DNA from: Nitrospirota bacterium
GTDB lineage: Bacteria > JACPQY01
Length of the DNA stretch: 36,650 nucleotides
Assembly (NCBI GenBank): GCA_016180645.1
Contig: JACPAV010000041.1
Coordinates: forward strand, 1 to 36,650
Direction of reading: 5' to 3'
Shown: one piece after another, positions 1 through 36,650 of the stretch
Position numbering within the stretch: position 1 is the first letter of the stretch
Layout of the letters: every line of letters begins with the position of its first letter
Translations under genes and position numbers: made by a program
Notes under the pieces: model-generated
Database searches by the model: none
What the model saw: only the letters and a program-made list of their open reading frames with translations
Told to the model about the DNA's origin: nothing

Positions 1-97
1 GCCCATCCCCTCAGAATACGCACTAGCCCCTCGCCAAGCAAGGAATCCAGCTGTGATATACTCACCTTCACGCCGGATTCAGGTTAAGGCTCGGCTA

Positions 98-154
98 CAC
101 GTATGAAAATATACGTGATATGAATACGGCATTACATTTTCGACATAGTATACT
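98..154 (+). promoter_or_regulatory. Upstream dyad and TATACT -10-like hexamer before the QueD-like gene
   Basis: A perfect 7-bp inverted repeat, CACGTAT and ATACGTG with a 6-nt spacer (98-117), lies in an AT-rich stretch about 80 bp before the first gene. A TATACT hexamer at 149-154 could be a -10 box, but I see no good -35 at 16-18 bp. The dyad looks like a possible operator; its regulator is unknown. Confidence 0.3.
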
Positions 155-192
155 AATTATTGGCTTGACGGGTTGTTGTTCATCCCCGAAAC

Positions 193-702
193 GTGGAGAA
201 TGGCAGCGTGGAGAATTTTCACGTCAGGATCGAACGTGGGCAGGCTCATTTCTGTTCGGGCCATTTTCTGATCTTTCCGAACGGTAGGTCCGAACCGATT
301 CATGGCCACAACTACCGTGTTGAGGTGGAGGTGGCCGGCAAGCCCGGGCCCGGCGGATTGGTAGTCGATTTCCTCAAACTCATGCCGATCGTGCAGGCGG
401 TTTGTCGAACTCTGGACAATCGGACGATTCTGCCCACCCGGAATCGACGTTTGAAGGTCCGGCGAGGCACCGGACGGATCGAGGCCACGATCGGACGCAA
501 ACGATACGAGTTGCCGGCATCGGATGTCGTTCTCTTGCCTCTGGAAAATTCCAGCTGCGAGCTCCTGGCCCAACACGTCGGTCGCGAGATCATCAAGCGC
601 CTTCGGAGCGCCGTCGGCGTCCGGCGGCTGCACAGCCTCCGAGTATCGATCGAGGAGGCCCCCGGGGAGGTGGCCTCGTTCACCGGGAGATTTGCCGGAT
701 GA
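193..702 (+). CDS. 6-pyruvoyl-tetrahydropterin synthase/QueD-fold protein, catalytic residues altered
   Basis: This 169-residue protein resembles the PTPS/QueD family, which builds pterin or 6-carboxytetrahydropterin (queuosine pathway) on a zinc site. Visible landmarks are a histidine at about residue 24 (SGHF), the HGHNY zinc motif at 37-41, VVDF at 57-60, and a late PLENSS segment near 116-121. Two catalytic positions differ from the classical enzyme. The cysteine normally just before HGH is absent (SEPIHGH, with Glu34 kept, as in Glu-using PTPS variants). The LDH triad motif reads LDN at 74-76. The start is GTG at 193; no ATG fits the conserved N-terminus. Its stop overlaps the next start (ATGA), so it is co-translated with the ParB-like gene. 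The role may therefore not be queuosine synthesis. The fold call is fairly secure and the reaction is not. Confidence 0.7.
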   Translation: MENGSVENFHVRIERGQAHFCSGHFLIFPNGRSEPIHGHNYRVEVEVAGKPGPGGLVVDFLKLMPIVQAVCRTLDNRTILPTRNRRLKVRRGTGRIEATIGRKRYELPASDVVLLPLENSSCELLAQHVGREIIKRLRSAVGVRRLHSLRVSIEEAPGEVASFTGRFAG

Positions 703-1592
703 CCGTGGAAACGGCCCCTGGCGTCGCGGCCTCCGTTGCGCGGCTGGAGGCGGACGGCGTCCGCGTCCTGTCGGCCTTCCAGGAGCCGTACAAGAACCGG
801 ATCCAATTTCTTGTGAGCCTGCCCATCGAGAAAGTCGTTCCCGCGCCGTTTCAGCGGGACATCTCGAAGCCGCACGTGGACAAGCTCAAGACAGTCATCA
901 AGAAGGTGGGCCGATACCTTGACCCGATCCTGATCGTGCGCGCGGATGACGGCGGATATTGGACGCCCAACGGGGTGCACCGATGGGAGGCGATGAAATC
1001 GCTCGGAGCCCGGACGATCACCGGCATCCTGGTGGAAGGGGAGGAGATCTCCGAGTTCATTCTCGCCCTCAACACGGAGAAGACGCCGAACGTCCGCGAC
1101 AAGGCGCTGGAGGTCATCCGGATGTACCGACGGATGTTGGAGAAGACTCCGCGCCGCAAAGAGAGCGAATTGGAGGACCGTTTCGAGGCGGCCTTTCTCA
1201 TCACGTTGGGGCTGGTGTACGAACAAAAGCCCCGGTTCAGCGGATCCACCTATGCCCCCATTCTGAGAAAGGTGGACGCGTTTAGGGACAAGGGCTTGGA
1301 ATCCGCCATGGGCGATCGAGAACAAATGCGGGACGAATTGGTGAGCGTGGATGCTCAGGTACAAGACATCGTCAAGAAGCTTCAATCTCGGGGATTCAAG
1401 TTTCCATACCTCAAAACGTTCGTTCTTTCGAAGTGCAATCCTTTCCACGGCAAGAGGAAACTGAAGGAGGAGTTCTTCCAGGTGATGGCCGCGCTCAGAA
1501 GGAACCTCGGTTCCTTTGACCCCGGATCGGTGCGTCGGGATCAGATTCTGGCGATGGCCGGAATCACCGCGGGAGCCGGGAGCACCGAATAA
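699..1592 (+). CDS. ParB-like (ParB/Srx N-terminal domain) protein
   Basis: The 297-residue product has a ParB/Srx-type domain at about 41-112. It starts LPIEKVVPAPFQR, contains the GxHR box (NGVHRWEA, 91-98) and continues into a helical stretch (FILALNTEKTPNVRDKA) typical of ParB-like proteins. In ParB this domain binds CTP; in stand-alone relatives it is found in nucleases, kinases and modification proteins. The remaining ~180 residues are helical and charged, with no recognised domain and no clear ParB HTH. The ATG at 699 overlaps the QueD-like stop by 4 bp, so the two are translationally coupled. A longer in-frame reading back to 402 only covers the QueD-like gene in another frame. No ParA partner is nearby, so chromosome partitioning is unlikely; the role is unknown. 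Confidence 0.72.
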   Translation: MTVETAPGVAASVARLEADGVRVLSAFQEPYKNRIQFLVSLPIEKVVPAPFQRDISKPHVDKLKTVIKKVGRYLDPILIVRADDGGYWTPNGVHRWEAMKSLGARTITGILVEGEEISEFILALNTEKTPNVRDKALEVIRMYRRMLEKTPRRKESELEDRFEAAFLITLGLVYEQKPRFSGSTYAPILRKVDAFRDKGLESAMGDREQMRDELVSVDAQVQDIVKKLQSRGFKFPYLKTFVLSKCNPFHGKRKLKEEFFQVMAALRRNLGSFDPGSVRRDQILAMAGITAGAGSTE

Positions 1593-1633
1593 AAACCTAT
1601 CTCCGTAGTCGTCGGAATCGCCCCTCCTCCCAG

Positions 1634-1657
1634 CCCTCTCCCGCTCGAGGGAGAGGG
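1634..1657. terminator. Perfect 9-bp hairpin after the ParB-like gene
   Basis: CCCTCTCCC and GGGAGAGGG pair with a 6-nt loop, 42 bp after the ParB-like stop. There is no T-run, so it may be an intergenic repeat or RNA-stabilising hairpin as much as a terminator. A further 7-bp hairpin (GCGGCCA/TGGCCGC) is at 1719-1735. Confidence 0.4.
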
Positions 1658-1754
1658 TGTCCGACGGAACGTCGCCTCGGATTGCTGGAAGCTCCTACAC
1701 CCTCACTCGTCTCGTTATGCGGCCATCGTGGCCGCGACCAGTGGAAACGGGTAC

Positions 1755-1773
1755 GGGTCTGATCCTCAGACCC
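1755..1773. terminator. 8-bp hairpin overlapping the 3' end of the 175-aa gene
   Basis: GGGTCTGA and TCAGACCC form a perfect stem with a 3-nt loop. The stem overlaps the stop codon (1766-1768, minus strand) of the minus-strand gene, so it can serve as its 3' hairpin. No T-tract follows. Confidence 0.35.
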
Positions 1774-2293
1774 GCCAACCCGGCTGGGCGGGGGCTTTGG
1801 AAGTTACATTGGACCGTAATTGCCTGAGCCAATCGTTGGATACCGGCTTGAACACCTGAAGAAAGAAGTCGAGCTTACTTGTGAGCTGCTTGGAGAATTT
1901 CTCGCAGTGGGCTTTCGCGATCCCCATGACTTTCTCCCATGAAGGGCCGAACAGGCCGATGACCTCCTTGTCGAAATAGGAGGCGGGAACGGGCTTGCCG
2001 CCGAAGACGAACATCCGGCCCTTGTCCGAGGCCTGGAAGGGGACCTTCTCGTCGGCGATACCCTCGGCGAGGAGTTTGGGGACATCCGGGGCGGGGATTT
2101 CGCCGGGCACGTCCGCTTCCAAATCCTTCCAAAGGGGCGCGTTCTTGATGATGGCCCCGTTCTTGAAGAGGGCAAAGTTCAAGGCGCGGTTGGCTGCCCA
2201 GCTCTTGGCGTCCGTGTCGGGCATGCCCAGCTTCAATGCCCGGGCGTACTGGAGCACGGCCATGATGTGAAAGGTACTCAGCTGCTCAGGCAT
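1766..2293 (-). CDS. Hypothetical protein, 175 aa
   Basis: I do not recognise this protein. It is soluble, with no signal peptide or membrane segment. The N-terminal half is helical (LSTFHIMAVLQYARALKLG), and the middle carries KNGAIIKNAP and a lysine/glycine-rich GRMFVFGGKPVP segment. Codon use looks genuine and the reading frame is intact. The start at 2293 is inside a 47-bp sequence that is repeated with one mismatch at 2367-2413, so the first ~16 codons exist twice. That fits a local duplication or a remnant second copy upstream. It stands alone between the ParB-like gene and the AAA+ gene. Confidence 0.55.
   Translation of the reverse strand: MPEQLSTFHIMAVLQYARALKLGMPDTDAKSWAANRALNFALFKNGAIIKNAPLWKDLEADVPGEIPAPDVPKLLAEGIADEKVPFQASDKGRMFVFGGKPVPASYFDKEVIGLFGPSWEKVMGIAKAHCEKFSKQLTSKLDFFLQVFKPVSNDWLRQLRSNVTSKAPAQPGWRV
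2246..2292. repeat. 47-bp direct repeat, copy 1 (inside gene start)
   Basis: Positions 2246-2292 and 2367-2413 match at 46 of 47 bases. Copy 1 encodes the first residues of the minus-strand 175-aa protein; copy 2 lies in the upstream non-coding region. Confidence 0.85.
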
Positions 2294-2366
2294 GGGTTAT
2301 CCGATTTCCAGCTGGCGAATACGCCATCCTGGCTTTCACTCTCCAGTACTGCACCGTCCTAGCGCG

Positions 2367-2413
2367 GTACTGGAGCACGGTCATGATGTGAAAGGTACTC
2401 AGCTGCTCAGGCA
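2367..2413. repeat. 47-bp direct repeat, copy 2 (upstream)
   Basis: This is the second copy of the gene-start sequence. It begins with GTACTGGAG, which is also the inverted complement of CTCCAGTAC at 2341-2349 (9-bp stem, 17-nt loop). Outer segments CTTTCAC and GTGAAAG extend the dyad. The copy is not followed by an open frame, so it looks like a duplicated fragment. Confidence 0.8.
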
Positions 2414-2508
2414 CCTCGGTATACTAGTAGGCGGGATCGTGATGTCAAGCCATGAGAAAATGCCCCTAATCCGTAAACAAGCCTTCCTTCGGGCTGGGGA
2501 TATTCCCC

Positions 2509-2563
2509 GTAGCGCCCGATTTTACATCGGGCGAAAAACGTCCGGCATGAAGCCGGACGCTAC
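2509..2563. repeat. GTAG...CTAC double-hairpin element, copy 1
   Basis: The order is GTAG, a perfect 8-bp hairpin (CGCCCGAT/ATCGGGCG, 5-nt loop), an A5 spacer, a second perfect 8-bp hairpin (CGTCCGGC/GCCGGACG, 5-nt loop), then CTAC. Total length is 55 bp. The same plan recurs at 9348, 27422 and 32238. Confidence 0.85.
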
Positions 2564-2764
2564 GAAGCCTTCCACCCGTTGCGTGCCCCCCCCCCGCGAG
2601 AGGGAAAGCGAGTTGTCTGCGGATTAAGGAAATGCCACCTGCCCGTTGCGAAGCCGCCGCAGGGGTGGGGTGTTTCCCCTGGGTATCTGGTGATTTCTGC
2701 TCATTTACTCAAGGAGTGACATCGGGTAATTAAGGGGCACAACAGGGGTTATTGTTGCAACGCG

Positions 2765-3976
2765 ATGGCTCAAAGAGGGGTTCAATTGAGTGAAATGCCG
2801 GAGGTGAGGGATGAACTGCTGGAACGCGGTCCCTCCGCCGCCGGAACCGTCGCCCGCGCCAGGGAAACCGTCGAAATTTCCAAGTTTCTGGAAGCGTGTC
2901 TGCCGGGACGGGCGATGGGAAAGGTCCGCGACGCGTTGCAAGTGTTCTGTTCCAGTCCGCTCCTCACGAATCTGCTCGTGACGGGAAATCCAGGCACGGG
3001 CAAAAGTCACCTCGCGGGCATCGTGGCCGCCGCCTTGCGGTGGGAGACGTTGCCCCCGCCGGAGCGGGGCGCCATTTCGGGGCGGCCGATCAGCATCGAG
3101 GTCCTGAGCGAGAAGTCGGTCGGTCGCATCGAACTGCCGGGGATTCAGGACACCCTGATCGAGAGCGAGCTGTTCGGCTACCGGAGAGGTGCGTTCACGG
3201 GCGCGCACCAGGACAAGGTGGGGCTGCTGTCCACGAGCTACGAAGTGATTCTCCTGGATGAGATTGGCGACGCGAGCCCCTCCATGCAGGCCAAGCTGCT
3301 TCGCCTCGCCCAGGATCACCGCTTCCGACCGATCGGCGCCTCTATGGACACGGAGTTTACGTATGAGGGCAAGCTCGTTTTTGCCACGAACAAAGATCTG
3401 AATCGGTTGGTTCGCGAAGGACGGTTCCGGGAAGATCTGCTGCACCGGCTGAGCCTGATCCACGTGCAACTGCCGGATCTTCGAGAAGACCCGGACTATC
3501 TCCGGTTTTCCATTGAGGTCATGCTGATGAAAATTGGCCGGGAGGCCTGCAACGGGAATGGCAACGGAAACGGCCGGGCGAACGGCAATGGGAAGAACCA
3601 TGGGAACGGCGGCAACGGTGCGGAGATCGTTCTTTCACCGGAGGATGAAGCCTGGGCGATGAAGTATTCCTGGCCGGGCAATTTCAGGGAGTTGGAGGGC
3701 GCGTTCCGGAGATGGATCGCGTTGGGACATGCGCCGGGCGGACTGCGGAAATCTGCGGAGGCATCCATGTTAACGCTCCCCGGGCCGATCGCGGAGGGCG
3801 CGTCCTTCGGGGATTTCCGCAAGGCGCTCTTCGGCCGGGTGGATGAGTTCCTGTACGACGAGATTCGCAGGATCGACGAGCAGACGTTCCACCGAATCTT
3901 TCCAGAATCGAGTCGACCCTCGGCTCTGCGTGTCGTCCGAAGGGGCCTTTCACGAAGCCGCGCGGAAGAAGAGTAA
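2765..3976 (+). CDS. Sigma-54-activator-like AAA+ ATPase without receiver or HTH
   Basis: The 403-residue product has the bacterial enhancer-binding AAA+ core: Walker A GNPGTGKS (74-81), the sigma-54 contact loop GAFTGA (142-147), Walker B LLDEIGD (163-169), sensor I FATNKDL (206-212), the arginine-finger segment FREDLLHRLS (221-230) and sensor II WPGNFREL (303-310). Such proteins use ATP to remodel RNA polymerase-sigma-54. It is unusual in having only ~70 residues before Walker A (no receiver, GAF or PAS domain), no clear C-terminal Fis-type HTH, and a Gly/Asn-rich repeat tract (about 263-285) inserted before the lid. The start is uncertain: ATG at 2765 lacks a good ribosome site, and ATG at 2795 is possible. 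It could act from solution or be an ATPase re-used elsewhere. Confidence 0.75.
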   Translation: MAQRGVQLSEMPEVRDELLERGPSAAGTVARARETVEISKFLEACLPGRAMGKVRDALQVFCSSPLLTNLLVTGNPGTGKSHLAGIVAAALRWETLPPPERGAISGRPISIEVLSEKSVGRIELPGIQDTLIESELFGYRRGAFTGAHQDKVGLLSTSYEVILLDEIGDASPSMQAKLLRLAQDHRFRPIGASMDTEFTYEGKLVFATNKDLNRLVREGRFREDLLHRLSLIHVQLPDLREDPDYLRFSIEVMLMKIGREACNGNGNGNGRANGNGKNHGNGGNGAEIVLSPEDEAWAMKYSWPGNFRELEGAFRRWIALGHAPGGLRKSAEASMLTLPGPIAEGASFGDFRKALFGRVDEFLYDEIRRIDEQTFHRIFPESSRPSALRVVRRGLSRSRAEEE

Positions 3977-3986
3977 ATTCGTCAAG

Positions 3987-4004
3987 CGCCGGTCCAGTCC
4001 GGCG
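3987..4004. terminator. Short hairpin between convergent genes
   Basis: CGCCGG and CCGGCG pair with a 6-nt loop in the 34-bp gap between the AAA+ gene stop and the stop of the first RCC1 gene. A bidirectional terminator is plausible from position; there is no T-run. Confidence 0.35.
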
Positions 4005-4010
4005 GATGCC

Positions 4011-7000
4011 TCACGGGGCATCCAGATTTTGGACCTGCACGGGCGTGGCGGCGTCGAATTCCGATCCGTCCCCAAGCTGACCGAACCGATTCGATCCCCA
4101 GCAGTAGATCTTCCCGTCGGCCATCATGGCGCAACTGTGATCGGACCCGGTCGTAACCGCCACGACGCCGGAGAGCGATGCGACGGGGACCGGTTCGAAG
4201 CGGCTCTCACTCGTCCCATCGCCCAGTTGCCCGCTCAGGTTCAGGCCGAAACAGCGGATGGTGCCGTCCGCGATCAGGACGCAAGTGTGATGGTCGCCCG
4301 TGGTGACCGCCACCCCTCCGGAGAGGGACGAGGCGGCGATGGGGATGCCGGGACTGGCGGACTCCCCGAAGCCGAGCTGGCCGTCCGCGCCGCGACCCCA
4401 GCATTTCACCGTACCGTCCGAGATCAGCGCGCAGGTGTGATACAGGCCGGCGGAAATGGAGACGGCGTTCGACAGGGATGTGACGTCGCTGGGCGAGCCC
4501 CGGTTCACCGTGGTCCCATCGCCGAGTTGGAAATTGTCGTTGAACCCCCAGCATTGCGCGCGGCCGTCCGAGAGCAAAGCGCAGGTGTGCCCGCTGCCCC
4601 CGGTGAGACCGGTGGCCCCGGTCAATCCCGATACCGTGACCGGCGTGGCGGCGTCCATCGTGGTGCCGTCGCCCAATTCCCCGGTGTAGTTTCGTCCCCA
4701 GCATTTGGCCGTGCCGTCCGCCAGGACCGCGCAGCTATGGTTCAGACCTCCGGCCACGGATACGGCGTTCGTGAGGGTGGAGACGGCAACGGGCGTCAAT
4801 CGATTGAAGCCGGTTCCGTCGCCCACCTGGCCGCTGTAGTTCGCCCCCCAGCACTTCACCGTGCCGTCGGCCATCGCCGCACAGGTGTGATAGATCCCTC
4901 CGGTCAGGCCCACGGCGTCCGACAGAAACGCCACGGACTCCGCAGTGGGTTTGCCGGACATCGAACCGTTCCCCAATTGTCCAAACTGATTTCGCCCCCA
5001 GCACTTGGCGGACCGGTCGGAGAGGAGGACGCAGGAGTGATACATCAGATGGCCGGCCAGGGACTCGCGGAGAGGACGCGGTTGGAGAGCGCCGGAGGAG
5101 GGGGTGGAGTCTTGCACGCGGCGGGCGAGAATTCCGATGGGACCGACCAGGTTCTCCACGGAGACAGGTCCGAGGCGGGTGAGCCGCGTCCCGTCTCCCA
5201 CCTGGCCGAACGAGGAATCTCCCCAACATTTCGTGACGCCGCCCGATACCAACGCGCAGGTATGCAATGAGCCGGCGGCAATCATGATCACGCGATCCAG
5301 GCCGGAGATGACTTCGGGCGAGGAGGCATGGGCCCCGGTGCCGTTTGCGAGCTGACCCTCCGCGCCGCGCCCCCAACAGGCCACGGTGCCGTTCGCGAGG
5401 AGGGCGCATGTATGATGCGTTCCTCCGGTGACAGACAGTGTGTTTGAGAGGAGGGAGACGGCCGCCGGGGCGAGCCGATTGACGGTGGTCCCATCCCCGA
5501 GCTGACGGTTGATGTTGAGTCCCCAGCATTTCGTGGATCCGTCGGCCAGGATGGTGCACGTGTGGGCGGCGCCGGCGGCGGCGGCCACGACGCCCACGAG
5601 GGAGGAAACGGCAACGGGCACAGGGCGGCTCACGGTGGTCCCGTCGCCGAGTTGCCCAAAGAGATTGGCGCCCCAGCACCGCATGATGCCGTCCGACAAC
5701 ACAGCGCAGGAGTGATCGCTCCCTGTGGCTACCGATACGGCGTTGGAGAGCGACGTGACGGCCACGGGAGTCAGGCTGCTCACCGTGGTGCCGTCACCGA
5801 GCTGGCCGTAAGTGTTGGCGCCCCAGCAGTGAACCGAACCTCCGGCGATGAGCGCGCAGGAATGGGCGGTGCCTCCGGAGACCCCCACGGCGTTGGAAAG
5901 ACCGGTCACTCTCTTTGGCGTCGGGCTGTCGGCGGTCGATCCATCTCCGAGTTGGCCGAAGAAGTTTGATCCCCAGCATCGGACCGACCCATCGGGCATG
6001 AGGGCGCAGGTATGGAGGAGCCCTTGCGAGAGAGAGACGATTCCGGAGAGCGAAGTGACCAGGACGGGCATGGGTTGGCTCGTGGCGGCTTCCGCGCCGA
6101 TCTGGCCACGGTCGTTTCTTCCCCAGCATTTGACGCGGCCGCCGGGAATAAGAGCGCAGGCATGGTCACCGGCGTGGGTGAAAACGGCCTCCGCGTGGGT
6201 TCCCCAGGTGCTGGCTGTTCTCCGAACGTCATTGAGATCGAAATTTCCGGCCTCGTCCATGGCCCGCACGATGTAGGAATAGCGGGCGCCGATGACGAGG
6301 GACTGGCCGCCGCAGTTGCCGCCCTGATCGCTGAAGGCCGTGGCTCCCGGGTCCGTCAAACAGGTGGGCGCGAACACGGAACAGCCGTCGGCCGTGGTGG
6401 ACCGGCAGATGGCGTAGCGGAGGTCACCTTGAGCCGTGAGGTTGTCTGTGGCGGGGCTCCAGGAGAGATCAATCTGGGTGGTGGATTCGGGCGCGATCGT
6501 GGATAGGCCCGCGAAGGCCGGAGGTGTGGGATCGGGGATGAGGCCGTCCGATACGGTGATCGGGCTCGTGTTTCCGGCTTTGTCCCGCGCGCGGACGTGG
6601 ACGAAATAGCGGGATCCCTCCGTCAGGAAGAGCGCCGTGCGGGTCAACGACGTAACGTTTCCGAGGCGCTGAAAGGTGAAGTCGATGCCCACACAGACCC
6701 CCGGGGAGCTCGAATTCGAAACGCAGGCCTCATAGGTGTCCAACCCGGATCCCGCATCGATGGAAGCGGGCCAATTGGCCTCGAGCGCGAACGAGGAGGA
6801 CTGGATGTCAATGTCGGGGCCCGTGCCGTCGTTGACCACGGGAAGCGTGGAGGGGGCTTGCGTGTCGGTCCTGGCGGTGGAGGCTGAGGCATACAGGGAG
6901 TGTTGACCGGCGCCGTCGTACACGATGAGTTGGTACTGGAGACAGGTGGAGGTGGCGGCGGAGCTGTCGACGTACGGGGACGTTCGTGGGTTCATGGCGA

Positions 7001-9113
7001 GTGTGACGTAGGGTCCATAGGCCGAGCAGATATTGTCCTTCAGGGCCGACGTGCGTCGCTGGAGTACGGTTTGGATGATGCCGGTCCCGATGTCCGTGCC
7101 TGTGGAAAACGTGATGGGGATGCTGAGCACTTTGTAGTATCCGTCCGTGAAACTGATCGAGCCGGCGGATGGAGGCGAAATGTCATTGGAGACCTGAGTG
7201 GCGGCGGATTGATTTCCAGCCGCATCGGTGGCCGTGAGGTAGAGGGTGCCGAACTCGTTGTCGCCGATGGGGAACTCGCTGAATGAGCCGTCGGCGGAGG
7301 CCGTGCGGGTGCGGATGAGGGTGGTGAGAAGGCCGTCGGCCCAGGCCTTCAGAATGGAGTTTCCTTCGACGGCCCCGTCCTCCCCTTGGAGCGTGTCGGT
7401 GGTTCCCGGTGCATTCCGGCCGACCAGTATTCGCTGGCGGTCCGGCGGCGCGGGGGCGAGACTGTCCACCGTCCACGAATGCGAGATGGGATCCTCCACG
7501 CGGCCGCTAGGGCCGATCGCGCGAACCTGGAGGAGGTGAGGGCCGGAGGCCAAATCTTTGACGACATAGGGCGACGTACAGGGCACGTACGGTCCGCCGT
7601 CGAGCGAACATTCGTAGCGGAGGTTCACGGTGGACGATCCGAAGGTGAACGTGACCCTGTTCGCCTGCGTGAGGGGCGGCGGTCCGATGTCGATCTTCGT
7701 GTCGAACGGCCGGTCGGAGCCCGTGGGAATGTCGGGTGTGGGTTCGCCGGTCGTCGACCACGAATACACGATGGGGAGTGAAGATGTTCCGTTGACGTCC
7801 ATCGCGCGGACGGAGAAGGCGTGGTCCCCCGGCGGAAGGTCGGAGAGCGTGTAGGGGGAAGAACAGGCGCGGAAGGGGAGCCCGTCCCACGAGCAACTCC
7901 AGAGGCAGACGGAATCGCAGGCGAAACTGAAGGTGGCCGTGGCGCCGGTTCCCGACGGGGGGGTCTGCGTGTACTGGGCAATCGGCTCGACGGTGGAAAA
8001 GATGGGGGTTGCTGTGGATGCGTGTCCAACCATGAAAAACAGCAGGGCGCCGGCGGGCCCCTCCTCACCGCGGGAATCCTTGGCGCGCACCCGGAATTCG
8101 TGGAGGCCGGGCGATAGGTCGTTCCATGCGTAGGGCGCGTCGCAGGGGGCGAACGCCTCTCCGTCTTTTGAGCATTCGAAGAGGCAGGACTGGATGCGGT
8201 CGCAGCCAAAATTCAGGAAGATGCGAGTGGAGGAGAGAGTCCTGCCGGTTGCGCAGGACTCGTCCGTCGGTGATTCACAGAGGAACGGGGTGACGAAGGG
8301 CACGGTCAACGCGTCAGGATCGACCGTCAATGGGACGGATGCGCCGGTGTTGGATTGCAGTTGCTGGGAGAGCGATTGAGCGGCTGTCTGAAGGTGAGGG
8401 CTAAGCATTGAGGCGATGTTTGAGATGCGCTCGTCCGATCCGGGTCCGGCCGGCTTCACGGGATCGAGGCCAAGCTCGGGAGTCCTCTCCCGGGCAAAGG
8501 CCTGAACGAGGTTCGGGACTCCCGAGCTGTTGTTGGATGGAAGGTTGACATTCGCCAAGACCATGGAGGCCGCGGCCAGGGGATCGGTCGAATGCATGGG
8601 AACGGCGGCGCTTGCCTCCACGAGCGGAAGGGCGGCATCGTCGGGATGCGTCAGGACGGATGAGAAGATGTGGGAGCCATCCGGCAGCGGAATGGGCAGG
8701 GGGACCCGAATCCGGAATTCGAGACTTGGGTCGGATGCCGGCACATCGGGGGAAGGAGGTTCGATTCGCAGCGGATCGAGGAACCGGCGGTGCATCGGTG
8801 CGCCAAGGATGGGTTCCGGCGCGATCATCGCACGCGCGGGTGCTCGCAGCCGGGGCACGATCTCGCCCGGCACTTGGCGGACGAGGGTCTCGCCGTCGAC
8901 GCCGAGGTCCGCCGAAGAGACACGCAGACCGAATGCCATGGCGGCCTGTTCAGGGGTGAGAGGAACAGCCAGCTCGATATTCTGTTGGGTCCACGGAAAT
9001 TGATTTTCGCAGGTACAGGAACGTTGCGCGCACGCGGGGAGAATCAGCGAGAGGGCGAAGAGACGGACGCGTTTTCCGATCTGCCCTGCATGGAATCGAC
9101 GGGGCGAATTCAT
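4011..9113 (-). CDS. Giant RCC1-repeat lipoprotein A (Ig/FN3-like modules plus 14 RCC1 repeats)
   Basis: The protein has about 1700 residues. A lipoprotein-type signal ends in LPAC (Cys28), so it is probably anchored to the outer membrane. Next come Cys-rich Ig-like units built on a pattern of ECSxDG, CxSPY, then GxHxFxVRAxD (roughly 300-530), further Ig/FN3-like modules to about 960, then 14 RCC1 repeats to the C-terminus. The repeats fall into two sets of seven split by a ~35-residue linker containing LARRVQDSTP, which suggests two seven-bladed propellers. Each blade carries two cysteines (HxCAL and CWG), probably a disulfide in the oxidising periplasm or outside. I chose ATG 9113 over an upstream in-frame ATG (9134) because AAGGAGGAG sits just before it. 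RCC1 propellers usually bind proteins; the ligand is unknown. It is a tandem paralog of the next gene. Confidence 0.85.
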   Translation of the reverse strand: MNSPRRFHAGQIGKRVRLFALSLILPACAQRSCTCENQFPWTQQNIELAVPLTPEQAAMAFGLRVSSADLGVDGETLVRQVPGEIVPRLRAPARAMIAPEPILGAPMHRRFLDPLRIEPPSPDVPASDPSLEFRIRVPLPIPLPDGSHIFSSVLTHPDDAALPLVEASAAVPMHSTDPLAAASMVLANVNLPSNNSSGVPNLVQAFARERTPELGLDPVKPAGPGSDERISNIASMLSPHLQTAAQSLSQQLQSNTGASVPLTVDPDALTVPFVTPFLCESPTDESCATGRTLSSTRIFLNFGCDRIQSCLFECSKDGEAFAPCDAPYAWNDLSPGLHEFRVRAKDSRGEEGPAGALLFFMVGHASTATPIFSTVEPIAQYTQTPPSGTGATATFSFACDSVCLWSCSWDGLPFRACSSPYTLSDLPPGDHAFSVRAMDVNGTSSLPIVYSWSTTGEPTPDIPTGSDRPFDTKIDIGPPPLTQANRVTFTFGSSTVNLRYECSLDGGPYVPCTSPYVVKDLASGPHLLQVRAIGPSGRVEDPISHSWTVDSLAPAPPDRQRILVGRNAPGTTDTLQGEDGAVEGNSILKAWADGLLTTLIRTRTASADGSFSEFPIGDNEFGTLYLTATDAAGNQSAATQVSNDISPPSAGSISFTDGYYKVLSIPITFSTGTDIGTGIIQTVLQRRTSALKDNICSAYGPYVTLAMNPRTSPYVDSSAATSTCLQYQLIVYDGAGQHSLYASASTARTDTQAPSTLPVVNDGTGPDIDIQSSSFALEANWPASIDAGSGLDTYEACVSNSSSPGVCVGIDFTFQRLGNVTSLTRTALFLTEGSRYFVHVRARDKAGNTSPITVSDGLIPDPTPPAFAGLSTIAPESTTQIDLSWSPATDNLTAQGDLRYAICRSTTADGCSVFAPTCLTDPGATAFSDQGGNCGGQSLVIGARYSYIVRAMDEAGNFDLNDVRRTASTWGTHAEAVFTHAGDHACALIPGGRVKCWGRNDRGQIGAEAATSQPMPVLVTSLSGIVSLSQGLLHTCALMPDGSVRCWGSNFFGQLGDGSTADSPTPKRVTGLSNAVGVSGGTAHSCALIAGGSVHCWGANTYGQLGDGTTVSSLTPVAVTSLSNAVSVATGSDHSCAVLSDGIMRCWGANLFGQLGDGTTVSRPVPVAVSSLVGVVAAAAGAAHTCTILADGSTKCWGLNINRQLGDGTTVNRLAPAAVSLLSNTLSVTGGTHHTCALLANGTVACWGRGAEGQLANGTGAHASSPEVISGLDRVIMIAAGSLHTCALVSGGVTKCWGDSSFGQVGDGTRLTRLGPVSVENLVGPIGILARRVQDSTPSSGALQPRPLRESLAGHLMYHSCVLLSDRSAKCWGRNQFGQLGNGSMSGKPTAESVAFLSDAVGLTGGIYHTCAAMADGTVKCWGANYSGQVGDGTGFNRLTPVAVSTLTNAVSVAGGLNHSCAVLADGTAKCWGRNYTGELGDGTTMDAATPVTVSGLTGATGLTGGSGHTCALLSDGRAQCWGFNDNFQLGDGTTVNRGSPSDVTSLSNAVSISAGLYHTCALISDGTVKCWGRGADGQLGFGESASPGIPIAASSLSGGVAVTTGDHHTCVLIADGTIRCFGLNLSGQLGDGTSESRFEPVPVASLSGVVAVTTGSDHSCAMMADGKIYCWGSNRFGQLGDGSEFDAATPVQVQNLDAP

Positions 9114-9542
9114 GGCACTCCTCCTTCGTTTCATGGCTTCCTGTTGGGAATAAGAGCAACGGATGTGCCATCACCACGGCGCCATGCGTGAAGTAATAAT
9201 CGAGTGCTAATAGTAGGTTTGCGAAGATCATTTTTGATGAAAAATATTTCAGTTGGCGCATGGTTCTGTTTGTCTTTTTCAGCGACAGATCTGTTCGCTC
9301 CCGAGCTATCGTAGATAGTGGGTTCTATTGGATAACGCGTTAGACCGGTAGGCGCAGGCTTCAGCCTGCGTCCAAAGACGCACCCATAAAGGGTGCGCCT
9401 ACCAAGAAATCCCCCTCGCGGGTAACGATGGGGGGGGTCGAACCGAGCCCCGAAGGGAGGAAGGGATCGTGTCGGACTGGGATCAATGCCGTTGAGGCCG
9501 AGCTTCGATAGCGGCAATCGAGGGCTCTTACAGGCCGGTGGG
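9114..9542. other. Intergenic region between the two RCC1 genes
   Basis: This 429-bp region lies between tandem paralogs. An AT-rich block (about 9195-9260) upstream of lipoprotein A probably carries its promoter, but I cannot fix the boxes. A GTAG...CTAC element is at 9348-9402. An imperfect hairpin at 9500-9527 (GAGCTTCGAT with ATCGAGGGCTC) follows the stop of lipoprotein B and may end that transcript. No gene is supported here. Confidence 0.6.
9348..9402. repeat. GTAG...CTAC double-hairpin element, copy 2
   Basis: GTAG is followed by CGCAGGCT/AGCCTGCG (8 bp, 2-nt loop), an 8-nt spacer, CGCACCC/GGGTGCG (7 bp, 5-nt loop), then CTAC. It is 55 bp, the same length as copy 1, although the stems differ in sequence. 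Confidence 0.85.
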
Positions 9543-12500
9543 TCAGGGAAGGCTCTGAACGGCTACGGGTGTGAGTCGATCGATGGTGGTGGAGTCGCCG
9601 AGCCCGCCGTAGACGTTGCGGCCCCAACACCTGACCGTGCCATCCGAGAGGATCGCGCAGGTGTGGTCGGCTCCGGCCGTCGCGGCCACGGCGCTGCTGA
9701 GACTGGAAACCGAGATGGGTGTGGATTTGTCCGCGGTCGTCCCATCGCCAAGCTGGCCGAAAGTGTTGTCGCCCCAGCATGTGATCGAGCCGCCGGAAAG
9801 GACGGCGCACGAATGGCTCCCGCCTGCGGTGGCGGCCACGGCGCCCGTCAGCGTCGAAACGGCGACCGGGGTGGGCCGATTGGTCGAGCCTCCATCCCCG
9901 ATGCGTCCGTCGGCGCCGCGTCCCCAGCACCGCACCGTTCCGTCGGCGATCAGCGCACATGAATGATAGAGGCCGGCGGCCAAGGCCACGGCATCGGTGA
10001 GGGTGGACACGACCACCGGTGTGGACTTGTTATTTGTGCTGCCATCGCCCAGTTGGCCGTTGTCGTTGAGCCCCCAGCACGAAACGGTGCCATTGGCGGT
10101 CAGCGCGCAGGCGTGGCTGCCGCCACCGAGAACGGCAACGGCGCTCGTCAGTGTAGAGACGGTCGTCGGCGTGCTGCGGTCCGTGGTCGATCCGTCGCCG
10201 AGCTGGCCGGAGCTGTTTCGGCCCCAGCACCGGACCGTGCCATCGGAGACGGCCGCGCAGGTGTGAAAATTGCCCCCCGAGAGCGCGGTCGCGCCGGTCA
10301 GCGAGGAGACGGTTATCGGCGTTGTTTTTCCCGCTGCCGAGCCGTCCCCCAACTGACCGTTGTTATTTAGTCCCCAGCACCTGGCGGTTCCATCGGAGAC
10401 CAGCGCGCAGGTGTGGTAATTTCCTTCGGTGATGGAGAGCGCGCCGGTGAGGCTGGAAACGGAGACCGGGACGAGCTTGTCCGCCGTGGATCCATCGCCG
10501 AGTTGTCCGTAGAGATTGTATCCCCAGCATTTGACGCGCCCGTCCGACACGAGCGCGCAGGTGTGATACGTCAAGTGCGCGGAGAGTCCCTCCCGGTTGG
10601 GGCGTTGGTGCGCGCCGATCCAGGCCGGAGTAGCGTCGTGCGGACTCCGCGCGAGCACGCTCATGGGTCCGCCGAGACCGGACACGGCGACAGGGGTGCT
10701 GCGGTCGACGCTGGTCCCATCTCCCAACTGACCTGCGGGGTTGTACCCCCAACATCGGGTCGCGCCGTCCGCAAGAAGAGCGCAATTGTGGAACGTGCCG
10801 GTGGTGATCCGAACCGCGCTGGTGATGGAAGAGACGGTGACGGGGGTGGCCGATGCCCCCGTAGCACCATTCCCCAACTGGCCCTCGCCCCCGCGGCCCC
10901 AGCACCTGATGGTGCCGTCCGAGACCAGGGCGCATGAATGAGAGTTGCCTCCCGTGACCGAGACAGCGCCGGACAGGGTGGAAACGGCGACAGGAGTCGA
11001 CTTGTCCACCGTCGTCCCATCCCCGAGTTGGCGGTTGTTGTTCAATCCCCAACACAGGGCGGATCCGTCCGACACCGTGGCGCAGGTGTGAGTGCCGCCC
11101 GCCGCGACGGTGAGTACGCCGGAGAGTGTCGAAACCGCCGTGGGTACGTTCTTGTCCGTGGTCGAGCCGTCGCCGAGTTGTCCCTTGGTGTTCACCCCCC
11201 AGCAGTGCGCGGCGCCGTCCGACAAGAGGGCACACGTATGATCGCTGCCGCCCGTGAGGGCAACCGCTTGCGTGAGGGTGGAAACGGCGATGGGGGTCAA
11301 CTTGTTGATGGAAGTTCCGTCGCCGAGGTCGCCGAAGAAATTGGCTCCCCAGCATCGGGCGGTTCCATCGGAGACCAGCGCGCACACATGGTAGCCCCCG
11401 CCCGCGAGAGCGACGGCCCCGGTAAGTGTCGAGACGGCGACCGGCGTGGACTTGCTCACCGAGGTGCCATCGCCGAGCTGCCCGTACTGGTTCCGTCCCC
11501 AGCATCGGGCCGTGCCGTCCAGCATCAATGCGCAGGTGTGCATGTACCCGCCGGTCAAGGACACCGCGTTGGAGAGGGAACTGACCATGACCGGCGCAAA
11601 ACTGTTGAGCGTTGTCCCGTCGCCGAGTTGCCCGTTGGACCCGGTTCCCCAGCACCGGACGGAACCGTCGCCGGCCAGGGCGCAGGAATGTTCCCCGAGG
11701 TGGGCCGAGACCGCGTTCATGACGGGTCCCCAGGTGATGGCGGACATTTCCGTGGCGTTCGAGTCCGAATTTCCGGCCTCATCCTTGGCGCGGACGACGA
11801 AGTAGTATCGAGTGGCCTGCGTCAGCCCGGTCATGGACATCGAGATTGTACCGGCTGTCGTTGTGGCGGTGGCCGTGAAACCCGCGGCGCAGGAGCCGGA
11901 TGCGGTGGATTGGCAGATGTCATAGACGATGGCGCCACCGCTACTCACGTTGTCCGTGGCTGCGGTCCACGCAAGATCGATCCGGTTGGTGGAGATGGGT
12001 ACGGCTGTGGCAGCCCCGGCGAAGCTGGGAGGGGTGGCATCGGCTTTCACGCCGTCCGAGACGGTGGTGGCCGTGTAGTGTCCCGCGTTGTCCTTCACTC
12101 GGACGTGCACGTAGTAAACCGTTCCCTCGGCAAGGGCCAAAGGAGTGCGGGTGAAGGAGGTGACGTTTCCGAGCTGTTGGTATGCGGAATCGATTCCGGC
12201 GCACACCCCGGGCGTTGTGGACGTGGATAGACAATATTCGTAGCGCTCTACGCCGGAGGCGGGATCGGTGGAAGCGGCCCAGTTGGCGCTCAGAGAAATG
12301 GTCGTGGCCTGAATATCGATATCCCCTCCGGTCCCATCGTTCACGGCGGCGAGGGTGGACGGGGCCTCCGAATCGACCCTGGCCGTGGCGGAGGAGGTGT
12401 ATTCGGCGGTCTGGCCGGCGGCATCGGAAACCACGAGTCGATACTGATAGCAGGATCCCGAGGCGACCGACGTATCCGTGTAGGGCGAAGGGGGCGGGTT

Positions 12501-14696
12501 TGTGGAGATCGTGGCGTAGGCGCCGTACGAGGAGCACGTCCCCGCGGCGAGCGATGCCGTCCGACGCTCGATGAGTGATTGGAGGATGCCGGTTCCAGAA
12601 TCCGTCCCGAGATTGAACGTGACCGGGATTGAGAGTGTCTTGTAGTAGCCATCGGTATGGCTGATCGAGCCGTTCGTCGGTGGCGCGGTGTCGTTCGTCA
12701 CCGTGCTGGCCTTGGATTGGTTTCCGGCGGCATCCGTGGCCGTGAGGTACACTGTGGAAAGCGCATTGTCTCCAAGGGAGATGGCCGCAAAACTTCCGTC
12801 ACCCTCCGCGCTCCGCGATTGAATCAGCATGGTGAGGAGGCCGTCGGCCCAGGCCTTCACGATGGCGTTAGCTTCGACCGCGCCCCCTGCTCCGTTGACG
12901 GTATCGCTTGTACCGGGGGCATTCTGAGCAACCGTCAGCTTCGCAGGGTCCGGCGCGGCGGGAGCGAGGTTGTCGACTGTCCACGCATGGGAGACCGGCG
13001 TCGGGCTGACCTCTCCGTTCGAAGCGATGGAGCGGACCTGGAGCACGTGCAGGCCCGGCGACAAGCCGGTGACCACGTACGGCGAGGCGCACGGGAGGTA
13101 GGGTCCCCCGTCAAGGGAGCATTCAAGATCGAGGTCAGTGGAGACCTCGAAAGAAAATGTGGCGCTGGTGAGCGGCGTGAGAGCCGGAGGAGCCTGGTTG
13201 ATTTGGGGGGGGTCGGCCGATGGAGCCGGGGATGATGAATTCGAGGGGACGTTCGAACCCGCGACGCTCCAGGCGTGAGTGATCGCCGATGCGCTTGTGC
13301 CGTTCGTGTCCGTCGCGCGAACGGAAAAGGCGTGGCCTCCGGAAGCAAGGTTGCTCAGCACGTAAGGGGGCGAACACGCTCTGAACGGGAGCCCGTCCCA
13401 CGAGCAGCTCCAGAGGCAAACGGTATCGCAGGTGAATCGGAACGTGACCGTCGCCTCACTTTCTGAGGATGGAGTCTGTGTGAATTGGGGCAGGGGGCCG
13501 GCGTCCGCCGAGATGGACCGCCGGGTGTCCGGCGCATTTTGCGTGAAGAAGGTGAGAGTGCTGGCGGGGCCCTCCCTTCCCTTTGTGTCCCGAGCGTGGA
13601 CGGAGAATTGGTGGACACCGGGGGTCAATTCGGCCCAAAGGAGAGGAGCATCGCAGGAAGCGAAGGCCCCATCGTCTTTCGCGCATTCGAAAGAGCAGGC
13701 CTCGACTCGATCGCATCCGAAGTTGAAGAGAACGGTGGTTGCCGAGAGTGTCTTTCCAGAGCCGCACGGCTCGTTGGCCGGCACTTCGCACAGCAGCGAG
13801 GTGACCGACGGTGCGGCCAGCGCAGTGGGGTCGACCACGAGAACCACCGGCGCCTCCTGGGCGTCGAGGAGGATCTGCGCGACGGCGGTGGCGGAGGCTT
13901 CCAGGTGAGGAGACAGCGTGGCGACGATATTCGTGATGTGTTCGTCGGAGAGAGGGGCGGCCGGCCGGGACGGGTCAAGGCCGAGTTCCGGCGCCTTGGC
14001 CTGCGCAAAGGCTTGGACGAGGTTGGGTAGCCCCGCCGTGTTGCCGGAAGGGAGAGAGACGTGCTCAAGGAACAGTGAGGACTCCTCCGGTTGTCCGTCC
14101 GAGGGAATGGAAAACGTGGCGCTGGCCTCCACGAGAGCAATCGAGGGATCGGAGGGAAGGAGGAGAATGGCGAAAAACAAATGCCGGCCTTCCGTGAGTC
14201 GGTCAGGGAGGTTCAGACGAGTGCGGAACGCGGGATTCCCGGTCGGCGGGGACTCCTGGGGCGCCTCGGTTTGGCGTCGCGGCGCCAGGAAGGCAAAGCC
14301 GCCCCGCGATTGGCCGGATGCCAGCCATGGAAGGTGCGGTACCCCGACCTCCGGGCCGGCCACGATGGGAGGCCACGGAAGGCGGGGTGCCACCAAGCGG
14401 GGCGGCGCGCCGGGCACCGGATCGGGGGCGCCGATCGCGCGGACGCGTCCATGAAGCGTCGAGGTAATTTGTCCCGGCACGGAGCGGCCGACGATGCGAT
14501 TGTCCACGCCCACGTGCGCTTGGACCACCTGGATGCCGCCGACCATGGCCGCCTGCTCCGCGGTGAGAGGGATGACGAGGTCCACCTCGCCCTCGGCCGA
14601 TTCACGCGGTGGTGAACCGCCGTTCTCACAGGAACAGGACCGACCGGCGCACGCCGGTAGAATCAGGCACAGGGCGAACAGCAGGACTTTTTGCAT
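9543..14696 (-). CDS. Giant RCC1-repeat lipoprotein B (Ig/FN3-like modules plus 14 RCC1 repeats)
   Basis: This is a paralog of lipoprotein A with 1717 residues. A short signal peptide (starting MQKVLLFALCLILPAC, lipobox Cys16) is followed by the same order: an N-terminal region with LVQAFAQAKAPELGLDP, Cys-rich Ig-like units, two FN3-like modules (YYVHVRVKD and YFVVRAKDEAGN), then RCC1 repeats from about residue 990. Fourteen repeats are split seven and seven by a linker containing LARSPHDATP. The blades are more regular than in A (GQLGDGT/S, HTCAL, RCWG). I placed the start at ATG 14696, which gives a clean signal peptide; an upstream in-frame extension would run into the preceding gene. The start is only 4 nt after the HD-GYP stop, so the two genes are co-transcribed and probably coupled. 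It is probably surface-exposed; the ligand is unknown. Confidence 0.85.
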   Translation of the reverse strand: MQKVLLFALCLILPACAGRSCSCENGGSPPRESAEGEVDLVIPLTAEQAAMVGGIQVVQAHVGVDNRIVGRSVPGQITSTLHGRVRAIGAPDPVPGAPPRLVAPRLPWPPIVAGPEVGVPHLPWLASGQSRGGFAFLAPRRQTEAPQESPPTGNPAFRTRLNLPDRLTEGRHLFFAILLLPSDPSIALVEASATFSIPSDGQPEESSLFLEHVSLPSGNTAGLPNLVQAFAQAKAPELGLDPSRPAAPLSDEHITNIVATLSPHLEASATAVAQILLDAQEAPVVLVVDPTALAAPSVTSLLCEVPANEPCGSGKTLSATTVLFNFGCDRVEACSFECAKDDGAFASCDAPLLWAELTPGVHQFSVHARDTKGREGPASTLTFFTQNAPDTRRSISADAGPLPQFTQTPSSESEATVTFRFTCDTVCLWSCSWDGLPFRACSPPYVLSNLASGGHAFSVRATDTNGTSASAITHAWSVAGSNVPSNSSSPAPSADPPQINQAPPALTPLTSATFSFEVSTDLDLECSLDGGPYLPCASPYVVTGLSPGLHVLQVRSIASNGEVSPTPVSHAWTVDNLAPAAPDPAKLTVAQNAPGTSDTVNGAGGAVEANAIVKAWADGLLTMLIQSRSAEGDGSFAAISLGDNALSTVYLTATDAAGNQSKASTVTNDTAPPTNGSISHTDGYYKTLSIPVTFNLGTDSGTGILQSLIERRTASLAAGTCSSYGAYATISTNPPPSPYTDTSVASGSCYQYRLVVSDAAGQTAEYTSSATARVDSEAPSTLAAVNDGTGGDIDIQATTISLSANWAASTDPASGVERYEYCLSTSTTPGVCAGIDSAYQQLGNVTSFTRTPLALAEGTVYYVHVRVKDNAGHYTATTVSDGVKADATPPSFAGAATAVPISTNRIDLAWTAATDNVSSGGAIVYDICQSTASGSCAAGFTATATTTAGTISMSMTGLTQATRYYFVVRAKDEAGNSDSNATEMSAITWGPVMNAVSAHLGEHSCALAGDGSVRCWGTGSNGQLGDGTTLNSFAPVMVSSLSNAVSLTGGYMHTCALMLDGTARCWGRNQYGQLGDGTSVSKSTPVAVSTLTGAVALAGGGYHVCALVSDGTARCWGANFFGDLGDGTSINKLTPIAVSTLTQAVALTGGSDHTCALLSDGAAHCWGVNTKGQLGDGSTTDKNVPTAVSTLSGVLTVAAGGTHTCATVSDGSALCWGLNNNRQLGDGTTVDKSTPVAVSTLSGAVSVTGGNSHSCALVSDGTIRCWGRGGEGQLGNGATGASATPVTVSSITSAVRITTGTFHNCALLADGATRCWGYNPAGQLGDGTSVDRSTPVAVSGLGGPMSVLARSPHDATPAWIGAHQRPNREGLSAHLTYHTCALVSDGRVKCWGYNLYGQLGDGSTADKLVPVSVSSLTGALSITEGNYHTCALVSDGTARCWGLNNNGQLGDGSAAGKTTPITVSSLTGATALSGGNFHTCAAVSDGTVRCWGRNSSGQLGDGSTTDRSTPTTVSTLTSAVAVLGGGSHACALTANGTVSCWGLNDNGQLGDGSTNNKSTPVVVSTLTDAVALAAGLYHSCALIADGTVRCWGRGADGRIGDGGSTNRPTPVAVSTLTGAVAATAGGSHSCAVLSGGSITCWGDNTFGQLGDGTTADKSTPISVSSLSSAVAATAGADHTCAILSDGTVRCWGRNVYGGLGDSTTIDRLTPVAVQSLP

Positions 14697-14700
14697 GGCG

Positions 14701-15777
14701 CTACTTCCGCACGGCGGGAGCCGCCCCGAGGGCCGCCCGGAATTCTTCAACGAGACGGCCGTCGAGCCAACCGATGCTTGCCTCCAGATCGAGCTCCTCC
14801 AGTGCCTCGTCATGGCTGAGGGCACGGCGGTACGGTCGATCGCTGGTCAGGGCATCATAAATATCGGCGATGGTGGTGACCCGCGCCACAAGGGGAATGG
14901 CCTCTCCGGAGATGCCTGCGGGATACCCGGAACCGTCGTAGCGTTCGTGATGGTGGTAGACGACGTCGAGCGTGAAAGCGAGAGACTTGAGATGCCGGAT
15001 GAGATCTCGCCCGACCCGGGGATGGGTCTTGATCGTGTCGAACTCCTCAGGGGTCAGGCGATCGGTTTTCAGGAGCACGCGGTCCGGAACGGCGATCTTG
15101 CCGAGGTCGTGGAAGAAACCGCCGCGACGGACGGCAATGAGATCCGTTTCATCCATCCCGATGGCCTCTGCCAGGAGCCCGGCGTAGTAGGATACGCGGA
15201 AGCTGTGACCGGCAGTGTACGGGTCGCGGGCGTCTACCGTTCGGGCGAGAGTCACGACCAGGCTTTCCGATTCCGGAGACTCGGCGGTGATGCTCTTGAG
15301 ATGAACGAGGGCCTGAACACGGTTCAGGAGTTTCTCCGGATCCATCACGGTGGACATGAGGTGGGTCATGCCATCGTCCAAGTCCTTGAGGCGTGCGGGA
15401 GCCAGGGCGTCATCCGTGAGCAACAACACGGGGAGCAGCCGGGTAAGCGCCTCGGCCCTCAAATGTTCAAGGAACCCTGTGCCGCCCGATCCGGGCAGGT
15501 GGGCGCCGAGGATCACCAGATCGGTGGGATGACTCCAGAGACGATCCACGGCTTGCTCTACTGAACGGGCCGACCGAACGACATAGCCGGCTTCCGCGAG
15601 CAGATAGACCAACCTTTCGCTGGACGATCCGTTTCCGGGATCCACGATCAGGACATGGCCTCCGGAATCGGCGCCAGGACGGCTGGCCATGCCCTGAGGG
15701 CCATGGATGGCCACGGTGGGTGCACCGAAGGCCGGGAAGGGGGTGCGCGGGTGAATGGAAGCTGTGGCGCCGTTCAT
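14701..15777 (-). CDS. HD-GYP domain protein with degenerate receiver domain
   Basis: The protein has 358 residues. A receiver-like domain (about 40-155) is followed by an HD-GYP phosphodiesterase domain (about 170-350) with the HDLGK metal motif at 223-227 and a HHHERYDGSGYP block ending at 286. HD-GYP domains degrade cyclic di-GMP. The receiver looks non-functional as a phospho-acceptor: the expected aspartate after the third strand is Gly91 (LVILGAHLPG), and the acidic pair at strand one reads VDP. It may thus be a scaffold or be controlled in another way. It is first in a two-gene unit with RCC1 lipoprotein B. An AT-rich upstream region with a TATACT hexamer (minus strand, 15820-15825) may be the promoter. 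Confidence 0.85.
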   Translation of the reverse strand: MNGATASIHPRTPFPAFGAPTVAIHGPQGMASRPGADSGGHVLIVDPGNGSSSERLVYLLAEAGYVVRSARSVEQAVDRLWSHPTDLVILGAHLPGSGGTGFLEHLRAEALTRLLPVLLLTDDALAPARLKDLDDGMTHLMSTVMDPEKLLNRVQALVHLKSITAESPESESLVVTLARTVDARDPYTAGHSFRVSYYAGLLAEAIGMDETDLIAVRRGGFFHDLGKIAVPDRVLLKTDRLTPEEFDTIKTHPRVGRDLIRHLKSLAFTLDVVYHHHERYDGSGYPAGISGEAIPLVARVTTIADIYDALTSDRPYRRALSHDEALEELDLEASIGWLDGRLVEEFRAALGAAPAVRK

Positions 15778-16104
15778 GGGCTTACCGACGGCTCCACGAT
15801 CTACATATCATGTAATCCGAGTATATCGTGCTATTCATGTTAGACGTGGATAAGCAAGATGCAGGCCATCGGAGCCATCTGGTGTGCGTTGATTAATTAA
15901 ATGTAATTGCAACATGTTGGCTTGGACAGCCCATGTGGAAGAGTTTCCGGTCGGGATCAGCGGACCGAAGAGTCCGCTAGGTGGACGATGTCGCGGGATT
16001 CTTGGCTGGAGTCGGATGGAACTGTTCGTCGATGGGGTGGGGCCTGGCGGGAGGGCGGCAACATCTCTCCGGGCGCGGATGCGGGTGGTTATTCCATCAA
16101 TCCT
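15778..16104. other. Intergenic region, HD-GYP promoter side and Hyf-like operon 3' side
   Basis: This 327-bp region has no supported gene. The HD-GYP gene starts at its left edge, and AT-rich sequence with a minus-strand TATACT at 15820-15825 may be its promoter. A 7-bp hairpin (15959-15978) sits near the middle, downstream of the Hyf-like operon. Plus-strand open frames here continue as antisense shadows of the hydrogenase-like genes. Confidence 0.55.
15959..15978. terminator. Hairpin downstream of the Hyf-like operon
   Basis: AGCGGAC and GTCCGCT form a perfect 7-bp stem with a 6-nt loop, about 126 bp past the last gene of the minus-strand operon. It has no T-tract. A terminator or RNA-end hairpin is the likeliest reading. 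Confidence 0.4.
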
Positions 16105-16866
16105 TCAACGCAGTGCCAGGAGGCGGAGGAGGCCGTCGAGGATGGTGTAGGGGTGGGGCGGGCAGCCGGGGATGTAGAGATCGACGGGGACGGTGGAATC
16201 GGCTCCATTCCGGGCTTCCGGATGGCTGACGTAGGGTCCGCCGGAAATGGCACACGCGCCGACGGCGATGACGATGCGTGGCTCGGGCACGGCGTCGAAG
16301 GTTTTCTTCAGGGCCCGTTCCATATTCTTCGTCACGGGACCGGTGATGAGGAGTCCGTCGGCGTGACGAGGCGAGGCGACGAACTGGATTCCGAATCGCC
16401 CCAGATCGAAGACGACCGTATTCAAAACGTTTACATCCGCCTCGCAGGCGTTGCACCCGCCGGCGCTCACTTGCCGAAGTTTGAGGGACCGGCCAAGCAG
16501 TTTCTTCAGCCGTGCATCCAGCGCCTCGGCCAATCGAAGTGTCTTGCCGTCGGAGAGTAGGTCTTCCCTCCGGCGCACGGCCATGCGGTAGTCGCGGGTG
16601 GCGGTGACCGCTCCCTCGGGGCAGGCGCGGACGCATTCGGAGCAAAACAGACAGCGGCCGAAATCGATCTTGGTTTTGGCTTCTCCGACTTTGGGCGAAA
16701 TCGCGTCTGTCGGACAGGCCGCGGCACAGTCCATGCAATCGGATCGACACCGGTCTGAGTCCACGGTGAGACGGCCGACGAACCGGTCCGGCATTTCAGG
16801 CTCCGACTTCGGGAAGTCCACGGTGCGGAACCCCTGTTGAATTCTGGCACGGAGAACTCGAATCAC
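16105..16866 (-). CDS. hyfI: Fused ferredoxin/NuoB-like small subunit (HyfH-HyfI type)
   Basis: The 253-residue protein joins two subunits that are usually separate. The N-terminal part (to about 100) starts like HyfH/NuoI and carries two 4Fe-4S motifs (CRSDCMDCAAAC and CLFCSECVRAC). The C-terminal part is a NuoB/[NiFe] small-subunit domain with GGCNACE, GACAISGG and IPGCPPHP, giving four cysteines for the proximal cluster. It would pass electrons from a soluble donor to the membrane arm. I used the GTG start at 16866, just 7 nt after the large-subunit stop, because the sequence from there aligns with HyfH N-termini; a longer in-frame reading only overlaps the large subunit. It is the last gene of the operon. 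Confidence 0.8.
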   Translation of the reverse strand: MIRVLRARIQQGFRTVDFPKSEPEMPDRFVGRLTVDSDRCRSDCMDCAAACPTDAISPKVGEAKTKIDFGRCLFCSECVRACPEGAVTATRDYRMAVRRREDLLSDGKTLRLAEALDARLKKLLGRSLKLRQVSAGGCNACEADVNVLNTVVFDLGRFGIQFVASPRHADGLLITGPVTKNMERALKKTFDAVPEPRIVIAVGACAISGGPYVSHPEARNGADSTVPVDLYIPGCPPHPYTILDGLLRLLALR

Positions 16867-16873
16867 GTCAGCC

Positions 16874-18397
16874 TCACAAATCGTGTCCGCAATAGGAAAG
16901 ATTGAAACTCTTGTTGCAGAGTGGGAAGTCGGAGATCTGCATTCCGCGCAGCGCCATCGCGAGGCCGGTCCAGTTGTGAAAGGACGGATCGACCATCTTG
17001 TACCGGCTGAAACGACCCCGTTCATCGGTCGAAGCCACGTGGCAGATTTCACCCCGCCACCCTTCGACCAGAGACACGGCGACGGCATTCGGCTTCAGCG
17101 GGCCGACGGTGGACTCAAGCGATCCCTCGGGTAGACGGTTCAACTGTGTCCGGACGAATTCAGCCGACTCGAGGATCTCCAGCCATCGGACGTGGGCGCG
17201 GGCGAAGATGTCGCCGGTCGGCCACGTGGAAGCGGTGGTTTCCTTCCAGGCCGACGGATCGATTGGGAACTCCCTTCTCACATCCCGTTCGATTCCACAT
17301 GCGCGGGCGGCGACTCCGACCAGGCCCAGATCCAAGGCCGTCTCACGGGAAATGACACCGGTCCCATTGAAGCGATCGGTGACGAGATGGGATTTCCACA
17401 TCGGTTGTCCCGCGCTCTGAACATCCTTCATCGCGTCGTCCAATCGATTCAGAATCGAGCGGACTCGTTCTGGCTCAACCTCGTGCCGGACTCCGCCGGG
17501 GCGGACGAGTCCGCGGCCAAACCGATTTCCGCAGAGCGAGGCGGTGAGGTTCAGAAAATCTCCACGGAGCCGCCCGAAGTAGGATGCCGGTGGAAGGTAA
17601 CCGATGTCGTTGGCCAATGCGCCAAGGTCGCCCACGTGATTGGCGAGCCTTTCAAGCTCGATCGCGATGGCGCGGATCGCGAGCGCACGTGGAGAGGGGG
17701 CGCTTCCGGAGAGTGTTTCGACGATCTGAGCGTAGGCGGTCGCGTGCCCGATGGTCGTATCGCCCGCGGCCGTTTCCATGAGGTGGATCGTTCGCTTGTT
17801 CGGCCCTCCGATGAGGGCTCGCTCCACGCCACGGTGCTGGAAGCCGAGGGCGATCTCGAGGTGGAAGACTTTTTCGCCGTGGCACTGGAACCGAAAATGC
17901 CCCGGTTCGATGATCCCGGCGTGGACCGGTCCAACGGCGACCTCGTGGACTTCTTCGCCCTCCACTCGGAAGAAAGACGTAACCGCCGGGATCAGTTCGC
18001 TTCCGGAACCGCGGCTCAACACATCTTCACGTTCGTCGAACGGGTGATGGAAACGAACGGGCTTCAGCCACGGATGCCCCACGGGCCGAATCCCGAACTG
18101 CTCCGCAATCTCCCGTTCGAACAGTTGGACTTGAGGACAGTCCGGCGTGATGGAATCGACCTCGGCTCTTACGTCAGTCACGGCCAGATCGAGTCGCTGC
18201 GATTTCGGGCGGGCCAGAAGAACGGTGAGGAGAATTCCGTCTCCTGGGCCGGGGGTGCCGAAGAACGCCACGACCCTCGACCCGGATTTGACGCTATCGA
18301 TCACCGTCGATCGAAAAACCTCCGGGACGAGCCGGGGGATTTCCTTCGTGGCGATCCTACCGCCGTTGGAATCGCCTGCGAGCGACGGCTCACTCAT
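16874..18397 (-). CDS. hyfG: NuoCD-like large subunit lacking [NiFe] ligands (HyfG type)
   Basis: The 507-residue protein fuses a NuoC-like domain (to ~150, with FEREIAEQFGI) to a NuoD/hydrogenase large-subunit domain (VGPVHAGIIEPGHFRF at 155-170). True group 4 hydrogenases have two CxxC pairs holding nickel and iron. Here the first pair region reads ETAAGDTTIGHATAY (208-222), with the Cys positions replaced by Ala and Thr. The C-terminus ends NKSFNLSYCGHDL instead of DPCxxC. It therefore should not bind a [NiFe] centre, and it fits the energy-converting hydrogenase-related (Ehr) group that links hydrogenases and complex I. Its ATG overlaps the HyfF-like stop by 4 bp. The substrate is unknown. 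Confidence 0.85.
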   Translation of the reverse strand: MSEPSLAGDSNGGRIATKEIPRLVPEVFRSTVIDSVKSGSRVVAFFGTPGPGDGILLTVLLARPKSQRLDLAVTDVRAEVDSITPDCPQVQLFEREIAEQFGIRPVGHPWLKPVRFHHPFDEREDVLSRGSGSELIPAVTSFFRVEGEEVHEVAVGPVHAGIIEPGHFRFQCHGEKVFHLEIALGFQHRGVERALIGGPNKRTIHLMETAAGDTTIGHATAYAQIVETLSGSAPSPRALAIRAIAIELERLANHVGDLGALANDIGYLPPASYFGRLRGDFLNLTASLCGNRFGRGLVRPGGVRHEVEPERVRSILNRLDDAMKDVQSAGQPMWKSHLVTDRFNGTGVISRETALDLGLVGVAARACGIERDVRREFPIDPSAWKETTASTWPTGDIFARAHVRWLEILESAEFVRTQLNRLPEGSLESTVGPLKPNAVAVSLVEGWRGEICHVASTDERGRFSRYKMVDPSFHNWTGLAMALRGMQISDFPLCNKSFNLSYCGHDL

Positions 18398-19971
18398 GGT
18401 TGGCCGCTCACACCTTCAAGGGCTTCCGGGTGTTCTGCGGGGGGAATTTCCGAAACTACCTGCGGGATCACGGCACCGGATGCCTCGTTCAAGTCTCCCA
18501 CGGGGCTTACGATGGCGGCGGCTTGTTCCAGCATCGAGCGAGCGCCCGCGGGCATCCATATTCCCAGGATGAGGAGAAAACCGAGGGGCGCCCAGATGAG
18601 GAATCTCGCCGTCCCGCCTGATGTGTCAGGATGCGCTCTGTCTCGTTTCCCGGCCCACACCACCGGAAGGACCAATCGCAACGCCCCGGTTAGGACGATG
18701 AACAGACCGACGAGGAGCGCCGCAAGTGGGGCCCATGCACGTTGATCGACGGCGGCGCGCGCGACCTGAAATTCGCTCATGAACGTGGCGAACGGCGCGA
18801 GGCCGACGAGTGCGAGCAGCGCGGCGTAGAGGCCCGTTCCCCACGCCGGCACATCGCGCGAGGCCCCGGCCAGGCGGTCCAAATCGTACGATCCGTGTTC
18901 CTGCCCGAGACGGCCGGCCGAGAAGAACGCGACGCACTTGCCCAAGGAGTGATTGAGAGTGTGGAACATCGCCGCAAACGCGCCGGCAGGTCCCAGCCCG
19001 AGCCCCAACGCGATGATTCCAATGTGCTCCACGCTGCTGTAGGCGAGGAGGCGTTTCACGTCCTGTTGGGTGACGATGAACACCGCCGCGACGGCGATGG
19101 AGAAGCTGCCGAAGAAGATGAGAACCTGGTGGGACCAGCCCGCGTGTCCCGTCGCCCCTTCCACAATGGGGAGATATCTTGCAATGCAATAAAGTGCGGT
19201 GCTGAGGAGAAAGCCCGAGAACATGGCGGAAACCGGGGCCGGGGCCTGGCTGTGTGCATCGGGGAGCCAGCCGTGGAGGGGTGCGATCCCGGCTTTCGTT
19301 CCGTAGCCAACCAGCAGGAATAGGAAGGCGACTTTGATCGGGGTTGGGCTGAGGGCGGCCGAGTGCGCCACGAGATCGGTCCACAGGAGGCTCTGGGACG
19401 CTCCCATGTCCACCCCCCGGGCCGAAGTGCCGACCAACAGAGTGCCCATGAAGGCGAAGGCGACGCCGACCGAACACATGACGAGGTACTTCCACATGGC
19501 TTCGAGCGAAGCGGAGGTTCGGTTTAGGCTGATCAGAAAGGCCGTCATGAGCGTGGTCGCCTCCAAGCCCACCCACATCAGGCCGAGGTTGTTGGAGGTC
19601 AGAACCAGCGTAATGGCCGTGAGGGCGCCGAGCCACAGCGCTCCGAACTGGCGGGCGCGACGAAGGGGAAATTCATTCCTCCCGATGGCCGCGTGGAAGT
19701 AGAGGCGGGCGTAGACCGAGCTGAGGAGGAACACCGCCGACAGAATCATGTGGTGAAACGCGGAAAGGGCGTCAATCCGCAACCAACCGCCGGGCGTTGC
19801 GAGTGGTCCCCCTGAAAATACGGTGCAGGCCACGCCGCAAGCCGCCGCGGCAAACACGGCCACGACGCCGGCCACCCACCCGAGCACACCGGAAGGCGAG
19901 CGGGCGACAAGGATCCCTGCCGCGCCGAGGGGCGGGATGAGCAATGGAAGGATGATCCAGATCGGCTGCAT
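18394..19971 (-). CDS. hyfF: HyfF/NuoN-like antiporter-type membrane subunit
   Basis: The 525-residue protein is a hydrophobic, many-helix member of the Mrp/NuoLMN antiporter family. Characteristic blocks are LMWVGLEATTLMTAFLI (the conserved glutamate helix), GYGTKAGIAPLHGWLPDAHSQAPAPVSAMFSG and KRLLAYSSVEHIG. These hold the lysine and glutamate residues used for proton or sodium translocation. It starts 1 nt after the HyfE-like stop and its stop overlaps the HyfG start. It is the second antiporter-type subunit of the complex, next to the HyfB-like one. Confidence 0.88.
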   Translation of the reverse strand: MQPIWIILPLLIPPLGAAGILVARSPSGVLGWVAGVVAVFAAAACGVACTVFSGGPLATPGGWLRIDALSAFHHMILSAVFLLSSVYARLYFHAAIGRNEFPLRRARQFGALWLGALTAITLVLTSNNLGLMWVGLEATTLMTAFLISLNRTSASLEAMWKYLVMCSVGVAFAFMGTLLVGTSARGVDMGASQSLLWTDLVAHSAALSPTPIKVAFLFLLVGYGTKAGIAPLHGWLPDAHSQAPAPVSAMFSGFLLSTALYCIARYLPIVEGATGHAGWSHQVLIFFGSFSIAVAAVFIVTQQDVKRLLAYSSVEHIGIIALGLGLGPAGAFAAMFHTLNHSLGKCVAFFSAGRLGQEHGSYDLDRLAGASRDVPAWGTGLYAALLALVGLAPFATFMSEFQVARAAVDQRAWAPLAALLVGLFIVLTGALRLVLPVVWAGKRDRAHPDTSGGTARFLIWAPLGFLLILGIWMPAGARSMLEQAAAIVSPVGDLNEASGAVIPQVVSEIPPAEHPEALEGVSGQP

Positions 19972-19972
19972 C

Positions 19973-20608
19973 TTATCCTTTCAACGAATCCATCTGGTCG
20001 GCATCGATGTGATCGAAAGCCCGATTGATCTGCTGGAGCGCTATACCCATGACGAACACGGCGACGAAGACGTCCATCAAAACCCCGAGCTCGACCAGGA
20101 ACGGAATCTCACCCACTACCGCGACGCCGAACGCATAGATTCCGTTTTCCATCACCAGGAAACCAAGGACCTGCGTCAGCGCCTTTCGCCTCGCCACAAT
20201 GAGGAAGAGTCCCGTGAGAATGCTGAACAGGGCCGCGGGGAAGACGAGATCCGAGACCGGCCGGCCGGGGAACGGGAAACGCGTGCCCATCCAGAATGAG
20301 GCGGCGAGGACCGTGATGCCGATGACCATCGAGCTGGAATATCCGATGTACGGCTGCCTCTCGCGCCGGACGTTTGCCTGTTTCACCGCGCGAAAAAGGA
20401 GTCGCGGGAAAACGATTCCTTTGAGGGCCATCGTTCCCAGCGAGAGGACCACGGCGCGAATCGTGATCCCGTCCGAGCGGATCAGAAGGGGGAGGATGGA
20501 AATAATGGCGCCTTGAAGCGCGACGAGACGGATCAACCGGCTTGCACCCAGGAGGAGGAGATTCAGGAGAATCGAGGAGACCAGAACCGAATTGACCCAG
20601 ACGAGCAT
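19973..20608 (-). CDS. hyfE: HyfE/NuoK-like membrane subunit
   Basis: The 211-residue protein has about six or seven membrane helices and matches HyfE, the subunit whose C-terminal half resembles NuoK. The conserved block VLGFLVMENGIYAFG carries the membrane glutamate of this family, followed by FLVELGVLMDVFVAVFVMGIALQQI. It lies between the NuoH-like and HyfF-like genes with 3-nt and 1-nt gaps, so it belongs to the same transcript. Confidence 0.85.
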   Translation of the reverse strand: MLVWVNSVLVSSILLNLLLLGASRLIRLVALQGAIISILPLLIRSDGITIRAVVLSLGTMALKGIVFPRLLFRAVKQANVRRERQPYIGYSSSMVIGITVLAASFWMGTRFPFPGRPVSDLVFPAALFSILTGLFLIVARRKALTQVLGFLVMENGIYAFGVAVVGEIPFLVELGVLMDVFVAVFVMGIALQQINRAFDHIDADQMDSLKG

Positions 20609-20611
20609 GGC

Positions 20612-21508
20612 TCAGGCCACCGCCAGCACGAGGGCAAGGGCGGACATCACGGCTGCGCCGACCAGAAGTTTGGGCACGGCGAGAAGTCTAAGGCGTGGAA
20701 GTATCGATTCCACCACGCCGGTGACCACGGCGAGCCCGAGGAGCGCCACAGGGAAAACGAGGGGACCCCATGCCGATCCGCCCAGGGGAAGCAGGACACC
20801 CGCGACGAGAGATGCCAGAATCCAAAGCTTGAGGGCGGAGGTGTATTGGATGAAGCCAAGATCCGGTCCGCCATGATCGAGGACCATCACCTCGTGGATC
20901 ATCGTCAGTTCCAGATGGGTGTTGGGATCGTCCACGGGAATCCGCGCATTCTCCGACAGAAGAACGATCCCGAAGGCCGTGGACGTGAGAAGCAGGGCGG
21001 GGAGGTGGGCGCGCCACAGTTCGGGAGTGAGAGCGGAAAACATCTCTGTGATGGAAAGGGTGCCGGTGATTCGCGCGAGTACCCCGAGGCCAAGGAGAAG
21101 GGCCGGTTCGGCGAGTGCGGAGAACTGAACCTCGCGGCTCGCTCCCATCCCTTCGAAGCTGGAGCCGGTGTCGAGAGCGGCGATGACGGTGAAGAAACGC
21201 GAAATGCCCATAAGATACGCCAGGAGGATGAGATCCCCCTCGAACGCGACCGGTCCGGTGGCGCCGCCGAGGGGCAGGATGAGGCATGCAGCCGCGGTTG
21301 CGCCGAGACCCACGACCGGTCCAGCCCTGAAGATCCACGTGGTGGTTCCGCTGTAGACGGCGCCTTTCCGCAGAAGTTTCCAGACATCGAAGTAAGGTTG
21401 GAGGAACGGCGCGCCGCGCCGTCCAGCGAATACGGCCTTGGTCCGGTTGATGACTCCGAAAAGGAGAGGCGCGAGCAGGAAGGGGATCAGGGCGTGGACG
21501 AGAATCAT
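20612..21508 (-). CDS. hyfC: HyfC/NuoH-like membrane subunit
   Basis: The 298-residue protein is a NuoH/HycD-family subunit that connects the peripheral arm to the membrane arm. Typical blocks are GVINRTKAVFAGRRGAPFLQPYFDVWKLLRKG, as in group 4 hydrogenases (seen near residues 15-50), and a later NARIPVDDPNTHLELTMIHE-type segment. I chose ATG at 21508, 7 nt after the HyfB-like stop. The in-frame extension to 21778 only covers the HyfB-like C-terminus in another frame. Confidence 0.88.
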   Translation of the reverse strand: MILVHALIPFLLAPLLFGVINRTKAVFAGRRGAPFLQPYFDVWKLLRKGAVYSGTTTWIFRAGPVVGLGATAAACLILPLGGATGPVAFEGDLILLAYLMGISRFFTVIAALDTGSSFEGMGASREVQFSALAEPALLLGLGVLARITGTLSITEMFSALTPELWRAHLPALLLTSTAFGIVLLSENARIPVDDPNTHLELTMIHEVMVLDHGGPDLGFIQYTSALKLWILASLVAGVLLPLGGSAWGPLVFPVALLGLAVVTGVVESILPRLRLLAVPKLLVGAAVMSALALVLAVA

Positions 21509-21515
21509 TTCGGAT

Positions 21516-23510
21516 TCACCCCAGCTTGAGAATGAGGAGGACGAAAAGCGTGGCAGCGAGATAGAGCACATAGAGCTGAAGTCGTCCATGCTGGAAACTC
21601 TTGAACCGTGCGAACAGCAGCTCGGCGGCGCGGAAAGCCGGCGCGAAAAACTCTTCGGAGGCGGCATCAGGGGTTTCCGTGGCGTAGCGGGCCGAGCGCG
21701 GGAAATATCCGTCGACGTTGATCGCATGTTTTCTTGTCCGCAGGACTCTTCCGAACAGGTCCGTGAGAGGTTGAGCAAACGAGGAAGCGGTGTATTGCAT
21801 CCGAGCGGCCGGTCTTGCGTACCCGCAGTCCCACGTGACCGTTTGTTTCACGGATCGTCCTCTCAAAAGCCGATTCCTGACCACGGCCACCACGCCCGCC
21901 ATGCCGACGAGGACGGCCACTCCGATGGAGAGAGACCGGGCGATGGTGGAAAGTTCTTCAAGGCCCGGGAGGCCGCCATCCATCGCGGGGATAAACTGTC
22001 CCACAACGGGGACGACCCATTGAAGCGCGTAGGGCGCGGCCAGTCCGATGGCCACGCAGAGGCCCGCGAGAATGAACATCGGGACTCGCATCCATGGGCC
22101 GACTTCATGGGCCCTCTCGGCGTGAGTGGATCGCGGCGAACCCAGGAACACGATCCCGAAGGCTTTGGTGAAGCAGGCACAGGCCAGACCGCCGATGAGC
22201 GCGAGGCTGACGATGACCGCGGCGGAGGCCGCGGGCCAGGGCATCGAATCCAATGCGCCCCGGAACGCGCCGACGTAGATGAACAACTCGCTCACGAAAC
22301 CGTTCAGGGGAGGAAGCCCGGAGATGGCGATGCTTCCCACGAGGAACGTGAGAGCGGTCCAGGGCATGGTCTTGGCGAGTCCGCCGAGATGGTCGATGTC
22401 GCGGGTTCCCGTGGCTTTCGCCACCGCACCAGCGCCAAGGAACAGTAGACCCTTGAAGACGGCATGGTTGAGAACGTGGAGAATGCCTCCGGCGAATCCG
22501 GCCACGGCCAGGGTGGGGCGACCGGTGGCCAATCCGAGGACGCCCAGACCGATGCCGAGTGTGATGATGCCGATGTTTTCGATGCTGTGGTAAGCGAGGA
22601 GCCGTTTGAGATCGTGTTGGGCCAATGCGAAGAGGACACCCAGCACGCCCGATGTTGCGCCGATGGCGATGAGCGCCCAGCCCCAGGTCGGCGATGGCGT
22701 TCCCATCAGGAGCAACATGCGCAGTAGCCCGTAGATTCCCGTTTTGATCATCACGCCGGACATCAGGGCGGAGACGTGACTTGGTGCCGCGGGATGGGCC
22801 TCGGGCAGCCAGACGTGGAGCGGCACGAATCCGGCCTTGGTGCCGAAGCCGACGAGAGCCATGACGAAGATCGCGGTGGGGTGGGCCCACCGGCCGCCGA
22901 CATCGCTCCACCGGTCGAAGTCGTAGGAGCCGGCCTGCTGTCCCATCAGGAGGAACAGGACCAGCACGAACGCGGCCCCGGCCTGGCTGGCCACCAGATA
23001 GATCCATCCGGCCTTCCGCACCGAATCCTCTTGATGCTCGGAGGTGACGAGGAAAAACGAGGTTAGGGCCATGGCCTCCCATGCGATGAGAAAAAAGAGT
23101 GCGTTCCGGGCCAGAACCACCACGGCCATGCTGAGCACGAGACCGGCGAAGAAGAATTCCCGGGCGCCGGTCTTGCCGTGAGGGGCCTCGCCCCGGGTGT
23201 ACTCCACGCCGTAAATGGCAGAGAGGGCGCTGAGGCCCAGAATGGCGAGCAGGAAAAATGCGGAGAGAGGGTCGAGCTCGATGGACAGCCGGCCGAAGGG
23301 CATGGCCCATTCGATTGCGGCCGAGACGGGATGTGCGCCGGCAAGCACGGCGATCGCGGGGACCATCCCGAGAATCGAGCCGGTGGCGACCACGCCCGCT
23401 CCAAGCCGACGCGCCGTGTCGGAGCCTCGCACGAGGAGGCAGGCCACGCCGCCGGCGGCGATAATGAAAAGGCCGGACAGGAGCGTGACCAGCAGGAGCG
23501 TCTCGGCCAT
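21516..23510 (-). CDS. hyfB: HyfB/NuoL-like antiporter-type membrane subunit
   Basis: The 664-residue protein is a hydrophobic NuoL/M/HyfB-family subunit with about 15 membrane helices. Visible family blocks are FFLIAWEAMALTSFFLVTSEH, GFGTKAGFVPLHVWLPEAHP, SALMSGVMIKTGIYG and KRLLAYHSIENIG, with the translocation glutamate and lysines. A HyfB-like C-terminal extension contains TWDCGYARPAARMQYTASSF. It is the first structural gene of the operon, 35 nt after the ArsR-type gene. No formate dehydrogenase or HyfD gene is present. Confidence 0.88.
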   Translation of the reverse strand: MAETLLLVTLLSGLFIIAAGGVACLLVRGSDTARRLGAGVVATGSILGMVPAIAVLAGAHPVSAAIEWAMPFGRLSIELDPLSAFFLLAILGLSALSAIYGVEYTRGEAPHGKTGAREFFFAGLVLSMAVVVLARNALFFLIAWEAMALTSFFLVTSEHQEDSVRKAGWIYLVASQAGAAFVLVLFLLMGQQAGSYDFDRWSDVGGRWAHPTAIFVMALVGFGTKAGFVPLHVWLPEAHPAAPSHVSALMSGVMIKTGIYGLLRMLLLMGTPSPTWGWALIAIGATSGVLGVLFALAQHDLKRLLAYHSIENIGIITLGIGLGVLGLATGRPTLAVAGFAGGILHVLNHAVFKGLLFLGAGAVAKATGTRDIDHLGGLAKTMPWTALTFLVGSIAISGLPPLNGFVSELFIYVGAFRGALDSMPWPAASAAVIVSLALIGGLACACFTKAFGIVFLGSPRSTHAERAHEVGPWMRVPMFILAGLCVAIGLAAPYALQWVVPVVGQFIPAMDGGLPGLEELSTIARSLSIGVAVLVGMAGVVAVVRNRLLRGRSVKQTVTWDCGYARPAARMQYTASSFAQPLTDLFGRVLRTRKHAINVDGYFPRSARYATETPDAASEEFFAPAFRAAELLFARFKSFQHGRLQLYVLYLAATLFVLLILKLG

Positions 23511-23545
23511 GGGGTTCTGGATCTTCCCTGAAAAACGAGCAGGTC

Positions 23546-23893
23546 CTAAACTCGCGCGAGGTTCTTCAGAAGAGTTTCGCTCTCGCGCAGCTTCTTCCGG
23601 AGAATTTCGGCGATCGGGCGGAGGACGCGGAAGATGTCCCGGTCCTTGATGGCATAGAAGACGTTCGACTTGGCCTGTCGCGAAGTGAGAATGCCGGCCT
23701 GCCGGAGAATGGCGAGGTGCTTGGACAGGCTGGATTGCTCCACGCCGAGGTCCTGCACCATGCGGCCCACGGTCGCTTCGCTCTTTTTCAGGTATTCGAT
23801 GACGGCGAGGCGGACCGGGTGGGCCAGCGCCCCTAGAAAATCGGCTTTGATCTTGAACACGAGATCCGACCCGCGATTACCAGAGATGGCCAT
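23546..23893 (-). CDS. ArsR-family transcriptional regulator
   Basis: The 115-residue protein has a winged HTH of the ArsR type: GALAHPVRLAVIEYLKK, then VGRMVQDLGVEQSSLSKHLAILRQAGILT as the recognition helix region. It has no CxC metal-sensing pair in the usual place, so it is probably not an arsenic sensor. It is transcribed with, and directly upstream of, the Hyf-like operon (35-nt gap), and so probably controls it. An imperfect dyad overlaps its start codon, consistent with autoregulation. Confidence 0.85.
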   Translation of the reverse strand: MAISGNRGSDLVFKIKADFLGALAHPVRLAVIEYLKKSEATVGRMVQDLGVEQSSLSKHLAILRQAGILTSRQAKSNVFYAIKDRDIFRVLRPIAEILRKKLRESETLLKNLARV

Positions 23894-23911
23894 ATGCGAA
23901 TGCTATCATAT
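23892..23911. promoter_or_regulatory. Dyad over the arsR start, possible operator
   Basis: The sequence ATATGCGA...TATCATAT is an imperfect inverted repeat around the arsR start region, and a minus-strand TATGAT lies within it and could be a -10 box. ArsR-type repressors bind AT-rich dyads with ATA and TAT ends. The assignment rests on position and form only. Confidence 0.35.
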
Positions 23912-24171
23912 GTTCACGCCGCCATTCCCTACACCCGCGGGGCGGCGCGTGTCAAGCGGAGTGTGGTGCTCGGCGGTAAGGGTCCTGGCCCCGCTCATGG
24001 TTCGATTCGCTGCGGCGGACTTACCGCGATGAAAGGACTTCATTGAATCCTCTGAACCGCCCCGTCCGCCTTACGCAATATGCAAGATTGACCCGCAGCC
24101 CCGAGGTCCACCCGGCACTGGGGGTTGATGAAATTCGGCTCCAGGGAGACAATGCTCGGGTGGGAGTTGTA

Positions 24172-26028
24172 TTGGGTGCGAGCCGGTCTCGGATCTGGAA
24201 AGGGATGATGTTGGGCCTCTTCGGGCTAGGTTGTGCGAAAGAGACCCCCCTCGTGGAAATCTCGGTCGTAAACGTCTCGACTCGGTCGAAATCGTATGCG
24301 GGAGATCCCGCCAACTGGATTCCAAAGAGCGGCTTCGCCGTTCCACGGGCGGTTTGTCCTGGAGAGACTGAGAGAAGTGCAACCTGGCTCACGGCACTCG
24401 ATGAGTCCTGCCGAACTCAGGTTGGAAAGTGGGTGAATGATCATTTCCTTCGCTACGGGGACGTGAGAGGTGCGGGCGGGGGCGGGTGGAATGGTCAGGT
24501 TGCCTTCCTTCCTCTGCCCATATTTGACCAAGTTGCCTTGAACTTTGATGTGAAGGTACGACGTCACGAGCTTGTGACCCTGTCACTAGCATTGGACGGT
24601 CGAGAGATCCCGATTTCGTTCGATCGGCGGATGGCGACGGACAACGACTTTGGGCCGGGAGTCCTTGTGCGAACGGAGCCGACGTTCCCCGCGCAGTGGT
24701 CCATAGTCGTGCGCATCCAGGTGGATCTTGATACGGGGAAGTTCTCGCAGGACCCCCACACCCTCGATGTCCGCTGGGAGCAAACCGATGGCCCCGGGGG
24801 GCGGAAACGCCTCTATTTCGCACCGGTCCTTGATGCGAGTGCCGTTGCTTGGGAATCGGAGAGCATCCTTTGGGTGGGCACGCTGAGCCAGGGGGTGATG
24901 AAACTCGATCTTGGAAAAGATCTCGAATCGCCGGCGGACGACAGCGTCGAGCGGTATTTTCCCGATCTCCCACCTGGGGGGACCGTCATGGCACTCCACA
25001 AGTCGAGTTCGGGGGACCTCTGGATTGGATATGGATTGTCCTGGGGTGGCATTGCTGTCATCGGCAAAGGGAAAATGAGGAGCGACACCGGTCCTTGGCT
25101 CGTGCTCGATTTTGCAGACATTTCGCCCGAACTTGTGGGTTTCGTCGGTTTGAACCAGGGCATCGTGGCCAAAGACTCGAATCTGAATACACGTTGGAAA
25201 TTTTACAAGCGCGCGGATCCTCTCCCCGACAATGATACTTCAGGGTTGGACGTTGACCCAAAGGGGCATATCTGGGCCACGACTTTCGATCTGTCCAGTC
25301 CGGTCCTGTTCTCGTCGGCGGACCCAGACGTGGACGGCGTGGCGGTTTTAAAACTCAATGAATCTCGCGACGCCGCGAAGTGGGTAACCAATTTCGGCGT
25401 GCAGGACGGGCTCCGATCGGACTATCTTCTTGGAGTTTCACATGATCAAGCCGGGCGCATCTGGTTCCAGACACGCGCCGGGATTGAGGTGTTGGACTAT
25501 GGGAGCGATCCCGAGGACAAGTCGGATGACCGTTGGGAGAGGATAGGACCCGGCATGGCACAGGCGGTAGTCCACCTGCCACGGGGACGAGCCATGGTCT
25601 CCACTGCCGCGGTATACGTTGAGGACGTTGATGGGAATCCGAGGCTGTCCCAGGAGAATGCGCTTTGGCTGCTCCAGTACACGGACCTCTTGTCCAAAGA
25701 TGCAAGCACTCGTATCACGCCGATCAAGGAGTTGATCGGGAGGAGTGGCGATGCGGCCATGAGCGAGGCCGGGGTTGCTGCGATTGCCCCCTGTTCGGGG
25801 AAGAACACCGAGTGCTACTTTGGTAATGATGAGGGTAAAGCCTTGGATGGTGTGGTTCGTTTCTCAGAGAACAGCGATTCGGGTGTCCTCTTTCAAATCT
25901 TTCCTTGTCAGGGAATTTCGTTCGTTCGGATTGAGTCGGGCGACGCCGGCGGAGATTCAGCACAGGTCTGGCATCTTCTTCGCAGCTCAAGTCTCGATTG
26001 CGGCCAAGTGTTCCTCCCTGCCCCCTAG
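24172..26028 (+). CDS. Lipoprotein with propeller repeats (two-component-regulator propeller type)
   Basis: The product is ~618 residues if it starts at TTG 24172, preceded by GGGAG at 5 nt. That start gives a basic N-region followed by MMLGLFGLGC, a lipoprotein-type signal with Cys21. An earlier TTG (24043, with AAAGGA before it) would add 43 residues and no better signal; the start is therefore uncertain. The C-terminal two thirds has repeated propeller motifs of the Reg_prop type: ILWVGTLSQGVMKLD, GDLWIGYGLSWGG, GHIWATTF and GRIWFQTRAGIEVLDYG. Such repeats form the sensor propeller of hybrid kinases, but here no kinase domain follows. It is probably an envelope protein. The function is unknown. 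Confidence 0.65.
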   Translation: MGASRSRIWKGMMLGLFGLGCAKETPLVEISVVNVSTRSKSYAGDPANWIPKSGFAVPRAVCPGETERSATWLTALDESCRTQVGKWVNDHFLRYGDVRGAGGGGWNGQVAFLPLPIFDQVALNFDVKVRRHELVTLSLALDGREIPISFDRRMATDNDFGPGVLVRTEPTFPAQWSIVVRIQVDLDTGKFSQDPHTLDVRWEQTDGPGGRKRLYFAPVLDASAVAWESESILWVGTLSQGVMKLDLGKDLESPADDSVERYFPDLPPGGTVMALHKSSSGDLWIGYGLSWGGIAVIGKGKMRSDTGPWLVLDFADISPELVGFVGLNQGIVAKDSNLNTRWKFYKRADPLPDNDTSGLDVDPKGHIWATTFDLSSPVLFSSADPDVDGVAVLKLNESRDAAKWVTNFGVQDGLRSDYLLGVSHDQAGRIWFQTRAGIEVLDYGSDPEDKSDDRWERIGPGMAQAVVHLPRGRAMVSTAAVYVEDVDGNPRLSQENALWLLQYTDLLSKDASTRITPIKELIGRSGDAAMSEAGVAAIAPCSGKNTECYFGNDEGKALDGVVRFSENSDSGVLFQIFPCQGISFVRIESGDAGGDSAQVWHLLRSSSLDCGQVFLPAP

Positions 26029-26037
26029 CCGCTGGGG

Positions 26038-26074
26038 TCAATGCTGAATGTTGAATGTCAACATTCAGCATTGA
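26038..26074. repeat. Perfect 17-bp inverted repeat, TCAATGCTGAATGTTGA family (copy A)
   Basis: TCAATGCTGAATGTTGA, a 3-nt loop (ATG), then its exact complement. It immediately follows the lipoprotein gene and may also end its transcript. The left arm recurs at 26474, and variants occur at 27273-27329 and 28254-28305. Confidence 0.9.
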
Positions 26075-26133
26075 TTCCATGAAAGAGGCGACCTCCTGCT
26101 CCATAATGGAGCGTGCGATGAAAGGAGGTCGCG

Positions 26134-26484
26134 ATGATGTATGTTGGGTTAGATCTGCACAAGAAGTTTTCGTACGTGGTGGGCACGGACGAGAAGGGAG
26201 AGACGAAGGTCCAGATGCGTTTGGAGCACCATGACGGAAGTGTGAGGGATTTTTTCGGTTCGATCCAGGAGCCCTGCCAGGTGGCGGTGGAGGCGACATC
26301 GAACTGGTATTGGTTGGTGGACGAGTTGGAGTCGATGGGGGTGGAGGTGGTATTGAGTCACCCCTCGAAGACCCGTGCGATTGCGGAGGCGAAGGAAAAG
26401 CAAAGGGCTCAAATCTTGACTTGGCACAACTTGCTCCATGGGCGATCCTCGGAAGGTCGAGTATGCTCGCGGGGTCAATGCTGA
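26134..26484 (+). pseudogene. IS110-family transposase remnant (N-terminal DEDD part)
   Basis: The first ~90 residues look like an IS110-type transposase: YVGLDLHKK with the first catalytic aspartate, then VAVEATSNWYWLVDELESMGVEVVLSHPSKTRAIAEAK. In intact members this continues into a KTDKxDA segment and a ~200-residue C-terminal part with a serine motif. Here the frame leaves the family right after AIAEAK and stops at about 116 residues, so the rest is deleted. An ATG at 26134 is preceded by GGAGGT. The remnant lies between copy A (26038) and copy B (26474) of the TCAATGCTGAATGTTGA repeat. Confidence 0.75.
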
Positions 26485-26492
26485 ATGTTGAC
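26474..26492. repeat. TCAATGCTGAATGTTGA family, single arm (copy B)
   Basis: GTCAATGCTGAATGTTGAC is found without an obvious partner arm. Together with copy A it forms a ~435-bp direct-repeat frame around the IS110 remnant. The upstream context GCTCGCGGGG is shared with the copy at 28254. Confidence 0.8.
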
Positions 26493-26541
26493 AAGATCCT
26501 CGCGGCGAAGCGGCGCGATCCTGGCGCACGCCGCGACTTGA

Positions 26542-27159
26542 TCAGTCCGCCAGAGCTACCGTCTTGTCCGAAAAGTGAACGTTCAGTTTCGGCGCAACCT
26601 GCGCCATCGCCTCCATGCCAAGGAGCTTTTCACCCTCAAGTTCGTAGGCCTCCACATCCGCGGAAACATCATTAGTGCCTCCCCTCCGAATGCCGAATTT
26701 GATGAGGTGCAACCGGGCTCTGGCCGTCATTTTCCCGGCCAAGGTGATGTCCTCCTCCGCGACAAGATCGGAGCCCAATTCCGTTAGAAGTCCCCCGTCC
26801 AAGGCCAGCGCGCCGGAAAACCCCGTGTCCACGAGCATGGAAAGGTTCCCCGTCGAATCGAGAATCAGTGCGCCGCGCCTGACGGCTGCCGGGAGAAAAG
26901 GTCCAGACTGATCGACTTTCCCGCCCACAAGGATCGTTTTGAGCGCGTGGCGGGTGGGAGAACCCACGCGGACGACAAAAAAGACCGCCTTGGGGTCGGA
27001 CTTTCGGAGCCGTCCACCTCGAACCGCCTCGGCTACCGTATCGCCGACGAAATACTCACCACTGGCGGGGTCAACCGCGGCGATCTTGCCTTTCGGCGCG
27101 CCGTTCGCCGCCGCCGTGAGAGTCTTTACCGTCTCGGATGCCTTCCTGGAAAGATCCAT
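26542..27159 (-). CDS. Retropepsin-like (clan AA) aspartic protease with N-terminal domain
   Basis: The 205-residue protein has a C-terminal clan AA domain. Its hallmark is hydrophobic-hydrophobic-Asp-Thr-Gly: SMLVDTGFSGALALD (DTG at 111-113), followed by hydrophobic strands through AEEDITLAGKMTARARLHL. Bacterial members act as dimers with one DTG each. The N-terminal part (about 25-55: GKIAAVDPASGEYFVGDTVAEAV) resembles the short domain often found next to such proteases in prokaryotic gene pairs. The tail VHFSDKTVALAD is variable. No partner gene is adjacent; repeats flank it on both sides. The protease call is good, the substrate unknown. Confidence 0.7.
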   Translation of the reverse strand: MDLSRKASETVKTLTAAANGAPKGKIAAVDPASGEYFVGDTVAEAVRGGRLRKSDPKAVFFVVRVGSPTRHALKTILVGGKVDQSGPFLPAAVRRGALILDSTGNLSMLVDTGFSGALALDGGLLTELGSDLVAEEDITLAGKMTARARLHLIKFGIRRGGTNDVSADVEAYELEGEKLLGMEAMAQVAPKLNVHFSDKTVALAD

Positions 27160-27272
27160 CTCTCGCTAACTATACCCCCGTTCCTCGCGCGTCAGCAAGG
27201 TGTCGCGAGCCCAAATAATCAGACGCTATTCGGAAATCGGCAGGGTGCCAGATTCCGAACAGGGCTCCGGGA

Positions 27273-27329
27273 TCAATCTTGAATATTGACTTGTTGAGAA
27301 GCGCTGAAAAGTCAATACTCAACATTGAC
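27273..27329. repeat. TCAATGCTGAATGTTGA-type inverted pair (copy C)
   Basis: A left arm (TCAATCTTGAATATTGA) and a right arm (GTCAATACTCAACATTGA) face each other across about 22 nt. They are divergent but clearly of the same type as copies A, B and D. Confidence 0.65.
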
Positions 27330-27400
27330 GCGCTTCATCGGGTGTCATTGCGAGGAGTGCTCAACGAATCCATGTCAGCGATGGCCTGCCCGGTAGTCCC

Positions 27401-27507
27401 TTAGAGCGTCTAACAGAATGCGTAGGGGAGGGTCTTCAGACCCTCCCGACAAGAGGGAGCATCTGAAGATGCTCCCCTACGAATGGGCATTCTGTCAGAG
27501 GCTCTTA
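27401..27507. repeat. Large palindrome enclosing GTAG...CTAC double-hairpin copy 3
   Basis: The core (27422-27480) is GTAG, a perfect 10-bp hairpin (GGGAGGGTCT/AGACCCTCCC), a 7-nt spacer, a second perfect 10-bp hairpin (GGGAGCATCT/AGATGCTCCC), then CTAC. It is enclosed by arms 27401-27420 and 27488-27507 that are complementary at 17 of 20 positions. The whole 107 bp is therefore one nested palindrome, MITE-like in form, with no coding capacity. Confidence 0.85.
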
Positions 27508-27553
27508 GCTCGACTTTTGCCATTTTTTGAAAGGTTTATGTTGGTCATTATGC

Positions 27554-27604
27554 GTAGGGGAGGGTCTTCAGACCCTCCCGACAAGAGGGAGCATCTGAAG
27601 ATGT
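27554..27604. repeat. GTAG double-hairpin element, truncated copy 4
   Basis: The same sequence as copy 3 is present for ~51 bp, then cut inside the right arm of its second hairpin and replaced by ATGTGGACTGACCCCC sequence. This junction lies just before the toxin-antitoxin promoter. Confidence 0.8.
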
Positions 27605-27625
27605 ATGTGGACTGACCCCCATCTC

Positions 27626-27658
27626 TTGACAAAATAGGTCCTCTATCTTACAAGTAAG
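27626..27658 (+). promoter_or_regulatory. Promoter and operator-like dyad of the toxin-antitoxin pair
   Basis: TTGACA (27626-27631) is a consensus -35. At 17 bp lies TACAAG, a moderate -10. The perfect 5-bp inverted repeat CTTAC-AA-GTAAG (27647-27658) covers the -10 and ends just before the antitoxin ATG. AbrB-type antitoxins commonly repress their own operon from such sites. Confidence 0.5.
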
Positions 27659-27660
27659 GC

Positions 27661-27894
27661 ATGCGCGCAGTTGACGTGACGCGTCTCTCCTCCAAAGGCC
27701 AAGTGGTCGTTCCCAAACGCCTCCGGAAGGCGTTGAACCTCAAACCGGGCGACAACCTGGTGATTGCCGCCGAGAATGACCGAATGATCCTTCGGAAACT
27801 GACCTTTGACGATGTCCTCAAGGATTCCCGCGAGGACTATCGGCGGGGGAGGACTTCTTCGCACGAGGAGACCTTCGCGCGCCTGCGCCGCTGA
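27661..27894 (+). CDS. AbrB/MazE-family antitoxin
   Basis: The 77-residue protein has the swapped-hairpin DNA-binding signature of AbrB/MazE: VTRLSSKGQVVVPKRLRKALNLKPGD, then LVIAAENDRMILRK. The C-terminal ~30 residues are charged and would wrap around the toxin. The ATG at 27661 follows a short AAGG. The stop is 3 nt before the toxin start, the usual antitoxin-first order. Confidence 0.85.
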   Translation: MRAVDVTRLSSKGQVVVPKRLRKALNLKPGDNLVIAAENDRMILRKLTFDDVLKDSREDYRRGRTSSHEETFARLRR

Positions 27895-27897
27895 AGC

Positions 27898-28188
27898 GTG
27901 GCTTGGACGCTGCGGTACGGGCGATATGCACGGGCCGCTATCGACGATCTGCCGGTCAACATCGCCCAACGTGTTGAGAAGACGGCGCTCCTGCTTGGAG
28001 AAAATCCTCATCGAGGCAAACTCCTCAAGGGCTATGAACGAGAGAGGATCCGTTCCCTTCCGGTAACCACGACCGGCGGCGAGTACAGAATCATCTACGA
28101 GTTGATCCCGCAGGAGGAGGCCGTTTTCGTTCTGCTGTGCGAGACCCGCGAGGAGGTGTACAAGCTGCTCAGGCGGACATTCCGGTAA
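27898..28188 (+). CDS. RelE/ParE-superfamily toxin
   Basis: The 96-residue protein fits the RelE/ParE fold: WTLRYGRYARAAIDDLP, NPHRGKLLKGY, RIRSLPVTTTGGEYRIIYELI and a basic C-terminal end. RelE-type toxins cut mRNA in the ribosome and ParE-type toxins inhibit gyrase; this sequence cannot be assigned to one by eye. It starts at GTG, 3 nt after the antitoxin. AbrB-type antitoxin with RelE-type toxin is a known mixed pairing. Confidence 0.82.
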   Translation: MAWTLRYGRYARAAIDDLPVNIAQRVEKTALLLGENPHRGKLLKGYERERIRSLPVTTTGGEYRIIYELIPQEEAVFVLLCETREEVYKLLRRTFR

Positions 28189-28253
28189 CCTTGGTACACC
28201 GGATCATCAATTCTAACCGGGTATTCGAGATTGCCACTAGTGTGCTCGCGGGG

Positions 28254-28305
28254 TCAATGCTGAAAGTTGACAAACCGCACCCCTCAAAAGTCACAACCCA
28301 ACATT
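28254..28305. repeat. TCAATGCTGAATGTTGA-type inverted pair (copy D)
   Basis: A left arm (TCAATGCTGAAAGTTGAC) and a right arm (GTCACAACCCAACATTGA) lie about 16 nt apart between the toxin and the GMC gene. The sequence before the left arm (GCTCGCGGGG) is the same as before copy B. Confidence 0.7.
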
Positions 28306-28343
28306 GACCATAGGGAGACTTCGTGCCTTTCGGGAAGGGAGCG

Positions 28344-29849
28344 CTAGGACAGCTGCCGGCCGGCCAGGTGGGCCGATAGTCGGCTGGCGAAGGCCATGAT
28401 GGTGATCTGGGGATTCACGCTCAGCGAGGTGGGGAAAATGCTCCCGTCGGACACGTAGAGATTCTCGTATCCATGCGCCTTCAGATTCGGGTCGACGACC
28501 GACCGCCTGGGGTCCGCTCCCATCTGGCATGTTCCCATGGGGTGAAAAGCGATCATGCCCAGCAATCTCCGCTTGATCGGCATGGACTCGATCGCTTTCA
28601 GATCATCCATCGAGCGGAGTTTGCCGAGTCCCATATAGGAGGTTTCGACCCATCTGGCTCCCGCGGCGAGCATCAATTCCGTCCCCTTCAGAAGCCCAAG
28701 CCGGGCGGTCTCGGCGTCGGCCTTGTTCACCTGGTACCAGATGAACGGGCGTGATCCCCAACTGATCACGCGGCCCCTCGTGGTGTCCGATATCATGATG
28801 CCGTTGAGCCCAAGGTGGGCGTAATCGGCCATATGGGCCATGTGTTCGAGTCCCCAGCCCGGCACGCCCGCGGCCACGAGCTCCGGCGGACCACCGGTCG
28901 CCTCCATCATGATCCCTTGCCGGATGAATTCATCGACGTAGTAGCTCTGAAGCACCCCTTTCCAAGGTTCGATCCGGTCATCAAACTTTCCGAGGACTTT
29001 CAGACCCGGATGGATGGTGAGGTTCTTCCCAACCTGTCCCGAAGGATCGGGCAGGCCGCTCTTCTTCCAGAGAAAGGGGCTGTAGATCGTTCCACCCGAA
29101 AGAATCAGGTGGCGGGGGCGGAGGGTGAACCGAATCCGGCGACCGTCGTCACGCGGTCGGGCCGACTCACCCTCAATCATCGAGATGCGTCCGTTCATGT
29201 GCGAAATCTTTCTCGCTCGCGCATGAAAAAAGAGCGTCGCTCCGGCTTCGACGGCCTTTGGGATGTAGGTGAGATTCGTTCCGAGCTTCGCATTCTGGGT
29301 ACAGCCGAAGCCGCACTCACCGCATCCCTTGCACCCGTCGATGTTCCGGCGGATCGGTCCGTGGCTCCATCCGAGCGACTCGGCGCCCTTGCGCACGATC
29401 CGCCCGTTCCCGCCGAGGATCTCCTCCCACACAGGTTTCACCTTCAATTCCCGCTCGACCCTTTCGTAATAGGAGTTCAAACTCTCCGGCGTGAGGCCGA
29501 GTCCCGAATTCTGATTCCACTCCTCGATGACGTAGCTTGGCGTTCGAAAACACGTCCCGCTGTTGATCGTGGTGGTGCCGCCGACCGTGCAACCGAGGGG
29601 GAGGACGACCGGAGGGAGCCCGAGTGTGCCGGTGATACCGCGATTCCGGTAGAGCTTCATGGCTCGCTCCATCGGCGGGCCGTGGAAGTCTTTCGAAGTG
29701 AAATGGCCGCCTTCCTCGACGACCACGACTTCACGCCCGGTCTCGGCGAGTTCTTTCGCCACCACGGCGCCTCCGGCCCCGCTGCCGATCACGCAGACGT
29801 CCACCTCCCGGTCGAGGTCTTCGGACAAAGTCGAGAGGTCAATCAACAT
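28344..29849 (-). CDS. GMC-family FAD-dependent oxidoreductase with Cys-rich motif
   Basis: The 501-residue protein has the FAD dinucleotide fold near the N-terminus (VCVIGSGAGGAVVAKELAE, about 18-36), the GMC block GCTVGGTTTINSGT, a Cys-rich stretch DGCKGCGECGFGCTQNAK, and the catalytic C-terminal region FHPMGTCQMG with NPQITIMAFA. Such proteins oxidise alcohols or sterols; the CxxCxxCxxxC stretch is shared with long-chain alcohol oxidase-like relatives, and whether it binds metal is unclear. I chose the ATG at 29849, which overlaps the end of the small upstream gene by 11 bp and gives a normal N-terminus. A longer in-frame reading to 29903 only overlaps that gene. Confidence 0.85.
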   Translation of the reverse strand: MLIDLSTLSEDLDREVDVCVIGSGAGGAVVAKELAETGREVVVVEEGGHFTSKDFHGPPMERAMKLYRNRGITGTLGLPPVVLPLGCTVGGTTTINSGTCFRTPSYVIEEWNQNSGLGLTPESLNSYYERVERELKVKPVWEEILGGNGRIVRKGAESLGWSHGPIRRNIDGCKGCGECGFGCTQNAKLGTNLTYIPKAVEAGATLFFHARARKISHMNGRISMIEGESARPRDDGRRIRFTLRPRHLILSGGTIYSPFLWKKSGLPDPSGQVGKNLTIHPGLKVLGKFDDRIEPWKGVLQSYYVDEFIRQGIMMEATGGPPELVAAGVPGWGLEHMAHMADYAHLGLNGIMISDTTRGRVISWGSRPFIWYQVNKADAETARLGLLKGTELMLAAGARWVETSYMGLGKLRSMDDLKAIESMPIKRRLLGMIAFHPMGTCQMGADPRRSVVDPNLKAHGYENLYVSDGSIFPTSLSVNPQITIMAFASRLSAHLAGRQLS

Positions 29850-30234
29850 CGGTGTGACAGGAGGGCAGGGCGCCCATGGCCCGACGGACTTCTTCTTGAG
29901 CATAGAACACCGGCGCCAGGATCCCTCGGAGGCCGAGGAAGACCGACTGCACGATGTTCGATCGGGACTCGGAAAGATCGGCCAAATAGGCCACAGCTTC
30001 CTCGTCGGTCATCCGGCTGAATCGCCTACGGCGCGAAAAGACAGGCAGGACATCGAGGAGGAACAGGAGCGCCCGAAGGCCGGCCACCGCCTGCCCGCCG
30101 GCCAGCGAAAAGAATCGCTCGACTTTGGCGTCGAGGCCTACATCCGCGGCGCTGACGGGAATCGCGCCTCCGGAGGGGGCGAAGGAAAGACAGAGTTTTC
30201 GAAGGACGCTTTTTTCTCGGGTTCGAAGGTGCAT
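29839..30234 (-). CDS. Small protein coupled to the GMC oxidoreductase
   Basis: The 131-residue protein overlaps the GMC start by 11 bp, so the two are translated together. It has a hydrophobic stretch (AVAGLRALLFLLDVLPVF) and a C-terminal part with MTDEEAVAYLADLSES and a helix ending APVFYAQEEVRRAMG. Gluconate 2-dehydrogenase-type GMC enzymes have a small subunit 3 of similar size and position, so an accessory subunit is likely. I cannot show the family relation from motifs alone. There is no twin-arginine signal. Confidence 0.55.
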   Translation of the reverse strand: MHLRTREKSVLRKLCLSFAPSGGAIPVSAADVGLDAKVERFFSLAGGQAVAGLRALLFLLDVLPVFSRRRRFSRMTDEEAVAYLADLSESRSNIVQSVFLGLRGILAPVFYAQEEVRRAMGALPSCHTDVD

Positions 30235-30274
30235 GGGGTCTGTATGGAGGCGGCCGATGGTGGATCGAGGGGCG

Positions 30275-30829
30275 TCAATCCGTTCCAGTCTCGCCCGGCG
30301 AATCCGTCTGGTAGCGGTAATATTCGCCGAGGAAGCTGAGGGCCTTGAGGTCCTTCATGCGTTCGACAAAGAGCGTGCCGATGAGGTGATCGCATTCGTG
30401 CTGAATGGCGCGCGCGAAAAACCCTTCGGCCTCGAAATCCTGCCGTTTCCCTTCGCGGTCGAAACTCTTGACGGATACTCTCATGTAGCGGGGGACGCGG
30501 CCGCGAAGGTCCGGAATACTCAGGCAGCCCTCCCAATCCTCCTCCATTTCCTCCGTCTCGGCGGAGACCGTCGGGTTGACGAGGACGCAAAGGGGAATGG
30601 CCCGGGCTTCAGGATACCGCTCATTGCCGTTCACTTCGATGACGACAATCTGCCTCGACACGTGAACCTGCGGCGCCGCCAGTCCCGCTCCGCCGTATTC
30701 GTGCATGGTCTCGATCATGTCGTCGATGAGCGACTGTGTTTCCGGGCCGCGAATGGCTTCCAGCGGAACGGGCTCCGCAACTTTTCGGAGGACCGGATGC
30801 CCCATGCGCGCGACCTTCAGAATCGACAT
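30275..30829 (-). CDS. def: Peptide deformylase
   Basis: The 184-residue enzyme removes the N-formyl group from new proteins. All three motifs are present: GGAGLAAPQ (46-54), EGCLS (100-104) with the metal cysteine, and HECDH (144-148) with two metal histidines and the catalytic glutamate. It begins with ILKVARMGHPVLRKVAEPV, as usual for the family, and has a normal length with a short C-terminal tail. It is upstream of the small GMC-linked gene (40-nt gap), so it is probably read together with it, and divergent from hom. Confidence 0.95.
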   Translation of the reverse strand: MSILKVARMGHPVLRKVAEPVPLEAIRGPETQSLIDDMIETMHEYGGAGLAAPQVHVSRQIVVIEVNGNERYPEARAIPLCVLVNPTVSAETEEMEEDWEGCLSIPDLRGRVPRYMRVSVKSFDREGKRQDFEAEGFFARAIQHECDHLIGTLFVERMKDLKALSFLGEYYRYQTDSPGETGTD

Positions 30830-30925
30830 GCTTTCATCTTATCATTCCGAGTCGGTATTGCGAGTGGAGGTGGGCCGGCCGGTGTTTCTTGATTCGATGG
30901 GGGAGGGCAGGTATCATCCGGCCCA

Positions 30926-32203
30926 ATGGTTCGAACGGCGAAACGTACCCTTGGAATGCTCGGCTGCGGAACCGTCGGCGCGGAGGTCATCCATTCGCTT
31001 CTTCACCGAAGCTCGGCGCCCGTGTCCATCAAGAGGGTGGCCGTGAGAGACATTTCCAAACGGAGGCCGATCGGACCGGTTGCGAAGCGGTTGACCACGG
31101 ACTGGCGTGAAGTGGTGGACGATCCGGAGATTGAAGTGGTCCTGGAACTTATGGGAGGGGAGACGCCCGCGCTGGCCGCGATTAAGCGCGCGCTGGAGAA
31201 CGGCAAGTCCGTGATTACCGCCAACAAACTCGTGCTCTCCCGGCATGGGCATGACTTGCACGAAATCGCCGCCGGGCGCGGCGCTTTTCTGGGTTTTCGT
31301 GCCACGTTGGCGGGAATCCACCCGATCATTTTCTATCTGCACTCTTCCATTCCCTCCGGGAAAACGATCCGAAGCGTACACGCGGTTCTGAACGGAACGT
31401 GCAACTTCGTTCTGGATACCATGGAATCCCGGGGGGTCACGTTTGATGAAGCGGTCCGGCGGGCGCAGAACGCGGGTTTTGCCGAAGCCGACCCCAGCTT
31501 GGACGTGGACGGGATCGACACCATGAACAAGATTACGATCATCAATCGATTGATCTATGGCGCATTTCGGGGAGACGCGGCCACCATCGAGAGAAACGGC
31601 CTTCGCGAGGGCATTCGGGAGATCACGCCGCAGGACCTGGCCTTTGCCTCGGAGCTCGGCTATTGCGTGAAACTGTTGGGCATCATCGAGAACGTGAATG
31701 GTTTCCGGTCGGTCCGAGCCCATCCCGCTTTGGTGAGGAAGGACCACCCTCTTGCGGTCTTGAGAGGTGCGGAAAACGGCATCGTCATTGTCGATGAATA
31801 CGCGGAAGAATCGTGCTGGACGGGGCTGGGAGCCGGAGCGAAACCGACGCGTATCGCGGTCCTCCAGGATCTTTATGAGTGGGGGCAGGGTCGAAGGAGT
31901 ATTTCTCCCCTGCCGTCGAAAACCTTCAAGTTTCTCCCCTCGGATCAACTCGTATGCAAGTATTTCCTGCGGTTTACGGTGATCGACCGGCCCGGCGTAC
32001 TCGCCCAGATCTCACGCGTCCTTTGGAAGAATCACATTAGTATCTCCGCCGTGGTGCAGAAAGAACGGAGGGAGGGTGATCGGGTGCCCCTGATCATCAC
32101 GACGCATGATGCCCGGGAGCGGAACGTTCGCCGTGCGTTTGGCACGATCTTGAAGTTGGCCGTGGTGAAATCCCCCAGCACCTTCATCCGTATTGTGGTC
32201 TGA
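30926..32203 (+). CDS. hom: Homoserine dehydrogenase with C-terminal ACT domain
   Basis: The 425-residue enzyme reduces aspartate semialdehyde to homoserine (threonine/methionine pathway). It has an NAD(P) fold (GMLGCGTVGAEV, 10-21), TANK (98-101), the LNGTCNFVLDT block (155-165), GFAEADPSLDVDG (184-196) and Lys202 in the catalytic region. An ACT domain (about 345-425, starting YFLRFTVIDRPGVLAQIS) is a likely site for threonine feedback. The family motif GIPII reads GIHPII here. It is a single gene; a 96-bp region separates it from the divergent def gene, and a double-hairpin element follows. Confidence 0.93.
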   Translation: MVRTAKRTLGMLGCGTVGAEVIHSLLHRSSAPVSIKRVAVRDISKRRPIGPVAKRLTTDWREVVDDPEIEVVLELMGGETPALAAIKRALENGKSVITANKLVLSRHGHDLHEIAAGRGAFLGFRATLAGIHPIIFYLHSSIPSGKTIRSVHAVLNGTCNFVLDTMESRGVTFDEAVRRAQNAGFAEADPSLDVDGIDTMNKITIINRLIYGAFRGDAATIERNGLREGIREITPQDLAFASELGYCVKLLGIIENVNGFRSVRAHPALVRKDHPLAVLRGAENGIVIVDEYAEESCWTGLGAGAKPTRIAVLQDLYEWGQGRRSISPLPSKTFKFLPSDQLVCKYFLRFTVIDRPGVLAQISRVLWKNHISISAVVQKERREGDRVPLIITTHDARERNVRRAFGTILKLAVVKSPSTFIRIVV

Positions 32204-32237
32204 TGGGCCAGGACGGCTCTGGTCCGGACCATTCCCG

Positions 32238-32291
32238 GTAGCCGCAGGCTTTAGCCTGCGCGCCGGACGCGGGCTAAAAGCCCGCGCCTAC
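32238..32291. repeat. GTAG...CTAC double-hairpin element, copy 5
   Basis: GTAG, then CGCAGGCT/AGCCTGCG (8 bp, 2-nt loop), a spacer, CGCGGGCT/AGCCCGCG (8 bp, 3-nt loop), then CTAC: 54 bp in all. The first stem is identical to that of copy 2. It lies 35 bp after hom and could act as its 3' hairpin. Confidence 0.85.
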
Positions 32292-32362
32292 CAAGAATTC
32301 ATTGCCAAGCCCGTGACGCTCTGTTAAGGTTCGGCGAGTTCATGCGAAAGGAAGGCCGCTCT

Positions 32363-33916
32363 ATGCGACTCATGGCTTCATCGTTGGTTGCCCTGCTCAT
32401 CTTTTCGACCTCGGCCTTGGCCGAGGAACCTGAACCCGTCCCGCCGGAATCGACGCCCCCTGAAGTCGCCTCTCCAACTCCTCCGCCTGCTCCCGATGAG
32501 CCACGAGTCACGAGCCACGAGGAACGCATGCAGATCGATCTCCACGGGAACTACTGGGTGCGCGGACAATCCATGGCGGACGCGAATGCGGACAAGAACG
32601 AAGCACCAGGCGCCGCCTCGCTGTTTGAACACCGGCTCTTGCTGAAATCGCGCCTGAGCTTGGAAGAGAATGTGTCCCTCAACCTGGAAGCCTTCTTCTT
32701 CCAGTTCAGACCGTGGGGGCTCGAAGGGGGCGACGTGACCACCCAATCGAGCGAAGGGCGTCACCTCTTTGGAACGGAGAGCAAGACAAGCACTGATTTC
32801 GGACCGCGGCGGGGGTGGGGCGAAGTGCTGTTTCCGAATGTCGGTCTTTTCCGCGTTGGGCGCCAGCCTTCCGATTGGGGCATGGGCATCGTGGCGAACG
32901 ACGGGGACAAGCCGCGAAACGATTTCGGCGACAACCGGTTCGGCGACACGGGCGATCGGATCCTGTTTGCCACCAAGCCGCTTGGCGCCGAGGGACCGCT
33001 TCTCACCGCCCTCGGTTTCGGTCAAACCGTTGAGGGTGACGTGCTCACGGGGAGCGACGATGTACTCGAAGGGGTCCTTGCCGTGTACTTTGATCTGAAG
33101 CCGCAAAACCTGAAGGCCGGAACCTATGCGGTGTACCGAAATCAGGCCCGGACCGATACGAATCTCTTCATCGCGGATTTCTATGGACACGCCGAGCAGT
33201 CCGTTTGGTTTGGAGAGTTCGAGGCGGCGATCCTTGCGGGCCAGTCGAAGCTGTTCAACAATCCGGACGATACGGAGGCCAAGACAGTTTCGCAGTTTGG
33301 CGGCGCCTTGCGCGCAGGTGGGCTGGAAAAGCCGGTCGTGCCGATCATGGAGGTCGGCTTGGCGAGCGGCGACGGGAACCTGAATCTCGACCGGAAGATT
33401 TCCAATTTCCGATTCAGTCCGGACTACAACGTGGGCCTGATCCTTTTCGAAGAACTTCTCCCGGCGATCACGGAAGACATCTTCAAAAGAGGAATTGAGA
33501 AAAATGTCGAGCGGCCCCCGTCAGCGGCGAATTTCTTTCCGACGGAGGGGCGGGTGACGAACGCCCTCTACCTGTATCCGCGCGTGAAGTACTATCCGGT
33601 TGACTCGCTGGAGACAAAATTCGGTCTGGTGTGGGCGCGGGCGATGAAGGATGTGCTGAATCCGGCCAACCTGCTTACTCAGCCCACCGGGGGCGGCAAC
33701 ACCGGTCTCCGAGGGGCGGACCCTTCGGCGCGGAATTACGGCGCCGAGATCGACGCCGGGGCCGAGTACACCTATTCAGAGCACTATCGATTCGGTGTTC
33801 AGGGTGGACTCGCCTTTCCGGGAGATGTTTTCGACGTGGGAGACGGCCTTGGGAAAAAAGTCCGCGGTCCCGACCCCATCGCCAAGGGCGTCCTCCGCTT
33901 CACCTGGGAATTCTGA
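32363..33916 (+). CDS. Outer-membrane beta-barrel-like protein (TIGR04551-like)
   Basis: The 517-residue protein has a signal peptide (MRLMASSLVALLIFSTSALA, cleaved before EEPEP), a Pro-rich linker to about residue 55, and then a long strand-rich region with alternating patterns typical of a barrel (LFEHRLLLKSRLSLEENVSLNLEA at about 92-115, the GRQPSDWGMGI turn, and many aromatic-girdle strands). It ends GVLRFTWEF with a terminal phenylalanine, the usual signal for outer-membrane insertion. The general look fits the TIGR04551 group known from deltaproteobacteria. I chose ATG 32363 because AAGGAAGG precedes it. Transport role and cargo are unknown. Confidence 0.7.
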   Translation: MRLMASSLVALLIFSTSALAEEPEPVPPESTPPEVASPTPPPAPDEPRVTSHEERMQIDLHGNYWVRGQSMADANADKNEAPGAASLFEHRLLLKSRLSLEENVSLNLEAFFFQFRPWGLEGGDVTTQSSEGRHLFGTESKTSTDFGPRRGWGEVLFPNVGLFRVGRQPSDWGMGIVANDGDKPRNDFGDNRFGDTGDRILFATKPLGAEGPLLTALGFGQTVEGDVLTGSDDVLEGVLAVYFDLKPQNLKAGTYAVYRNQARTDTNLFIADFYGHAEQSVWFGEFEAAILAGQSKLFNNPDDTEAKTVSQFGGALRAGGLEKPVVPIMEVGLASGDGNLNLDRKISNFRFSPDYNVGLILFEELLPAITEDIFKRGIEKNVERPPSAANFFPTEGRVTNALYLYPRVKYYPVDSLETKFGLVWARAMKDVLNPANLLTQPTGGGNTGLRGADPSARNYGAEIDAGAEYTYSEHYRFGVQGGLAFPGDVFDVGDGLGKKVRGPDPIAKGVLRFTWEF

Positions 33917-33921
33917 ACTTT

Positions 33922-33938
33922 CCGGGCGCGTCGCCCGG
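33922..33938 (+). terminator. Terminator-like hairpin after the barrel protein
   Basis: CCGGGCG and CGCCCGG form a perfect 7-bp GC-rich stem with a 3-nt loop, 5 nt after the stop, followed by only two T residues. It is a weak intrinsic terminator or RNA-end hairpin. Confidence 0.5.
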
Positions 33939-34214
33939 TTCACCATAACCCGGTGAGGCGTGAGGCGACCTCCGCTTCCCGACTGAACTCGACGGATGGC
34001 GCTTGGAATCGCATGGACACCCCGTCTGGAATACGCTAGAAATACGCTGGGGGAGGAAGGGTACGGAGAAACGCAGTCCCTTAGAAGGTAGTTCGTTTCT
34101 TTCGAGAAACAGGGCGGACCGCTTGATCGGTTCCGCGAAGCTCCATTCCCACTTGGTGAACCCCGCCGGCGAGTGGCACCTTCAATCAACCCTGGACATA
34201 CGAAGGAATCGCGC

Positions 34215-34243
34215 TTGACATCGAATCCAAGAACACGGAAAAT
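34215..34243 (+). promoter_or_regulatory. Promoter of structured RNA
   Basis: A consensus -35 TTGACA (34215-34220) is followed at 17 bp by GAAAAT (34238-34243), which matches four of six -10 positions. The expected start (~34250) falls at the first base of the nested hairpin. Confidence 0.5.
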
Positions 34244-34250
34244 ACACTCT

Positions 34251-34310
34251 GCGACTGAGTGGGTCCCCTTTCTTGGGACCCGGGTGAGAACCATCAGTCG
34301 CCTTTTTTTT
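34251..34310 (+). ncRNA. Candidate ~60-nt structured RNA with intrinsic terminator
   Basis: The outer stem GCGACTGA (34251-34258) pairs with TCAGTCGC (34294-34301), and an inner stem GGGTCCC (34261-34267) pairs with GGGACCC (34275-34281). C and eight T residues follow directly (34303-34310). With the promoter just upstream, this makes a complete short transcription unit, or an attenuator in the leader of the DUF3800 gene. The sequence is not one I recognise as a known RNA family. Confidence 0.5.
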
Positions 34311-34319
34311 GGTCTCCGC

Positions 34320-34366
34320 TCCCACTTACGCGAGGTGGGAATTCCCGTTTTGTGTTGGGGAATTCC
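34320..34366 (+). promoter_or_regulatory. Mutually exclusive hairpins in the leader
   Basis: TCCCAC (34320-34325) pairs with GTGGGA (34335-34340). GGAATTCCC (34338-34346) pairs perfectly with GGGAATTCC (34358-34366). The two structures share 34338-34340, so only one can form fully. They lie between the T8 tract and the DUF3800 ribosome site. Confidence 0.4.
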
Positions 34367-34421
34367 AGCGGATCAGTTCTCGGCCACCGTCCCGTTGGAG
34401 TCCTGACGAAAGGAGATCAGC

Positions 34422-35180
34422 CTGTATATCCTCTATCTTGATGAATCCGGAAACCCGGATGCCCCCGCTGACCGGACCTTCGTGCTTGCGGGCGTGGCCG
34501 TATTCGAGAGGCAGGTCTACTCGGTTGGCCAGGCACTGGATAGAATTCAGGACCACTACTTCCCCAACTCCCCTCCTATCGAGTTCCACGCAACGAGCAT
34601 CCGCTCCGGCGACGGATTCTGGCGTGGCGTGGACAAGGAGACCCGCGGTCGAATCATGAGGGAGATCGGAGTGAATCTCCGGGAAGCCCACCAGACGGGT
34701 CTGGTCCTTTTCGGGGCCGTTGTGGAGAAAACGTCGCGCATTCACGGCGAGGAGGCTGTTCTGCTCGCGACCGAACAGATATGCAAGAGGTTTGACACCT
34801 TCCTCAAGAGGCGTGAGAATGATAACCACGATCCACAGAGAGGCTTGGTGGTTTTCGCGGAGGGTCGATTTCACCAGCGAGCCAGGCTTTGGGTGCGCGA
34901 CTTCAAGAAGCTTGGGACACAGTGGGGTGTACTGACGAAACTTTGCGATATTCCATATTTTGCCTCGACGCGGGAAACACGCCTGCTGCAAGTCGCCGAC
35001 TACGTCGCCCATGCGACCTACCTCAATTACGAGAAACGCTACGCCGAATATTTCGATGTGATCTCCAGTCGATTTGACTCGAAAGATGGCGTTGTCCACG
35101 GCTTGGTCCACTACCTGCGGGATCCGGGGGCGGCTCGTGACTGTTCAGGCCCGGCCTGCCGCAGGAGCATGACCCGATAG
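34422..35180 (+). CDS. DUF3800-family protein with apparent CTG start
   Basis: The 252-residue protein begins YILYLDESGNPD, the signature of the DUF3800 family (predicted RNase H-like fold). FHATSI, GLVVFAEGRFHQRARLWVRDF and LLQVADYVAHATY are the later conserved stretches, with acidic residues that could form an active site. The frame is open only back to a stop at 34404, and no ATG, GTG or TTG lies between that stop and the conserved LDESG. The likeliest start is CTG at 34422, with AAAGGAG ending 6 nt before it. A start at GTG 34482 would delete the signature. DUF3800 genes are common in mobile and defence regions; the function is not known. It leads the cluster at the window end. Confidence 0.72.
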   Translation: MYILYLDESGNPDAPADRTFVLAGVAVFERQVYSVGQALDRIQDHYFPNSPPIEFHATSIRSGDGFWRGVDKETRGRIMREIGVNLREAHQTGLVLFGAVVEKTSRIHGEEAVLLATEQICKRFDTFLKRRENDNHDPQRGLVVFAEGRFHQRARLWVRDFKKLGTQWGVLTKLCDIPYFASTRETRLLQVADYVAHATYLNYEKRYAEYFDVISSRFDSKDGVVHGLVHYLRDPGAARDCSGPACRRSMTR

Positions 35181-35321
35181 TGATGCGCCATGGGCGCGGC
35201 ATCCCGTCGGGGGACTGATGGCTGAACGCACGACATCTTTTGCGCTTTCTCCGAATGCGTCGGGGGACCGGCATGATCTTGCGGATCACATCCGGCCCGT
35301 TGCACGGAAGGGAGACTGGAA

Positions 35322-35519
35322 ATGAATAGAATCTACCAAGGGCGCGTCACGAAAGTTGAAGTCTCCAAGGGCAAGGGTGCCGAAGGAAAGGAGCAGTGGG
35401 AGCCGTTGCCGGATTGGCCCGCCGCCCTCTGGCGGCACCACGAACTCTTCCAAGACGCGGTGAATTACTACACGCTTGCGCTCGCGGCATCTCCCGAAAC
35501 ATTTGCGGAATCAAAATAG
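35322..35519 (+). CDS. Small FQDAV-motif protein, 65 aa, possibly truncated
   Basis: The 65-residue product starts after a good ribosome site (AAGGGAG). It ends in an amphipathic segment, LWRHHELFQDAVNYYTLALAA, that has a near copy in the next gene (FQDAVCYYTILIAGL). The arrangement W-x-HH-x3-FQDAV-x-YYT-x2-L resembles the N-terminal helix of Cas12b-type nucleases (LWK-H then a VxYY core). This is a resemblance by eye, not a demonstrated homology. The end after LAASPETFAESK looks abrupt, so it may be the front of a longer gene that has been cut, or a genuine small subunit. It is 10 nt before the next gene. Confidence 0.5.
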   Translation: MNRIYQGRVTKVEVSKGKGAEGKEQWEPLPDWPAALWRHHELFQDAVNYYTLALAASPETFAESK

Positions 35520-35529
35520 AGGAACACTG

Positions 35530-36585
35530 ATGAACGAACTTTATCGCACCTACGAAGTTCTAATAGAGGAAACGGTTCACCCCGACAATCCGAAGCGGAA
35601 AACCAGCAACAAGCCCGGCGTGTGGGATCAACAGAAATACGATGCCCTCCGCGACACGAACGCAGTGTTTCAGGATGCCGTGTGCTACTACACCATCTTG
35701 ATCGCGGGCTTGGGCGGCGACCTGAATCCACTTTGGGGCGAAATGTGCGAGCGGGAAGAGCATCCCGGCAATGATGTGACAAAGGTTCTGCAACGATTGG
35801 CCGCGAATTACCCGGGGCTGCCGCACGCGCAATCAGTGCGGGAGCTTGTGAGCGGTGCTCTTACTCAAGGCAAGTCAGAGACCGAGCGGAAACGAACCTA
35901 CGAGATACTTGAGAGTCAACTCGCGGGCGAAGACACCGAGTTGGATATCGAGAACCTCACAATGTTCGCCCACGACAACGGCCTGAGACTGTGCAGCCCA
36001 ACAAGCAAGAGGAAGATGCCTGGCTCGGCTTTGCTGAACAGGCTGTACTGGATGATACACGGTGCGCCACAGTCTCATGCGGACGTAGCGGCAATGGTGA
36101 CTCTGATTGACGAGTTCCGTAATTCAGTCGAGTTGCCTTCCCAAGACCGCGTGAAGGAACACTATCAAGCAGCGTTCACTGTTGCCAAATGCGGTCGAGC
36201 GAAGAAGTTGCGGCCTTTGATCGAAGCGCAACTCGCCGATTTGCAGGCGCATATTCAGGAGGAGGCTCATACGGACAGACGGTTTGTCTGGTTTCATCGT
36301 TCCGGCCCGGTCAATCCAATGGCGCACCTCGTGGCCCGCTTGCTCTGGTTCCAGAACGATGAGGTGCTCGCAAGGATCGCCCTTGAAGACTTGGTTGGTT
36401 TCATCAGCAACCCCGGTAACAAGATCGCCAAGCCTCTTGGCGACGAGGGCGGGATGCCAAGCAAATTCCCTTATTTCACGCAATGGCTTGGCATCAAGTT
36501 TGAATCACCTGCGTTCAGAGAGAAGTTCGATGACGCCGTGTTGAAGATGGCTGAAGTTACCCCCGTTTTTTGGACAGGTGGTTAA
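35530..36585 (+). CDS. FQDAV-motif protein, 351 aa, unrecognised
   Basis: The protein begins MNELYRTYEVLIEETV and shares with its 65-aa neighbour the block NAVFQDAVCYYTILIAG (near residues 44-60). The remainder is mostly helical and soluble: a Trp- and Glu-rich part, TERKRTYEILESQLAGEDTE, and a C-terminal half with VWFHRSGPVNPMAHLVARLLW and MPSKFPYFTQWLG. I see no nuclease or ATPase motif, no signal peptide and no membrane segment. The start ATG at 35530 is preceded by GAGGAA. I do not recognise the family. Position in one strand-run with DUF3800, the 65-aa gene and the gene at 36633 suggests a shared role, possibly a multi-gene defence or RNA-guided complex. That is inference. Confidence 0.6.
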   Translation: MNELYRTYEVLIEETVHPDNPKRKTSNKPGVWDQQKYDALRDTNAVFQDAVCYYTILIAGLGGDLNPLWGEMCEREEHPGNDVTKVLQRLAANYPGLPHAQSVRELVSGALTQGKSETERKRTYEILESQLAGEDTELDIENLTMFAHDNGLRLCSPTSKRKMPGSALLNRLYWMIHGAPQSHADVAAMVTLIDEFRNSVELPSQDRVKEHYQAAFTVAKCGRAKKLRPLIEAQLADLQAHIQEEAHTDRRFVWFHRSGPVNPMAHLVARLLWFQNDEVLARIALEDLVGFISNPGNKIAKPLGDEGGMPSKFPYFTQWLGIKFESPAFREKFDDAVLKMAEVTPVFWTGG

Positions 36586-36632
36586 GCCAAGATTTTGGCA
36601 GAATCGAGGTTCAAGAAACGGAAGGAGAGATC

Positions 36633-36650
36633 ATGGGACAGAAGCGGAAA
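36633..36650 (+). CDS. Start of a further gene, cut by the window edge
   Basis: ATG at 36633 follows a strong ribosome site (GGAAGGAG, 5 nt before). Only MGQKRK is visible. It is 47 nt downstream of the FQDAV gene stop in the same direction and so is probably the next member of that cluster. Confidence 0.5.

Follow-up and report, generated by a model that had tools for sequence, protein, structure and literature searches.

The locus at the right end of the window

The window, the whole 36,650-nucleotide stretch that was analyzed, is the entire contig C41 of its assembly. Its right end carries a DUF3800 gene followed in a row by a 65-amino-acid (65-aa) open reading frame (ORF) and a 351-aa ORF, an arrangement that the original prediction had described correctly, including the FQDAVxYYT motif common to the two ORFs (Table 1). 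Only 10 nt separate the stop of the 65-aa ORF from the start of the 351-aa ORF, and the contig ends inside an insertion sequence (IS).

Table 1. Features of the locus on the window (C41) and on contig C38 (locus L006)
Feature	Contig	Positions	Strand	Remarks
DUF3800 gene	C41	34422..35180	+	Pfam DUF3800 E 7e-16; probable CTG start behind AAGGAG
65-aa ORF	C41	35322..35519	+	GGGAG upstream; motif FQDAVNYYT
351-aa ORF	C41	35530..36585	+	motif FQDAVCYYT
Large YRxYEV-type cas12b, first 340 codons + 2 nt	C41	35530..36551	+	continues in phase at C38:102-3588
Target duplication GGC (3 bp)	C41	36549..36551	.	second copy C38:99-101
IS left end and start of its transposase ORF (MGQKRK...)	C41	36552..36650	+	contig ends inside IS
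IS right end	C38	1-98
Rest of cas12b	C38	102-3588		in phase with window part; NCBIfam Cas12b 398 bits
cas4-cas1 fusion	C38	4377-6203		Cas4g/Cas1g 632 bits
cas2	C38	6207-6497		Cas2 E 3.5e-12
CRISPR array	C38	6768-6927		two full 36-nt repeats and one shortened, two spacers

The 65-aa ORF matches Cas12b profiles (PADLOC, 36 bits, E 7e-10; NCBIfam, 25 bits, E 5e-6) over their first ~55 residues, which bears out the likeness to Cas12b that had been seen in its N-terminal layout. It carries two canonical N-terminal blocks, MNRIYQGRVxxVE and LWRHHELFQDAVNYYTLALAA, and matches the canonical Cas12b N-terminus, MNRIYQGRV...LWxHHxLFQDAVNYY. Its AlphaFold model (pLDDT 76) has two strands and a helix and gave no significant fold match. 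The 351-aa ORF alone had no significant match in Pfam, NCBIfam, PADLOC, or PDB; the part of it that is host sequence is 26 to 32% identical to the Cas12b N-termini of five related loci (L015-L019). The model of this 340-aa fragment was poor (pLDDT 41) and was left out as evidence. The motif common to the two ORFs reflects homology rather than chance, given the profile matches and given that dozens of Cas12b loci carry one or the other of its versions in the corresponding position.

When the Cas12b family model was run against the contigs of this genome, it matched in two places, the window (28 bits, model positions 1-56) and the start of C38 (model positions 282-1217, at a score far above the cutoff of 150). 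The cas genes and the CRISPR array that the original prediction looked for past the contig end are carried by C38. Read across the two contigs, the order would be the DUF3800 gene, the 65-aa stub, the IS-interrupted cas12b, the cas4-cas1 fusion, cas2, and the two-spacer CRISPR array. The locus is a type V-B CRISPR-Cas locus, a damaged member with its effector broken by an IS (at window 36552/C38:98) rather than a working system. Interference has probably been lost in the sequenced genome, and the system looks disabled because the effector is broken and the array holds two spacers.

With type V-B Cas12b systems (C2c1; the Alicyclobacillus enzyme, PDB 5wqe/5u30, and the 1,496-aa C2c1, PDB 9kln), the locus has in common a RuvC-type effector, a Cas4-Cas1 fusion, Cas2, an array of 36-nt repeats, and RuvC motifs that align with those of the solved enzymes (VDLG and LEDL with 5wqe, NADENAA with 9kln). 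Unlike those enzymes, the window Cas12b is ~1,500 aa long with a divergent N-terminal part starting YRxYEV, and its gene is interrupted by an IS and preceded by what appears to be the stub of another Cas12b. Cas12b3 (V-B3) is an inactivated type V-B variant, its inactivation arising from changed RuvC residues (PMC12669027). Both it and the window locus are type V-B and judged inactive, but the window gene retains its RuvC motifs and is instead interrupted by an IS. A search for the anti-repeat of a tracrRNA returned only an 11-nt match at C38:7217, near chance, and one spacer had no match among phages.

The third CRISPR repeat runs into a 73-nt palindromic repeat element (C38:6905-7000), which has a second copy at 7674-7746 and apparently shortened the array. 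A gene for a PIN-domain (VapC-like) toxin (Pfam PIN) lies directly behind the array at C38:7256-7663. No DUF3800 gene turned up in the related loci that were tested (L014-L019 and L026), so the gene is probably outside the system, and it was rejected as a component.

The insertion sequence and the interrupted effector

C30 and C23 both begin with the last 99 bp of C41 (100% identity), and the right end of the element, at the start of C38, is common to C14 and C6. Since the ends recur in these two pairs of contigs, three copies of one IS are present in the genome. The assembled parts of the IS are its ends, which are imperfect inverted repeats (TGAAGTTACCCCC/GGAGCTTACCCCC). The triplets flanking the copies pair uniquely (C41/C38, GGC; C30/C14, GAG; C23/C6, GAA). 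The element is thus an insertion sequence with a 3-bp target duplication, putatively IS3-like, as its ends, copies, and duplications fit. The identical copies elsewhere in the genome suggest that the insertion is recent. The window contains another dispersed repeat, positions 9324-9392 being 88% identical to a stretch of C30.

Because the sequence from 36552 on is common to C30 and C23, the last 11 codons of the 351-aa ORF and the MGQKRK... ORF belong to the IS. The 351-aa gene therefore stands as an ORF, but its host sequence runs only from 35530 to 36551; likewise, the next gene, which had been noted for its strong ribosome site, is there but is the start of the transposase. The break in cas12b falls behind the second nucleotide of codon 341, the frame resumes in the same phase at position 102 of C38, and uninterrupted the gene would have ~1,502 codons. 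In the alignment with relatives, the C38 part takes up the protein where the window part leaves off; the open frame starts directly behind the IS and goes on at the homologous position, with FEDVFKYK beside AAEDVFKYK of L015 and L016. This continuity is a matter of coordinate arithmetic (frame phase and duplications), the sequences of C41 and C38 having been left unjoined.

These results bear on the proposal that the pair of ORFs forms a split or novel two-part complex. A two-subunit effector would account for two adjoining Cas12b-like ORFs, but the second of these runs into IS DNA and continues on C38, and in relatives (L016-L019) cas12b is one uninterrupted ORF of 1,566 to 1,694 aa. With the break coinciding with the IS end and the frame going on in phase, both ORFs are accounted for without a split complex; a split effector was rejected, and we give a two-subunit effector almost no credence. 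The original prediction as a whole was partly supported: the likeness to Cas12b and the suggestion that the 65-aa gene may represent a larger effector in truncated form were right, and the two-part complex was not supported. The apparently novel gene pair is explained as IS damage next to the probable scar of another effector, as argued below.

Effector exchange among related type V-B loci

Single-protein scans with the Cas12b body returned nothing from the genome or viral collections; it took an alignment as the query, with which 85,000 genomes yielded 80 Cas12b loci. The effector of most verrucomicrobial and related loci starts directly with MNRIYQGRV...LWxHHxLFQDAVNYY. The N-terminus of the canonical verrucomicrobial enzymes (L020-L047 and G499) is what the 65-aa ORF encodes; in those enzymes it is fused to a protein of 1,300 to 1,700 aa, whereas in the window it stands alone. 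The window effector belongs to a separate Cas12b clade of nine loci (support, 100/100 in the Cas12b tree) whose members start YRxYEV and have FQDAVCYY further along. The analysis thereby draws attention to a clade that has been little described, whose Cas12b proteins are very large (about 1,500 to 1,700 aa) and have a divergent N-terminus. In one of its loci a short tandem duplication (L015:5339-5446) disrupts the cas12b frame, which may be an assembly error, and in another a gene for an AbiEii-type toxin (Pfam; L019:4408-5996) and a probable antitoxin gene lie upstream of the stub and cas12b, a defense-island setting. Viruses had no match to the start motif and phages none to the Cas12b body. 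No convincing stub match was obtained from plasmids, among which only an Alicyclobacillus dauci plasmid has a distant Cas12b.

A stand-alone ORF beginning MNRIYQGRV precedes the effector in the window and in five other YRxYEV loci (L015, L018, L019, L166 of genome G450, and L168 of G433), that is, in six of the eight that could be scored. L014 could not be scored and was excluded from the eight, and L016 and L017 are without an intact adjacent stub. Among canonical loci, a stub or part of one was present in 5 of 37, a difference in frequency for which a hand-computed exact test gave a value of about 0.001. The stub ORFs end at or just past the FQDAVNYY helix. Read-through of the stop codon, which would join stub and effector, was discarded as a candidate: L015 and L018 have the two in one frame, but in the window and L019 the frames differ.

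The FQDAVxYYT motif common to two adjacent ORFs might also be taken as a sign that part of the present cas12b was duplicated in tandem to give the 65-aa ORF. However, the stub is mostly 50 to 76% identical to the canonical Cas12b of other genomes, compared with 33% over 45 aa to its neighbor, and the stub of G442 matches a gene of another genome at 91 to 96% of nucleotides, so that we regard a tandem duplication as very unlikely.

That last match supplies a direct comparison of a locus before and after exchange. When the G442 stub is aligned with the 5' end of the intact cas12b of G499, identity is 96% over 85 nt and 91% over 133 nt, and the cas4-cas1-cas2 genes of the two genomes are 85% identical; the effector bodies have no nucleotide similarity past the start. 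In this pair (L167 at position 3438 and L177) the identity begins exactly at the ATG, with nothing similar upstream, as if two modules met at the start codon. In a second pair, L015 and G717 have the same layout at 82% and 77%, and G717 retains a frameshifted canonical gene. The Cas4-Cas1 tree conflicts with the Cas12b tree: YRxYEV loci are scattered among canonical ones, and well-supported branches force at least four changes. The stubs of G433 and G442 have a common inserted repeat (90.6% over 53 nt) despite different effector types.

The before/after pairs and the scattered Cas4-Cas1 tree together indicate that effectors move separately from the adaptation genes, leaving the old 5' end in place, and they suggest that these loci gain and lose CRISPR nucleases by exchange. 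In relatives the effector gene is exchanged while cas4-cas1-cas2 remains, and an incoming cas12b lands behind the first ~50 to 75 codons of the old one; we infer the same for the window. The start of the old gene survives as a short ORF that reaches to the FQDAVNYY helix or slightly beyond. The 65-aa ORF of the window is most likely the scar of a displaced canonical Cas12b. Against this stands the fact that no genome was found with the window locus in its state before the swap, the one other genome of the phylum that was compared having no cas12b; replacement in the window is drawn by analogy because there is no close relative to compare. The account as a whole, an IS-broken type V-B cas12b preceded by an effector-replacement scar, we consider likely.

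Type V-B loci thus provide direct before/after evidence of exchanging the nuclease while keeping the adaptation genes, and effector exchange leaves a recognizable 5' scar. Such scars can be searched for and dated, and effector turnover in class 2 CRISPR systems is therefore measurable. The open-access literature yielded no paper describing such stubs or scars, which supports novelty only weakly, most subscription journals lying outside that literature; the 2025 classification (PMC12669027) mentions V-B3, and such scars were not found in the parts of it that were searched.

Relic or functional small protein

In the window stub every conserved position is intact, and amino-acid-changing differences are not in excess (ratio, 0.29; the median for canonical N-termini is about 0.32), as would also be expected of a useful protein; this counts against the scar reading. 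Across three tree-independent pairs, 40 of 66 differences between stubs fall at third codon positions (P, 5e-6). The stubs of the window, L015, L019, and G450 are as constrained as real N-termini; that of L018 and the solitary copies are decaying, with ratios of 0.41 to 0.55. A tree of the short N-termini gives no resolved grouping. With only 10 nt between stub and effector, the stub may still serve as a translated leader, and it is probably still translated, coupled by position to cas12b.

It is possible, therefore, to see in the 65-aa ORF a selected small protein that is kept beside the large YRxYEV-type Cas12b while bodies are exchanged around it, acting as a partner in trans or a regulator. 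As a functional mini-protein it would consist of the Cas12b WED strand and first REC helix on their own, and it might partner the effector in assembly or regulation or act as a decoy that captures inhibitors binding to the Cas12b N-terminus. The occurrence of the stub in most scorable loci of a deep clade, the third-position excess, and the constraint on the four copies named above speak for such a function. However, the intact adjacent copy is missing in two loci of the clade, other copies are decaying, the stubs are as like the canonical N-termini of relatives as they are like each other, and direct before/after pairs exist. Because of that equal resemblance, the constraint may date from full-length genes; it fits either a recent origin from such genes or a retained function, and the decay of the L018 and solitary copies favors the relic reading overall. 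We consider the selected small protein unlikely, and the same holds for the mini-protein form.

Copies of the stub sequence also lie before or after ORF6N, NYN-like, DUF1186, and SANT-like repeat genes, as might be expected if the upstream copies were DNA or RNA regulatory elements, such as guide-RNA targets for autoregulation, rather than coding remnants. The third-position excess points instead to coding constraint. A comparison of arrays with the 5' regions of six loci gave no match of at least 13 nt, on which ground guide-RNA autoregulation of the 5' region was rejected; we hold regulatory elements to be extremely improbable, and a displaced Cas12b start remains our preferred reading of the stub.

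Solitary, decayed fragments of Cas12b N-termini occur away from any cas12b in Verrucomicrobiota genomes (L106 on G004:C47, L107 on G004:C44, L122 in G005, L115 in G237, and L172 in G619). In L171 (G480), L169 (G638), L166 (G450), L170 (G598), and L107 (G004), cas12b 5' stubs alternate with other genes, namely DUF1186/SEC-C, NYN-like, ORF6N, and SANT-like repeat ORFs, as though insertions had struck the same site again and again. The first cas12b codons of L166 and L170 are in frame with an ORF6N gene.
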